Both the position numbers and the translations under genes were made by a program. A stretch of DNA of 64,000 nt, taken from NCBI GenBank assembly GCA_019973575.1, contig BPUI01000001.1, positions 372,001 through 436,000 of the forward strand, read 5' to 3'. Shown here in pieces: positions 1 through 64,000 of the stretch. The stretch comes from Gemmatimonadetes bacterium T265 (GTDB lineage: Bacteria; Gemmatimonadota; Gemmatimonadetes; Gemmatimonadales; Gemmatimonadaceae). Numbering within the stretch: the first letter of the stretch is position 1; every line of letters starts with the position of its first letter. The notes under the pieces were generated by a model. The model saw only the letters and a program-made list of their open reading frames with translations, had not been told where the DNA came from and searched no databases.

Positions 1-761
1 CGCGCGTCCCCGGCCGTCACGCGGCGCGCCACGCGCCCGCGGTCCTCGAACACCCGGACGAGCAGGAATCCGGCGACGAACCCGCCGATGTGCGCCCACA
101 CGGCGACCCCCGCCGACGCGTCGGGGCGCAGCGTGTTGAGCGAGGCGAGCCCGGTCAGCGCCTGCCCGCCGAACCAGAAGATCAGGTACGCCCACGCGGG
201 CACGTGGAAGAGGAAGAAGGGCGGGAAGAACGTGCGCACCCGCACGCGCGGGTAGAGCACGAGGTAGCCGCCGAGGATCCCGGAGATCGCGCCCGACGCG
301 CCGACCGTGGGCACCGGACTCGCACTCTCGACGAGCACGTGCGTGGCCGCGGCCGCGAGCCCGCACAGCAGATAGAAGGCGAGGAACCGCCCGCGCCCCA
401 TCGAGTCCTCGACGTTGTTCCCGAACACCCAGAGGTAGAGGCAGTTGCCGAGCAGGTGCGTCCACCCGCCGTGGAGGAACATCGAGGTCAGCGGGGTGAG
501 GACGTTCCGCGCGTCGTTGTCGACCTGGCAGACCAGGCCGGGCGCCATCGGCACTTGGAGGCCGAGCGGCGCGCGGTGCGTGAGCTCGCCGGGCACCATC
601 CCCCAGTCGCACACGCTCGCGATCAGCTTGTACGGGCCGTTGGGTCCGACGTACCCGCCCCCGCCCTGCACGAAGACGAAAACGACGAGCAGGGTGATGA
701 GCAGGGCGTAGGTGACGACCGGCGTGCGGAGCGTCGGGTTGTCGTCGCTGATCGGGAACAT
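1..761 (-). CDS. Rhomboid family intramembrane serine protease (3' end outside window)
   Basis: Reading leftward from the ATG at 761, the frame stays open to the window edge (253 codons). It begins [16 protein letters not shown], followed by a hydrophobic helix, and has several further membrane segments. The catalytic serine motif GASGA is visible in [11 protein letters not shown], and the second catalytic residue is the histidine of [10 protein letters not shown]. These two motifs define the rhomboid serine/histidine dyad, which cleaves transmembrane substrates inside the membrane. It is divergent from dnaK across a 229-bp gap. The C-terminus runs off the window, so its length and any extra domain are unknown. 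Family call is firm; the substrate cannot be inferred. Confidence 0.9.
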
Positions 762-786
762 GGGCGGGAAGAAGAACCGGGCGCGC

Positions 787-806
787 GGGCGGCGCCTTCG
801 CCGCCC
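787..806. other. Short perfect hairpin in the rhomboid-dnaK divergent spacer
   Basis: An 8-bp perfect stem (GGGCGGCG / CGCCGCCC) with a CCTT loop lies just upstream of the rhomboid start and 185 bp before dnaK. It could be a leader hairpin of either gene. The rest of the 762-990 spacer shows no CIRCE-type inverted repeat and no obvious sigma-70 promoter. Confidence 0.35.
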
Positions 807-990
807 TCTGCCAGAACGGGGCCGGGCGTGTCACGGTGTCAGCCGAACCCGCCGCGGACGACCGTCGATCCTGCCGCCGCGGCAGCGAATCCGGGTCCCG
901 TGCTTGCCACACCGAGGGCTGTCAGCGCGCGAGCAGGACGGCGCGCCGCGCACGATCCCGCACCACCTCACCTCACCACCACACAACCTC

Positions 991-2907
991 ATGGCAGACA
1001 AGGTCATCGGCATCGACCTCGGCACGACCAACTCGGTCGTTGCGGTCCTCGAGGGAGGCGACCCGGTCGTCATCCCGAACGCCGAGGGAGGCCGTACGAC
1101 GCCGTCGGTCGTCGCCTTCACCAAGGACGGCGAGCGCCTGGTCGGGCAGATCGCCAAGCGTCAGGCCGTCACCAACCCGCAGAACACGATCTTCTCCATC
1201 AAGCGCTTCATGGGGCGCAAGGTGGGCGAAGTGCAGGAAGAGGCGAAGCGCGTCCCCTACAAGATCGTCCCGGGGACCAACGACCTCGCCGCCGTCGAGA
1301 TCCAGGGCAAGCGCTACACGCCGCCCGAGATCTCCGCGATGATTCTCCAGAAGATGAAGCAGACCGCGGAAGACTACCTCGGCCACTCGGTGTCCAAGGC
1401 GGTCGTGACCGTGCCGGCCTACTTCAACGACTCGCAGCGCCAGGCCACCAAGGACGCGGGCAAGATCGCGGGCCTCGACGTGCTCCGCATCGTCAACGAG
1501 CCCACGGCGGCCGCGCTCGCCTACGGCCTCGACAAGAAGAAGGAAGAGACGATCGCCGTCTTCGACCTCGGCGGCGGCACGTACGACATCTCGGTGCTCG
1601 AGCTCTCCGAGGGCGTCTTCGAGGTCAAGTCGACCAACGGTGATACGCACCTGGGCGGCGACGACTTCGACCAGCGCGTCATCGACTGGCTCGTGGCGGA
1701 GTTCAAGCGCGACCAGGGCATCGACCTCTCGAAGGACCCGATGGCGCTCCAGCGCCTGAAGGAGGCCGGCGAGAAGGCCAAGATGGAGCTGTCGAGCACG
1801 CAGTCGACCGACATCAACCTGCCGTTCATCACGGCGGACGCGTCGGGCCCGAAGCACCTCAACTACCAGCTCTCGCGCGCCAAGTTCGAGCAGCTCGTCG
1901 ACGACCTCGTGCAGCGCACGATCCCGCCGATGGAGCAGGCGCTCAAGGACGCGGGCCTCGGCCCCGACAAGATCGACGAGGTCATCCTCGTCGGGGGCTC
2001 GACCCGGATCCCGAAGATCCAGGAGATCGTCAAGAAGTTCTTTGGGAAGGACCCGAACCGCGGCGTGAACCCGGACGAGGTCGTCGCCATCGGCGCGGCC
2101 ATCCAGGGCGCGGTGCTCACGGGCGAGCAGAAGGACGTGCTGCTGCTCGACGTGACCCCGCTCTCGCTCGGCATCGAGACGTTAGGCGGCGTGATGACGA
2201 CGCTCATCGCGCGCAACACGACGATCCCGACCAAGAAGACGGAGACCTTCTCGACCGCCGACGACAACCAGACGCAGGTCGAGATCCACGTCCTCCAGGG
2301 CGAGCGCGAGCTGGCGATCTACAACAAGACGATCGGCAAGTTCCAGCTCACGGGCATCCCGCCCGCACCGCGCGGCATGCCGCAGGTCGAGGTCACCTTC
2401 GACATCGACGCGAACGGCATCCTGCATGTGACGGCGAAGGACAAGCAGACTGGCAAGGAGCAGAAGATCCGCATCGAGGCCTCGAGCGGGCTCTCGGATT
2501 CGGAGATCAGCAAGATGGTCAAGGACGCCGAGGCGAACGCCCAGGCCGACAAGACGCGCCGCGAGGAGATCGACACCCGCAACCGGCTCGACTCGCTCAC
2601 CTACGGGGTCGAGAAGAACGTGAAGGAGTGGGGCGATAAGGTCCCGGCCGACACGAAGTCGCGGGTCGACGCGGCGGTCGAGCAGGCCCGCACGGCCCTC
2701 CGCGGGGACGACATGGGCGCGATCCGCTCCGCCCAGGAGAACCTGACGAAGGTGTTCAGCGAGGCCGGGCAGTCGTTCTACGCGCAGCAGGGCGCCGACG
2801 GCGCCTCCAACGGCGAGCCGCAGGGCGAGCCGGCGGGCGCGACCGCGGGCCGCGCCAACGACGACGTAGTCGAGGCCGACTACGAGATCGTGGACGACAA
2901 GAAGTAA
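991..2907 (+). CDS. dnaK: Chaperone protein DnaK (Hsp70)
   Basis: ATP-dependent cytosolic chaperone, 638 aa, the usual DnaK length. The start is set at 991 because the conserved N-terminus [15 protein letters not shown] begins there; the in-frame upstream extension is not Hsp70-like. The ATPase domain (about 1-380) carries the [13 protein letters not shown] phosphate-2 motif, and the substrate-binding domain begins near [14 protein letters not shown]. The alpha-helical lid follows, and the protein ends YEIVDDKK, like the conserved bacterial C-terminal tail. No grpE or dnaJ lies beside it in the window, and no CIRCE operator is visible upstream. A strong hairpin 14 bp after the stop separates it from htrA. 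Confidence 0.98.
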
Positions 2908-2921
2908 GACCGGATGCCGGT

Positions 2922-2966
2922 CGACGAACGGGGGCGGCACCGATCGGGTGCCGCCCCCGTTCGTCG
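2922..2966 (+). terminator. Strong hairpin terminator between dnaK and htrA
   Basis: Perfect 19-bp inverted repeat (2922-2940 with 2948-2966) around a 7-base loop (CGATCGG), starting 14 bp after the dnaK stop. There is no T-tract behind it, so it is an intrinsic-like hairpin lacking the classic U-run, as is common in very GC-rich genomes. It ends 22 bp before the htrA start, so it probably insulates htrA from dnaK transcription. Confidence 0.8.
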
Positions 2967-2988
2967 TGTCGCCCCCATATTCCAGAGC

Positions 2989-4554
<1,566 letters not shown>

Positions 4555-4604
4555 CGCCAAGCCGGCCCTGCTGCGCGCCCGCGCGCGGCGGGTGGGCCGG
4601 CGGC

Positions 4605-4610
4605 TATACT
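4605..4610 (+). promoter_or_regulatory. Candidate -10 box (TATACT) for tRNA-Leu
   Basis: TATACT stands out in an extremely GC-rich stretch and ends 20 bp before the first base of the tRNA, about the right spacing for a short leader. No good -35 hexamer is visible 16-18 bp upstream. Confidence 0.45.
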
Positions 4611-4630
4611 TCCGGGCGCGGGGTGGGTCG

Positions 4631-4711
4631 GCTCGGGTGGCGAAATGGCAGACGCGCCAGACTTAGGATCTGGTGCCGCAAGGCGTGCGGGTTCGAGTCC
4701 CGCCCCGAGCA
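4631..4711 (+). tRNA. tRNA-Leu (anticodon UAG, reads CUA)
   Basis: A full cloverleaf can be folded by eye. The acceptor stem pairs GCTCGGG with CCCGAGC, and the D-arm region contains GCGAAATGGCAGACGC. The anticodon stem CCAGA/TCTGG holds the loop CTTAGGA (anticodon TAG). The variable arm is long, as expected of a leucine class II tRNA, and the T-arm contains GGTTCGAGTCC. CCA is not encoded after the A discriminator. CTA codons are rare in this high-GC DNA. Confidence 0.95.
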
Positions 4712-4870
4712 TCCCGGCGGCCCGCCGCGCCCGCGCGGGAGGCGTTGCCCGCGTCACCGGCGGGCGGTTCGGGGAACCGCGGCCGCTCGGCCAGTCGTTT
4801 GCGGGGGAGCGCGCCGGCGTCCAGCACCCGGACGCCCCGACCGTTGTGCCCTCCGGACCCTCGCCTCGCG

Positions 4871-6022
4871 ATGACCGAACTCGCCCGCCGCCCGAACCGC
4901 CGCGACCGCGCCGCGCCGCACGAGTCGCGTGAACGCGCGTTCCGTGAACGCGCGTCGCGTGAAGGCGACGCGCGCGGGTGCGCCGCCGTCGTTCGGGAGC
5001 ACGGGCGCACGTTCTACCTCGCGAGCTGGCTCCTGTCGCCGCCCAAGCGGCGCGACGCGTACGCGCTTTACGCCTTCTGCCGCATCGCCGACGACCTCGT
5101 CGACCGCGCGCACGGGCGCTACGGCGCGCCCGCCGCCCCGGACGAGGTCGCCCGCGAGCTCGCCGACTACGAGCGCGCACTCGACGTCGCGCTGCACGGC
5201 ACGCGTCGGCGCGTCGGGCCGGCGGCGCTGCCCGCGAGCGTCGCGGCGCACGCGGCCGTCTTCCGCGAGCTGCGCCGCGTGGTCGACGCGCACGGCGTGC
5301 CGCCGACCGCGCTGCGCGAGCTGCTCGCCGGCGTCGCGCGCGACCTCACCCCGGCGCGCTACGAGACGTGGGCGGAGCTCGTCGCGTACTGCGAGGGCGT
5401 CGCGAGCTCGGTGGGCGAGATGTGCACGTACGTGTTCGGCGTCGCGGGCGACGCGTTAGGCGACGCCCCCGCGGCGCGTGCGCCCGCCGCGACCGAGCGG
5501 CTCCGCGCCCGCGCCCTCCCCTACGCGCGCACGCTCGGCGTCGCGATGCAGCTGACGAACATCCTGCGCGACGTCGGCGAGGACGCGCGCCGCGGGCGCT
5601 GCTACCTGCCGGCGGCGGACCTCGCGGCGTTCGGGCTCACGCCGGACGAGGTGCTCGCGCGCGCGGGCGCGCGGGGTCTCGGCGCGACGGACCCGGCCGC
5701 GGCGGTCGCGCTCGCCCGCGACCCGCGGTGGACGGCGTTCTCCTCGGCGATGGTCGTCCGGGCGCGCGCCCTGTACGCCGCCGCGACGCCGGGCATCGCG
5801 CTGCTCGCCCCTGACGCGCGCCGCTGCGCCGCCGCCTGCGCGACGGGCTACGCCGGGATCCTCGGCGCGATCGAGCGCGCGGGGTACGACACGATCACCC
5901 GCCGCGCCTCGCTCGGCTCCACCCGCCGCGCGGCCGTGCTCTGGCAGGCGTGGCGCTGGCGCGCGGCCGGGGCCGCCCACGACGCGCACGCGCCCGTGCC
6001 CGACCCCGTCGCGCTCGCGTGA
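4871..6022 (+). CDS. crtB: Phytoene synthase (squalene/phytoene synthase family)
   Basis: Condenses two geranylgeranyl diphosphates to phytoene, the first committed carotenoid step. The protein has 383 aa from the ATG at 4871. The first Mg-binding aspartate motif is in FCRIADDLVDR and the second in NILRDVGEDARRGRCYLP; YCEGVASSVGEMC is also typical of the family. The first ~35 residues are an Arg-rich tail containing a small repeat (RERAFRERASREG) from near-identical DNA, absent from usual family members, so a later start is possible. It begins the crtB-cruF-crtI cluster, which runs on one strand with gaps of 35 and 9 bp and is probably one transcript. Squalene synthase is the main alternative; the crtI neighbour argues for phytoene. 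Confidence 0.92.
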   Translation: MTELARRPNRRDRAAPHESRERAFRERASREGDARGCAAVVREHGRTFYLASWLLSPPKRRDAYALYAFCRIADDLVDRAHGRYGAPAAPDEVARELADYERALDVALHGTRRRVGPAALPASVAAHAAVFRELRRVVDAHGVPPTALRELLAGVARDLTPARYETWAELVAYCEGVASSVGEMCTYVFGVAGDALGDAPAARAPAATERLRARALPYARTLGVAMQLTNILRDVGEDARRGRCYLPAADLAAFGLTPDEVLARAGARGLGATDPAAAVALARDPRWTAFSSAMVVRARALYAAATPGIALLAPDARRCAAACATGYAGILGAIERAGYDTITRRASLGSTRRAAVLWQAWRWRAAGAAHDAHAPVPDPVALA

Positions 6023-6057
6023 CGCGCCTGAGACGCACCGCTCCTACGTCCCTGCTC

Positions 6058-7047
6058 ATGTCGTCCGCTGCCCTGCCCCGCCCCGCGTCGGTCGATCGCC
6101 CGGCCGCCGGCGCCTCGCCGGCCATCGTCGCCGGCGACGCCCGGATGACTGCGCGCCTCGTGCGCGCGGCCACGGTCTGTCTCGCGTTCCACGCCGCGCT
6201 GTCGATCTTCTCGGCCGTCGCCTTCGCGACGTTCCTGAGCGGCGCGCCCCCGGCGTGGCTGGCCGAGCCGGCCAACCAGCGTGCGCTGCAGATCGGCTGG
6301 ACCTTCGGGCCGGCGACGACGGTCGTGCTCGGCGCGCTCGCGGGGCTGCTGCACGCGGCCGGACGGCTCGGCGCACGGCGCGCGGCGCTCATCTTCATCT
6401 TCGGCTTCCTGATCTCGCTCTCGGCCGAGCTCTCGGGGACACACACGGGCTACCCGTTCGGGCCTTACGGCTACAGCGGGCTGCTCGGCTACAAGATCCT
6501 CGGCCTCGTCCCGTTCAACATCCCGACGAGCTGGTTCTTCATGCTTTACTGCTCGCTCGCGATGTGCGGGCGGCTGCTGGCGGCGCACGACGACGGTCGT
6601 ACCCGGTGGGCGTGGGCCGCGGTCGCCGGCCTCGTACTCACGGCCTGGGACGTGTCGATGGACCCGGCGATGGTGCGCACGTCGCACTGGACGTGGCATC
6701 TCGCGCCCGCCGCGCAGCAGACCGCGCTGCAGCGCTGGTTCGTGAGCGACCTGTTCTACGGAATGCCGCTCTCCAACTGGCTCGGCTGGCTGCTCACGGG
6801 GACGGTGGTCGCGCGCGTGATGCTCGCCTTCGTCCCGCCGTCGCTGTGGGCGCGCCGCGTCTCGCCGACGACGTTCCCGCTCGTGCTCTACGCGGTCAAC
6901 GGCGTGCTGCCGGTCACGATCTGCGCGCGCTACGGGATGACGTGGGCGGCCGTGCTCGGCGCGCTCGCGATGGCGCTGCCGCTCGCGCTGTCGCTCCGCG
7001 CGGGCCACCGGGCCGCCGCGCCGGCCCGCATCCTCGCAACGGCCTAA
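6058..7047 (+). CDS. cruF: Carotenoid 1,2-hydratase-like membrane protein (CruF/DUF422)
   Basis: Integral membrane protein of 329 aa with about seven hydrophobic helices. Family-typical stretches are HTGYPFGPYGYS, GLVPFNIPTSWFFMLY, TAWDVSMDPAMV and SDLFYGMPLSNWLGW. CruF/DUF422 proteins hydrate the psi end of gamma-carotene or related carotenoids, leading to 1'-hydroxy carotenoids that can be glycosylated. ATG 6058 is used; a second ATG (MTARLVRAATV) 29 codons on is an alternative just before the first helix. It lies between crtB and crtI. The stop is GCC TAA C, one of several genes ending in the dispersed GCCTAAC motif. Confidence 0.85.
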   Translation: MSSAALPRPASVDRPAAGASPAIVAGDARMTARLVRAATVCLAFHAALSIFSAVAFATFLSGAPPAWLAEPANQRALQIGWTFGPATTVVLGALAGLLHAAGRLGARRAALIFIFGFLISLSAELSGTHTGYPFGPYGYSGLLGYKILGLVPFNIPTSWFFMLYCSLAMCGRLLAAHDDGRTRWAWAAVAGLVLTAWDVSMDPAMVRTSHWTWHLAPAAQQTALQRWFVSDLFYGMPLSNWLGWLLTGTVVARVMLAFVPPSLWARRVSPTTFPLVLYAVNGVLPVTICARYGMTWAAVLGALAMALPLALSLRAGHRAAAPARILATA

Positions 7048-7056
7048 CGAGAGCGG

Positions 7057-8583
<1,527 letters not shown>

Positions 8584-8644
8584 CGGGTCTAGGCACGCGG
8601 CCATCCCTCGCTGTACGTCATCCACCCTCAGCGCGCCCCCGACC

Positions 8645-9214
8645 ATGCGATCGGCCCTCCTCGTCCCGGCCGCCACGGCCACACTCCTCGCCGCCGCCGT
8701 CCCCGCGCGGGCGCAAACCGCCGCGACGCCGGGCGCGTCGGCGCCCGCCGACCCCGCATCGGTCGTGCGCGCGGCCCGTGCCCCCTACGAGCAGGTCAAG
8801 GCCTACCTACTCCGCACGGCCGAGCAGGCGTCGGACAGCGACTACGCGTTCCGGCCGACCGCCGGCGTGCGGACCCTGGGGCAGACGTTGGCCCACGTGG
8901 CGGCCGGCCAGTACTACTACTGCGGGGCCGCACTCCGCGAGCAGAACGCGGGACCGGACGACGTCGAAAAGACGCGGACGACGAAAGCCGCGATCACCGA
9001 AGCGCTGCGGGCGTCGTTCGCGCTCTGCGACCGCGCGTACGCCCTCACCGACGCGCAGGCGCTGGCGTCGATGCCCGCGCCCGGCGGCCGGACGACGACG
9101 CCGTTCGCCGTCCTCATCCAGAACGTCGGGCACGACAACGAGCACTACGGCAACCTCGTGACCTACCTGCGCCTGCGCGGGCGCGTGCCGCCGTCGAGCC
9201 AGCCGGGCGCCTAA
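8645..9214 (+). CDS. Exported DinB-superfamily protein
   Basis: 189 aa with a clear Sec signal peptide (MRSALLVPAATATLLAAAVPARAQ). The mature part is a four-helix DinB/YfiT-like domain with the likely metal-binding histidines in LAHVAAGQ and HDNEHYGN. DinB-like proteins bind divalent metals and many act as thiol-dependent transferases, but the function of exported members is unknown. It follows crtI by 61 bp on the same strand. It ends in GCCTAAC. Confidence 0.8.
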   Translation: MRSALLVPAATATLLAAAVPARAQTAATPGASAPADPASVVRAARAPYEQVKAYLLRTAEQASDSDYAFRPTAGVRTLGQTLAHVAAGQYYYCGAALREQNAGPDDVEKTRTTKAAITEALRASFALCDRAYALTDAQALASMPAPGGRTTTPFAVLIQNVGHDNEHYGNLVTYLRLRGRVPPSSQPGA

Positions 9215-9223
9215 CGCAGGCGC

Positions 9224-9814
9224 GTGCGGCCGACGTCCCCGCCCTCCGATTCCCGCGTGCGCCTGACTGCCGCCGCCGACGCGGACCTGCCCGCCGTCGC
9301 CGACCTCGTGAACGCCGCCTACCGCGGCACCGGCGACCGCCGCGGCTGGACCGACGAGGCCGACTTCCTCGGCGGGCAGCGCACCGACCCGGCGACACTC
9401 CGGGCCGACCTGGCGGCGCGCCCCGGGGCGCGGCTGCTCCTGCTGCGCGAGCCCGAGGCGCCCGGCGGCGAGCTGTTAGGCTGCGTGTGGCTGGAGCCGG
9501 ACGGGCCCGGCGTCTGGTACCTCGGCATGCTAACCGTGCGCCCGGACCTGCAGGACCGGCGGCTCGGCCGCGCGCTGCTCGAGGCGGCGGAGGGCGCGGC
9601 CGCAGCGGGCGGGGCGCGTCGCGCCCGGATGACGGTCGTCAACATCCGCGACGACGTGATCGCGTGGTACGGCCGGCGCGGCTACGCGCTCACTGGGGAG
9701 ACGCGGCCCTTTCCGTACGAGGACGAGCACGCCGGCCTGCCGCGCCGCGACGACCTCTGCTTCCTCGTGCTCGAGAAGGCGCTCGCGCCGGCGGACGCGG
9801 CGACGGACGCGTGA
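9224..9814 (+). CDS. GNAT-family N-acetyltransferase
   Basis: 196 aa from a GTG start 9 bp after the preceding stop. The GNAT fold is seen in VRLTAAADADLPAVADLVNAAYRG at the N-terminus, the acetyl-CoA-binding segment LTVRPDLQDRRLGRALLEAAEGA, and the late beta/alpha unit VNIRDDVIAWYGRRGYALTG. The substrate cannot be told; similar proteins acetylate small amines or act as broad detoxifying enzymes. Confidence 0.85.
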   Translation: MRPTSPPSDSRVRLTAAADADLPAVADLVNAAYRGTGDRRGWTDEADFLGGQRTDPATLRADLAARPGARLLLLREPEAPGGELLGCVWLEPDGPGVWYLGMLTVRPDLQDRRLGRALLEAAEGAAAAGGARRARMTVVNIRDDVIAWYGRRGYALTGETRPFPYEDEHAGLPRRDDLCFLVLEKALAPADAATDA

Positions 9815-9827
9815 TCGGCCGCGCGCG

Positions 9828-10427
9828 TTAGAACGCGATCCCGAGCCCGAAGCGCCCTTCGACGTAGACCTGGCTCAGCGGCGAGTTGGCGGCGACGGTC
9901 TTGAGCACGCGCTTCACGCCGAGCCCCGTGCCGAACAGGAGCCGCCGGTCGCGGCCGAACAGGTAGTTGTACGTGCCGAGCACGCCGAGCGTCGCGCCGC
10001 CGTCGTGCGCGCGGATCGACGGGCTCTCCTTGTACTTCCGCTCGGCGCGGTGCGCGCCGAGCGAGACGCCGAAGGCGAAGCCCTGGAGCGCGACGAGGCC
10101 GGGGTAGTACATCACGCGGGCCGACGCCCAGCGGTCGCGGCGCGGGTAGAGCTGCGTCGTCGTGTTGACCGTCCCCGCGACCGCGGCGGTCACCCCCGGG
10201 ACGCCGAGCTTCGTCTCGTACTCGGCCGAGAAGGTGCCTAACGGAATGAAGAGCGGGCTCGCGGTGAGCGTCTGCGCGTAGGGGAGCTGCGCGGGCGGGG
10301 GCGCGACGGGGACGGTCTGGGCCTGGGCGCGCGCGGCGTGCGGCGCGGCGGCACACAGCGCGGCACAGGCCGCCACGGCGGCGACCCGGGGGCGGAACGA
10401 CGGACGAAGGCGGACGAGGACGGGCAT
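9828..10427 (-). CDS. Predicted small outer-membrane beta-barrel protein
   Basis: 199 aa with a signal peptide (VAAVAACAALCAAAPHAARAQAQ). The rest has alternating hydrophobic and polar strands rich in Gly, Tyr and Phe, and ends in phenylalanine (FGLGIAF), the usual outer-membrane barrel signature. No specific family is recognised. It is convergent with the acetyltransferase gene and separated from tig by a GC-rich spacer containing a 23-bp duplication. Confidence 0.65.
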   Translation of the reverse strand: MPVLVRLRPSFRPRVAAVAACAALCAAAPHAARAQAQTVPVAPPPAQLPYAQTLTASPLFIPLGTFSAEYETKLGVPGVTAAVAGTVNTTTQLYPRRDRWASARVMYYPGLVALQGFAFGVSLGAHRAERKYKESPSIRAHDGGATLGVLGTYNYLFGRDRRLLFGTGLGVKRVLKTVAANSPLSQVYVEGRFGLGIAF

Positions 10428-10467
10428 GTACGCGGAATCGGTGGGCTGGCCGGATCAGGCGATTGTA

Positions 10468-10513
10468 GCCGGTCCGGGCGCGGCGCGCCGGCCGGTCCGG
10501 GCGCGGCGCGCCG
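10468..10513. repeat. Tandem duplication of a 23-bp GC-rich unit
   Basis: Two perfect adjacent copies of a 23-base unit (10468-10490 and 10491-10513), each containing GGCGCGCC. It lies between the divergently transcribed barrel-protein gene and tig, upstream of both. It may simply be a slippage duplication. Confidence 0.85.
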
Positions 10514-10667
10514 GCCGTCCCGCGCGCCCGGGGATCGGCTTCACCGCCTCGCCCGCGCGGGTTAGGTTGCCTCGTTTCCCTCGCCCGACCTCCGGCGGGG
10601 GCGATCCGCCGCCGGGCAGTTGCCCGCGTGCTTTCCGCGCCGTCCCGGCGCTCCGAGTTCTCTTCGC

Positions 10668-12050
10668 ATGGACATCCAGATCACCCCCAAGGAGTCGGCC
10701 GGCGTCGAGCGGCACCTCGACGTGTCGATTCCGCCCGAAGCCGTCGCGGCGGCCGAGGACAAGACCGCGCGCCGGTACACGTCGCAGGCGCGACTCCCCG
10801 GCTTCCGCCCCGGCAAGGCGCCCGCAGGCCTCGTGCGCAAGCGCTTCGCGAACGAGATCCGCCAGGAGACGCTGCAGGGCCTCGTGCAGGACGCGTATCA
10901 GCAGCTGGTCGAGCAGGAGAAGCTCGACTTCGTGACGCAGCCGCACATCCACGACCTGAAGTTCGAGCCGGGCACGCCGCTCACCTTCACGTTCCACGTC
11001 GAGGTGCGCCCGGAGGTCACGCTCGACCGCGTCGAGGGCTTCGAGGTCGAGCGCGGGGCGACCGAGGTGACGGACGCGATGCTCACGCAGCAGCTCGACC
11101 AGATGCGCGAGCAGCGCGCGGCGTGGGTGCCGGTCGAGGAGGCGCCGCAGAGCGGCGACCGCGTCACACTCGACCTCTCGGTGCAGGAGAACGAGCCGGG
11201 CGAGGGCGAGGCGGTGGAGATGAGCGAGCCGCAGCAGTTCGACGTGGTCGTCGGCCAGGGGCAGGCGATCCCGGCGGTCGAGTCGCTCATCACGCGCACC
11301 GCGCCCGGGCAGACGACCGAGGATGCGGTGACCTGGCCCGACGATTTCCCCGTCGAATCGGAGCGCGGCAAGTCGAAGCGCGTCCGCGTACACGTGAAGG
11401 AGGTCAAGCGCAAGCAGCCGCCCGTGCTCGACGATGCGTTCGCGCGCGAGGTCGGCGACTTCGACTCGCTCGACGCGCTGACGACCGCAGTGCGCGGCGA
11501 CCTCGGGGCGCAGCTCGTGCGCGACGTCGACGCGGAGGTGCGAAGCAAGCTGCTCGACCAGATCATCGAGGCGAACCCGTTCGACGTGCCGCCGTCGTGG
11601 GTCGCGAACCTCGCCAACGGCTACGCCGAGGCGTACCAGATTCCGGAGAAGGACCGGGCGCAGTTCGCGCAGCAGTTCCGCCCGCTGGCCGAGCGGCAGG
11701 TGCGACGCGACGTCGTCGTCGACGCGCTCGCGAAGGCGCACGGCCTGCAGGCGAGTGCGGCCGACGTGGACGCCGAGATCGAGACGCTCGCGCGGGCGCG
11801 GAACCAGGAGCCCGGGCAGTTCTACGCCGCGATGCAGAAGGCCAACCGGCTGAACGAGATCGAGCACGGGCTGACCGAGCGCAAGGCGTTCGAGTGGCTC
11901 CTGGCGCGGAACACGGTGCGGCAGGGCGCGGCCGGTGAGTCGGCCGCGGACACGGGCGACGTGACCGCCGGCGCGCCGCCCGGGGCCGCGGTGACGGTCG
12001 AGGACGCGCCCGCGGAGACGGCCGGACCCGAGGGCGGGGTCGCGGAGTAA
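10668..12050 (+). CDS. tig: Trigger factor (ribosome-associated peptidyl-prolyl isomerase chaperone)
   Basis: 460 aa from the ATG at 10668. The N-terminal ribosome-binding domain contains the signature GFRPGKAP. The central FKBP-type PPIase region is around SGDRVTLDLSV, where the FKBP pocket looks weakly conserved. The C-terminal helical chaperone domain covers about 270-430. A low-complexity acidic tail ends the protein. It binds nascent chains at the ribosome exit tunnel. It heads the tig-clpP-clpX-lon order, a classic bacterial protein-quality-control arrangement. Confidence 0.96.
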   Translation: MDIQITPKESAGVERHLDVSIPPEAVAAAEDKTARRYTSQARLPGFRPGKAPAGLVRKRFANEIRQETLQGLVQDAYQQLVEQEKLDFVTQPHIHDLKFEPGTPLTFTFHVEVRPEVTLDRVEGFEVERGATEVTDAMLTQQLDQMREQRAAWVPVEEAPQSGDRVTLDLSVQENEPGEGEAVEMSEPQQFDVVVGQGQAIPAVESLITRTAPGQTTEDAVTWPDDFPVESERGKSKRVRVHVKEVKRKQPPVLDDAFAREVGDFDSLDALTTAVRGDLGAQLVRDVDAEVRSKLLDQIIEANPFDVPPSWVANLANGYAEAYQIPEKDRAQFAQQFRPLAERQVRRDVVVDALAKAHGLQASAADVDAEIETLARARNQEPGQFYAAMQKANRLNEIEHGLTERKAFEWLLARNTVRQGAAGESAADTGDVTAGAPPGAAVTVEDAPAETAGPEGGVAE

Positions 12051-12194
12051 CACGCGTGATACGCCGGACCGGGTGAGGCGTCTCTCGCCCGTTCGGCCGA
12101 TGGCGCCCGGGAGGCCCCGATGTCGATCGTTCATCAGCCGTTCCCTTTCCTGCCACACCCATCGCCCGCCGCGGCGGACCACGACGACGAGCCC

Positions 12195-12824
12195 ATGCCC
12201 ACGATCTACACGCCGTACATCATCGAGCGTTCGAGCCGCGGCGAGCGGACGTACGACATCTTCTCGCGGCTCCTCATGGACCGCATCATCTTCCTCGGCA
12301 CGCCGATCAACGACGACGTGGCGAACGTGGTGATTTCGCAGCTCCTCTTTCTGGAGAGCGACAACCCGGGGAAGGACGTGAACCTGTACATCAACTCGCC
12401 GGGCGGGTCGGTGTCGGCAGGGCTCGCGATCTACGACACGATGCAGTCGATGTCGTCGCCGGTGAACACGCTCTGCATGGGCTTCGCGGCCTCGATGGGC
12501 TGCTTCCTGCTCGCCGGCGGGCGCAAGGGCAAGCGGTCGGCCCTGCCGCACGCGCGGATCATGATGCACCAGCCCTCGGGCGGTTCGCAGGGGACGGCGG
12601 CCGACATCGAGATCCAGGCGCGCGAGATCCTCTACCTGCGCGGCAAGATGAACGAGCTGATGTCGAAGCACACCGGCCAGCCGCTCGAGCGCATCGAGCG
12701 CGACTTCGACCGCGACCGCTACATGAGCGCGGAGGAGGCGAAGGCGTACGGCCTGATCGACCTCGTCGTCGAGCACCGCGGCGAACTCGTCGAGGCGACG
12801 AAGCAGGAGTCGGTCACGGCCTGA
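12195..12824 (+). CDS. clpP: ATP-dependent Clp protease proteolytic subunit
   Basis: 209 aa from ATG 12195 ([21 protein letters not shown]), which matches the family N-terminus; an upstream in-frame ATG at 12120 would add 25 unrelated residues. The catalytic triad is S100 (GFAASMGCF), H125 (MMHQPSGG) and D174 (RDRYMSAEE). It forms the tetradecameric protease barrel fed by ClpX, encoded next. A GC-rich hairpin follows the stop. Confidence 0.97.
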
Positions 12825-12867
12825 CGGGCGCCCGACCGGCGCCCGCCCGGGCCCCGGACGGCCCCCG

Positions 12868-12897
12868 GCGCGGCCGGCTCGCAAGGGCCGGCCGCGC
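12868..12897 (+). terminator. Hairpin after clpP
   Basis: An 11-bp perfect stem (12868-12878 with 12887-12897) around an 8-base loop TCGCAAGG, 43 bp after the clpP stop. It is followed only by a weak T-containing stretch, so termination may be partial and clpX may have its own promoter. Confidence 0.6.
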
Positions 12898-13031
12898 GTG
12901 CGTTTGCGTCCCCGGCTGCGCGCCCCGGACCGGCCGTCGCGTCATGCTTGCGCCCCTCTGGACGAGACTGTTGCTTGCTCCGGGCCGCGCCCTCCGGCGC
13001 CGCGCCCGGGCCCGCCCCCGCCCCCTTCGGT

Positions 13032-14312
<1,281 letters not shown>

Positions 14313-14412
14313 CGGCCCGGCCCCGCGCCGGTGCGGGCCGGCGCCGCCGCGCCGGGCGCCGCCCCGGGCGCGCGGCCGTCGTCCCGCGGCCGGTTTCCGT
14401 TAGGTTGCGCCC

Positions 14413-17307
14413 ATGTCGTCCGTGATCGTTCCCCCTGCGCCCGGCGGTGTGCCCGGGTGGTCCGTGTCCGGGCGCGCGCCCTCGGACCAGGAGCCCGCCG
14501 AGGCGGCGCCGCCGGCCGGCAGCCGCCCGTCGCCCGAGCGCGTGCCGTCGCGTCTCCCCGTGCTCGCGCTTCGCGACGCGGTGGTCTTCCCCGTGACGAC
14601 GACCGCGCTCATGGTCGGGCGGCCGGCGTCGCTCGCCGCCGTCGAGGCCGCGCTGTCGACGCCGGTGCGCGGGGTCGGGGGGGACGAGCGGTGGGTGCTG
14701 CTGGTCGCGCAGCGCGACGCCTCGGTCGAGGAGCCCGTCGGCCACGACCTCTACCGGGTGGCGGTCGCGGCGCGCGTGCAGCAGGCGGCGCGGCTGCCGA
14801 ACGGGACGGTGAAGCTGGTCGTCGAGGGCGTCGCGCGGGTGCGCGTGACGCGCTACACGTCGTCGGCCAAGGGGGCGCCCGGCGGCCCGGGGCTCCGCGC
14901 GCAGGTCGTGCCGTTGCCGCTCGAACACGAGGCGGCCACGCCGGACGGCGAGGCCGAGCTGCGGCACGTGCTGGCGCTGTTCGAGGAGTACGCGGCCGTG
15001 CCGTCGCGCCGGCTGCCGCCCGAGGTGCTGGCCGCGGTGCGCGAGGCGCCGACGCCGGCGCGGCGGCTGTGGGGCGCGGCCGCGCACGTCGTGCTCCCGC
15101 TCGCCGAACGGCAGCGGCTGCTCGAGGCGGCCTCGGACGCGGAGCTACGGCGCGCGGTAGCGGCGGCGCTCGCGTCCGAGATCGAGCTGTTAGGCCTCGA
15201 GCGCGCGGTGGACGAGCGCGTGCGGGCGACGATCGCGAAGGGGCAGCGCGAGTTCTGGCTGTCCGAGCAGCTCAAGGTCATCCACCAGGAGCTCGGGCGC
15301 GACGAGGCGGACGACGCGGACGAGCTCGAAGCGCGCGTGCGGGAGAAGGGGCTGCCCGAGCCGGTCGAGGCGCGGGCGCTGCGCGAGGTGCGGCGGCTCC
15401 GGCGCATGCCGCCGGTCTCGCCGGAGGCGACGGTCGCGAGAACCTTCCTCGACTGGGTGCTGGGGCTGCCGTGGCGGGAGCGGAGCGCGGCCGGCACACC
15501 CGACCTCGCGCGCGCGCGGGCCGTGCTCGACGCGGACCACGCGGGGCTCGACGAGGTGAAAGAGCGCGTGCTGGACTACCTCGCGGTGCTCGCCCTCGCG
15601 GGTCGGACGCGCGCGGCCGGCGACGCGGCCGAGGTGTCTAACGCCGAGGCGCGCGACGCCGAGGCGCGGCCGCCGGTGCTCTGCCTCGTCGGGCCGCCCG
15701 GCGTCGGGAAGACGTCGCTCGCGCGGTCGATCGCGCGCGCGCTCGGCCGGCCGTTCGCGCGGGTGTCGTTAGGCGGGGTGCGCGACGAGGCGGAGGTGCG
15801 CGGGCACCGGCGGACGTACGTCGGGGCGATGCCCGGGCGCGTGCTGCAGGCGGTCCGCAAGGCGGGCGTGGCGGACCCGGTGCTGCTGCTCGACGAGGTC
15901 GACAAGATGGGGAGCGACTGGCGCGGGGACCCGTCGGCCGCGCTGCTCGAGGTGCTCGACCCGGAGCAGCAGCACGCGTTCGCGGACCACTTCCTGGAGG
16001 TGGAGTACGACCTGTCGCGCGTGCTGTTCGTGACGACGGCGAACGCGCTCGCGCAGATCCCCGAGCCGCTGCGGGACCGGATGGAGGTGGTGCGGATCGC
16101 GGGGTACCTCGAGCCGGAGAAGCTGGCGATCGCGGCGCGGCACCTCGCGCCGCGACAGCTTCGGCGCGCGGGGCTGGACCCGGCGCGGGTGCGGTGGGAG
16201 GACGGGGTGTTCGCGGCGATCGCGCGCGGATGGACGCGCGAGGCGGGGGTGCGAGAGTTGGAACGGCGGATCGGCCAGGTGGCGCGGAAGCTGGCCCGGC
16301 GGGCGTTGGGGGAGGACGCCGGCGAGGGCGAGGTCCGGGCGCCGGTCGTCCTGAGCGAAGCGAAGGGTCTCGCGCGCGGAACGGGGGGGAATGCCGCGAG
16401 TGACCGATCGTCCGCGATCGTGAGCTCCGCGGTCCGCACGCGAGATCCTTCGGTCGCGGCGCTCCCTCAGAATGACGACACGCGTGCGCTCGCGCCGGAC
16501 GACGGCGCTGCGGCCGGCCGCACGGGCCGGCGGCCGCGGCGCCGCGCCGCGACGCCCGAGCCCCTCACCGCCGTCGCCGTCGCCGACCTCCCCGCCCTGC
16601 TCGGCCCCGCGCCCTACGACGCCGACGAGACGACGCTCGACGACAAGGTCGGCGTGGCGAACGGGCTCGCGTACACGGCCGCGGGGGGAGAGATCCTCGA
16701 GGTCGAAGTGAGCGTGGTGCCGGGGCGCGGGCGCGTGCAGCTCACCGGCACGTTGGGCGACGTGATGAAGGAGAGCGCGGGCGCGGCGGTGAGCTGGGTG
16801 CGCGGACGGGCGCGTACGTTAGGCGTCGACCCCGACTTCTACCGCAGCCGCGACGTGCACGTGCACCTGCCCGCGGGCGCGACGCCGAAGGACGGGCCGT
16901 CGGCCGGGATCACGATCGCGGCGGCGCTCGTCTCGGCGCTCACCGGGCGGGCGCTCCGCGGCGACGTGGCGATGACGGGGGAGATCTCGCTGCGCGGACG
17001 TGTGCTCGCGATTGGAGGGCTGAAGGAGAAGGCGGTCGCGGCGCACCGGCAGGGGATCACCGACGTGATCATTCCGCAGGGGAACGCGCGCGGGCTCACG
17101 GAGCTGCCGGAACAGGTGCGCGACGGACTCGCCTGGCACCCGGTGCGGACGATGGACGAGGTGCTCGACCTCGTCTTCCGCGCGGACACCGCCGTGCTGC
17201 CGGCCGCCGGCGACGTACCCCGCGCGCCGCGGGTGCCAGGCGACGCCGCACGCGGCGACGCGCGGCCGACGCCGCGTCGTCCGAAGGCGGCGAAGGGAAC
17301 GCCGTGA
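14413..17307 (+). CDS. lon: ATP-dependent Lon protease with an inserted linker
   Basis: 964 aa, well above the ~800 aa usual for bacterial Lon. Domain order: an extended Pro/Ala-rich N-terminus, LON substrate-binding domain (about 45-260), AAA+ domain with Walker A GPPGVGKTS and Walker B LLLLDEVDKMG, then the P domain with the Ser of DGPSAGIT and the Lys of GLKEKAVAAHRQG (Ser/Lys dyad). Between the AAA+ helical part (RKLARRAL) and the P domain (ADLPALLGP) lies an ~85-residue non-conserved insertion. Residues ~645-689 of it are encoded by a palindromic DNA element. The C-terminal tail is basic. The stop overlaps the ysxC GTG. Confidence 0.95.
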   Translation: MSSVIVPPAPGGVPGWSVSGRAPSDQEPAEAAPPAGSRPSPERVPSRLPVLALRDAVVFPVTTTALMVGRPASLAAVEAALSTPVRGVGGDERWVLLVAQRDASVEEPVGHDLYRVAVAARVQQAARLPNGTVKLVVEGVARVRVTRYTSSAKGAPGGPGLRAQVVPLPLEHEAATPDGEAELRHVLALFEEYAAVPSRRLPPEVLAAVREAPTPARRLWGAAAHVVLPLAERQRLLEAASDAELRRAVAAALASEIELLGLERAVDERVRATIAKGQREFWLSEQLKVIHQELGRDEADDADELEARVREKGLPEPVEARALREVRRLRRMPPVSPEATVARTFLDWVLGLPWRERSAAGTPDLARARAVLDADHAGLDEVKERVLDYLAVLALAGRTRAAGDAAEVSNAEARDAEARPPVLCLVGPPGVGKTSLARSIARALGRPFARVSLGGVRDEAEVRGHRRTYVGAMPGRVLQAVRKAGVADPVLLLDEVDKMGSDWRGDPSAALLEVLDPEQQHAFADHFLEVEYDLSRVLFVTTANALAQIPEPLRDRMEVVRIAGYLEPEKLAIAARHLAPRQLRRAGLDPARVRWEDGVFAAIARGWTREAGVRELERRIGQVARKLARRALGEDAGEGEVRAPVVLSEAKGLARGTGGNAASDRSSAIVSSAVRTRDPSVAALPQNDDTRALAPDDGAAAGRTGRRPRRRAATPEPLTAVAVADLPALLGPAPYDADETTLDDKVGVANGLAYTAAGGEILEVEVSVVPGRGRVQLTGTLGDVMKESAGAAVSWVRGRARTLGVDPDFYRSRDVHVHLPAGATPKDGPSAGITIAAALVSALTGRALRGDVAMTGEISLRGRVLAIGGLKEKAVAAHRQGITDVIIPQGNARGLTELPEQVRDGLAWHPVRTMDEVLDLVFRADTAVLPAAGDVPRAPRVPGDAARGDARPTPRRPKAAKGTP
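16345..16479. repeat. Palindromic repeat element inside the lon reading frame
   Basis: About 135 bp with imperfect inverted arms. The left arm begins GTCGTCCTGAGCGAAGCGAA and the right arm ends CCCTCAGAATGACGAC. The core differs from its surroundings by having much more A/T. It is the same type of element as the one at 27648-27762 (compare GTCGTCCCGAGCGGAGCGAG). Its length is a multiple of three and it has no stop in the lon frame, so lon stays open. It translates as an uncharacteristic Ser/Ala-rich linker. Confidence 0.75.
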
Positions 17308-18020
17308 CCGAGCCGGACGACGCGCGAGCGGACGACACGCCGGACGAGGCGCGTGCCGCGTCGGCCGCGGATCCGCTCGTCATCCGCCGCATCGAGTACC
17401 TCGGCCCGATGGCGAGCGCGGGCGGGTGGCGGCCGGAGCCGCGGCTGCCGGAAGTCGCGTTCAGCGGACGGTCGAACGTCGGAAAATCGTCGCTGATCAA
17501 CCGGCTGACGCGCCGGAAAAAGCTGGCCCGCGTGAGCCACACGCCGGGGCGCACGCGCGAGATCCACTTCTTTCAGGTCAACGACCAGTTCACGCTCGTC
17601 GACCTGCCGGGCTACGGTTACGCACGCATCTCGAAGGCGCGACAGGCGGAATGGCGGCCGCTGATCGAAGGCTACTTGCGGACGAGCGCGCCGCTCGCGG
17701 GCGTGGTGCAGCTGCTCGACATCCGGCACGAACCGACGGGCGACGACCGGCAGGTGCTCGACTTCCTCGCCGACGTGGGCGTCCCGACGCTCGTCGTGCT
17801 CACGAAGACGGACAAGCTTCCGCGCGCGCAGGTCGCCGGACGCGTCGCGGCGATCGCCGAACGGGTCGGGCTCGACACCGACCAATGCCTGCCCTTCTCG
17901 GCCGAAACGGGGCTCGGGCGTGACGAGCTGGCGGAGGCGGTGGTGTCGCTGGTCGCGGCGCCGCCGTGGCGCGAGGTGGGCGACGCGGCGAGCCCGCACG
18001 GAGACGCGGGTCCGGGCTGA
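17304..18020 (+). CDS. ysxC: Ribosome-biogenesis GTPase YsxC/EngB (YihA)
   Basis: 238 aa from a GTG that overlaps the lon stop by 4 bases (GTGA). GTPase motifs: G1 GRSNVGKSSL, G3 DLPGYGYA, G4 TKTDKL. The G2 threonine lies in SHTPGRTREIHFF. It is a small essential GTPase assisting assembly of the 50S ribosomal subunit. Overlap with lon implies translational coupling. The N-terminal ~20 residues are acidic and non-conserved. Confidence 0.93.
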   Translation: MTEPDDARADDTPDEARAASAADPLVIRRIEYLGPMASAGGWRPEPRLPEVAFSGRSNVGKSSLINRLTRRKKLARVSHTPGRTREIHFFQVNDQFTLVDLPGYGYARISKARQAEWRPLIEGYLRTSAPLAGVVQLLDIRHEPTGDDRQVLDFLADVGVPTLVVLTKTDKLPRAQVAGRVAAIAERVGLDTDQCLPFSAETGLGRDELAEAVVSLVAAPPWREVGDAASPHGDAGPG

Positions 18021-18065
18021 GCGGGCGCTCCGCGCCGTGTCACGCGACCGCGCGCGGCACCAACA

Positions 18066-19940
18066 TCAAGCCCGATGCGCCGTGGCTGGTTCGGCCGATG
18101 CTGGCGACGGGGCTGCCGTGACGGCCTGCGGCGACATGCCCGCCCCCCCGCTCGCGGCGCGTTCGTAGGCGGCGAGGACGTGGGCGCGGGTGAGAAGGCC
18201 GGCGAGGCGGCCGGAGGCGGGGTCGACGACAGGGATGGCGGCGGCGCCGCGGACGCCGAGTTGGCGGACCGCGACGAGGAGTGAATCGGCGGCGGCGACG
18301 GTCTCGGTGGCGTGGGCTAGGTCGGCGGCGAGAACGAGGGGGCCGGCGCCGTCCGCTTCGAGCCGGTCGACGGTGCGGGCGGCACGGGCGAGTTCGCCGG
18401 GGGTGATGACACCGGTGACTCGGCCGTCGGCGTCGACGACGGGGAGGGCGGGCTGGTCGGTGTGGCCGAGCTGTTCGAGGAGGGAGGCGACCGGGGTGTC
18501 TTCGGTCACGGCGATCGGCGAGGCGTCGTAGACGTCGCCGACGCGGAGGCCGGCCAGGGCGTCGTGGTCCTCGCCGTGACCTAACGACTCGCCGCGGCGG
18601 CGGAGCCAGCCGCTGTAGAGCGAGTCGGGGACGAGGCTGCGCGAGACGCGGTGGCAGACGACGACGGCGAGCATGAGCGGCAGGACCATCGCGTAGTCGT
18701 TCGTCATCTCGAAGACGAGCAGGATGCCGGTGATCGGGGCGTCGGTCGCGCCGGCGATCATCGCGCCCATGCCGACGAGGGCGTAGGTCTCGGGGTGGAG
18801 GCCGGCGTGGGGGAAGGCGCGGGCGAGGGCGACGCCGACCGCGCCGCCGGTGGCCGCGCCGATGTAGAGCGACGGGGTGAAGACGCCGCCCGAGCCGCCG
18901 AAGTTGAGGGTGACGCTCGTCGCGAGGATCTTGCCTAACGTGAGGGCGGCGAGGGTGTACCACGCCATGCGGCCGAACATGTCGACGTGGATGGCGAGGT
19001 GGCCGTAGCCGACGAGGGTGCCGCCGGAGAGGGCGACGAGGGCGCCGACGAGGGCGCCACCGATCCACGGCTTGGCCGCGGGTGGGACGCGGAGGGCGCG
19101 GGCGGCGTCGTCCGCGGCGAAGTAGGTCCGGACGAAGAGCGCGGCGACGAGGCCGCAGGCGACGCCGAGGATCGGGAAGCCGAGGAGCGCGTCGCCGGCG
19201 CCGGCGTAGGTGTAGTCGCTCGGGACGGGGAAGGCAGGGTGGTTGCCGAAGAGGGCGCGTGAGACGACGGCCGCGATGACGCTCGCGACGACGACGGGGG
19301 CGAACGAGGTACCCGAGAAGGTGCCGACGATCTCTTCGAGGGCGAAGAAGGCGCCGGCGAGGGGGGCGTTGAAGGCGGCGGAGATGGCCGCGCCGGCGCC
19401 GCAGGCGACGAGCACGGTCGTGCGCGCGCTGGCCGCGCGAAAGGCACGGCCTAACGCCGACCCCAGCGCGGCGCCGAGGACGACGACGGGGCCTTCGGAG
19501 CCGGCCGAGCCGCCGGCGCCGATGGTGATGGCGGAGGCGAGGGTGCGGGCGAGGGCCGGGCGGGCGGGGATGTCGGCGCCGCGGCGGACGACGGCGAGTT
19601 GGACGTCGGGGACGTTCATCCCGTCGTGGCCGCGGCCGACGGCGCGCATGACCCACCAGGCGAGGGCGACGCCGGCGCCGGTGACGAGCGGGCGGTAGGC
19701 GAGCAGGCCGAGCCGGGGCATGGCGCGGGAGGACCAGCGGAAGAACGCGGCGTAGGCGAGGTCGATCGCGCCGTAGAAGGCGGCGACGCCGAGCGCCGTG
19801 AGGGTGCCGATGACGACGGCGAAGCCGAGGAGGATCGAGTATTCGCTCGGGGCACGGGCGGCGAGGAGGCGGCGGGCGCGGGCGAGGAGGGCGGACGGGC
19901 GGTCGCTAACGTCGTGTCCGCCTGAGGGGCGTGTAGTCAC
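18066..19940 (-). CDS. CLC-family chloride channel/antiporter with C-terminal CBS pair
   Basis: 624 aa membrane protein. CLC selectivity motifs are GSEGP (GGSAGSEGPVVVLG), GxFxP (GGVFTPSLYIG) and an AALGSALGRAF helix. About ten hydrophobic segments precede two CBS domains (about 465-600), which usually bind adenosine nucleotides and regulate transport. It carries Cl- or exchanges Cl-/H+. The start is a GTG at 19940, 6 bp from the upstream Nudix stop, so they likely share a transcript. It is convergent with ysxC. Confidence 0.92.
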   Translation of the reverse strand: MTTRPSGGHDVSDRPSALLARARRLLAARAPSEYSILLGFAVVIGTLTALGVAAFYGAIDLAYAAFFRWSSRAMPRLGLLAYRPLVTGAGVALAWWVMRAVGRGHDGMNVPDVQLAVVRRGADIPARPALARTLASAITIGAGGSAGSEGPVVVLGAALGSALGRAFRAASARTTVLVACGAGAAISAAFNAPLAGAFFALEEIVGTFSGTSFAPVVVASVIAAVVSRALFGNHPAFPVPSDYTYAGAGDALLGFPILGVACGLVAALFVRTYFAADDAARALRVPPAAKPWIGGALVGALVALSGGTLVGYGHLAIHVDMFGRMAWYTLAALTLGKILATSVTLNFGGSGGVFTPSLYIGAATGGAVGVALARAFPHAGLHPETYALVGMGAMIAGATDAPITGILLVFEMTNDYAMVLPLMLAVVVCHRVSRSLVPDSLYSGWLRRRGESLGHGEDHDALAGLRVGDVYDASPIAVTEDTPVASLLEQLGHTDQPALPVVDADGRVTGVITPGELARAARTVDRLEADGAGPLVLAADLAHATETVAAADSLLVAVRQLGVRGAAAIPVVDPASGRLAGLLTRAHVLAAYERAASGGAGMSPQAVTAAPSPASAEPATAHRA

Positions 19941-19946
19941 GGGTCG

Positions 19947-20441
19947 TCAGCGGACGCGGAGCACGTCTTCGAGCGGGCCGGCGTCGCCGTCGCCGAGCAG
20001 GATGTGGATGTGGTCGAGCGCCTCGCGTTCGCGGGGCCAGGCGAAGCGGGTGCGGGCGTCGGCGGGGGAGAGCCAGACGGCCGTCTCGTGTTCGGCGTCG
20101 AGGGTTGGGGGGACCGGTTCGGCGACGAAGGCGCAGAAGACGACGGCGATCTCGACCGTGGCGGAGCCGTGCAGGTAGAAGGCCTGCGTCGTAACGTTGT
20201 AGAGGCGTGTGGCGGCGAGGCCCGTTTCCTCGTGGAGTTCGCGGAGGGCGGCGTCCTCGGGGCGTTCGCCGGGTTCGATGCGGCCGTGGACCGTTTCCCA
20301 GGAGTGTGGGCAGCGGGTGCCGGTGGCGGCGCGTTGGAGGGTGAGAACGTGCCAGGCGTTCCAGCCGGCGGGGTCGGGGCAGACGACGTACACGTCGACG
20401 ACGCCGACGCGGAGAGTGACGGCGGATGGTGAGGCGTTCAC
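19947..20441 (-). CDS. Nudix hydrolase
   Basis: 164 aa with a complete Nudix box: GRIEPGERPEDAALRELHEETGL matches GX5EX7REUXEEXGU. The protein resembles small dihydroneopterin-triphosphate or nucleoside-triphosphate pyrophosphatases, but the substrate is not deducible. It lies between the GspE-like gene (9 bp upstream) and the CLC gene on the same strand, giving a likely three-gene transcript with no obvious functional theme. Confidence 0.9.
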   Translation of the reverse strand: MNASPSAVTLRVGVVDVYVVCPDPAGWNAWHVLTLQRAATGTRCPHSWETVHGRIEPGERPEDAALRELHEETGLAATRLYNVTTQAFYLHGSATVEIAVVFCAFVAEPVPPTLDAEHETAVWLSPADARTRFAWPREREALDHIHILLGDGDAGPLEDVLRVR

Positions 20442-20450
20442 GGCGCATCG

Positions 20451-21782
20451 TCAGGGCACGCTCCGGGCCGGCGGGGTGGCGGTGGGGGGCGCGTCGACCG
20501 GGACGTCGAGGGCCCGAAGGAGTTCGCTCACGCTCGTCGCGCCGGTGCGGACGTGGCTGACGGCGCTGTCCCAGACGGACGGGGTACCGGCGCGACGGGC
20601 GGCGGTGGTGAGGGCGTCGTGCGTGCCGCCGGACGCGACGAGGCGGGCGAACGCGTCGTCGGCGACGAGGATTTCGAGCGCGGCGACGCGCCCGCGGTAG
20701 CCGGCGCCGTCGCAGGCGGGGCAGCGGTCGGCGCCGGCGGTCGCGGGGGGCGGGGCCTGCCAGCAGAGCGCGCCTTCGGGGGCGCGGCCGGCGAGGCGGG
20801 CGTCGCGCCAGCCCGGGGCGACGGCGCGGCGGCAGGCGGCGCAGAGGCGGCGGACGAGGCGTTGGGCGACGACGCCGCGCAGGGCGGCGGCGAGCTTGAA
20901 CGGTTCGACGCCGACGTCGGCGAGGCGGGTGACCGCGCTCGCCGCGTCGACGGTGTGGAGGGTGGCGAGGACGAGGTGGCCGGTCATCGCGGCCTGGGCG
21001 GCGATCGAGGCGGTCTCGCGGTCGCGGACTTCACCGACGAGGACGACGTCGGGATCCTGGCGGAGGATGGCGCGGAGGGCGGCGGCGAAGGAGAGGCCGG
21101 CCTTGTCGTGGATCTGGATCTGGACGACGCCGGGGAGGCGGCGTTCGACGGGGTCCTCGACGGTGATGACGTTGACGCCGCCGCGCTCGAGGATGCGGCG
21201 GAGGGCCGCGTAGAGGGTGGTCGTCTTGCCGGAGCCGGTGGGGCCGGTGACGAGGATCAGCCCTTCGCGGGCGTCGAGGAGTTTGCCGAGCCGGGCGGCG
21301 TCGCTCGGGAGGAGGCCTAACGCTTCGAGGGACTCGAGGCCCGCGGCGGGGTCGCTCAGGCGGACGACGAGGTTTTCGCCGCGGACGCTCGGGAGGGTGG
21401 AGACGCGGAGCTCGACGGCGCGGCCGGCGGCGGTGACGCGGGCGCGGCCGTCCTGGGGGCGGAGGCGGTCGGCGATGTCGAGGCCGGCGAGGATCTTGAG
21501 GCGTGACGCGAGCGGGAGGGCGAGTGCGCGGGGGACGGCGGGTCCGTCGCGGAGGACGCCGTCGACGCGGAGGCGGACGGTGGCGCCCTGGTCGCCGGCC
21601 TCGAGGTGGAGGTCGCTCGCGCGGAGGCGGACGGCGGTGGCGAGGAGGTCGTCGAGGAGGCGGACGGCGTCGGAGGTGTCCGCGGGCGGCGTGGTGCTCC
21701 AGGCCGGGCGGCCCGCGGTGAGGGTCGGCGGCGGGGTGAGGACGGCGTCGCGGAGGACGGGAACGGGGCGCGACTCGGGCAC
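20451..21782 (-). CDS. GspE/PulE/PilB-type secretion ATPase (short form)
   Basis: 443 aa ATPase of the type II secretion / type IV pilus superfamily. Walker A is GPTGSGKTTTLY, the Asp box lies in ITVEDPVE, Walker B in DPDVVLVGEVRD, and the His box in TGHLVLATLHT. The tetracysteine zinc site typical of GspE/PilB is present (CAAC ... CPACDGAGYRGR). It is shorter than usual PilB/GspE (about 550 aa) because the N-terminal regulatory (MshEN-like) domain is missing. No other secretion or pilus gene is nearby, so its machine lies elsewhere or it works alone. Confidence 0.9.
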   Translation of the reverse strand: MPESRPVPVLRDAVLTPPPTLTAGRPAWSTTPPADTSDAVRLLDDLLATAVRLRASDLHLEAGDQGATVRLRVDGVLRDGPAVPRALALPLASRLKILAGLDIADRLRPQDGRARVTAAGRAVELRVSTLPSVRGENLVVRLSDPAAGLESLEALGLLPSDAARLGKLLDAREGLILVTGPTGSGKTTTLYAALRRILERGGVNVITVEDPVERRLPGVVQIQIHDKAGLSFAAALRAILRQDPDVVLVGEVRDRETASIAAQAAMTGHLVLATLHTVDAASAVTRLADVGVEPFKLAAALRGVVAQRLVRRLCAACRRAVAPGWRDARLAGRAPEGALCWQAPPPATAGADRCPACDGAGYRGRVAALEILVADDAFARLVASGGTHDALTTAARRAGTPSVWDSAVSHVRTGATSVSELLRALDVPVDAPPTATPPARSVP

Positions 21783-21918
21783 GCCGCAGTGTGGCGACGG
21801 TTGATGCGACGTGGTGCATCATCGTGTTGCCGACTGCGTCGTTTCGTTGCGGGGCGCGTACAGGCCGGTACGTTTGCCAGACCCGTCGCCGCGTTCCCCC
21901 GCTTCCCTGCCCCGCCTC

Positions 21919-22809
21919 ATGCTCCGCCGTCGCACCCGCGCGCTGACGCGCGTCGCCACGTTCGCCGGCCTCGTCCTGGCGGCGGGGGAGCTTCCCGCGC
22001 AGGCCGTGCCGCGCGCGATCTCGACCGACCCCGCGCACGAGCGCGGGCACCCCGCGCGGATGCAGGTGCTGCACATCCCGACCGGCGGCGTGCGGATCAA
22101 CGGGGTCGCGTACCTCGCGGCCGGTGCGGGCCCGCACCCGACGTTAGTCCTGCTGCACGGGCTGCCGGGGAACGAGCAGAACCTCGACCTCGCGCAGGCG
22201 GTGCGGCGGGCGGGGTGGCACGTCGTGACGCTGCACTACCGCGGGTCGTGGGGGAGCCCGGGCTCGTTCCGCTTCGCGCAGGTCCTCGGGGACGCCGCCG
22301 CCGCGCTCGCCTTCGTCCGCGACTCCGCCACCGTCCGGGCGCTCGGGATCGACACGACGCGGCTCGTGTTAGGCGGACACAGCATGGGCGGCTGGGCGAC
22401 GGCCCACACCGCCGCCGCCGACGGCCGGTTGCGCGGCGCCTTCCTGCTTTCGGCCGCCGACATGGGGCGGGAAGGCGGCGCGCCGCGCGCGCAGCTCGTC
22501 GCCGGGATGGCGGACAACATGGAGTCGCTCGCGGGCGTGACTGCGGAGCAGATGGCGGACGAGCTCGCGGCCAACGGCGACCGGTGGCGGTTCGACCGCG
22601 CCGTCGGCGGACTCGCGCGCGTGCCGCTGCTCGTGCTCACCTCGGACGACGGGCTCGCGCCGCCGGCCGACGCGCTGGCCGCCGCCCTGCGCGCCGCGGG
22701 GAACGCCCGCGTGACGACGCGGCATGTCGCGACCGACCACGCGTGGTCCGACCGGCGGATCGCGCTCGAGGCGGCGGTGATCGACTGGTTGCGGACGCTC
22801 GCGAGGTAG
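21919..22809 (+). CDS. Exported alpha/beta-hydrolase (serine hydrolase)
   Basis: 296 aa. ATG 21919 opens a signal peptide (MLRRRTRALTRVATFAGLVLAAGELPAQA). The alpha/beta fold shows the oxyanion turn LLHGLPGNEQ, nucleophile elbow GGHSMGGW (Ser) and a late acid/His pair around LTSDDGLAPP and ATDHAWSD. It resembles S9/dienelactone-hydrolase-like peptidases or esterases. The substrate is unknown. It is convergent with the VOC gene across a shared hairpin. Confidence 0.85.
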   Translation: MLRRRTRALTRVATFAGLVLAAGELPAQAVPRAISTDPAHERGHPARMQVLHIPTGGVRINGVAYLAAGAGPHPTLVLLHGLPGNEQNLDLAQAVRRAGWHVVTLHYRGSWGSPGSFRFAQVLGDAAAALAFVRDSATVRALGIDTTRLVLGGHSMGGWATAHTAAADGRLRGAFLLSAADMGREGGAPRAQLVAGMADNMESLAGVTAEQMADELAANGDRWRFDRAVGGLARVPLLVLTSDDGLAPPADALAAALRAAGNARVTTRHVATDHAWSDRRIALEAAVIDWLRTLAR

Positions 22810-22834
22810 CGCCCGACGCGGTAGGGGCTGGCGC

Positions 22835-22864
22835 GGGGCCGCCGCGCAGAACCTCGGCGGCCCC
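22835..22864. terminator. Bidirectional hairpin between convergent genes
   Basis: Perfect 10-bp stem GGGGCCGCCG / CGGCGGCCCC with a 10-base loop, 26 bp after the hydrolase stop and 22 bp from the VOC stop on the other strand. There is no T-tract on either side. A GTTAGGC copy (22872) sits beside it. Confidence 0.6.
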
Positions 22865-22886
22865 ACGCTCCGTTAGGCCCGGCGGG

Positions 22887-23723
22887 TCAGCCCTGCGCCT
22901 CGGGCGCGGTGGCCTCGTGCAGGGCGAAGTGCGCGCCGTGCGGGTCCGCGCAGTGGGCGATCTGGCCGCCGGGGACCGGCGTCGGCTCGCGGAGTACTTG
23001 GCCGCCGCCCTGGCGCACCGCGTCGAGCGCGCGCGTGAGGTCGCCGACGCGGACGTAGAGCAGCCACTGCGACGGCCGGTTGGACGCGGCGGACGGGTAC
23101 ACGGCCCCGTACGTGGTCCCAGCCTGCCCGAACATCTGGTAGACGCCCGCCGGTCCCATGGGCATCGCCTCGGTCTTCTCCCACCCGAAGAGCCGCGCGT
23201 AGAAGTCGAACGTCGAGGTCGGGTCGATCGTCGGGAGCTCGTGCCACGAGAACTCGCCGACGGCCGGCATCGGGGACGGCGCGGGCGAGGGGTTGGACGG
23301 CTGGAACATCGAGAAGACCGCGCCCTGGGGGTCGGAGACGATCGCGAAGCGTCCGACGTCCGGGATGTCGCTCGGCGCGACGAACGACCGCGCGCCGAGC
23401 GCGAGGGCGTCGCGGTACGTGGCGTCGACGTCGGGGGTGCCGATGTGGGCCATCCAGTACGGCGGCACGCCGCCCGCCGTCTCCGCACTCGTCTGTGTCA
23501 TGACGCCGCCGATCGGCGACGCCCCGTTCATCCACATCGTGTACGGCGATCCCTCGCCGGCGGTCCCCCAAGGAGCGGTCGTCCAGCCCGTGACGGCGGC
23601 GTAGAAGCGGATCGCGGCGTCGACGTCGGGCACCATCAGGTCGTACCACAAAAAGCGGCCGCGCACGGATGCGGCGGCGGGCGTCAGGGGGGAGAGACTG
23701 GATGCGGCGGCGGGCGTGGTCAT
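22887..23723 (-). CDS. VOC-family protein with two glyoxalase-like domains
   Basis: 278 aa from ATG 23723; the longer in-frame extension upstream lacks conserved sequence. Two repeats start GRFLWYDLMVPDVDAAIRFY and GEFSWHELPTIDPTSTFDFY, each a beta-alpha-beta VOC half like those of the mycobacterial Cfp30B/27-kDa antigen family. VOC proteins bind metals or hydrophobic small molecules; no substrate is evident. It is downstream of the GH97 gene on the same strand with a terminator-like hairpin between. Confidence 0.85.
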   Translation of the reverse strand: MTTPAAASSLSPLTPAAASVRGRFLWYDLMVPDVDAAIRFYAAVTGWTTAPWGTAGEGSPYTMWMNGASPIGGVMTQTSAETAGGVPPYWMAHIGTPDVDATYRDALALGARSFVAPSDIPDVGRFAIVSDPQGAVFSMFQPSNPSPAPSPMPAVGEFSWHELPTIDPTSTFDFYARLFGWEKTEAMPMGPAGVYQMFGQAGTTYGAVYPSAASNRPSQWLLYVRVGDLTRALDAVRQGGGQVLREPTPVPGGQIAHCADPHGAHFALHEATAPEAQG

Positions 23724-23787
23724 CGCGTGCTCCGGGTTGAAGACCGAACAAGAACCGAAACGGGACGCCAATGTGCAGCCGACCGGG

Positions 23788-23819
23788 AGATCGCGCCAGA
23801 CCTCGGCGCGATCTTTTTT
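23788..23819 (+). terminator. Rho-independent terminator hairpin with T6
   Basis: Perfect 10-bp stem AGATCGCGCC / GGCGCGATCT, 7-base loop, then TTTTT, a rare classic intrinsic terminator in this GC-rich DNA. The T-tract is on the plus strand, but the nearest plus gene ends ~1 kb upstream. On the minus strand the hairpin follows the GH97 stop by 46 bp and could terminate that gene without a U-run. Confidence 0.7.
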
Positions 23820-23859
23820 CGTCACGAGCGGACGACGGCGGCCCGTCGCCCTTTCTCGG

Positions 23860-25947
23860 TTATCTGTCCCGCGAATCGCGCGACAGCGCATCGCCGGCGC
23901 GCGCCGGCGTGAGGCGGATCGCGTGGCCGCCGGCGGGGGCGAGATGTGCCGGGATCACGTCGGCGGCGGTGACGAGGCGCGTCGCGTGTTGCAGCTCCGC
24001 GGGCGCGTCGGGCACGTCGCCGTAGACGTCGGCGCGGTACGGCCCCGGACCGAGGAAGCGGAGCGGGACGTCGACGGCGCGCGCGGCGCCGTCGGTCATC
24101 GTGCCGACGTACCAGGTCGTCCCCCGCCGCCGGGCGATCGTGATCACGTGCCCCACGTCGGCGTTCAGCACGCGTGTCTCGTCCCACGTCGTCGGCACGC
24201 CCGCGACGAAGTCGAGCCCCGACTGTCCCTCGTACGCGCTCGGTGCGTCCGCCATCATTGGCAGGTAGTCCTCGTAGACGACGTACGTGGCGAGCGTGCG
24301 CGCGCGCGTGCCGATCACGCGCGGGCCCGTGTACTGCGGGTGGAAGGCGCGCTCGGTGACGTAGCGGAAGCCGCCCTGGTGGAAGTCGAGCGGCCCGGCG
24401 AGCATGCGCACGAAGGGGACGAGGAGCTCGTGCGAGGGCGTGACGCCCTTGCTCCCGTCGAACTTGTCGTACTCGAGGCCCATGACCGCCTCGACGGTCA
24501 TCAGGTTGGGGTACGTGCGCGAGAGCCCGGTCGGCTTGTACGCGCCGTGGAAGACGACCGTGAGGTGGTGCGCGGCGGCCTTCGCGACGACTTCATGATA
24601 GAACGCAACCATATCCTGGTCGTCGCGGTCCATGAAGTCGACCATGATCCCTTCGATCCCCATGCGCTCGTAGCGCGCGAGCGCCGTGTCGAGCTGCGGG
24701 CGGAGGGCCTTCCAGTGCGTCCAGACGCGGAGGCGGACGCCCCTGGCTTTCGCGTAGCGGAGCACCTCGGGGAGGTCGATCGTCGGCAGCGCGCGGGTGA
24801 CGTCGGGGTGCTCGTCGCCGGGGTCGATGCGGCCACCGTACCACGCCGTGTCCTGGAAGCCGTCGAGCGTGTGGTAGGCGATCCCGTGCGCGGCGCAGAA
24901 GTCGATGTAGTACTTCGTGGTCGCCGTGTTCAGCCCGCCCTTGAAGGGCACCGTGTCCGGGACGACGTAGTCGTTCCACCACGGGAAGGTCGTCTTCCCC
25001 GGGCGGACCCACGACGCGTCGCCGATCGCGGACGGCGGGTTGAGCAGCGTGACGAGGTTCGACTCGACGAGGCGCCCGGGGGCGTCGGCGATCATCAGCA
25101 CGCGCCACGGGGAGTCGTGTGGCGCCCGCGCGCGGACCTTCACGTTAGGCGTTCCCGGCCACGGCGACAGCCGGCTCGCGAGGACGCCCGGCGCCTGCTG
25201 CACCCGGGACAGGTACATCCCCGCGTAGTCGGTCAGGTCGGCCTCGGTCACCGCGAGCCACGCGCCGCCCGGGTGGTGGAACAGCACGGGCAGCGCGAGC
25301 AGCGTATCCGCGGGGATCTCGCGTAGCGGCGCGACGGTGTAGAAGCCTTCGTACGACGACACGAAGCCGGAGCGCTGGAGGGCGTACGCCTGGCTCTGCG
25401 GGTCGAGCGCGACGTGCGTGCGCTCCTCGGTGATCGTGAACTCCGCGAGCCCCGGCTGCGCGGGGACGTGGTAGCGGAACGCCACGCCGTCGTCGTAGGC
25501 GCGGAACACGACGTCGACGCGCCGGTGCGGCGCCGCGTCCTCGACGAGTGCGACGGTCGTCTCGCGGTAGTGGTCGCGCGCCGCGCTGGCCTTGCCCAGA
25601 AGGCCGTGCGCCACCGCGTCGTGCGCGGCGTGCGTCACCGACGCGATCCGCGCGCCGGGCCCGAACGGGCCGCCGTCGGCGAAGTCGAGCCCGAGGTCGG
25701 ATGCGTCGACGAGCGGCGCGCCGCGGTACGATACGCGGTAGGCGGGGACGGTCCGCCCGTCCGGCGTCGTGTGCACGCCAACGGTCGCGACGATCCGGCC
25801 GTCGGGCGAGCGGGCGACGGCGGACGTCGGCGCGGCCGCGCGCTGTGCAGCAGCGGACGTGGGGATCGCGGCCGGGCCGACGCCGACGAAGGCGAGCAGG
25901 CACAGCGCGAGGGCCGCCGCGGCGGGGCGGCGTCCGGCGAGGGTCAC
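23860..25947 (-). CDS. Exported glycoside hydrolase family 97 (alpha-glucosidase/alpha-galactosidase type)
   Basis: 695 aa. The chosen GTG at 25947 opens a signal peptide (VTLAGRRPAAAALALCLLAFVGVG...AAAQ); no ATG precedes it in frame. An N-terminal beta-sandwich (SPDGRIVATVGV... through PWRVLMIAD) leads to a TIM barrel with GH97 hallmarks FPWWNDYVVPD and YYIDFCAAHGIAYHTLDGF. GIMVDFMDRDDQ has the aspartate position used as nucleophile in retaining GH97 enzymes, and LMTVEAVMGLEYDKF carries likely catalytic glutamates. GH97 removes terminal alpha-linked glucose or galactose. It is divergent from a Tat-exported sugar isomerase-like gene, suggesting a carbohydrate-use locus. Confidence 0.85.
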   Translation of the reverse strand: MTLAGRRPAAAALALCLLAFVGVGPAAIPTSAAAQRAAAPTSAVARSPDGRIVATVGVHTTPDGRTVPAYRVSYRGAPLVDASDLGLDFADGGPFGPGARIASVTHAAHDAVAHGLLGKASAARDHYRETTVALVEDAAPHRRVDVVFRAYDDGVAFRYHVPAQPGLAEFTITEERTHVALDPQSQAYALQRSGFVSSYEGFYTVAPLREIPADTLLALPVLFHHPGGAWLAVTEADLTDYAGMYLSRVQQAPGVLASRLSPWPGTPNVKVRARAPHDSPWRVLMIADAPGRLVESNLVTLLNPPSAIGDASWVRPGKTTFPWWNDYVVPDTVPFKGGLNTATTKYYIDFCAAHGIAYHTLDGFQDTAWYGGRIDPGDEHPDVTRALPTIDLPEVLRYAKARGVRLRVWTHWKALRPQLDTALARYERMGIEGIMVDFMDRDDQDMVAFYHEVVAKAAAHHLTVVFHGAYKPTGLSRTYPNLMTVEAVMGLEYDKFDGSKGVTPSHELLVPFVRMLAGPLDFHQGGFRYVTERAFHPQYTGPRVIGTRARTLATYVVYEDYLPMMADAPSAYEGQSGLDFVAGVPTTWDETRVLNADVGHVITIARRRGTTWYVGTMTDGAARAVDVPLRFLGPGPYRADVYGDVPDAPAELQHATRLVTAADVIPAHLAPAGGHAIRLTPARAGDALSRDSRDR

Positions 25948-26133
25948 GAATCGCGCGACGCTCGCTGGGACGACGTAGTTAAGGCACCTGGATGTGGGCA
26001 CGCGTGCGAAGATGGATTCCGACCCCGCCGTGCACCAGCGCCTGTCGCGCGCCGGTGCCGGGCGGTACTGTGTCGGACGGTCGCCGCGGACTCCACGTGC
26101 GCGCCCCGCCCACCGCTGACGTAGGAAACCCGC

Positions 26134-26979
26134 ATGCACCGCCGAACTTTCGTGCGCGGCCTCGGCGCCGCCCTCGCGCTCCCCGCCGCGCTCCGCGCCT
26201 ACCCGGTCGACGCGCGCCGGGTCGAGCGGATCGGCATCCAGCTCTACTCGCTCCGCGACGCCGCGAAGGCGGACCTCGAACGCACCCTCGGCGAGATCGC
26301 GGCGGTCGGCTACCGCCAGGTGGAGCTGCTCGAGTCGATGCACAACTTCGACATGCCGCCGGAGCGGCTGCGCAAGGTCCTCGACGGCCTGCACCTGCGC
26401 GCGCCCTCGACGCACATCGGCACCGACGCGCTCGACGACCTGCCCCGGGTCGTCGACCACGCGCACACGCTCGGCCACACGTACGTCGTCGTCGCCTCGC
26501 TGCCGATGGAGCCGAGCAAGGCCACGCTCGACGACTACCGGCACTGGGCCGACCGCTTCAACGCCGCGGGCGAGACGATGCGACGCGCCGGCCTCTGGCT
26601 CGGCTTCCACGACGAGCCAGAGAACTTCGCCCCGATCGACGGGCAGGTGCCGTACGACGTGCTCGTCGCGCGCACCGACCCGGCGCTCGTGCGCCTGCAG
26701 CTCGACACCGGAAACGCGGCGCTCGGCGGGCGCGACCCGCTCCCCTACATGGAGCGGTACGGCGACCGGTACTGGCTCTTCCACCTCAAGGACGCCGCCC
26801 GACTCGGCGCGCCGCACGACGCGGAGCTCGGCACGGGCGTGGTCGACTTCAAGCGCCTGCTCGCGCGCGCGGGGTCGCTCGCCGACAAGTACGTCTACGT
26901 CGAGCAGGAGAGCTACCCGGGCACGCCGCTCGACAGCGCGCGGCGCGATTACAAGTACCTCGCGTCGCTGACCTACTGA
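26134..26979 (+). CDS. Tat-exported sugar phosphate isomerase/epimerase-like TIM-barrel protein
   Basis: 281 aa. The N-terminus MHRRTFVRGLGAALALPAAL has a twin-arginine pattern (RRTFVRG) followed by a short hydrophobic core, so export by Tat is likely. The xylose-isomerase-like TIM barrel shows GIQLYSLRD, GYRQVELLES, LGFHDEPENF, LQLDTGNAALGG and LFHLKDAAR, with conserved metal-binding Glu/Asp/His positions. The family includes keto-sugar epimerases and oxidoreductase partners. The substrate is unknown. It faces the GH97 gene across a 186-bp divergent spacer. Confidence 0.85.
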   Translation: MHRRTFVRGLGAALALPAALRAYPVDARRVERIGIQLYSLRDAAKADLERTLGEIAAVGYRQVELLESMHNFDMPPERLRKVLDGLHLRAPSTHIGTDALDDLPRVVDHAHTLGHTYVVVASLPMEPSKATLDDYRHWADRFNAAGETMRRAGLWLGFHDEPENFAPIDGQVPYDVLVARTDPALVRLQLDTGNAALGGRDPLPYMERYGDRYWLFHLKDAARLGAPHDAELGTGVVDFKRLLARAGSLADKYVYVEQESYPGTPLDSARRDYKYLASLTY

Positions 26980-27035
26980 CCCCCGCGCTCCCCTCGTCTG
27001 CGTTAGGCAACCCCGTCCGTCCCTCTACCCTCCCC

Positions 27036-27608
27036 ATGGCACACATCACCCTGCCCGACGGCCTGCCCGGCATCGTCGGCCCCCTCGCCGCGTACCCCGA
27101 GACGGCCCGCCACCTCAACGGCCTCGCCGAAGCCCTCCTGCGCGGCCCGTCGTCACTCACCCCGGCGGAGCGCGAGCTGGTCGCGACGTACACGTCGCGG
27201 CGGAACGAGTGTCGGTTCTGCACGCAGTCGCACGCGGCCGCCGCGCGGTACCTCCACGAGCGCGATCACGGCGCGGGCTCGTCCGCGACCGTGGACCGCG
27301 TGCTCGACGACCTCGCGACCGCGCCGGTGAGCGACAAAATGCGCGCGCTGCTCGCGATCGCCGGCAAGGTCCAGCAGGGCGGCCGGCGCGTGCTCCCCCA
27401 GGACGTCGCGCGGGCGCGCGAGGCCGGGGCGGACGACCAGGCGATCCACGACACGGTGCTGATCGCCGCGGCGTTCTGCATGTACAACCGCTACGTCGAC
27501 GGGCTGGCGACGTTCGCGCCCGAGCGCGCCGAGGACTACGCGCCGATGGGCGCCGCGCTCGGCGAGCACGGCTACCTCAACCCGGTCGGCGCGCCCGCGG
27601 GCGTCTAA
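27036..27608 (+). CDS. AhpD/carboxymuconolactone-decarboxylase-like peroxidase-related protein
   Basis: 190 aa from ATG 27036. The redox motif CRFCTQSH (CxxCxxxH) is that of AhpD-like alkylhydroperoxidases, within an all-helical CMD fold (LTPAERELVATYTSRRNECRFC). It probably acts in peroxide reduction or related thiol chemistry. A GTTAGGC copy lies in the short spacer before it. A palindromic repeat element lies 40 bp after its stop. Confidence 0.88.
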   Translation: MAHITLPDGLPGIVGPLAAYPETARHLNGLAEALLRGPSSLTPAERELVATYTSRRNECRFCTQSHAAAARYLHERDHGAGSSATVDRVLDDLATAPVSDKMRALLAIAGKVQQGGRRVLPQDVARAREAGADDQAIHDTVLIAAAFCMYNRYVDGLATFAPERAEDYAPMGAALGEHGYLNPVGAPAGV

Positions 27609-27647
27609 TGTGATTCAGACGCCTCGAATGACGCGTTGACGTTCGAC

Positions 27648-27762
27648 TGTCGTCCCGAGCGGAGCGAGGGACCTGCCGTCCGGGGTGACGGGACGTCCGT
27701 GGCGCGCCCGACGCAGCCCCGTCACCGGGGAGAGAAGGTGCCTCGCTACGCTCGGGACGACA
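27648..27762. repeat. 115-bp palindromic repeat element
   Basis: 27-base arms (27648-27674 and 27736-27762) match as inverted repeats at 25 of 27 positions; the tips read TGTCGTCCCGAGCGGAGCGA. The interior contains a second inverted pair (CCGGGGTGAC / GTCACCGGGG region), so the whole element can fold as one long hairpin. It lies between the convergent AhpD-like and outer-membrane genes and could terminate both. It belongs to the same family as the element inside lon. Confidence 0.85.
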
Positions 27763-27822
27763 CAGGGGGACGCGTCACCCGAATTCCGTGAAGCACATCA
27801 ACGTAGGTACGGGGGACGGGGC

Positions 27823-29925
27823 TCAGAGGATCCGCCAGAAGTCGCGCGTCACGTCGACGGAGAACAGCCACCGTCCCCCCCGGCCCACGCCGCGCGCGAC
27901 GTCGAGCCGCACGAGGTCGAAGAAGCCGATCGCGCCCGCGCCGAGCGCGGGGTACCACCCCGACCCCGGCTGACGGAACGGCTCGGGCGGCGCGGCCCCG
28001 GCGCGGGCGACGTAGACCGCGTGCGCGTAGGGGGCGAGCGTGAGCGCCGCGGGCGAGCGCCCGTAGCTGCCTAACGAGAGCGACGGGAAGGGGACCGGGA
28101 AGCGCCACTCGACGCGCTGGCTCGCGCCGGCGCGGCCGGCGAGGGCGTGGAAGTCGTACCCCGGCCCCGTGACCGGGCCGCCGAAGTAGGCGAGTTCCTG
28201 CGCGGGCACGCGCCCGACGGCGCCCGCGGCGACCGTCTCGAGCACGAGCCGCCGCTCGCCGAGCGCGGTGCTCCCGAACGCGCGTTCGACGCCGAGGTCG
28301 GCGCCGAGGCGGCCGAAGGTCGTGCACGGGCCGCCCGCGCAGCCGAGCGAGGTGCGCGCGGCGAGCGCGCGCAGGCCGCCCCGCACGGTCGTGCCGAACG
28401 GGCCGTCGGCGGCCGCGCGGTCGAGCGTGAGGCCGAGCCGGGCCTCGCGGAGGCGGTCCGCGGGGAGCGTCGGTTCGTAGCGGCCCGCCGCCGGGCGGGC
28501 GCGCACGTCGAGGGCGCGCTGCCACTCGTAGCCCGCGGTCGCGCCGGCGCGGAACCCCGAGACGCCTAACGGAAGGTCGACGGCCGCCGCGAACCCGCGC
28601 GCGTCGTACGGGTCGGTCCAGTCGCTGCCGAACTCCTGGGCCGCGATCGAGTTGCGGGCGCGCGACACCTCCTGCGCGTCGCCGGCCTCGCGGAAGTCGC
28701 GGAACGCTTCCAGGCGCACGCCCGCGCCGGACGCGGTCGTCGCCCCCAGCGTCGCCCGCCCCTTGGCCTGGTGGTCGTCGAGTCCGTAGCGCCCGAGCAG
28801 GGCGAGCGACGCGCCGGGCGCGGGGCGCACGACGCCGCCCGCGCCTAACGCGAGCCCCTCGGCCCGGTCGACGCGGACGAAGTCGGAGACCGAGCGCGCG
28901 GCGAACGCGCCGCGCCGCGCCGCCTCGAGCGCGCGCCGCTGCACGAGCCCCTGGGCGAGCGCGCGCACGCGGCGCACGTCCTCGTCGCTCGCGAAGGTGA
29001 CGTCGGGCGGGAGGGCGTCGAGCACGCGGGGCTCGCGGAACGTGTACTGCCGAAGCACGGCCGGCGGGCGGAACTCGAGCGGCGGGCCGGCGAAGGTCTG
29101 CGGCGGGATCTCGGTGTTCACCGCGTAGTCGCCGACGTCCCAGCGGCCGCGGATGATGCCCCGCGCGGGGAAGTCGAGGAAGGTGCCCGCGCGGCGCACC
29201 TCGACCTCCTGCCGGCGCGGGAGCCAGAAACGGCCCTCGACGAGCGCGTTCTCGAGCACGATCGCGACGTTCTCGTTGCGCGGGTCGAGGTAGGCCGGGC
29301 GCGTGAAGGTGAAGGCGAGGCGGACGAGGCGCCCGGTGTCGCGGTCGATGAACAGCGTGCCGACGAGCCGCGGCTTGGTCGCGTCCTTGGGGCGGGTGCG
29401 GACCTCGATGATCCACACCGTGCGCGGGCCGATGCGCAGCGCGCTCGAGTCGGCGATCGCGTAGTCGTAGACGCCCGGCCCGCCGGGCGCGAGCGGGTGC
29501 GGCACGTCGGCCACGTCCCGGCCCTCGCCTAACCGGATCGAGTCGGGGAACTCGTTCTGGACGATGCCGAAGCGATCGCGGTAGAACTGGTTGTCGGTCG
29601 GCAGGATGGTCGTGTCGCGCTGGCCGACAACGATCTGCTTGGTCTGGTTGGGCGCGTGCCAGTAGACCTCGGTCGCGATCTGGGTGGCCTGCACGACGCG
29701 CGGCGGGATGAAGTCGCCGAGCTGGCCGAGGAAGGTGAGGGTGCCGCGGGCGACGGCGCGGTAGTCGCGCAGCGCGGTGTCGGCGAGCTGGCGGGCGCGG
29801 ACCTGCTGCGCGCGCGTGATGAGGGCGAGGGCGGCCGAGTCGTTCCAGGACTGGGCGGCGAGGGGGGACGAGCTGCCGACGACGAGGGCGAGCGCGAAGC
29901 AGGTGCGGGAAGGCGGCCGACGCAT
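27823..29925 (-). CDS. Large exported outer-membrane beta-barrel protein
   Basis: 700 aa with a signal peptide (MRRPPSRTCFALALVVGSSSPLAAQ). The first ~300 residues form a soluble region (DRFGIVQNEFPDSIRLGEG, VWIIEVRTRPKD, GRLVRLAFTFTRPAYLD) that resembles outer-membrane-lipoprotein-like or DUF5686-type surface domains. From about 370 on, glycine/arginine-rich amphipathic strands suggest a 12-16-stranded barrel, with an Omp85-like late section (FGGPVTGPGYDFHALAG). Two cysteines (CAGGPC) may form a loop disulfide. No substrate or partner is evident. Four GTTAGGC motifs lie inside it. Confidence 0.7.
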   Translation of the reverse strand: MRRPPSRTCFALALVVGSSSPLAAQSWNDSAALALITRAQQVRARQLADTALRDYRAVARGTLTFLGQLGDFIPPRVVQATQIATEVYWHAPNQTKQIVVGQRDTTILPTDNQFYRDRFGIVQNEFPDSIRLGEGRDVADVPHPLAPGGPGVYDYAIADSSALRIGPRTVWIIEVRTRPKDATKPRLVGTLFIDRDTGRLVRLAFTFTRPAYLDPRNENVAIVLENALVEGRFWLPRRQEVEVRRAGTFLDFPARGIIRGRWDVGDYAVNTEIPPQTFAGPPLEFRPPAVLRQYTFREPRVLDALPPDVTFASDEDVRRVRALAQGLVQRRALEAARRGAFAARSVSDFVRVDRAEGLALGAGGVVRPAPGASLALLGRYGLDDHQAKGRATLGATTASGAGVRLEAFRDFREAGDAQEVSRARNSIAAQEFGSDWTDPYDARGFAAAVDLPLGVSGFRAGATAGYEWQRALDVRARPAAGRYEPTLPADRLREARLGLTLDRAAADGPFGTTVRGGLRALAARTSLGCAGGPCTTFGRLGADLGVERAFGSTALGERRLVLETVAAGAVGRVPAQELAYFGGPVTGPGYDFHALAGRAGASQRVEWRFPVPFPSLSLGSYGRSPAALTLAPYAHAVYVARAGAAPPEPFRQPGSGWYPALGAGAIGFFDLVRLDVARGVGRGGRWLFSVDVTRDFWRIL

Positions 29926-30048
29926 GCTGCAGTTTGATTGATTCCGCGGGGAAGGCCAAGATGGGCCGGGTGTACCGTTGCCGGTCGTCGTGTTCGCGGC
30001 CCCACCGCCGACGATACAACCGACCCGGCTTCACCCGTTCATCCGCTC

Positions 30049-31575
30049 GTGTCGTATACCGATTTCCGCGCCCTCGCGCGGCCCGATACTCTCGTCCCCG
30101 TCTGGCGCGACGTCCTGCTCGACGGGGATACCCCGGTGAGCGCGTTCGCCAAGCTCCGCCGCGGGCCGTTCGCCTTCCTGCTCGAGAGCGCCCCGGCCGG
30201 TGGCGAGACGTGGGCGCGCTACACCTACCTCGGCACCGAGCCGCGCGGTGCGTGGCGACTCCGCGACGGGGTGGTCGACGCGTGGACCGCTGGGGAGGGG
30301 TGGCACGGCGCGCACACGCCCGGCGACCCGATCGCGGACCTCCAGGCGCGCCTCACCGCGTTCCGCCCGGTCGACCTGCCCGAGCTCGGGCCCTTCTGGA
30401 GCGGCGCGGTCGGCTACTTCGCGTACGACGTCGTGCGGCACATCGAGCGGCTCTCCGACGCGCCCCCGCGCGGCGTGCAGGCGCCCGACGCGCTCTGGAT
30501 CTTCACCGACGTGCTCGTCGTCATCGACAACCTGCGCGCGCAGGCGCGCGTCGTCACGGGCGTGCCCGTCACCGCCGCCGACGCGGCGGACGAGGGGGCG
30601 CTCCGCGCGCTGCACGACGCAGCGCGCGCGCGCTTGGACGCCGTGGTCGCGCGGCTCCGGGAGCCGTCCACGTTACCGCCGCTCGACTTCGACCCGGGCG
30701 CGCCGCCCGCGACCGGCGAGTCGACCATCTCGCGCGAGCGGTTCGAGGCGAACGTCGAGCGGATCAAGGAGTACGTGCGCGCGGGCGACTGCTTCCAGGC
30801 CCTGCTCGCGCGGCGAATCCGCGTGCCGCACGACTTCGACGGCGCGGCGCTCTACCGCGCGCTCCGCGTGCTCAACCCGTCGCCCTACATGCTGCACCTG
30901 CTGCTCGACGGCGTCGAGCTCGTGGGCTGCTCGCCCGAACTGCTCGTGCGGGTCGGGGACGCGGCGGACGGGCCGCGCGTGACCGTGCGCCCGATCGCCG
31001 GGACGCGCCCGCGGGGGCGCACGCCCGAGGACGACGCGCGGCTCACCGCCGACCTGCTCGCCGACGAGAAGGAGCGCGCCGAGCACGTGATGCTCGTCGA
31101 CCTCGGCCGCAACGACGTGGGGCGGGTGGCGGAGTACGGGAGCGTCGAGGTCACGAGTTTGATGCAGGTCGAGAAGTATTCGCACGTGCTGCACATCGTC
31201 TCGCAGGTCGAGGGGCGGCTGCCGGCGGGGGCGTCGGCGCTCGACGTCTTTCGCGCGACGTTCCCGGCGGGCACGATGACCGGGGCGCCGAAGGTGCGGG
31301 CGATGCAGATCATCGACGAGTTGGAGCCCGAGCGGCGGGGGCCGTACGCGGGGGCGGTGGGGTACGTCGCGGCCGGCGACCGGCGCACGGACCTGGCGAT
31401 CACCATCCGCACCTGCGTCATCGCGGGCGGGGAGGCGAGCGTGCAGGCGGGGGGCGGGATCGTCTACGACTCCGACCCCGGGCGCGAGTGGGAAGAGACG
31501 GAGAACAAGGCGCGGGCGATGCTGACGGCGATCGGGCGGGTGCGGGGGGCGGCCGCGGCCGCCGGTCCTCGGTAG
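30049..31575 (+). CDS. trpE: Anthranilate synthase component I
   Basis: 508 aa from a GTG at 30049 (VSYTDFRALARPDTLVPV), the family-like start; upstream residues are unrelated. The chorismate-binding domain shows FQALLARRIRVP, ASPE-like GCSPELLVR, RPIAGTRPRG, DLGRNDVGRVA, FPAGTMTGAPKVRAM and QAGGGIVYDSDP. With a TrpG glutamine amidotransferase it makes anthranilate from chorismate, the first step of tryptophan synthesis. No trpG, trpD or leader peptide is seen here, so the pathway is dispersed. Aminodeoxychorismate synthase (pabB) is the alternative; overall length and order favour trpE. Confidence 0.85.
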   Translation: MSYTDFRALARPDTLVPVWRDVLLDGDTPVSAFAKLRRGPFAFLLESAPAGGETWARYTYLGTEPRGAWRLRDGVVDAWTAGEGWHGAHTPGDPIADLQARLTAFRPVDLPELGPFWSGAVGYFAYDVVRHIERLSDAPPRGVQAPDALWIFTDVLVVIDNLRAQARVVTGVPVTAADAADEGALRALHDAARARLDAVVARLREPSTLPPLDFDPGAPPATGESTISRERFEANVERIKEYVRAGDCFQALLARRIRVPHDFDGAALYRALRVLNPSPYMLHLLLDGVELVGCSPELLVRVGDAADGPRVTVRPIAGTRPRGRTPEDDARLTADLLADEKERAEHVMLVDLGRNDVGRVAEYGSVEVTSLMQVEKYSHVLHIVSQVEGRLPAGASALDVFRATFPAGTMTGAPKVRAMQIIDELEPERRGPYAGAVGYVAAGDRRTDLAITIRTCVIAGGEASVQAGGGIVYDSDPGREWEETENKARAMLTAIGRVRGAAAAAGPR

Positions 31576-31636
31576 GGCGCCCCCGCGCTGGCGGCGCGCC
31601 GTCGCGGTTCCTTCCCTCCGGCTTACCTTACCAGGC

Positions 31637-33523
31637 ATGGCGTTCTACCTCGCCGACGCGTCGGGCGTGCGGCTCACCGGGCTGGCGGAGGGCGGCGCGC
31701 TCGTCGTCGGGCGGGCGGCGGAGTGCGCGCTCCCACTCGAGGACCCGACGGTGTCGCGCCGCCACGCGGAGTTGATCGGCGCGCGCGACCACCTCGTCGT
31801 GCACGACCTCGGCTCGCGCAACGGCACCTTCCGCAACGGGGTGCGGGTGCAGACGGCGCGGCTGCGCGCCGGCGACACGGTCACGTTCGGCGTCGTCCCG
31901 CTGCGCGTCGGGCGCGACGCGGCGGACGGGGCCGAGGCGGGCCCACGGCCGGCGGCGGTGGTGCCCGGGGGCGAGCCCGGCGCGGAGCCGCCGATCGTCG
32001 CCGAGCGCGGGGCCGCGGCGCCGCAGGAGCTCACCGCGCGCCGGCTCGCGCTGCTCCTCGAGGCCGCGAAGGCGCTCGGCGGCGCGGTCGACCCGGCGGC
32101 GGTGCACGAGCGGGTGGTGACGGCCGCGCTCCGGACGCTCGACGCGGACCGCGCGGCGGTCTTCCGCGCGGTCAGCTATGGCGAGGCGCCGGAGGACGGG
32201 GCCGCGCCGACCGGCGGTACGAACGGTGGTACGAGCGGTGGTACGAACGGCGGCGCGGACGTCGCGCTCGTGCCCGCGGTGGCGCGCGACCGGTGGGGCG
32301 CGGACCTGACCGCGTCGGGCGCGGTGCCCCTGCCCCGCTCGATCGCGCGCGCGGCGCTCGCGCGGCGCGCCGCGCTGCTCTCGGTCGACGCGGCGGCGGA
32401 CCCGCGCTTCGGCGGCCAGAGCGTGCTCCGCCAGCGCGTGCGCTCGGCGATGTGCGCGCCGCTGCTCGCGGCGGACGGCGCGCCGTTAGGCGCCCTCTAC
32501 GTCGACAGCGCCGACCCGGTGCGCGCGTTCGCGGAGGCGGACCTCGACTTCCTGACGGCGTTCGCGGGCGTCGCGGCCGCCGCGCTGGAGAACGCGCGGC
32601 TGGCCGAGCGCGTGCGGCGCGAGGCCGTGTCGCGGGAGAACTTCGCGCGCTACTTCGCGCCGCCCGTCGCGGCGCGGATCGCGGCGGGCTCCGCGCCCGC
32701 GCTCCCCGGCGGCGAGCGGCGCACGGTCGCGGTGCTCTTTGCGGACCTGCGCGGCTTCACGCGCCTCGCCGCGACGATGACCCCGGACGACGTGGCCGCG
32801 ACGCTCTCGGAGTTCCTGAGCGCGATGGTCGAGTGCGTGTTCCGGCACGGCGGCACGCTCGACAAGTTCATCGGCGACTGCGTGATGGCGCAGTGGGGCG
32901 CCCCGGAGCGGACGCCCGACGACGCCGACCGCGCGCTCCGCGCCGCGGTCGCGATGCACGATTCGTTAGGCGCGCTCAACCGCGACCGCGCCCTCCGCGG
33001 CCGCCCCGAGCTCCGCATGGGCGTCGGGATCGCCTACGGCGAGGTGTTCGCCGGCAACATCGGCTCGGAGCGCCGGCTGGAGTTCACCGTGATCGGCGAC
33101 GCGGTCAACCTCGCGAGCCGGCTCTGCGACGCGGCCTGCGCCGACGAGGTCCTCGTCAGCAACGGGCTGCGCCGCGCGCTGCGCACGCCGTTCCCGGACG
33201 GCCCCGCGCCGTTCGTCGCGCGGGCGCTGCCGGGGGGAAGCGACGCGGCCGGGGCGGACGCCGTCGCGCCGGCCGTCCCCGCCGCGTACCGGCTCGACCG
33301 CGACGCGCTCGCCGCGCGCGCCGCCGCGGCCGACGTCGAGCGCGCGGCGCTCGGCCTCACGGGCGAACACGCCGTGCGCGAGTCGGGTTCGGTCCCGCGC
33401 GCCCCGCGCGAGCAGCCGACGCGCGAGTCGGCGCCGCGCGACGCGACGGCGCGGGATGCGGCCGCCGAGGACGCGACCGGACGGGACGCGACCGGACGGG
33501 CGCCGGCGGCGCCGGGCGGATGA
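31637..33523 (+). CDS. FHA-GAF-adenylate/guanylate cyclase (class III)
   Basis: 628 aa signalling protein. The N-terminal FHA domain (1-95) has the phosphothreonine-binding pattern VGR...VSRRHAELI...DLGSRNGTFRNG. A GAF domain (about 140-325) carries a Gly/Thr linker made by a 12-bp DNA repeat. The class III cyclase domain (about 365-560) has metal and base residues in VLFADLRGFTRLA, DKFIGDCVMAQWG and VIGDAVNLASRLCDAA. The tail is low-complexity (RDATARDAAAED). It probably makes cAMP or cGMP in response to a phosphoprotein and a small ligand. It is on the same strand as trpE, 61 bp after it. Confidence 0.9.
   Translation: MAFYLADASGVRLTGLAEGGALVVGRAAECALPLEDPTVSRRHAELIGARDHLVVHDLGSRNGTFRNGVRVQTARLRAGDTVTFGVVPLRVGRDAADGAEAGPRPAAVVPGGEPGAEPPIVAERGAAAPQELTARRLALLLEAAKALGGAVDPAAVHERVVTAALRTLDADRAAVFRAVSYGEAPEDGAAPTGGTNGGTSGGTNGGADVALVPAVARDRWGADLTASGAVPLPRSIARAALARRAALLSVDAAADPRFGGQSVLRQRVRSAMCAPLLAADGAPLGALYVDSADPVRAFAEADLDFLTAFAGVAAAALENARLAERVRREAVSRENFARYFAPPVAARIAAGSAPALPGGERRTVAVLFADLRGFTRLAATMTPDDVAATLSEFLSAMVECVFRHGGTLDKFIGDCVMAQWGAPERTPDDADRALRAAVAMHDSLGALNRDRALRGRPELRMGVGIAYGEVFAGNIGSERRLEFTVIGDAVNLASRLCDAACADEVLVSNGLRRALRTPFPDGPAPFVARALPGGSDAAGADAVAPAVPAAYRLDRDALAARAAAADVERAALGLTGEHAVRESGSVPRAPREQPTRESAPRDATARDAAAEDATGRDATGRAPAAPGG
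32212..32247 (+). repeat. 12-bp tandem repeat inside the cyclase gene (three copies)
   Basis: Three adjacent near-identical units of the type CGGTGGTACGAA encode Gly-Gly-Thr-Asn/Ser repeats in a GAF-domain loop. Being a multiple of three, copy-number changes would only alter loop length. Confidence 0.85.
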
Positions 33524-33541
33524 CGACGGCGTGAGCGCCGC

Positions 33542-34447
33542 GTGGACGGGCGCCTGAACGCCGACGCGCTCCCGGCCGGGTACGTGCCTCTCGACCCGCT
33601 ACCCCCCGGAACGGCCGCGGTGGTCTGCCGCGCGGAGGTGGCCGCGGTCGTGCGCGACGTCGTCGCACACTGGGGGACGCTCTACGCGTACGCCGCCGCG
33701 CACCCGGCGCGGCGCGAGCTGCGCGGCCGCGCCGCCGCCTACGCCGTCCCGCTCGGCGCCGACGCGGACGGGCGCACCCGCAGCGTCGTCGTCCGCCACG
33801 GCTGGCGCGGCGGCGCGCTGCGGCGGCTGCGGCGGGACCTGTTTTTCCCGCCCACGCGCGCGCCCGTCGAACTCGCGACGAGCGCCCGCCTGCGCGCCGC
33901 CGGCGTCCCGACGCCCGAGGTGATCGCCTACGCGGTCTACCCGGCGACCGCGGGGCTACGGCGGGTCGACGTCGCCACGGCGCTCGTGCCCGACGGGATC
34001 GACCTCGCGGCGCTCCTGCTGGCGAGCACGCGCGACCCGGCCGACGACGGCGAGACGTGGGTGCGGCCGACGGCGGCGCTCCTCGCGGCCCTCGCGCGCG
34101 CGGGCGCACGGCACCCGGACCTGAACCTCAAGAACGTCCTCCTCGCGCCCGCCCCAGGGGGCCGCGTCGTGCCGGGCGCGCGCGCCTGGGTGCTCGACGT
34201 CGACGTCGCGCGCGTGCTCGCGGCCGCGGGCGCGCCGGCGGCCGCGGGCGCGGCGCTCGCCGCCAACTTCGGCCGCCTCGCGCGCTCGGTCCGGAAGTGG
34301 GCCGCCGCGAACGTCGCCGACGCCGACGTGCGTGCCCGGCTCGACGACGCGCTCCAGGCCCTCGGCTCGCGAGCCCGGGCCGAGCTCGCGCGCGCGGACC
34401 GCGGCGCGGCGGCACTCCCGCCGTCCGCCGCGCCCGCGCGCGCCTAA
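33542..34447 (+). CDS. Kdo kinase-like lipopolysaccharide core kinase (KdkA/WaaP type)
   Basis: 301 aa from a GTG 18 bp after the cyclase stop. It is a small protein-kinase-fold enzyme: catalytic loop HPDLNLKNVLL (HxDLNxxN) and metal-binding VLDVDVARV in place of DFG, with an N-terminal lobe containing VVVRHGWRGGALRRLRRDLFF. This combination is typical of Kdo kinase KdkA and heptose kinase WaaP, which phosphorylate inner-core sugars of lipopolysaccharide. The next gene is a heptosyltransferase-family enzyme, which supports a core-oligosaccharide role. The stop is GCC TAA C. Confidence 0.8.
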   Translation: MDGRLNADALPAGYVPLDPLPPGTAAVVCRAEVAAVVRDVVAHWGTLYAYAAAHPARRELRGRAAAYAVPLGADADGRTRSVVVRHGWRGGALRRLRRDLFFPPTRAPVELATSARLRAAGVPTPEVIAYAVYPATAGLRRVDVATALVPDGIDLAALLLASTRDPADDGETWVRPTAALLAALARAGARHPDLNLKNVLLAPAPGGRVVPGARAWVLDVDVARVLAAAGAPAAAGAALAANFGRLARSVRKWAAANVADADVRARLDDALQALGSRARAELARADRGAAALPPSAAPARA

Positions 34448-34479
34448 CGCCCGTGCCTCGCGCGCGCGGGTGAGCAGGC

Positions 34480-35631
34480 GTGGCTGCCCCCTCCGCCGGC
34501 CGCGACCCCCGCGCGCCGTACGCCGGCGTCCCGCTCGGCTCGGTGTGCGTGGTGATGATGAGCGCGGTCGGCGACGCGGTGCACGTCCTCCCGCTCCTCA
34601 CGGCGCTGCGCCGGCTCCCCGCCCCGCCGCGCGTGACGTGGGTGCTCCAGCCCGGCCCCGCGGCACTCGTCCGCGGCCACCCGGCGGTCGACGACGTCGT
34701 CCTCTTCGAGCGCGCCGCGGGGCTCGGCGCGTACCGCGGCGTGCGCCGCGCGCTCGCCGAGCGGGGGCCGTTCGACTGCTGCCTCGACCTGCAGGTGTAC
34801 CTCAAGGCGGGCCTGGTCACGGCGCTCGCGCCGGCGCGCGTCCGGCTCGGCTTCGACCGCGCCCGCGCCCGCGACTTCAACTGGCTGTTCACGAACGCGC
34901 GGGTCCCGCCGCACCCGGTCCAGCACGTGCAGGACCAGTATTTCGAGTTCCTCGACGCGTTAGGCGTGCCCCGCCCCGACCCGCCGGCCTGGGACCTCGG
35001 CCCGCGCGCGGACGAGCGCGACGCGCAGGCGGCGTTCTTCGCGCCGCTGGACCGCCCGGCGGCGGCGGTCGTCGTCGCGACGAGCAAGCCGGAGAAGGAC
35101 TGGCCGCCCGAGCGCTGGGCCGCGGTGTGCGACGCGCTCTGGCACGACTACGGCCTGCAACCGGTGCTCGTCGGCGGCCGCACGCCGCGCGAGCTGGCCG
35201 CCGAGCGGGTGATCCGCGGCGCCGCGCGCGCGCCGGTGATCTCGGCGTTAGGCAGCGGGCTCCGCGGGCTCGTCGGGATCTTCGACGGGGCCGCGCTCGT
35301 GCTCTCGCCCGACACCGGGCCGCTGCACGTCGCCGTCGCCCTCGGCCGGCCGGTGGTGTCGCTCATCGGGTACTCGAACCCGAAGCGCGTGGGGCCGTAC
35401 CGCCGCTTCCACGACCTGATGATCGACGCGTACGGGAACCCGGGGGAGGACTACCGGCCGAGTATGGAGAACCGGCCGGGGCGCATGCGGCGGATCAGGG
35501 TCGCGGACGTGCTGGAGCGGGTAGAGCGGTGGAGGGAGACATACGCCGATCGGGGCGACGGTCGTACCGTCGGCGGTGGGGCGGCTGACGATAGAGCTGC
35601 ACCCGGGGTGGGCCGTCCTGCCGGCCCGTAA
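34480..35631 (+). CDS. Glycosyltransferase family 9 (heptosyltransferase-like)
   Basis: 383 aa from GTG 34480. GT9 signatures: VVMMSAVGDAVHVLPLLTALRR at the start, FDCCLDLQVYLKAGL, then the ADP-heptose-binding C-terminal half TSKPEKDWPPERW, DTGPLHVAVALGRPVVSLIG and SNPKRVGPYRR. It adds heptose or a similar sugar to the lipopolysaccharide inner core. The last 25 codons (from 35557) lie inside a large inverted-repeat element, so the C-terminus GRTVGGGAADDRAAPG was probably replaced when that element arrived. It probably works with the preceding Kdo-kinase-like gene. Confidence 0.88.
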   Translation: MAAPSAGRDPRAPYAGVPLGSVCVVMMSAVGDAVHVLPLLTALRRLPAPPRVTWVLQPGPAALVRGHPAVDDVVLFERAAGLGAYRGVRRALAERGPFDCCLDLQVYLKAGLVTALAPARVRLGFDRARARDFNWLFTNARVPPHPVQHVQDQYFEFLDALGVPRPDPPAWDLGPRADERDAQAAFFAPLDRPAAAVVVATSKPEKDWPPERWAAVCDALWHDYGLQPVLVGGRTPRELAAERVIRGAARAPVISALGSGLRGLVGIFDGAALVLSPDTGPLHVAVALGRPVVSLIGYSNPKRVGPYRRFHDLMIDAYGNPGEDYRPSMENRPGRMRRIRVADVLERVERWRETYADRGDGRTVGGGAADDRAAPGVGRPAGP

Positions 35632-35924
35632 CCGGCCGGGGTCGATGGCGCCGCTGGGATCGTGCAGGGGATGATACGGCCGGGGATAGTGGGGCCGGGT
35701 CGAAGGCGAGCGCAGCGCGCCAGCGCCGGCGGGACGGGAGACTGGAGACGCGGGCCCCGGCGGGCCGAGGCCGTCCCTCGCCCCGGGTTCACCAACCCCG
35801 GCCCGATCATCCCCTGCCGGACCCCCGCTGCCCCACCGACCCCGGGCGGTTACGGACCGGCGCGACGGACCACCCCGGGTGCAGCGCCGCCGTCAGCCGC
35901 CCCACCGCCGACGGTACTACCGTC
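35557..35924. repeat. 368-bp imperfect palindrome between convergent genes
   Basis: Arms of 144 bases (35557-35700 and 35781-35924) are inverted copies aligning without gaps at about 83% identity (25 mismatches by hand), around an 80-base spacer. Each tip is itself a small palindrome (GACGGT-CGT-ACCGTC and GACGGT-ACT-ACCGTC). The left arm encodes the C-terminus of the GT9 protein and the right arm supplies the maf stop codon. The size and structure resemble a non-autonomous inverted-repeat element. No transposase, no clear target duplication and no second copy were seen here. Confidence 0.9.
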
Positions 35925-36543
35925 CGCCCATTGTCACCCCAGCGCCGAATTCGTACCTCACCCCCACCTCCCCGAGCAACCCGACGAGCCGCACGAGCGA
36001 GAGCCCCATCACCGCGAAATAATCCCCCTCGATCCGCTCGACGATCGTCGCGCCGTAGCCCTGGATGCCGTACGCGCCGGCCTTGTCCATCGGCTCCCCC
36101 GTCGCGACGTAGGCCGCGACCTCGGCAGCGCCTAACGGACGGAAGGTCACGCGCACGCGCTCGACGGCGGCCGCCTCGCGCGCGCCCGGGCCGCCGCGGC
36201 GCACCGCCATCCCGGTGAACACCTCGTGCGTCCGCCCCGCAAGGCGCGCCACCATCGCGCGCGCCTCGGCCGCGTCGCGCGGCTTGCCGAGGATCTCGCC
36301 GTCGACGACGACCGTCGTGTCGGCCGCGACGACGACGGCGTCGCCGGACGCGGCCGCGACGGCGCGCGCCTTCTCGCGCGCGAGGCGCTCCACGTACGGG
36401 GCCGGCGCTTCCCCCGGGCGCACCGTCTCGTCCACGTCCGCGGGCCGGACGGTGTGCGGGATGCCGACCAACGTCAGCAGGTCGCGGCGCCGCGGCGACT
36501 GCGACGCGAGCACGACCGGCACGCCGTCCCCCGCGCCGCTCAC
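35917..36543 (-). CDS. maf: Maf-like nucleoside triphosphate pyrophosphatase
   Basis: 208 aa. Signature LASQSPRRRDLL at the N-terminus, followed by AADTTVVVDGEILGKPRD and TGEPMDKAGAYGIQGYG, all hallmarks of Maf/YhdE house-cleaning enzymes that hydrolyse dTTP, UTP or modified nucleotides. The stop codon TAG and last residue come from the tip of the adjacent inverted-repeat element. The start overlaps the end of dtd by 4 bases (ATGA), so the two genes are coupled. Confidence 0.93.
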   Translation of the reverse strand: MSGAGDGVPVVLASQSPRRRDLLTLVGIPHTVRPADVDETVRPGEAPAPYVERLAREKARAVAAASGDAVVVAADTTVVVDGEILGKPRDAAEARAMVARLAGRTHEVFTGMAVRRGGPGAREAAAVERVRVTFRPLGAAEVAAYVATGEPMDKAGAYGIQGYGATIVERIEGDYFAVMGLSLVRLVGLLGEVGVRYEFGAGVTMGGR

Positions 36544-37007
36544 CGCCCCGCCTCGCGTTCGAGCCAGAGCGTGACCGGCCCGTCGTTCACCAACTCCACA
36601 TCCATCATCGCCCCGAACTCCCCGGTTTCCGCGCGCGCGCCCGACGCGCGTAGCCGCGCCACGAACGCCTCGTACAATGGCTCGGCCGCCTCCGGCCGCG
36701 CGGCCGCAACGTAACTCGGCCGCCGCCCGCGCGACGCGTCGCCGTAGAGCGTGAACTGCGAGACGACGAGCAGCGCGCCGCCGGGCACGTCACCGAGCGC
36801 GCGGTTCATCTTGCCGTCGTCGTCGCCAAAGATGCGGAGGCCCAACACCTTGTCGGCCATCCACGCGACCTCGTCGTCCCCGTCGCCGTGCGTGACGCCG
36901 ACGAGGAGGACGAGTCCGGCCGCGATCTCTCCCGTCGTGCGCACGGTTCCGCCCGGGTCGCGCACGCGCACCGCCGCGCGCGACACGCGCTGGACTAACA
37001 CGCGCAC
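36540..37007 (-). CDS. dtd: D-aminoacyl-tRNA deacylase
   Basis: 155 aa, normal length. Conserved motifs MRVLVQRVSRAAV at the start, SQFTLYGD (catalytic Thr) and NDGPVT with the cross-subunit Gly-Pro pair near the C-terminus. It removes D-amino acids mischarged on tRNA. It precedes maf on the same strand with a 4-base overlap and follows the M16 pair by 10 bp. Confidence 0.95.
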   Translation of the reverse strand: MRVLVQRVSRAAVRVRDPGGTVRTTGEIAAGLVLLVGVTHGDGDDEVAWMADKVLGLRIFGDDDGKMNRALGDVPGGALLVVSQFTLYGDASRGRRPSYVAAARPEAAEPLYEAFVARLRASGARAETGEFGAMMDVELVNDGPVTLWLEREAGR

Positions 37008-37017
37008 TCGGCCGCCC

Positions 37018-38421
37018 TCAGAAGCCGGCGAACGCCCCCCGCTCCACGCGGGCGGTGTCGCCGAGGTAGACGAAGCGCGGGTGCACGAGGTAGCGCGACG
37101 CGGCGGCGCGCACGTCGGAGCCGGTCAGGCTCCGCAGCGCGTCCATCGCGTGCGTGGCGCGACGGTAGTCGCCCTGATACAGCTCGGCGCGGGCGAGGAA
37201 GTCCGCCTGCGCCGCGCTCGTCATGTTCTCGGCGAAGTACTCGGTCACGAACTGGTCGGTGAAGCCGCGCACCGCGTACGACGGGTAGTAGGCGCCGTGC
37301 AGCGCATCGAGCTGCGCGCGCGCGACATCGAGCGTGGCGCCCGGGGCAGTGGTGCTGACGTAGAGGACGGCAGACGTCGCGCCGCGCTCGAAGAACGGCG
37401 CCTGGGCCGCGTAGCTGAGCCCGCGCTGCTCGCGCACCGCCTGGTGCAGGCGCGCGCCGAGCAACGCGGTCGCGATGCGGAACGCGGGCGCGTCGGGGGC
37501 AGAGGCCGCGGGCCCCTGGAAGACGCCGAGCACGTAGTTGGTCGCGAGCGAGCGGGGGACGAACGCCACCGCCCCGCGGCGCGCCTCGGCCGACGCGACG
37601 CGCGGGCCGGGCTCGGGGAGCGTCCAGTGGTAGTCGCCGCGCGGCAGGCGCGCGAACGTGCGCCGCACCGCCGCCTCGACGGCCGCGCGCTCCGCGTTGC
37701 CGACGACGACGACGAGCAGCCGCGACGCGACCAGTTCGCGCGTCGCGTAGGCGCGCAGCGCGGCGGAGTCGAGGGCGGCGAGCGACGCTTCCGTGCCGTC
37801 GGGGCGGAGCGCGTACGGGTGCCCCGCGTAGGCGACGCTGTCGGCGAGCAGGAAGGCGAGTCCGTCGGGGCTCGTGCGGCGCGAGCGCAGGCGTCCGACC
37901 ATCCGCGCGCGCGCGAGGTCGACGTCGGCCGCGGCGAGCGTCGGGCGCAGCAGGCGGTCCGCCCACACGTCCCAGGTCGCGTCGAAGTCCTCGCGCAGGG
38001 CGCGGAAGCCGTAGAGCGTCCAGTCCGCGGTCGTGCCGAGCGCGAGCTCCGCGCCGGTGCGCCCCCAGGCCGCCCGCTGCCGCGCGCCCGGGTAGCCGGC
38101 CGACCCGTACTCGCCGGCGCGCAGGAGCAGCGACTCGACGCCCTGGGTCGCGGGGGAGAGCTGCCGCGCGCCGCCTAACAGGTAGAGGTTCACGGCGACC
38201 GCGCCCGTCCCGTAGTTGGGGCGGTGGATCACGCGCACCCCGTCGACGGTGAAGTCGGCGGTCGCGCTGTCGAACGAGACGCGCCGGCCGTCGGCGCGCG
38301 CGACGGCGAGTGCCTGCTCGGGGCGCGCGCTCGCGCAGGCGCCGAGGGTGGCGGACGCGAGGGATGCCGTTAGGCACGCGACGAGGCGGCGCGCCCGGGC
38401 GGGCGTGGCCGGGCGCGTCAC
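37018..38421 (-). CDS. M16-family peptidase-like lipoprotein lacking the zinc motif
   Basis: 467 aa from a GTG overlapping the stop of the upstream M16 gene (GTGA). It has a lipoprotein signal with lipobox LGAC (RRLVACLTASLASATLGACAS). The M16 fold is recognisable (NLYLLGGARQLSPATQGVESLLLRAG; LLGARLHQAVREQRGLSYAAQAPF; VTEYFAENMTSA). The place where HxxEH should lie reads TQGVESL, so zinc binding is lost. In two-gene M16 systems one subunit is catalytic and the other has lost the motif, and this is probably the non-catalytic partner. Confidence 0.88.
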   Translation of the reverse strand: MTRPATPARARRLVACLTASLASATLGACASARPEQALAVARADGRRVSFDSATADFTVDGVRVIHRPNYGTGAVAVNLYLLGGARQLSPATQGVESLLLRAGEYGSAGYPGARQRAAWGRTGAELALGTTADWTLYGFRALREDFDATWDVWADRLLRPTLAAADVDLARARMVGRLRSRRTSPDGLAFLLADSVAYAGHPYALRPDGTEASLAALDSAALRAYATRELVASRLLVVVVGNAERAAVEAAVRRTFARLPRGDYHWTLPEPGPRVASAEARRGAVAFVPRSLATNYVLGVFQGPAASAPDAPAFRIATALLGARLHQAVREQRGLSYAAQAPFFERGATSAVLYVSTTAPGATLDVARAQLDALHGAYYPSYAVRGFTDQFVTEYFAENMTSAAQADFLARAELYQGDYRRATHAMDALRSLTGSDVRAAASRYLVHPRFVYLGDTARVERGAFAGF

Positions 38422-39863
38422 GGCTGCGCCTCCTTCGCCATCGCGACGAACTGCTCCAGCATCACCCGCGTCTCGTCCTCCCTGCCCTGCGGCACGACCG
38501 CGCCGACGACGAACGCCTTGCGCGTGACGTAGCGCCGCACGAAGCGGCGCAGGTCGCCCGGCGTCTGCGCGGCGAGCGCGTCGTCGTAGCCCAGGTGGTA
38601 GTCGAGCCCGGCCACCGCCCACCAGTTGCCGATCGTGTGCGCGAGCGACGGCCCCGCCTCGGCCTCGAGCGCGGCCGCGACCCGCCGCCGCTTCGCCGCG
38701 TCGGCGAGCGCGGGGGCGTCGAAGTAATCCGGCGCGCTCATGATGTCGCACTCCGCGGCGAGCGCGGTGAGCGCGGAGGCGAGGCGGTCCATCGTCGTCG
38801 TCCCGCTGAAGACGAGCGGGCCGGTGTGGGCGAGCGTCTCGTAGCCGAACTGCGCGCTCTGGAAGTTCCCCGAGTCGACGAGGCGCCCCGCCATCGGCGA
38901 GCGCTCGTCGTCGACGACGGCCGCGAGCACGTCGGCCGCGTACGTGTCCGCGCGCGCCGTCACCACGCTCGGCCCCTGCCACTCGACGAGCAGCGTCACC
39001 GCGTCCACGGCGGCCGGCACGACGACGACGCGGCTCTCCGCGAGCGGCGGCGGGTCCGACACCGGCGCCCCGGCGAACGGGTCCGCGCCGCGGCGCCACG
39101 GCCCGAAGTGCCGCCGCGCGGCCTCGACGACGCGCTCGGCCGCGACGTCGCCGGTGACGACGAGCGCGGCGTTATTGGGCACGTAGTAGCGGCCGTAGAT
39201 CGCGCGCAGGCGCGCGGGCGAGACGCCTAACAACGCGGTCGCCTCGCCGATCGTGTTCTTGCGGTACCAGCCGTCGCCCCAGAGCGCGCGGCCGATCTTG
39301 CGGCGCAGTAGGTCGCGCGGGTCGGAGCGGTCGCGCTCCATCTCGCCGAGGACGACGAAGCGCTCGGTGCGCAGGTCCTCGGGCTCGAAGCGCGCGTCGC
39401 GCACGAGGCCGGCGAGCAGCCGCACGGCGTCGGGGACCGCCTCGGACGGCCCGCTCAGGTAGTAGGTGACGAGTTCCTCGCTCGTCGTCCCGTTGTAGCC
39501 GGCGCGCAGCTCCGAGGCGAGCTGGCCGAAGGTGCGGTCGCCGGGGCCGCGGTACCCCTTGAACAGCATGTGTTCGAAGAGGTGCGGGATGCCCTGGTCG
39601 TCGGGCGTCTGCGTCATCGCGCCGGTGCGCACGACGAGCTTCGCGGTCGCGAGCGGGACGGCGTGGTTCTCGACGACGATGACCTGCATCCCGTTCTCGA
39701 GCGCGACGACCCGGGGCGCGGTGCCGCGGGCGAGCACGGGCGACGCAACCGGCGGCGCCGCGGGCGCGGGTGGGGCCGCGGTCTGGGCGTGGGCCGCGCG
39801 CGAGCGCGCGGGGCCGGCGACGGCGAGCGCCGCGGCGAGCACGGCGGCGGAGGGGACGCGCAT
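38418..39863 (-). CDS. Exported M16-family zinc metallopeptidase (catalytic subunit)
   Basis: 481 aa with a signal peptide (MRVPSAAVLAAALAVAGPARSRAAHAQ). The inverted zinc motif HLFEHMLF (HxxEH) is intact, followed by the distal glutamate region (RTERFVVLGEMERDRSD). C-terminal M16 domain about 270-470. It probably forms a heterodimer with the following motif-less lipoprotein, cleaving peptides in the envelope. The genes overlap by 4 bases. Confidence 0.92.
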   Translation of the reverse strand: MRVPSAAVLAAALAVAGPARSRAAHAQTAAPPAPAAPPVASPVLARGTAPRVVALENGMQVIVVENHAVPLATAKLVVRTGAMTQTPDDQGIPHLFEHMLFKGYRGPGDRTFGQLASELRAGYNGTTSEELVTYYLSGPSEAVPDAVRLLAGLVRDARFEPEDLRTERFVVLGEMERDRSDPRDLLRRKIGRALWGDGWYRKNTIGEATALLGVSPARLRAIYGRYYVPNNAALVVTGDVAAERVVEAARRHFGPWRRGADPFAGAPVSDPPPLAESRVVVVPAAVDAVTLLVEWQGPSVVTARADTYAADVLAAVVDDERSPMAGRLVDSGNFQSAQFGYETLAHTGPLVFSGTTTMDRLASALTALAAECDIMSAPDYFDAPALADAAKRRRVAAALEAEAGPSLAHTIGNWWAVAGLDYHLGYDDALAAQTPGDLRRFVRRYVTRKAFVVGAVVPQGREDETRVMLEQFVAMAKEAQP

Positions 39864-39971
39864 CGGGGCGGGAGGTGGCGGGGGGAGTTGGAAGGGGACC
39901 GGGACGCGTGCGACACCCGGCGTGCTCCAGCGTACGGTACGGTCGGGCCCGCCGCCAGTCCGGGCGCGCGG

Positions 39972-40775
39972 GTGGACGCGCTCGGCGCCGCGACCGGGCT
40001 ACTCTGGGCGCGCTGCGCCGGCCCGGTCCTCGGCCTCGTCGTCGCGTTAGGCGCGTCCGGGGCGGCGCCGGGGCGCGCGGCGGTCCTGTTCGCCGTCTTC
40101 GGCGCGGGAGCGGCGACCGCGCTCGCGGCCGCGCTCTTCGCCGGCGGGCGCGCGGTCGGCGCGCTGCGGCGCGTCGCGGGGGCCGAGGTGTGGGCGCGGC
40201 GCGCCGCCGGCGGGCTCGCGCTCGCGGCGCGGCGTTTCCCCGACCCGCGCGCCGCGGAGCCCGCGCCGACGGCCGCCCCCGTGCCGACGCCCGACCTCGG
40301 CCCGCTCCCAGACCTCGCCGGCGGCGCGGGCTGGCTCAACGGCACGGCGCTCGGGCTCGTGCCTAACGGCGGGACGCTCCAGGCGGCCGCGCTGCGCGGG
40401 AAGGTCGTCGTCGTGAACGTCTGGACCTTCGCGTGCTACAACTGCCTGAACGCGCTGCCGCACGTCGAGGCGCTGGCGGCCAAGTACCGCGGGGCGGACG
40501 TCGTCGGGGTCGGCGTCCACACGCCCGAACTCGCGCGCGAGCGCGTGCCCGCCAACGTCGCCGACGCGGTGCGGCGGCTCGGCGTGACCTACCCGGTCGT
40601 GCTCGACCCCGACTACCGCATCTGGCGCGCGTTCCACAACGAGTACTGGCCGAGCGTGTACATCGCCGACAAGGCCGGGCGCCTCCGCTTCCGGCGGTTC
40701 GGGGAGGGGGCGTACGACGAGGAGGACCGCGTCGTCGCGCAGCTCCTCGCCGAGCCGACGACGGCCGCGCGCTGA
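39972..40775 (+). CDS. DipZ-like membrane thioredoxin with shortened CcdA part
   Basis: 267 aa from GTG 39972. The N-terminal ~85 residues are hydrophobic and match only the second half of a CcdA-type electron-transfer domain (GAATGLLWARCAGPVLGLVVALG ...). The single cysteine (WARC) replaces the usual pair of membrane cysteines. The C-terminal TlpA/thioredoxin domain has FACYNCLNALP (CxxC), VVGVGVHTPELARE and YRIWRAFHNEYWPSVYIADKAG, typical of DipZ proteins. It probably reduces or oxidises periplasmic disulfides. It precedes the cytochrome b and molybdoenzyme genes on the same strand. An ATG further upstream would overlap the M16 gene and adds no family sequence. Confidence 0.78.
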   Translation: MDALGAATGLLWARCAGPVLGLVVALGASGAAPGRAAVLFAVFGAGAATALAAALFAGGRAVGALRRVAGAEVWARRAAGGLALAARRFPDPRAAEPAPTAAPVPTPDLGPLPDLAGGAGWLNGTALGLVPNGGTLQAAALRGKVVVVNVWTFACYNCLNALPHVEALAAKYRGADVVGVGVHTPELARERVPANVADAVRRLGVTYPVVLDPDYRIWRAFHNEYWPSVYIADKAGRLRFRRFGEGAYDEEDRVVAQLLAEPTTAAR

Positions 40776-40910
40776 GGAGGGACGTTGCGCGCGCGGCGGT
40801 CCGGTGGGAACTTCGCGGGCGCCCGCGCGCTAGGTGCCGCGTCCGCCACAATGCGGGCCGCGCGCGTGCCGCCGTGCGGTCCGGGCGTTTACCCCCTCCC
40901 GTCCCGTCGC

Positions 40911-41822
40911 ATGTCGACCGCCCTCCCCGGAGCATCCGCCGCAGTAGACGGCCCCGCCGGCCGCCGCGCGGCGCGCCCGACGCACGTGCTCCCCGCCGGC
41001 GCGCGCGGGAAGGCCCGCAACCACCCCGTCGTGCGCGTGACGCACTGGATCGCGGCCGTCGCGATCGTCGTCATGGTCGGCTCGGGGCTGCAGATCTTCA
41101 ACGCCTACCCGAGCTTCCACCGCAAGGGCGAGCCGCCGTTCCCGCTCTGGCCCTTCGAGGGGCACCCGGCCCCGCACTGGGCGACCTTCGGCGGCTGGCT
41201 CGCGGGCGGGCGCATGTGGCACTTCGCGATGATGTGGGTGCTCGTCGCGAACGCCCTCGTCTACCTCGGCTTCGTCTACCTGCGCGGCGGGTGGCGCGAC
41301 CTCGTGCCGGTGCGCGGCGATCCGCGCGACGCGTGGCAGATGGCGCAGTTCTACCTCTACCTGCGCCCCGACCACCCGCTGCAGGGCAAACACAACGTCA
41401 TGCAGAAGCTGACGTACTTCTCGCTCCCGGTCTTCGCCGCGCTGATCGTTCTCTCCGGGCTCGCGATCTGGAAGCCGGTCACGCTCGGCTGGCTCACCGC
41501 GCTCTGGGGCGGATACGTGTGGGCGCGCTGGTGGCACTTCGTCTTCACGCTCGTCGTCGTCGCGCTCGCGGCGGCGCACGTGTTCATGGTCTTCGCCGTC
41601 GACCCGTACGCGATCCGCTCGATGACGTCGGGCGGCTACGACGCGTCGCTCTCGCCCGAGGAGCGGAACGCGCGGCCGTTCTACCACCTGCTGCCCCGGT
41701 ACCGCGACTGGCGCGCGCGCGGGCGCGTGCACGACGCCGCGGGCCGCGTCGTCCCGGACGCCCCGGTCGACGGCACGGGGCACGCGGGGGTCGGCCCTGC
41801 CGCCGCGGGGCCCGTCGGGTGA
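40911..41822 (+). CDS. Di-haem cytochrome b561/b-type membrane subunit
   Basis: 303 aa from ATG 40911. Four or five membrane helices carry spaced histidines: [32 protein letters not shown] and [10 protein letters not shown], the haem-ligand pattern of the Ni-hydrogenase/formate-dehydrogenase cytochrome b family. It probably links the exported molybdopterin oxidoreductase, whose GTG overlaps its stop by 4 bases, to the quinone pool. Confidence 0.88.
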
Positions 41823-42886
41823 GCGCGCCGTTCTTCACGCGGCCGGCGCGGCTCGTCCTGCTCAACCTCGTCGACCGCGCGGTCGCCGGCGGCGAGCGCC
41901 GCCTCGCCGGGGCGGGCGCGTCCGACCTGGACCGGCGCGCGTTCTTCGCGACGCTCGCGCGCACGAGCGGCTCGGCGCTCGCGGCCGCGTACGGCGCATC
42001 GCTGCTCGCCGCGTGCGGGTCGCACGGGCCGGCCGCGGCGCAGGGGCTCGTCCGGAGCCAGGCGCGGCGCAACGAGACGGTCGAGCGCTGGCTCTTCCGC
42101 CACACGGCGATGGACCACGCCCGCGCGGGGGCGGTCGCGGCCGGCGCCAACTTCCCGTCGTACCACGTCGCGCCGGCCGTGCCCGTGTGGGACCCGCGGA
42201 CGCTGGGGTCGTGGGCCCTCCAGATCACGGGGCGTGTGGCGAGGCCGCAGCGCCTCACGCTCGCCGACCTCGAGCGGCTGCCGCGCGTGTCGCAGCGCGT
42301 GGACCACTTCTGCGTCGAGGGGTGGGACGCGGTCGCGACGTGGACCGGCGTGCGCGTCGCCGACCTCGCCCGGCTCGCCGGCGCCGACCCGGCCGCGCCC
42401 TACGTCGATTTCCGCTCGTTCGACGTCGAGGAGCCCGACGCGCCGGCGGAGGACGCGAAGCGCGACCCGGGGACGAAGACGGCCGCGTTAGGCGCGATCA
42501 CCCCAGCGGCCGGCGCCAAGGGAGACACGAGCGCCGACAAGGGCCGCGGCGCCAACGACGCGAAGGGGGCCGCGCCCGCCGACTCGACCGACGACGGCCC
42601 GGACGACGCCCCCGACGACGGCGTGCCGGAGTTGAGCGACGTGCGCGCGGGCCGCGGCTATCACGAGTGCTGGGACGTCGAGAGCGCACTGCACCCGCAG
42701 ACGCTGGTAGCGTACGGCATGGACGGCCACCGCCTGGAGCCCGCGCACGGCGCGCCGGCCCGGCTGCACTCGCCGGTCAAGCTCGGCTACAAGAACACGA
42801 AGTACCTCACCGAGATCGTCTTCCGCACCGACCGCACCGGCGGCTACTGGAGCGACCAGGGCTACGAGTGGTACGGCGGTACGTGA
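41819..42886 (+). CDS. Exported molybdopterin-dependent oxidoreductase (sulfite-oxidase/MsrP fold)
   Basis: 355 aa. A Tat-type signal ([16 protein letters not shown]) is followed by a lipobox-like LAAC (63-66), fitting export of the folded Moco enzyme and possible lipidation. The molybdenum-ligating cysteine is C165 in [18 protein letters not shown]. The domain ends with [24 protein letters not shown] and [16 protein letters not shown]. Residues ~203-278, between VDFRSFD and GYHECWD, are a charged low-complexity insertion (many Asp, Ala, Gly, Lys) absent from typical relatives. Candidate reactions are sulfite oxidation, methionine-sulfoxide reduction or others; the sequence does not decide. 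The partner cytochrome b precedes it and moaC follows by 8 bp. Confidence 0.87.
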
Positions 42887-42894
42887 GGCGGCCC

Positions 42895-43407
42895 GTGAAC
42901 GCACCCGACCCGGCCGCCGCCCTCTCCCACGTCGCCGGCGACGGCGCGGCGCGGATGGTCGACGTCTCGGCCAAGCCCGCGACCGCGCGCCTCGCGCGGG
43001 CCGCGGGCGCGATCGTGATGAGCCCCGCCGCCCTCGCCCTCGTCCGCGACAACGCGGCCGCCAAGGGCGACGTGTTAGGCGTCGCGCGCGTGGCCGGCGT
43101 GATGGCCGCCAAGCGCACCGCCGACCTCGTCCCGCTCTGCCACCCGGTGCCGCTCACCGACGTGCAGGTCGCGCTCACGCTCGACGACGCGCTCCCGGGC
43201 GTGCGCGTCGAGACCACCGCGCGCACGGTCGCCGGCACCGGCGTCGAGATGGAGGCGATCGTCGCGGCGACGGTCGCGCTCGTGACGGTCTACGACATGG
43301 TCAAGGCGGCCGACCGCGCGATGACGATCACGGAGGTGCGGCTGCTCGAAAAGACCGGGGGCAAGAGCGGGCACTGGCGGCGCGAGGGCGCACGCGACAG
43401 CGTGTAG
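42895..43407 (+). CDS. moaC: Cyclic pyranopterin monophosphate synthase accessory protein MoaC
   Basis: 170 aa from GTG 42895. Signatures [27 protein letters not shown] and [25 protein letters not shown]. It converts the MoaA product to cyclic pyranopterin monophosphate in molybdenum cofactor synthesis. It is encoded directly after a Moco-dependent enzyme and opposite the main moa/mod cluster, so cofactor supply and user enzyme are linked. Confidence 0.95.
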
Positions 43408-43429
43408 GGCCAACCCACCGGAGGTACGC

Positions 43430-45049
43430 GTGGCCGCTCCCCAGGTCCTCATCGTCGGCGCCGGCCCGACCGGCCTCGTCCTCGCGTTGCGGCTCGCCCG
43501 CCACGGGGTCCCGTTCCGCATCGTCGACCGGAACGCCGGCCCCGCGCAGGCCTCGCGCGCGATGGCGGTGCAGGCGCGCACGCTCGAGTTCTACCGCCAA
43601 CTCGGCTTCGCCGACGCGGTCGTCGCCGCGGGCATCCAGGTCGAGGCCGCGCACGTGCGCGAGGGCGGCCACGACGTCGCGCGCGTCGCGCTCGCCGACA
43701 TGGGCGTCGGACTCAGCCCGTATCCGTTCGTCCTCTGCTACCCGCAGGACGACCACGAACGCTTCCTCGTCGGGCAGCTCGCGGCGGCGGGCGTCGCGGT
43801 CGAATGGGGCGTCGAGCTGACGGCGTTCACGCAGACGGACGCGGGCGTCCGCGCGGTGCTCGACCGCGGCGGCACGGCCGAGACGTGCGGGGTCGCGTAC
43901 CTGTGCGGCTGCGACGGCGCGCGGAGCCGCGTGCGCGAGACGCTCGCCGTCGGCTTCCCGGGCGGTACGTACGACCAACTGTTCTACGTGGCCGACGTGA
44001 AGGTCGCCGAACGGGTGCCGGACGAGTTGTACATGAGCCTCGGGGACGACGCGTTCGCGCTCATGCTGCCGGTGCGTTCGAGCGGGACGCACCGCTTCAT
44101 CGGCGTGATGCCGCCCGGGCTGGCGGGCCGCACGGACCTCACGTTCGAGGACGTGCGCCCGAGCGCCGAGGCGCTGCTCGGCGCGCACGCGGCGGAGGTG
44201 CACTGGTTCTCCACGTACCGCGTGCACCACCGCGTGGCGTCGCACTTCCGCGCGGGGCGCTCCTTTCTGGCCGGCGACGCGGGGCACATCCACAGCCCCG
44301 CCGGGGGGCAGGGGATGAACACCGGCATCGGCGACGCGGTGAACCTGTCGTGGAAGTTGGCCCACGTGCTGCAGGGGCGCGCCGCGCCCTCGCTGCTCGA
44401 CACGTACGAGCCCGAGCGGATCGCCTTCGCGCGCACCCTGGTCGCGACGACCGACCGCGTCTTCACGGGCGTCGTCGGCCGGGGCGCGACGGGGCACCTC
44501 GTCCGGACGTGGCTCGTGCCGCACCTGCTGCCGCTCCTCGCCGGATTCGCCGCGGTGCGCCGGGCCGCGTTCGAGACGGTGTCGCAGGTGCGGCTCAGCT
44601 ACCACGAGAGCGCGTTGAGCGCGGGCCGGGCGGGCGACGTGCACGGGGGCGACCGCCTACCGTGGGTCGCGGCGGACGGCGTCGACAACTTCGCGCCGCT
44701 CGGCACGCTCGACTGGCAGCTGCACGTCTACGGCAGCGTGAGCCCAGCGTTAGGCGATGGCGCCGCGGCACTAGGCCTGGCGGTGCACGGGTTCGCGTGG
44801 AGCGGGGCGGCCGCGGCGGCGGGGCTGCAACGTGACGCCGCGTACCTCGTACGCCCCGACGGGTACGTCGCGCTCGCCTCGCCCGAGCAGGACGTCGGCC
44901 GCCTGCGAGAGTTCGTCGCGGCGCACGGGCTCCGCTTCGCCGGCGCGCCCGCGCTAACGAGTCACTCGCACAACGGTCGACTTCGACTTGGCGCTACCGC
45001 GCCGCCGCTTGGGGAGGACCGCGTCGCGGACGAGCACCTCGGCCGGTAG
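43430..45049 (+). CDS. FAD-dependent aromatic-ring monooxygenase (PheA/TfdB-like)
   Basis: 539 aa. A good RBS (GGAGG, 43420-43424) supports GTG 43430. FAD motifs: GAGPTGLVLALRLARHG at the N-terminus, DG motif CGCDGARSRVRE, and GD motif LAGDAGHIHSPAGGQGMNTGI. The C-terminal thioredoxin-like domain ends near SPEQDVGRLREFVAAHGLRF. It probably hydroxylates a phenolic or polyketide-like substrate; identity unknown. The last ~33 codons run antisense over the degraded higA gene and look unlike the family, so the native C-terminus may have been altered here. Confidence 0.88.
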   Translation: MAAPQVLIVGAGPTGLVLALRLARHGVPFRIVDRNAGPAQASRAMAVQARTLEFYRQLGFADAVVAAGIQVEAAHVREGGHDVARVALADMGVGLSPYPFVLCYPQDDHERFLVGQLAAAGVAVEWGVELTAFTQTDAGVRAVLDRGGTAETCGVAYLCGCDGARSRVRETLAVGFPGGTYDQLFYVADVKVAERVPDELYMSLGDDAFALMLPVRSSGTHRFIGVMPPGLAGRTDLTFEDVRPSAEALLGAHAAEVHWFSTYRVHHRVASHFRAGRSFLAGDAGHIHSPAGGQGMNTGIGDAVNLSWKLAHVLQGRAAPSLLDTYEPERIAFARTLVATTDRVFTGVVGRGATGHLVRTWLVPHLLPLLAGFAAVRRAAFETVSQVRLSYHESALSAGRAGDVHGGDRLPWVAADGVDNFAPLGTLDWQLHVYGSVSPALGDGAAALGLAVHGFAWSGAAAAAGLQRDAAYLVRPDGYVALASPEQDVGRLREFVAAHGLRFAGAPALTSHSHNGRLRLGATAPPLGEDRVADEHLGR

Positions 45050-45387
45050 TGCGACGCCCGAGGCGAGCCGTCGTATCATCGGAAGCGTAAGGCGCCGCTT
45101 GCGATTCAGCACTTCGGACACGCGCCCGCGGCCCCGAGGTATGGTTCGAGGTCACGCGGCCGTAGCCCGCGCTGATCCATGCGGAAGCGGATCGCGTCTA
45201 CCGGGTCAGGCGGCGTGACCGCGTGGTGGCGCGCCTCGTACGCCTGCACGAGCGTCGCGAGCACGTCGAGCCGGTCACCTTCGGGCGACTCGTGGGCCGC
45301 GTCCATCAGCATACCAACCTCGGCGAGCGCCGCCTCATAGTCGGCTTCGGTCTGGATCGGTCGGACGGTCACTTCGGTGCTCTGCAT
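44954..45387 (-). pseudogene. higA: Frameshifted HigA-type antitoxin
   Basis: The intact reading from ATG 45387 gives 93 aa (MQSTEVTVRPIQTEADYEAA ... DLEPYLGAAGACPKC) and then a stop at 45106. The other frame continues perfectly as the HTH half: RGRVSEVLNRKRRLTL, then PMIRRLASGVALPAEVL, to a TAG at 44954. Restoring one G in the GGGG run after the PYL codons joins the halves into a normal HigA of about 144 aa. So it is a single-base deletion (or an assembly error). HigA-type antitoxins bind DNA and neutralise HigB. Its 3' end overlaps the monooxygenase tail. Confidence 0.85.
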
Positions 45388-45408
45388 TCGGCTCGCCCCC
45401 CCCGGTAC

Positions 45409-45510
45409 TCAGATCGTCTCGACGCCGACCGCGTCGTACTCCGCGTGGGTTCCCACGAAGCGGACGTAGACGACGCGGTACGGAAGGTTGACGCGGGCCA
45501 CGAGCCGGAA
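45409..45510 (-). pseudogene. higB: C-terminal remnant of a HigB-type toxin
   Basis: About 33 codons ending at a TGA at 45409 read FRLVARVNLPYRVVYVRFVG then THAEYDAVGVETI, the conserved C-terminal end of HigB/RelE-like mRNA interferases. The N-terminal two-thirds are missing: immediately upstream lies the end of moeZ (stop 45518). It sits in the usual toxin-before-antitoxin position, 22 bp before the higA start. The toxin cannot be functional. Confidence 0.8.
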
Positions 45511-45517
45511 GCTGTGC

Positions 45518-46645
45518 TCAATACCGCGGCACCCCCGGGTCGACCTCCTCGCTCCACCGGTCGATCCCGCCGGCGAGGTTCGCCACGCGCGTGAGGCCCG
45601 CCGCGCGCAGCGCCTCCAGCGCCCGCCGCCCGCGCGCGCCGTGGTGGCAGTAGACCACGGCCGCGCGCGCCGGGTCGACGGCCGCCACGTCCAGCGTGCC
45701 TAACGGTACGAGCCGCGCCCCCCGCAGCCGCGCGAGCGCGAACTCCCACGGCTCGCGCACGTCGACGAGCTGGACGTCCTCCCCCGCGGCGAGCCGCGCG
45801 GCCAGCGCGCGCGGCGTCACCTCGTCCGGCTCCGGGTCGCCGCACGGGTCGTCGACTGCTTCGTCGACGAGCGGGCCGTCGCGCCGCGCCTCCGCCCCGC
45901 ACGCGACGCACGCCGGGTCGCGCCGCACGCGCAGCGTCCGGAACTCCATCCGCAGCCCGTCGACGAGCAGCAGCCGCCCCGCGAGCGGCTCCCCGATGCC
46001 TAACAGCAGCTTCAGCGCCTCCGCCGCCTGGATCGTGCCGACGAGCCCCGGGAGCACGCCGAGTACCCCGCTCGCCTCGCACGACGGGGTCGTGCCGGGC
46101 GGGGGCGGGACCGGAAAGAGGCAGCGGTAGCACGGGCCGCCCGGCGCCGCGAGCACGGTCGCCTGCCCCTCGAAGCGGAAGACCGCGCCGTAGACGTTAG
46201 GCACGCCGAGCCGCACGCAGGCGTCGCTCGTCAGGTAGCGCGTGCGCAGGTTGTCGGAGCCGTCGACGACGACGTCGTAACCGCGCAGGAGGTCGAGCGC
46301 GTTGGACGCGGTGAGGCGCGCGTCGTACGCGGCCACGTCGACGCGCGGGTCGAGCGCCCGCAGCCGGTCGCGCGCGCTCTCGACCTTGGGGCGGCCGACG
46401 TCGGCGGTCGCGTGCAGGAGCTGGCGCTGCAGGTTGTGCCGCGCGACGCGGTCGGGGTCGACGAGGCCGAGGTGCCCGACGCCGGCGGCGGCGAGGTAGA
46501 GGGCCGCGGGCGAGCCGAGCCCGCCCGCGCCGACGAGCAGGACGCGGGCGCGGCGGAGCCGCTCCTGCCCCGCCGCCCCAACGTTAGGCAATGCGATCTG
46601 CCGCGCGTGGCGCGCGGCGTCCACGGGCGGGAGCGCGTCGCTCAT
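45518..46645 (-). CDS. moeZ: Molybdopterin-synthase/sulfur-carrier adenylyltransferase with rhodanese domain (MoeZ/MoeB)
   Basis: 375 aa. The E1-like adenylation domain shows LLVGAGGLGSPAALYLAAAGVGHLGLVD, NLQRQLLH and DGSDNLRTRYL, and a zinc site of two CxxC pairs (CYRC, CVAC). The C-terminal rhodanese domain (about 275-375) has active-site Cys in VYCHHGARGRRAL. It adenylates the C-terminal Gly-Gly of MoaD and transfers sulfur. ATG overlaps the modC stop (ATGA). It is the last gene of the Moco set, next to the higBA remnant. Confidence 0.93.
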   Translation of the reverse strand: MSDALPPVDAARHARQIALPNVGAAGQERLRRARVLLVGAGGLGSPAALYLAAAGVGHLGLVDPDRVARHNLQRQLLHATADVGRPKVESARDRLRALDPRVDVAAYDARLTASNALDLLRGYDVVVDGSDNLRTRYLTSDACVRLGVPNVYGAVFRFEGQATVLAAPGGPCYRCLFPVPPPPGTTPSCEASGVLGVLPGLVGTIQAAEALKLLLGIGEPLAGRLLLVDGLRMEFRTLRVRRDPACVACGAEARRDGPLVDEAVDDPCGDPEPDEVTPRALAARLAAGEDVQLVDVREPWEFALARLRGARLVPLGTLDVAAVDPARAAVVYCHHGARGRRALEALRAAGLTRVANLAGGIDRWSEEVDPGVPRY

Positions 46646-47301
46646 TCGACGCGCGCCACGCGACCGCCGTCGAGCCGCACGACGACGTCCGCGATCCGCC
46701 GCGCCTCGGCGGGGTCGTGGGTGACGAGGAGCATCGGGACGGCGGTCCGCGCGTGCAGCGCGAGCAGCTCGTCGCCGAGCCGAACCCGCAGCGGCGCGTC
46801 GACGGCGGCGAGCGGCTCGTCGAGGAGGAGGAGGTCGGGCTCCGGGGCGAGCGCGCGGGCGAGCGCGACCCGCTGCTGCTGCCCGCCCGAGAGCTCGCGC
46901 GGGCGCCGGCGCTCGACGTTAGGCAGCCCGACGAGCGCGAGCAGCTCGGCCGCGCGCGCGTCGCGCTCGGCCCGCGGCCGGCCGCCGAGCCCGTAGGCGA
47001 CGTTCTCGCCCACGCTCAGGTGCGGAAAGAGGGCGTACTGCTGGAACACGTAGCCGACGCGCCGCGCGCGCGCGGGCACGTCGACGCCGACGGCCCGGTC
47101 GTAGAGCACGCGTCCGCGGCACGCGACGCGCCCCGCGTCGGGGCGCAGCAGCCCGGCCACCGCGCGCAGGGTGAGCGTCTTCCCCGCCCCCGACGGGCCG
47201 ACGAGCGCGGCGACGCCGTCCGGCACCGCGAACGCGACGTCGAGCGCGAACCCGGGGAGCGTGCGTCGCACGGCCACCTCCAGCCCGCGCGGGTCCGTCA
47301 C
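46642..47301 (-). CDS. modC: Molybdate ABC transporter ATP-binding protein (short form)
   Basis: 219 aa from a GTG overlapping the modB stop. Walker A GPSGAGKT, Q-loop FQQYALFPHL, signature LSGGQQQRVALARAL, Walker B LLLLDEPLAAVD and the His switch VTHDPAEA are all present. It lacks the C-terminal TOBE/molybdate-binding domain of long ModC proteins (about 350 aa), so it may not sense molybdate directly. Confidence 0.9.
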   Translation of the reverse strand: MTDPRGLEVAVRRTLPGFALDVAFAVPDGVAALVGPSGAGKTLTLRAVAGLLRPDAGRVACRGRVLYDRAVGVDVPARARRVGYVFQQYALFPHLSVGENVAYGLGGRPRAERDARAAELLALVGLPNVERRRPRELSGGQQQRVALARALAPEPDLLLLDEPLAAVDAPLRVRLGDELLALHARTAVPMLLVTHDPAEARRIADVVVRLDGGRVARVE

Positions 47302-47978
47302 GCGCCCGCGCGGCGCCCGGCGCGCGCGAGCAGCCAGAGCGCCGCGAGCGCGGTCGCCGACAGCAGCCCCGCGAGCCACGCGGCGCGGGGCGCGTCGCCG
47401 GCCTCGAACGCGTCGTAGACGGCGAGGCTCGCGGTCTGCGTGCGCCCCGGGATGTTGCCCGCGAGCATGAGCGTCGCGCCGAACTCGCCCATCGCGCGGG
47501 CGAAGCAGAGCGCCGCGCCGGCGAGGATGCCGCGCGCCGCGAGCGGCACGGTGATGGTAAAGAACACCGACAGCTCCGAACGCCCGAGCGTGCGCGCCGC
47601 GTCCTCGTACGCCGCGTCCACCTGCTCGAACCCGGCCTGCGCCGCGCGCACGAGGAAGGGCGAGGCGGCGACCGTCGTCGCGAGCACCGCGGCCGCGGGC
47701 GTGAAGACGACCGGCCGCCCGAACACCGCCTCGACGGCGCGGCCGAACGGCGCGCGGCGTCCGACGAGGAGGAGCAGGTAGTAGCCGAGCACCGTGGGGG
47801 GGAGGACCATCGGGAGGAGGACGAGCAGCTCGAGCGCGCCGCGCCCGGCGAAGCGCCGGCGCGCGAGCAGCCAGGCGAGCGGCACGCCGGCGAGCGCCGC
47901 GAGCAGCGTCGCCGTCGTCGCGACGCGAAGCGAGAGCGCGAGCGGCGCGAGGTCGGCCGCGCCGACCGCCGCCGGCAT
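47298..47978 (-). CDS. modB: Molybdate ABC transporter permease
   Basis: 226 aa with about six membrane helices and the permease coupling motif EDAARTLGRSELSVFFTITVPLAARGI (EAA-loop) followed by FARAMGEFGATLMLAGNIPGRTQT, the classic ModB signature. It forms the membrane channel with ModC. Ends overlap modC by 4 bases; modA lies 12 bp upstream. Confidence 0.93.
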   Translation of the reverse strand: MPAAVGAADLAPLALSLRVATTATLLAALAGVPLAWLLARRRFAGRGALELLVLLPMVLPPTVLGYYLLLLVGRRAPFGRAVEAVFGRPVVFTPAAAVLATTVAASPFLVRAAQAGFEQVDAAYEDAARTLGRSELSVFFTITVPLAARGILAGAALCFARAMGEFGATLMLAGNIPGRTQTASLAVYDAFEAGDAPRAAWLAGLLSATALAALWLLARAGRRAGA

Positions 47979-47990
47979 TGTGCGCGCCCG

Positions 47991-48830
47991 CTACCGCGGC
48001 GCCGCGGCCGGTGCCGCGGCCAGCCCGCCGGGCGGCGGGGCGAAGCCGTACCGGCGCAGCACGGCGAAGCCCGCGCTCCCCGTCGTGTAGTCGAGGAAGC
48101 GCGAGGCCGCGTCCTGCCGGCGGCTCGCCGCGACGACCGCGGCGGCCTGGCGGATGGGCGCGTAGAGCGTCGTGTCGACGAGCGCGTAGGACGCCGGCGC
48201 CGCGCGGCTGAGCGCCGCGCGCGAGACGAACCCCGCGTCGGCGTTGCCGTCCTGCACGACGCGGTACGCCTGCGCGACGTTGGGCGTGTAGACGACCTTC
48301 GGGCCCACCTGCGCCCACAGCCCCGCGCGCTCCAGCGCCTCGCGCGCCGCGCGGCCGTAGGGCGCGCGCGCGGGGTCGGCGACCGCGACGGTGCGCACCG
48401 AAGCGCGGGCGAGGTCGGCCAGGCGGGGTGGCGCGCCGGCGGCACCCGCCTGGTTGGCGCCCGCCGCAGGACTAACGGCGAGCGCGAGCCGCCCGATGGC
48501 GTAGAGGCGCCGCGTGCGCTCGACGACGGCGTGCTGCGCGGTCAGGCGCGCCACCGCGGCCTCGTCGGCGGCGAAGAACAGGTCCGCGGGGGCGCCGTTG
48601 GCGATCTGCAGCGCGAGGTCGCCCGTCGCGCCGAAGGTGACGACGACGCTGTCCCCCCCGGCCCGCCGGTACGCCGCCGCGAGTTCCGGGAGCACCTCGC
48701 GCAGGTCCGCGGCGGCGAAGACGAGCAGCGGGGCGTCCTGCGCGCGTGGAACGTGCCCTCCCGGTGCTCGCGGGCCGGGCGCCGCGCCGAGCGCGAGCCC
48801 GCCGACGACCGCCGCGCGGAGCGCCCTCAC
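47991..48830 (-). CDS. modA: Molybdate-binding periplasmic protein
   Basis: 279 aa from a GTG overlapping the moaA stop. A short signal-like N-terminus leads to LLVFAAADLREVLPELAAAY and VTFGATGDLALQIANGAPADLFFAAD, the usual oxyanion-binding start of ModA. Further family segments are VVYTPNVAQAYRVVQDGNADAGFVS and a C-terminal LDYTTGSAGFAVLRRYGF. It captures molybdate or tungstate for ModBC. Confidence 0.92.
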   Translation of the reverse strand: MRALRAAVVGGLALGAAPGPRAPGGHVPRAQDAPLLVFAAADLREVLPELAAAYRRAGGDSVVVTFGATGDLALQIANGAPADLFFAADEAAVARLTAQHAVVERTRRLYAIGRLALAVSPAAGANQAGAAGAPPRLADLARASVRTVAVADPARAPYGRAAREALERAGLWAQVGPKVVYTPNVAQAYRVVQDGNADAGFVSRAALSRAAPASYALVDTTLYAPIRQAAAVVAASRRQDAASRFLDYTTGSAGFAVLRRYGFAPPPGGLAAAPAAAPR

Positions 48831-49939
48831 CCGCCCACCTGCGACAGCGCGCGCAGCCCGCCGGTCCGCAGCTGCAGCAGCGCGTGCTCGCGCGGCTTCG
48901 CGGCGAGCGCCGCGCGCACGTGCCCCGCGAGCGGCTCGCCGCGGCGGAGCGGCCCGCGCAGGTCGACCTCGTGGTCGCCGTAGAGGCACGTCCGGAGCCG
49001 CCCGTCGGCCGTGAGGCGCACCCGGTTGCACGACGCGCAGTACGTGTGCGTCATCGGCGTGATGACGCCGACGGTGCCGGCCGCGCCCGGCGCGCCGTAG
49101 TACGCGGCCGGGCCGTTACCCGCCGGGCCGTTGCCGGCCAACTGCCCAGCGCCTAACGGCACGAGTCCGCCCCACGGCGCGAGCGCGTCCGCCGCCCGCG
49201 CGAGCACCTCCTCGCTCGGCACCACCCGGCCCAGCACGTCGCCGCCGTACGCCTCGGCCAACTCGCCCACCGGCATCAGCTCGATGAAGCGCACCGCCCA
49301 CGGGCGGTCGACGGTGAGCCGCGCGAAGTCGCCGACCTCGTCGTCGTTCACCCCGCGCACGACCACCACGTTCAGCTTCACCGGCGCGAGCCCCGCCGCC
49401 TCGGCCAGCTCGGCCGCGCGCACCGGGTCGAGGCCGAGGTCGCGCCGCGCGATCGCGGCGACGCGGTCGGCGCGGAGCGAGTCGGCGGAGATGTTCACGC
49501 GGCCGAGCCCCGCGTCGGCGAGGCGGCGCGCGAGCCCCGGGTCCTGGCAGAAGCGTACGCCGTTCGTCGAGAGCGACAACTCCTCGACGCCCGGCACCGC
49601 GGCCAGCCGTGCGACGAGCCGCTCGAGGCCGGGGCGGATCGTCGGCTCGCCGCCCGTCAGGCGCACGCGCCGCAGGCCTAACGACGCGAGCTCGTCCACG
49701 ACGGCCACGAGTTCGTCGTCGGCGAGCACGTCGCCCTTGGGGAGCCACGGAAGCCCCGCTGCGGGCATGCAGTAGACGCAGCGGAGGTTGCAGCGGTCCG
49801 TCACCGAGACGCGCAGGTACTCGATCGACCGGCCGTGCTGGTCGACCAACGGCGCGTCGGGCGTCGGCGCGCGCTGCGGGGCGCGGTTCGGCGCGCGCAC
49901 CGCGGGGCCGCCCCGGAGTACGACCGCCGGCGCGCTCAC
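48827..49939 (-). CDS. moaA: GTP 3',8-cyclase (MoaA)
   Basis: 370 aa from a GTG at 49939 overlapping the moaE stop. Radical-SAM cluster CNLRCVYC (CxxxCxxC) near residue 50, SAM contacts LTGGEPTIRPG and LSTNG, and the C-terminal second 4Fe-4S ligands CASCNRVRL...LRTC. The canonical C-terminal Gly-Gly is altered: the protein ends SQVGG. A Gly-rich stretch with an AGNGPAGNGP repeat lies before the second cluster. It starts molybdopterin synthesis from GTP. Confidence 0.94.
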   Translation of the reverse strand: MSAPAVVLRGGPAVRAPNRAPQRAPTPDAPLVDQHGRSIEYLRVSVTDRCNLRCVYCMPAAGLPWLPKGDVLADDELVAVVDELASLGLRRVRLTGGEPTIRPGLERLVARLAAVPGVEELSLSTNGVRFCQDPGLARRLADAGLGRVNISADSLRADRVAAIARRDLGLDPVRAAELAEAAGLAPVKLNVVVVRGVNDDEVGDFARLTVDRPWAVRFIELMPVGELAEAYGGDVLGRVVPSEEVLARAADALAPWGGLVPLGAGQLAGNGPAGNGPAAYYGAPGAAGTVGVITPMTHTYCASCNRVRLTADGRLRTCLYGDHEVDLRGPLRRGEPLAGHVRAALAAKPREHALLQLRTGGLRALSQVGG

Positions 49940-50436
49940 GCCGCAGCTCCCGCCGCCGGCGCGACGGCGGCCGCCGTCGGGTCGAGCCACTCGCGCGTGC
50001 CGTCGGCGTAGTGCTCGCGCTTCCAGATCGGCACGCGCCGCTTGAGCTCCTCGACCACGTACCGCACCGCGTCCATCGCCGGCGCGCGGCGCGCGTGCGC
50101 GGCGGCGACCGCGACGCTCGCCTCCCCAATGCCTAACGTCCCGACCCGGTGCTCCACGACGACCCGCGGCGCGCCCTCCGCCGTGCCGAAGCGACCGGCC
50201 GCCTCCGCGACGATCGCGGCCAGCTCGCGCTCGGCCATCGCCCGATACGCCGTGTAGTCGATCCCCGTCACCGGCCGCCCGTCGTTCACCTCGCGCACCG
50301 TCCCCACGAACAGCGCCGTGGCCCCGTGCGCGGCGTCCGCGACCTCGGCCAGCAGCGCCGCGAGATCGAGCGGACGCTCCACGATCCCCGACCGCACCCC
50401 GCCCTCACGCACGCGCCCGCCCACGCGCTCCCTCAC
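49936..50436 (-). CDS. moaE: Molybdopterin synthase catalytic subunit MoaE
   Basis: 166 aa from a GTG overlapping the moaD stop. Conserved segments GATALFVGTVREVNDGR, EHRVGTLGIGEASVAVAAAHARR and ELKRRVPIWKREHYADG with the catalytic lysines. With MoaD it inserts two sulfurs to give molybdopterin. The Ala-rich C-terminal tail is variable. Confidence 0.95.
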   Translation of the reverse strand: MRERVGGRVREGGVRSGIVERPLDLAALLAEVADAAHGATALFVGTVREVNDGRPVTGIDYTAYRAMAERELAAIVAEAAGRFGTAEGAPRVVVEHRVGTLGIGEASVAVAAAHARRAPAMDAVRYVVEELKRRVPIWKREHYADGTREWLDPTAAAVAPAAGAAA

Positions 50437-50687
50437 CCGCCCGCGACCGGCGGGATGAGGGCGACCTCGTCTCCTTCCGCGAGCACGTGGTCCGCCCGCG
50501 CGTACGCCGCGTTGACCGCGACGAGCGGCGCCGGCGGTAGCCGCTCCGCCCCGGGGAGCGCGCGCACGCGCTCGACGAGCGCGCCGACCGTCGCCGGCTC
50601 GGCGAGCGTCACGGGGAGCGACGAGCGGCCGAGGGCGTCGGCGTAGGAGGCGAAGAGGAGCGTCGTCACCGTGATCTGCGCACTCAT
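50433..50687 (-). CDS. moaD: Molybdopterin synthase sulfur-carrier subunit MoaD
   Basis: 84 aa from ATG 50687 (MSAQITVTTLLFASYADALG). Beta-grasp fold ending EGDEVALIPPVAGG; the C-terminal Gly-Gly is the thiocarboxylate carrier adenylated by MoeZ. It is the first gene of a seven-gene minus-strand run, so the promoter should lie in 50688-50863, where no clear boxes or Moco riboswitch were recognised. Confidence 0.95.
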   Translation of the reverse strand: MSAQITVTTLLFASYADALGRSSLPVTLAEPATVGALVERVRALPGAERLPPAPLVAVNAAYARADHVLAEGDEVALIPPVAGG

Positions 50688-50863
50688 GAACACTCGGCGG
50701 GAGAAGGTCGCGACGGCGGCACCGCGCGTGCGCCGGAATCTACCCGCCATCGACCTCCCCGGTCCTCGTGCAGACGGCGCGCCGCGCGCGACGGGATCCG
50801 GGGCCGTGCCGGGGCGGCCGCGGGCGTTGCCGGTCACCGCGCCGGGCGCGAGCTTCGCCCGTC

Positions 50864-52678
50864 ATGCCCCGCCACCGCCTGCTCGCCGCGCCTGCCGCGG
50901 CGCTCGCCGCGCTCCCACTCGCCGCCCAAGCGCCGGCCGCGCACGTGCCCCCACCCCCGTCGGCGTTCCAACAGCTGCTCGACGACCACTGGCAGTGGTT
51001 CCTGCGCGAGCACCCGGTCCTCGCGACCACGCTCGGCGTGCGCGCCTACGACCGCGAACTCGGTGACCTGTCGCTCGCCGCGATGGACCGCCGCGCGCGC
51101 GAGGCGGCCACCTTCCTCGCTCGACTCGACGCGGTCGACACAACGGCGCTCACGCCGGCCGACGGCGTCACGCGCGCGATCCTCCGCCGCGACCTCGCCG
51201 AGTCCGTCGAAGGGAACCGGTTCGGACAGCGCAGCGTGCTCTTCTCGACCTACTACGGCTGGCACACCGGCTTCGCCGACCTCCCCGACGACCACCCCTT
51301 CCGCGACCGCGCGGACTACGACGCCTACGTCGCCCGCCTCGCCGCCTTCCCGGCCTACAACCGCGGCGCGATCGCGACCACGCGCGCCGCACTCGCCGGC
51401 GGCTTCGCGCAGCCGTGCGCGCCGCTCGCCGGGTACGCCCACACGATCAGCGGCGCCGTCGCGGCCGACCCGGAGCGCTCGCGCTTCCTCGAGCCGTTCG
51501 CGCGGCGCCCGTCGTTCATCGCCGAGCCGGAGTGGGCCGCGCTCCGCGCGCGCGCCGTGGCGGCGGTGCGCGACTCGGTGTACCCGGCCTACGCGGCGCT
51601 GCTCGCCTTCTACGAGGGGGAGTACGCGCCGCGGTGCCGCACCACCGCCGGCGTGTCGGCCACGCCCGGGGGCGCCGCCTACTACGCCTTCCGCGTGCGC
51701 GCGGAGACGACGACCGACCTGACCCCCGAGCAGGCCTTCGCGCTCGGCGAGCGCGAGGTCGAGCGCATCGGCGCGACGATGGACCTGGTCGCGGCGCGCG
51801 CCGGGTATGCCGACCGCCGCGCGTTCGTCGCGCACCTGCGGAGCGACCCGTCGTACTACGCGAAGTCGCCCGCCGAGCTGCTCGCCGCGGCGTCGGTGCT
51901 CGCGAAGCGCATCGACGGCGAGATGCCGAAGTACTTCGGCCGCCTGCCGCGCCTGCCCTACACCGTGCGTCCGATCCCCGACGCCGTCGCGCCGGGGACG
52001 ACCACCGCCTACTACGGCCCGGGCTCGCTCGAGGGCGGGCGCCCGGGCATCTACTGGGTGAACACGAGCAAGCTCGACCAGCGGCCGCTCTACGAGCTGC
52101 CCGCGCTCACGATGCACGAGTCGGTGCCCGGCCACCACCAGCAGATCGCGCTCGCGCAGGAGCTCGACCTGCCGCCGTTCCGCCGCTACGGCGTCGCGTT
52201 CGCCGCCTTCACCGAGGGCTGGGGGCTGTACGCCGAACGGCTCGGCGAGGAGATGGGGCTGTACGACACGCCCGAGAAGGAGATGGGGCGCCTGAGCTAC
52301 GAGATGTGGCGCGCGACGCGGCTCGTCGTGGACCCGGGGATCCACGCGAAGGGGTGGACGCGCGACCGGGCGGTCGCGTACATGCTCGAGCACACCGCGC
52401 TGACGCGGGCGAACGTCGAGGCGGAGGTGAACCGCTACATCACGTGGCCCGGGCAGGCGACGGCCTACAAGGTGGGCGAGCTGCGCATCCGCGACCTGCG
52501 CGCGCGGGCCGAACGCCGGCTCGGCGCGCGCTTCGACGTGCGCGCGTTCCACGACGCCGTGCTGGAGAACGGCCCCGTCCCGCTGGACGTGCTGGAGGCA
52601 CAGGTCGAGCGGTGGGTCGCGCGGGCGGAGGCCGCCCCCCGCGCGGAGGGCGACGCGGCGCGGACGCCCGAGCGTTAG
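50864..52678 (+). CDS. Exported DUF885 family protein (putative metallopeptidase-like)
   Basis: 604 aa from ATG 50864 with a signal peptide ([22 protein letters not shown]). The M3/thermolysin-like zinc pattern HESVPGHH lies in ALTMHESVPGHHQQIALAQ, and FTEGWGLYAERLGEEMG supplies the downstream glutamate, the DUF885 hallmark. The rest is helical. DUF885 proteins are presumed secreted peptidases with unproven substrates. The stop codon TAG forms part of a GTTAGGC copy. Confidence 0.88.
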   Translation: MPRHRLLAAPAAALAALPLAAQAPAAHVPPPPSAFQQLLDDHWQWFLREHPVLATTLGVRAYDRELGDLSLAAMDRRAREAATFLARLDAVDTTALTPADGVTRAILRRDLAESVEGNRFGQRSVLFSTYYGWHTGFADLPDDHPFRDRADYDAYVARLAAFPAYNRGAIATTRAALAGGFAQPCAPLAGYAHTISGAVAADPERSRFLEPFARRPSFIAEPEWAALRARAVAAVRDSVYPAYAALLAFYEGEYAPRCRTTAGVSATPGGAAYYAFRVRAETTTDLTPEQAFALGEREVERIGATMDLVAARAGYADRRAFVAHLRSDPSYYAKSPAELLAAASVLAKRIDGEMPKYFGRLPRLPYTVRPIPDAVAPGTTTAYYGPGSLEGGRPGIYWVNTSKLDQRPLYELPALTMHESVPGHHQQIALAQELDLPPFRRYGVAFAAFTEGWGLYAERLGEEMGLYDTPEKEMGRLSYEMWRATRLVVDPGIHAKGWTRDRAVAYMLEHTALTRANVEAEVNRYITWPGQATAYKVGELRIRDLRARAERRLGARFDVRAFHDAVLENGPVPLDVLEAQVERWVARAEAAPRAEGDAARTPER

Positions 52679-52762
52679 GCTGCCGCGTTAGACGTCGGCG
52701 GAGGTCGGCGTGCGGCACGCGCCGGCCTGCCGGCGGCCGCGCGGCGCGGCAGCGTTCCCGAC

Positions 52763-53155
52763 GTGGCCCGTCGCGCGTTCGACTACTCGCACCTGAGTCC
52801 CGAGGAGCGCCTCCAGCTCGTCGAGGACCTGTGGAATAGTCTGGCCCTGGGGACGCCGAAATCGGTGCCCGTCCCCGAGTCCCACGCGCGCGAGTCCCAC
52901 GCGCGCGAGTTGGACCGGCGCCTCGCGGGAGAGCGGGGACCGCGGCCGCCCCTGGCGCGAATTCTCGAGGAACGGCTCGACCCCGAGCGGTTTCTGCGCG
53001 TGCACCGGTCCGTGATCGTGCGGCGCGCGCTCGTCGAGGCGCTGCACAAGGGCGCGGGGGGCGAGTACGAGGTGCAGCTCAAGGGCAGCGGCCGGCTGCG
53101 CGTGAGCCGCTCGCGGCGCGAGGCGCTGGAGCGGTGGCTCGGCGTGTGGTCGTAG
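52763..53155 (+). CDS. Fused antitoxin-like (PF09720 type) and partial LytTR DNA-binding protein
   Basis: 130 aa from a GTG. The N-terminal ~55 residues (YSHLSPEERLQLVEDLWNSL ... ELDRRLAGE) match the small addiction-module proteins that accompany RelE-like toxins. Residues ~66-130 (LEERLDPERFLRVHRSVIVR ... LRVSRSRREALERWL) match the C-terminal half of a LytTR response-regulator DNA-binding domain, whose first strands are missing. In the antitoxin part, ESHARESHAREL reflects a 15-bp tandem duplication. No toxin gene follows. Probably a recombination product; function unknown. Confidence 0.7.
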   Translation: MARRAFDYSHLSPEERLQLVEDLWNSLALGTPKSVPVPESHARESHARELDRRLAGERGPRPPLARILEERLDPERFLRVHRSVIVRRALVEALHKGAGGEYEVQLKGSGRLRVSRSRREALERWLGVWS

Positions 53156-53255
53156 CACGGGCCGACGCGGAACGCGGGGCCGTCGATCGCCCAAGTTCAG
53201 CGGCGCGTGTTCGGTGCGGGTCGGCGCTCGCCCACTCGGGGCCGGGCGGGTGCGG

Positions 53256-53261
53256 TATACT
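53256..53261 (+). promoter_or_regulatory. Candidate -10 box upstream of mazE
   Basis: TATACT preceded by TGCGG stands out in the GC-rich spacer, 62 bp before the mazE ATG. No convincing -35 hexamer lies at the expected spacing. Confidence 0.4.
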
Positions 53262-53322
53262 CATTGTAGACACGCCGAAGGACATTCGGTCGCACACGGC
53301 CCTATTCCGAGCAGGGGACAAC

Positions 53323-53562
53323 ATGCGCACGACGGTCCGCAAGTGGGGGAACAGCTTGGCACTCCGCATCCCGAGCGGGCTCGCGGAGGACGCCCATCTG
53401 CGCGACGGCGTCGAGGCGGACGTCGTCGAGGGGGGCCGCCGCGTGGTCGCGCGGGCCGCCGCTCCTGACGTGTCGCTCGAAACGCTTCTCGCCGGCATCA
53501 CGCCCGAGAACGTGCACGGCGAGCAGCACGCGGGCCGGGCGCGCGGCACCGAGGTGTGGTGA
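53323..53562 (+). CDS. mazE: MazE-like antitoxin (AbrB fold) without a toxin gene
   Basis: 79 aa. The AbrB/MazE DNA-binding fold is clear: MRTTVRKWGNSLALRIPSGL, then VEADVVEGGRRVVARAA. The C-terminal toxin-binding tail has the family pattern LLAGITPENVHGE...GTEVW. In normal modules mazF begins within a few bases of this stop; here the next 180 bp contain stops in all plus frames and no MazF-like sequence. It is therefore an orphan antitoxin or the survivor of a deleted module. Confidence 0.85.
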   Translation: MRTTVRKWGNSLALRIPSGLAEDAHLRDGVEADVVEGGRRVVARAAAPDVSLETLLAGITPENVHGEQHAGRARGTEVW

Positions 53563-53741
53563 CGGGCCGGTGACGTCACAGGTCCTCGCCCGGAAGCGGG
53601 CACTGCTGGCGTAGCGAGCCGCCGGCACCACCGCCCAGATCCGGGACCGTTCATCTCCGCTTCTTAGCGCCGACTCAGTTGGCCGGGGACCCGGGCGTCG
53701 GGTAGTGCCGTGTGCAGCCAGCTTGCTCACGGAGAGTCATC

Positions 53742-55226
53742 ATGCGCCCGTCGCTCCCTTCGGTCATTCCAACGCCGCTCCGCGCGGTCCCGCGCGTGTT
53801 CCGAGCCGTGCTTCAGGTCGCCGTCTCTGCGCTCGCCGCGTGCGGCGGCGACAACTCGGCGAGTCGCGTCACCGGCTCGGGTGGCGCGGGCGGGTCCGGC
53901 GGCATTTCCGGACCGGTGCGCCCCGAACTGGGCAAGATCCAGCACATCGTCGTCATCATGCAGGAAAACCGGTCCTTCGACCACTACTTCGGCACCTTCC
54001 CCGGGGCGAACGGGATCCCGATGCAGAACGGGGTGCCGACGGTGTGCGTGCCGGACCCGGCCAGGAAGGGCACGTGCGTCCGCCCGTACCACCTGAGCGC
54101 CGACAAGAACAACGGCGGCCCGCACATGCAGACCGACGCGACCGCGGACGTCGCCGGCGGGCAAATGAGCGGCTTCATCGCGCAGGCCGAGAAGAGCCAG
54201 AAGGGGTGCGCCGACCCCGCCGACCCGGCGTGCTCGGGCGCCGGCGCGATCGACGTGATGGGCTACCACGACGACCGCGAGATCCCGAACTACTGGGCGT
54301 ACGCGAAGAATTACGTGCTCCAGGACGCGATGTTCGAGCCGAACGCGTCGTGGAGCCTCCCGGCACACCTCTTCATGGTGAGCGAGTGGTCGGCCTACTG
54401 CGCCACGCCCGACGTTCCGTCGAGCTGCCGGAACGCGCTCCAGTCGCCTAACAATCCCGGGAGCGCGCAGGGGTCGTACGCGTGGACCGACCTCACGTAC
54501 CTGCTGCACAAGGCGGGGGTGAGCTGGAAGTACTACGTCGCGGAGGGGACGCAGCCCGACTGCGACGACGACGCGGCCGTCTGCCCGCCCAAGCCGCAGT
54601 GGGCGACCGTGCCCGGCATCTGGAACCCGCTGCTGCTCTTCACCACCGTGCGGCAGGACAGCCAGCTCGTGAACGTCCAGACGCTCGACCACTTCGACGC
54701 CGACGCGCGGAACGGGACCCTGCCGGCGGTATCGTGGGTCATCCCGAACGGCGACGTGAGCGAGCACCCGGTCTCGCTCGTGAGCAACGGGCAGGCGTAC
54801 GTAACGAGCGTCGTCAACGCCGTCATGCAGAGCCCCAACTGGGGCAGCACGGCGATCTTCCTGGCGTGGGACGACTGGGGCGGCTTCTACGACCACGTCA
54901 CGCCGCCGCACGTGGACGGGAACGGCTACGGGTTGCGCGTGCCCGGGATCGTCATCAGCCCGTACGCCAGGCACGGCTACGTCGACCACCAGACGCTCAG
55001 CTTCGACGCCTACGCGAAGTTCATCGAGGACGTCTTCCTGAAGGGCGCGCGCCTCGACCCCGCGACCGACGGCCGCGCCGACCCGCGCCCGGACGTGCGC
55101 GAGGCGGCCCCCACGTTAGGCGACCTGTCGAACGACTTCGACTTCGCGCAGGCGCCGCGCACGCCGACGGTCCTCCGCGCGCCGCCGCTCCGGTCGCTGC
55201 TGCCGCGGCTGGTGCACCCGCGGTGA
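53742..55226 (+). CDS. Lipoprotein phosphoesterase (phospholipase C / acid phosphatase AcpA-like)
   Basis: 494 aa from ATG 53742, preceded by GGAGAG at 53731. The N-terminus carries a lipobox (SALAACGGD). The PF04185 phosphoesterase domain begins [21 protein letters not shown] and contains [35 protein letters not shown] and [14 protein letters not shown], with conserved Asp, His and Glu metal residues. It probably hydrolyses phosphate esters or phospholipids outside the cytoplasm. A 16-bp tandem repeat starts 6 bp after its stop. Confidence 0.88.
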
Positions 55227-55231
55227 CGGGC

Positions 55232-55511
55232 GGGGGCGCGTCACCCCGGGGGCGCGTCACCCCGGGGGCGCGTCACCCCGGGGGCGCGTCACCCCGGGGG
55301 CGCGTCACCCCGGGGGCGCGTCACCCCGGGGGCGCGTCACCCCGGGGGCGCGTCACCCCGGGGCGCGTCACCCCGGGGGCGCGTCACCCCGGGGGCGCGT
55401 CACCCCGGGGGCGCGTCACCCCGGGGGCGCGTCACCCCGGGGGCGCGTCACCCCGGGGGCGCGTCACCCCGGGGGCGCGTCACCCCGGGGGCGCGTCACC
55501 CCGGGGGCGCG
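55232..55511. repeat. Tandem array of 17 copies of a 16-bp unit
   Basis: The unit CGCGTCACCCCGGGGG starts at 55237 and repeats to about 55507 with no sequence change except one copy (55349-55363) that has lost a G (15 bp). Each unit contains the palindrome CCCCGGGG. The array fills the space between convergent genes. It supplies the stop codon (TCA on plus, TGA on minus) and last residues of the minus-strand fused gene. Near-identity of copies points to recent expansion. Confidence 0.97.
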
Positions 55512-56026
55512 CGCTTGCGCCGCAGCAGCGCCTGCTGCGCCGGCGCGCCCTGGTGCGCGAGCGCGCGGTCGAGGTACGCGCGCGCTTCGGCGAGGTTGCC
55601 TAACGATGCGTGCAGGTCCGCGTACGCGGCGAGCGCGTACGGGTAGCGGGCGAGCACCTCGCGCTCGGGGATCGCGTCGAGTTCGTCGAGGCCGGCGGGC
55701 GCGCCGCCGTGCATCGCCACCGCGAGCGCGCGGTTCACGTCGACGACGAGCGACGGGGCGACCGCGCGCAGCAGGTCGTAGCGCCCGACGACGCGCGCCC
55801 AGTCGCACGTGCTGCCGTCTGTGCCCCGCTCGTACCAGCGGCCGCCCACGCGCGGCTCGAGCACCACGTCGGCGATCGGCGCCCGCATCGGGTTCACGGA
55901 AAGGAGCGAGTCCCACCAGTCGCGCAGGTGGGTCGTGAAGAGGTCGAACGCGCGTGCCGGGTCGACGGGCACGTGGATCGTTTGCCGGACGGAGGCCAGC
56001 TCGGTCGCGGACGTCGACAGGGTCAT
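55496..56026 (-). CDS. SRPBCC (AHSA1-like) N-terminus fused to the C-terminus of an ECF sigma factor
   Basis: 176 aa from ATG 56026. Residues ~1-75 ([19 protein letters not shown] ... [17 protein letters not shown]) are the first half of an SRPBCC/AHSA1 lipid-binding-like domain. From [20 protein letters not shown] on, the sequence switches to the C-terminal TPR-like tail of the DUF6596/SigJ-type ECF sigma factors ([15 protein letters not shown] ... [18 protein letters not shown]). The SRPBCC family normally has CDWGRV and the sigma family TDWxxIV at this point, so the junction lies at a shared Asp-Trp. Sigma regions 2 and 4 and the rest of the SRPBCC barrel are gone; function is unlikely. 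Confidence 0.8.
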
Positions 56027-56388
56027 CGGTTCGGCGCTTGGATGGCCCACGCGGGCATGGTCTCGCGGTCGCGGCGACGGCGTTGCCGTCGCCGCGACCG
56101 CGAGTGTCTTTGAAGACGTACGGGCGCGACGCGACTCGACATCTGCCCGCCGGGCGCGCCGGGAATTTCGCGTGATCGCCGATCCGTGCGGTGGGCGAGA
56201 GCGACGTGCGGGCTGCCCCGAGAACGGTTCCGTGCGCAGGCACTCGACGTCCTCCCCAGACATCGTCCCCAGACCCGACGGGCTCGCGCCCGCGCCGATC
56301 CGCGATACGTTCGACACGCTGACCGCCGCCGGAGCCGCGCCGCCGCTTCGGCTGGTCCACCCCCGTCCCACCTGACTGGAGCGTTCGG
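56027..56388. other. 362-bp gene-free spacer upstream of the TonB receptor
   Basis: Divergent spacer between the fused SRPBCC/sigma gene and the TonB-receptor gene. It holds a perfect 19-bp hairpin (56062-56104) and no recognisable gene, Fur box or cobalamin riboswitch. A weak RBS-like TGGAG lies about 10 bp before the receptor ATG. Confidence 0.6.
56062..56104. terminator. Perfect 19-bp hairpin
   Basis: Arms 56062-56080 and 56086-56104 are exact inverted copies (left arm begins CTCGCGGTCGCGGCG) around a 5-base loop CGTTG. It lies 36 bp upstream of the fused gene's ATG on the minus strand and 285 bp before the TonB receptor on plus. A short TGTCTTT follows on plus. It could be a terminator left from a deleted gene, or a leader hairpin. 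Confidence 0.6.
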
Positions 56389-58713
56389 ATGCCCGGAGTG
56401 CGACACCTGTTCGGCGCGGCGCCGGCGGCGATCGCGTGCGTCGCGGGGCTCGCCGCGACCGCGCGGGCGCAGTCGACCAACGGAACGCTGATCACCGGAA
56501 CGGTCGCGAGCGCGCGGGCCCCGGTCGTCGGCGCCACGGTGCGCCTCGTCGAGCTCGACCGCGTGACGCGCACCGACGCGCGGGGCGAGTTCCGCTTCGC
56601 CGACCTGCCGCGCGGCACGTATCGCGTGTTCGTGATCGTGCCGGGCTTCGCCGCGGCGAGCGCGCGGGTCGTGGTCGGCGCCGCGGGCGCGCCGGCCCCG
56701 GTCGCCTTCGCGCTCACGCCATCGGCCGTCCCGCTTCAGGAGGTGGTCGTCTCCGCGTCCCCGGTCGCGCGCCCGGCCGCCGAAGAGGTGCAGTCGACGG
56801 CCTCGAAGGGGCGGGTCGCGCTGCTCGACAGTCCGGGGGCGAGCTTCGCCGAGAAGCTCGCCGACGTCCCGGGCGTGACCGTGCGCCAGAACGGCTCGGC
56901 CCCGTCGCGCCCGATCCTGCGCGGCCTCGGCGACAACGAGGTGCTCGTGCTCGAGAACGGCCTGCGCACGGGCGACATCGCGACCTACGACCCCGCGCAC
57001 GCGACGCCGATCGAGGCGATCGGGGTCGCGCAGGTCGACGTGGTGCGCGGCCCGGCGACGATCCTCTACGGCCCGAGCACGATCGGCGGCGTGGTGAACG
57101 TGATCACGAGCATGATCCCGGAGGTCGCCGACCACCCCCTCTCGGGTACGGTAGCGGCGGAGGGCAACACCGTGAACGACCAGGCGGCCGGCTACGTCAA
57201 CGCGGTCGCGAGCGGCGAGCACCAGGCGTTCCGCCTCTCCGCCGGCGGCGTGCACGCGCAGGACACCCGCATCCCCGCGGGCGTCTACACCGACCCGGCG
57301 AGCGGCGCGGCCTTCGACCTCCGCCGCCTCCCGCAGACCTTCGACCGCAGCGCGGAGGCGGGCGCGGGCTACGCGTACCAGGGCGGCTTCGGCTCGGCCG
57401 GCGTCGGGTTCAAGCACTACGAGATGAACTACGGCATCCCGGGCGTGCCGCCCAACGCCGACTTCGAAGCGGCGCCGCCGACCACCTCGCGGATCGCGCA
57501 GCGGCGGAACACGCTCGAGGGGCGCGCCCTGTTCGCGGGCGACGGCGCGGTCGCGCAGCAGTGGCGCGTGACCGCGAGCTACAACGACTACACGCACTCC
57601 GAGTTCCCGACCGCGCAGGACTCGACCGGCGTCTCGTCGCCGCAGGCCAACCACTTCCACAAGCGCGAGCTGAACGCCGTCGTGCAGCTCCAGCACCGCC
57701 CCGTCGGCCGGCTCACCGGCACGTTAGGCCTGTGGACCGACGTCCAGGACCTGACGATCGCCGGCGACCAGCCGTTGGGCCCCAACTCGCGGACGACCGG
57801 GGTCGCGGGCTACGCCTTCGAGGAGTACCAGGCGGACGCGGCCACCCGGCTGCAGGGCGCCGTGCGGTACGACTACAACGGCATCCGGACGCGGCCGTAC
57901 CCCGCGTCCACCGACTCGGTCTTCCAGACGCTCCGCGCGTCCCGCCGCTCCGACGCCGTCACCGCGTCGCTCGGCGCGATCCGGCAGCTCACCCCGCACG
58001 TCACGGGCACGTTCAGCGTCGCCCGCTCGTTCCGCGCCCCGACCGTGCAGGAGCTGTTCGCGAACGGGCTCGACGCCGCGAGCGGGACGTACTCGGTCGG
58101 CACCGCGGGCCTCGGCCCCGAGACGGGGCTCGGCGTGGACGCGTCGCTCCGCGGGACCTTCGACCGCGTCACGTTCGCCGTGTCCCCGTTCGCCAACACG
58201 ATCCACCACTATATCTACGGGTTCCTCCGCGGCGACACGATCCAGGCGTTCCCCGTCCGCCAGTTCGCCGCGACCGACGCGCGCCTGTTAGGCGGGGAGG
58301 CGAGCCTGAGCGTGCAGCCGGCCGAGCACGTCGCGCTCGGCGCGGCCACCGACTACGTGCGCGCGGAGGACACCGACCACCACGTGCCGCTCCCGTTCAT
58401 CCCGCCGCTCCGCGGGCTGCTCCGCGGGACGTACGAGGACCAGACCTACCGCGGCACCGTCGAGTGGCGCCTCGCCGCGCGCCAGACGCGGCTCGGCGAC
58501 GGCGACACGCCGACCGGCGGCTACGGCGTGGTGAACGTCGGCGCGGGCGTGCGGTTCGTGCAGCGCGGCGCGCGCGAGGGCGTCGTGCACCACCTCGCGC
58601 TGCACGTCGACAACGTGTTCAACCGCGTCTACCGCGACAACCTGTCGGTCATCAAGGACTTCCTGCCGCAGCCGGGGCGCGGGGTCCGCCTGACCTACGA
58701 GCTCGCGTACTGA
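56389..58713 (+). CDS. TonB-dependent outer-membrane receptor
   Basis: 774 aa with a signal peptide (to about residue 28, ATARAQ). A carboxypeptidase-regulatory-like beta-sandwich (about 30-115: GTVASARAPVVGATVRLVEL) precedes the plug domain (about 120-250: FAEKLADVPGVTVRQNG, RGPATILYGPSTIGGVVNVIT) and a 22-strand-type barrel ending in tyrosine (LTYELAY). It imports a siderophore, metal complex or other ligand using TonB energy. The ligand is not evident. Its stop overlaps the start of the DUF2278 gene (TGATG), so the two are probably co-translated. Confidence 0.93.
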   Translation: MPGVRHLFGAAPAAIACVAGLAATARAQSTNGTLITGTVASARAPVVGATVRLVELDRVTRTDARGEFRFADLPRGTYRVFVIVPGFAAASARVVVGAAGAPAPVAFALTPSAVPLQEVVVSASPVARPAAEEVQSTASKGRVALLDSPGASFAEKLADVPGVTVRQNGSAPSRPILRGLGDNEVLVLENGLRTGDIATYDPAHATPIEAIGVAQVDVVRGPATILYGPSTIGGVVNVITSMIPEVADHPLSGTVAAEGNTVNDQAAGYVNAVASGEHQAFRLSAGGVHAQDTRIPAGVYTDPASGAAFDLRRLPQTFDRSAEAGAGYAYQGGFGSAGVGFKHYEMNYGIPGVPPNADFEAAPPTTSRIAQRRNTLEGRALFAGDGAVAQQWRVTASYNDYTHSEFPTAQDSTGVSSPQANHFHKRELNAVVQLQHRPVGRLTGTLGLWTDVQDLTIAGDQPLGPNSRTTGVAGYAFEEYQADAATRLQGAVRYDYNGIRTRPYPASTDSVFQTLRASRRSDAVTASLGAIRQLTPHVTGTFSVARSFRAPTVQELFANGLDAASGTYSVGTAGLGPETGLGVDASLRGTFDRVTFAVSPFANTIHHYIYGFLRGDTIQAFPVRQFAATDARLLGGEASLSVQPAEHVALGAATDYVRAEDTDHHVPLPFIPPLRGLLRGTYEDQTYRGTVEWRLAARQTRLGDGDTPTGGYGVVNVGAGVRFVQRGAREGVVHHLALHVDNVFNRVYRDNLSVIKDFLPQPGRGVRLTYELAY

Positions 58714-59408
58714 TGCCCGGAGCAGACACCGCGACCGGCGGGCCCGGGCTCCCCGCCTACGGCGTGGTGCGCGGCCGGCCGCTGGAGCAGCGCGTCTACC
58801 CCGCCGCGGGCTCGCCGACCCCGGGCGCCGGGCCCACGCCGCACCTCCACGTCCTCGTCGACGGCGGCACCGAGCGGTACGACGTGGCCGTGAACGTGTT
58901 CTCGCAGGACCGCTCGGAGGTCCTCTTCCGCATCGCGACGGACTTCACGCCGGCGCGGGCAGCCGACCTCCTCGCCCTGCCGTTAGGCGCAACGCCGATC
59001 GGCCCCGGGCACCCGGACGGGCTCGGGCTCGACTACCTGCGCCAACGTCTCGTGACCCGCGACGAGATGACGCTCCTGCCGGTCGACCCCGCGCACCCCG
59101 CGGTCGACCTGCAGAACGCCCTCGGCGCCCTCGTCGCCTCGGCGATCGCCGCCGGCGCCGACGTCTTCGCCTTCGGCAGCCTGTACGACGATCCCGGCGG
59201 CGGTGCCCCGACCGGCGCGAACCCGTTCGGGCTGACGCCGGACGCGGGCGTGCACGACGTGCACATGAACCAGGGCAATCCGCCCGACGACCACGGCCAG
59301 GACAACGGCACCTTCCAGGACGGCGCCCTGCTCGTGCACGTCCCCGGGTCGCCGGACGGCTGGACCGCCGTGTTCCTCGCCTTTCAGTCGCAGTCGTTCG
59401 CCGTGTAG
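58713..59408 (+). CDS. DUF2278 (YukJ-like) family protein
   Basis: 231 aa from ATG 58713, overlapping the receptor stop by one base. DUF2278 features: GLPAYGVVRGRPLEQR at the start, YDVAVNVFSQDRSEVLFRI, and the late metal-like cluster GVHDVHMNQGNPPDDHGQDN followed by FQDGALLVH. Function unknown; the His/Asp-rich motif suggests metal binding or hydrolysis. No signal peptide, so cytosolic despite the receptor partner. Confidence 0.85.
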   Translation: MPGADTATGGPGLPAYGVVRGRPLEQRVYPAAGSPTPGAGPTPHLHVLVDGGTERYDVAVNVFSQDRSEVLFRIATDFTPARAADLLALPLGATPIGPGHPDGLGLDYLRQRLVTRDEMTLLPVDPAHPAVDLQNALGALVASAIAAGADVFAFGSLYDDPGGGAPTGANPFGLTPDAGVHDVHMNQGNPPDDHGQDNGTFQDGALLVHVPGSPDGWTAVFLAFQSQSFAV

Positions 59409-59529
59409 ACGGCCGCCCTGGCGCGCGGGCGCCCGCGGCGAAGATTGGGAGCACGCCGGCGGCCGCCGGCGCAGGGCCGGTCTCCGCCGGCCGCGTCCGT
59501 ACCGTCCTTCGGCGCCGTCCGAGGTGTTC

Positions 59530-59736
59530 ATGTCGACCCGTACGTATCGACTCGCGGTGGTCGGGTGCATGCTGTCGTGGTTCCTGCTCGGCCTGCACGC
59601 CCCCATCCTGCACGCGGCGACGGCGCACGCGCGGGCGCCGCGCCCGTCCGTGCTCGTCGCGGTGGCGTTCCTCACGGCCGCGGCGCTCGCGGGGCTCTGG
59701 GTGCTCCTGCGCGCGCCGCGCCGCCCGGCTGCCTAA
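59530..59736 (+). CDS. Small membrane protein
   Basis: 68 aa with two hydrophobic helices (LAVVGCMLSWFLLGLHAPIL and SVLVAVAFLTAAALAGLWVLL) separated by a basic loop, ending RAPRRPAA. No family recognised. It stops in GCC TAA C. It is followed by the MmcQ-like gene 16 bp later. Confidence 0.6.
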   Translation: MSTRTYRLAVVGCMLSWFLLGLHAPILHAATAHARAPRPSVLVAVAFLTAAALAGLWVLLRAPRRPAA

Positions 59737-59752
59737 CGATGAGCGCCTGACG

Positions 59753-60139
59753 ATGGCGGCCCAGGCGGACGCCCGCCGCGTCGCGGCGGCCCTGCCCTCG
59801 GTCGAGGTCTCGGACGACGGGCTCGCGTTCTCCGTCCGGCGCGGCGCGAAGGCGAAGGGCTTCGCGTGGGCCTGGCGGGAGCGCGTCGCGCCCAAGCGGC
59901 CGCGGGTGCCGAACCCCGGCGTGCTCGCCGTGCGCGTGGCGAACGTCGCGCAGCGGGACCTGATGATCGCGGCCGAGCCGGCGAAGTTTTTCACCGAGCC
60001 CCACTACGACGGCTTCCCCGCGGTGCTCGTCCGGCTCGACGCCGTGAGTGTCGCCGACCTCGAGGTGCTGCTCGCCGAGGCGTGGCGCTGTCAGGCCGCG
60101 CCGCCGCGGCGCCCGCGGGCGCCGCGGACCGCCGGCTAG
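59753..60139 (+). CDS. MmcQ/YjbR family protein
   Basis: 128 aa. The YjbR-like fold (CyaY-like DNA-binding superfamily) is seen in [32 protein letters not shown], the phrase [17 protein letters not shown], and [19 protein letters not shown]. These small proteins are common; their role is unproven. Confidence 0.85.
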
Positions 60140-60282
60140 AGCACAGCGAGCGCGGCGGCAGGCGCGGCGTCGTACCGCCGCCCGACGCAAGGTCGCACAT
60201 GTGGCACCCGTCCTGCCGCACAGGTCGCGCCCGCCGCCCGGCTGCCGCGCGTGGCCGGGCCCACCACGACCCGGGATCTTCC

Positions 60283-62673
<2,391 letters not shown>

Positions 62674-62721
62674 GCGCCCCGCGCCGGGTTGTAAGAAATC
62701 ACGCCCCGCGGCTACCAACCG

Positions 62722-63279
62722 GTGGAGAACGCCCCAACCGGACCCGCCGTGTCGAGCGAACGCGAGCAGCACTTCCTGACCCTGGTGCACGAGAACGCCG
62801 CGCGGTTGGGGCGGATCTGCCGCGTCTACGCGCCCGACGCCGAGGGCCGCAAGGACCTGCACCAGGAGATCCTGCTGCAACTCTGGCGCGCGCTCCCGTC
62901 GTTCGCCGGCGCCTCGTCGCCGTCCACCTGGCTCTACCGCGTGGCGCTCAACACCGCCCTCGCCCACGCACGCCGGCGTTCGGTGCGCCGCGAGACCTCG
63001 CTCGACGCTGAGAACGCCTCGGCCGACGCGGGCGCGACCGACCGCGGCACGACCGACGACGCCGACGAGCAGCTCGACGCCGCGGAACGGGTCGGGCGGC
63101 TGTACGCCGCGATCGACCGCCTGAACGTCGTGGACCGGATGCTCGTGACGATGTACCTCGACGACCGGAGCTACCACGAGATGGCCGACGTGCTCGGCAT
63201 CAGCGCGGGCAACGTCGGCGTCAAACTCCACCGCATCCGGAAGGTGCTGGCCCGCCGGCTGGCCGAGGAGACCGCATGA
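62722..63279 (+). CDS. ECF-type RNA polymerase sigma factor
   Basis: 185 aa from GTG 62722; a second GTG at 62749 (VSSEREQHFL) is also possible. Region 2 is RKDLHQEILLQLWRALPSFAGASSPSTWLYRVALNTAL, and region 4 is DRMLVTMYLDDRSYHEMADVLGISAGNVGVKLHRIRKVL. A short acidic linker joins them. It overlaps the next gene, a probable anti-sigma or sensor membrane protein, by 4 bases (ATGA). The target regulon is unknown. Confidence 0.92.
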   Translation: MENAPTGPAVSSEREQHFLTLVHENAARLGRICRVYAPDAEGRKDLHQEILLQLWRALPSFAGASSPSTWLYRVALNTALAHARRRSVRRETSLDAENASADAGATDRGTTDDADEQLDAAERVGRLYAAIDRLNVVDRMLVTMYLDDRSYHEMADVLGISAGNVGVKLHRIRKVLARRLAEETA

Positions 63280-63833
63280 CGCACGACAGGACGACCGACG
63301 ACGAACGGATCCTCGCGCTCGTGCGATCGGACGCGCGCCGGCTCGACCGACAGATCCGTCGTCGGGACTGGGGCGAGGTGGGCGGCGCCGCGATCGCCGC
63401 GCTCCTGATCGCTCCCGCCGTCCTCCGCGGTGCTCCGCTCGCCCGGCTCGGCGCGCTCGTCATCCTCGTCAGCCTCGCATCCATCGTCTGGCGACTCTAC
63501 CGCGCGCGGCGCGTCGATGGTGCCGACGCCGCCGACGCCACGCTCCCCGTGGCCGCGGCGCTGCGGGCCGAGCGGCGCCGGGTGGACGCGCAGATCGCCC
63601 TCCTCCGGAGCGTTCTCTGGTGGTACGTCGCGCCGCTCGCGGCGGGCGCGGTGCTGATGGTGGCCGGCGATCGCGGCGCGTCGTGGGTCACGCTGGCGTA
63701 CGTCGTCACGGCCGTGCTCTTCTCGTGGGGGGTCGTCGCGCTGAACGCACGCGCCGTCCGCCGCGCGCTCGTGCCGAAGCGCGACGAGCTGACCGAGCTA
63801 CTCGCGCAACTCGAACGTCTACCGCGGGACTGA
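63276..63833 (+). CDS. Membrane protein coupled to the ECF sigma factor (possible anti-sigma)
   Basis: 185 aa. A charged cytosolic N-terminus (HDRTTDDERILALVRSDARRL) is followed by two pairs of hydrophobic helices (GAAIAALLIAPAVL, LGALVILVSLASIVW, then VLWWYVAPLAAGAVLMV and VTLAYVVTAVLFSWGVVAL) and a basic/acidic tail. Overlap with the sigma gene suggests it is its regulator, although no zinc-anti-sigma HxxxCxxC motif is present. Confidence 0.75.
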   Translation: MTHDRTTDDERILALVRSDARRLDRQIRRRDWGEVGGAAIAALLIAPAVLRGAPLARLGALVILVSLASIVWRLYRARRVDGADAADATLPVAAALRAERRRVDAQIALLRSVLWWYVAPLAAGAVLMVAGDRGASWVTLAYVVTAVLFSWGVVALNARAVRRALVPKRDELTELLAQLERLPRD

Positions 63834-63878
63834 TTCCCCCTCATGGCCCAACACTCGAACCCCCAACGGGAGCACCGC

Positions 63879-64000
63879 ATGCCCCGCCCCACGCCCCTCG
63901 TGTTCCTCGCCGTCGCGCTCGCGTCGCCGGCCGCCGCCGTCGCGCAGCCGTCCACCGCCGCCCCGGCCGCCGCGCCGCGCGCGTTCCCGCCGGACACCAC
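63879..64000 (+). CDS. Exported protein, 5' fragment
   Basis: Begins MPRPTPLVFLAVALASPAAAVAQ, a Sec signal peptide, from ATG 63879 with GGGAG about 6 bp upstream; an upstream ATG at 63843 would add 12 residues before the signal. It runs off the window after about 40 codons, too early to name a family. It is probably the third gene of the sigma-factor operon. Confidence 0.6.
   Translation, partial: MPRPTPLVFLAVALASPAAAVAQPSTAAPAAAPRAFPPDT

Follow-up and report, generated by a model that had tools for sequence, protein, structure and literature searches.

An open reading frame of 176 amino acids at 55496–56026 (minus strand), in the 64,000-nucleotide stretch of Gemmatimonadetes bacterium T265 DNA analysed here (the window), joins the beginning of an SRPBCC protein to the end of an ECF42-type sigma factor. 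The two parents are found as separate genes of one intact cluster in relatives, the middle of that cluster is missing from the T265 genome, and the fusion itself occurs in a single genome. By far the best explanation, in which we have considerable confidence, is that a deletion of ~2.0–2.2 kb within an SRPBCC–YCII–sigma cluster made the chimeric frame, the product of which is most likely inactive, a recent pseudogene. The mode of deletion, the loss of function and the recency of the event are what we infer from the evidence described below.

Two parents in one reading frame

Translation and family searches, in which matches cover one half at a time, divide the protein into residues ~1–80, of the AHSA1/SRPBCC type, and residues ~75–172, which correspond to the TPR-like tail of an ECF42-type sigma factor; the two families are unrelated. 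Amino acid identity to relatives, together with DNA alignment for the first part, places the SRPBCC-derived codons 1–74 at 55805–56026 and the sigma tail, the TPR-like part after DUF6596, at 55510–55789, both on the minus strand. Essentially every strong match in 59 relatives and in the genome_contigs collection covers either residues ~1–82 (SRPBCC; best 69%) or residues ~65–174 (sigma tail; best 81%), the same pattern is seen within the genome itself, and the change of family falls at residues 75–82. No strong match spans both families in the own genome, the 59 relatives or the genome_contigs collection. The in-frame fusion of an SRPBCC N-terminus to an ECF sigma factor C-terminus, proposed in the initial annotation, is borne out by this half-and-half homology. 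A conserved family with the same full-length architecture was also looked for, and none was found in the 59 relatives, the genome_contigs collection or the 178 other genomes of the family.

Three genomes of the same family as T265, represented by contigs L024 (genome G130), L025 (G241) and L071 (G193), have the two parents as separate genes, with strand and cluster in common. L024 and L025 are MAG contigs that were first picked up through the sigma tail, the SRPBCC parent then being seen upstream on the same strand; a phylum-wide draw and a search of the whole family gave the same two genomes and added the third. The gene order in all three is SRPBCC (a ~330-amino acid gene with two AHSA1 domains, of which the fusion keeps the first quarter), YCII and sigma, and both halves of the fusion are matched in place in each cluster, 2.0–2.2 kb apart. 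The SRPBCC part shares 69% of its amino acids with L025, 60% with L024 and 57% with L071, and the sigma tail 81% with L024, 80% with L025 and 71% with L071 (residues 75–172, or 75–153 for L025). Strong matches to both halves were obtained in three of the 178 other genomes of the family, all of them unfused, and the fusion itself in none. The earlier expectation that SRPBCC and DUF6596 sigma genes would be neighbours holds in that they share a strand and a cluster in three genomes, but a YCII gene lies between them and they are not directly adjacent. The expected synteny with the flanking phosphoesterase and TonB receptor failed, as neither gene stands beside the cluster in the three relatives.

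Domain searches were weak for the fusion (Pfam TPR_14, E 0.002, and Polyketide_cyc2, E 0.08) and clear for the intact relatives, which carry AHSA1 (1e-35), YCII (1e-12), DUF6596 (1e-29) and sigma regions 2 and 4; the family assignment therefore rests on the intact relatives. In L024 and L025 the scans returned two AHSA1 stretches, sigma regions 2 and 4, and DUF6596 with a TPR-like end, the YCII protein being scanned in L024. An NCBIfam search of the fusion gave no matches, and a scan of viral_contigs no relative of it.

The join, the missing segment and the flanks

Protein and DNA alignments agree on the position of the break, namely the DWARV motif at which the initial annotation had put the change of family. 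The junction zone, GAC TGG GCG CGC GTC at 55790–55804 (minus strand), is alike in the two parents, so that the breakpoint lies within it: SRPBCC DNA similarity reaches down to 55804 from the 5' side, and a perfect run of 19 bp with the L024 sigma gene begins at 55804 on the minus strand. Both parents read [E/D]-W-x-x-[V/I] here, as had been claimed. SRPBCC codon ~75 would have been joined to the sigma-tail codon for the same D-W-x-x-V motif, and the frame would have been kept because the motifs pair in register.

The proposal of a deletion through short homology fares well as to the deletion, and its homology can be only partly recovered from living relatives, in which the in-register parental match at the join amounts to 10–13 of 18 bases with exact runs no longer than 7 bp. 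No exact repeat at the join reaches 9 bp in any of the relatives, and longer exact repeats between the SRPBCC and sigma genes exist elsewhere. A match of 13 in 18 is reached by 0.06–0.08% of all position pairs in L025 and L024, and one of 10 in 18 by 2.4% in L071; the match at the join is thus uncommon among position pairs, and a join guided by homology is likely. The microhomology used would have been short, and replication slippage, single-strand annealing or end joining at such an imperfect match is the probable mechanism. Judged from the spacing in the relatives, the corresponding loss is 2192 bp (L024), 2160 bp (L025) or 2021 bp (L071), from which the estimate of ~2.0–2.2 kb for the deletion is taken.

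The loss of the sigma DNA-binding regions and of most of the barrel had been foreseen and is confirmed. Sigma-70 regions 2 and 4 are present in the parents and absent from the fusion by Pfam. The same is true of DUF6596 (PF20239; residues 218–319 in L024 and 344–445 in L025), so that the description of the tail as that of a DUF6596 sigma factor is right for the sequence after this domain, although the domain itself has also gone; only the distal part of the TPR-like C-terminal extension is left, with weak TPR matches. The fusion lacks a complete helix-grip barrel domain, and there is no YCII gene at its locus. In all, the deletion would have taken with it the remainder of the two AHSA1 domains, the entire YCII gene and, from the sigma gene, regions 2 and 4 with DUF6596.

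Searches with the L024 parents revealed no copy of the lost SRPBCC–YCII–sigma segment in the own genome, where the missing parts of SRPBCC and YCII also have no ortholog. The other sigma genes of this genome are 35–43% identical to the L024 sigma parent, and their tails only 38–44% identical to that of the fusion. Four other pairs of YCII and DUF6596-type sigma genes are present (C1:498242–499743, C1:1117152–1118761, C1:1338860–1340524 and C5:190369–192058). Within the limits of an assembly that is 97.6% complete, in 6 contigs, with the join inside a contig of 2.99 Mb, the absence of any copy indicates that the segment was lost, not moved.

Both flanks of the fused gene carry further changes. 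At its 3' end, a tandem repeat with a 16-bp unit (17.6 copies, 99% matches; 55231–55511, found with TRF) begins where sigma homology ends, at 55502–55512. This 281-bp array replaces the last sigma codons, supplies the stop codon of the fusion and occupies the space between it and the convergent phosphoesterase gene. The array, with the unit CGGGGGCGCGTCACCC, is GC-rich, folds strongly on both strands and is found nowhere else in the genome. The phosphoesterase-family gene (PF04185; window 53712–55226) has no close ortholog in the 59 relatives. On the other side, just upstream of the ATG and before the TonB receptor gene is reached, is a perfect 20-bp inverted repeat with a 3-nt loop (56062–56104); exact copies of its arms occur nowhere else in the genome. 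The window has one other perfect 20-bp inverted repeat, with a 5-nt loop, at 2922–2966.

A glyoxalase (VOC) gene precedes SRPBCC in L025 and L071, and window positions 56133–56207 (minus strand) are probably what remains of the N-terminus of such a gene. By tblastn the segment was the window's best match (48% over 25 amino acids, E 0.02), lying on the expected strand, and it was again the best in the window with a small profile (E 0.001); one control open reading frame scored nearly as high, which makes the remnant probable and not proven. Otherwise, the upstream DNA gave near-chance scores against L071, L024 and L025. In L071 there are two glyoxalase-like genes near the intact cluster (8104–8496 and 11241–11645), one of them directly upstream of SRPBCC. 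The ancestral cluster was probably glyoxalase–SRPBCC–YCII–ECF42 sigma and has since decayed, the tandem repeat covering its 3' end and the upstream glyoxalase gene probably having been truncated.

The product and its possible fates

We consider the product most likely to be inert: it would have neither the sigma parts needed for binding to core RNA polymerase and promoter nor a closed barrel. In keeping with this, AlphaFold does not predict that it folds well (pLDDT 53.7, pTM 0.42; few aligned sequences for each half), whereas the intact first SRPBCC domain of L025, modelled as a control from a similarly shallow alignment of eight sequences, gave a pLDDT of 89.9 and a pTM of 0.83, with an Aha1/polyketide-cyclase-like barrel whose Foldseek matches include CalC and Aha1 domains.

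It might instead be suggested that the deletion is real and that its small product has been retained for some function, such as that of a TPR decoy titrating the partner of the remaining ECF42 sigma factors, but we regard this as unlikely. The frame has no premature stop, conserved residues in the tail are kept as well as in intact orthologs, and branch dN/dS point estimates are 0.3–0.6 and not 1, with 90% ranges (~0.14 to 2.2) that are too imprecise to date the event. An undecayed tail and a ratio below 1 fit a recent deletion as well as retained function, and most of the divergence may predate the deletion, so that a low ratio is expected anyway. The length of the open frame is uninformative in this GC-rich DNA, where the same sequence is crossed by an overlapping open frame of >400 codons (55467–56735). 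Loss of a tryptophan (RWPS to VAPS) was considered as a sign of decay in the tail and rejected; L071 also has APS there. Apart from its poor predicted fold, the product would have to be made without the AGGAG ribosome site that is found in L071, whose start codon aligns with that of the fusion, and downstream of a strong hairpin; moreover, it is confined to one genome. Four other YCII–sigma pairs do remain in the genome, which speaks for a decoy, but the low identity of its other sigma tails to that of the fusion speaks against one. The more specific version, in which the new small protein is retained because its orphan TPR tail, held by half an SRPBCC domain, competes with the ECF42 sigma factors that remain for their partner, is less probable still.

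An assembly artefact, the true genome carrying an intact cluster, is also rather improbable. Although the fusion is known from one genome, and a repeat array and a perfect hairpin adjoin the join, the genome is in 6 contigs, the join lies inside one of 2.99 Mb, the array was assembled through, no leftover of the missing middle occurs anywhere in the assembly, and a misjoin at a ~7-bp match, exactly in register, is unlikely. That the fusion came first, and that fission or insertion then produced the unfused genes of the relatives, can be given practically no credence, for it has nothing beyond the existence of the fusion to commend it, while those genes have complete, widespread domains, SRPBCC homologs occur alone in Actinobacteria and Proteobacteria, and the middle of both genes cannot be regenerated from a fusion that lacks it.

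Comparison with known systems

ECF42 sigma factors have a TPR-rich extension to which partner binding has been ascribed, and their genes neighbour that of a YCII protein (PMC8999054; PMC9023288). Three such sigma factors end in a sequence 71–81% identical to the tail of the fusion, and the YCII neighbour described for ECF42 (PMC8999054) is also seen beside the sigma gene in the relatives. Without sigma regions 2 and 4 and DUF6596, the fusion is not a sigma factor; it has the distal extension only. A literature search on ECF42 with DGPF found no paper combining both terms with 'sigma factor'. The SRPBCC–YCII–ECF42 cluster is sparse in the family, with glyoxalase upstream in two of the three cases, and may help in finding what ECF42 sigma factors respond to. 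With AHSA1/SRPBCC proteins the fusion shares its first ~75 residues; it lacks the remaining strands and the C-terminal helix of domain 1, and the whole of domain 2.

Chimeric pseudogenes formed by deletion between neighbouring bacterial genes are a known class. The present case is a clean and well-bracketed one, in which two unrelated neighbours have yielded one open reading frame while the intact state survives in relatives; it illustrates gene decay convincingly, though it is in no way out of the ordinary, and it warns that such a frame should not be taken for a designed two-domain regulator. As in other members of the class, two neighbours are joined, the middle is lost and a single genome is affected, and nothing essential differs; the in-register D-W-x-x-V join and the repeat scars at both ends are its unusual details.
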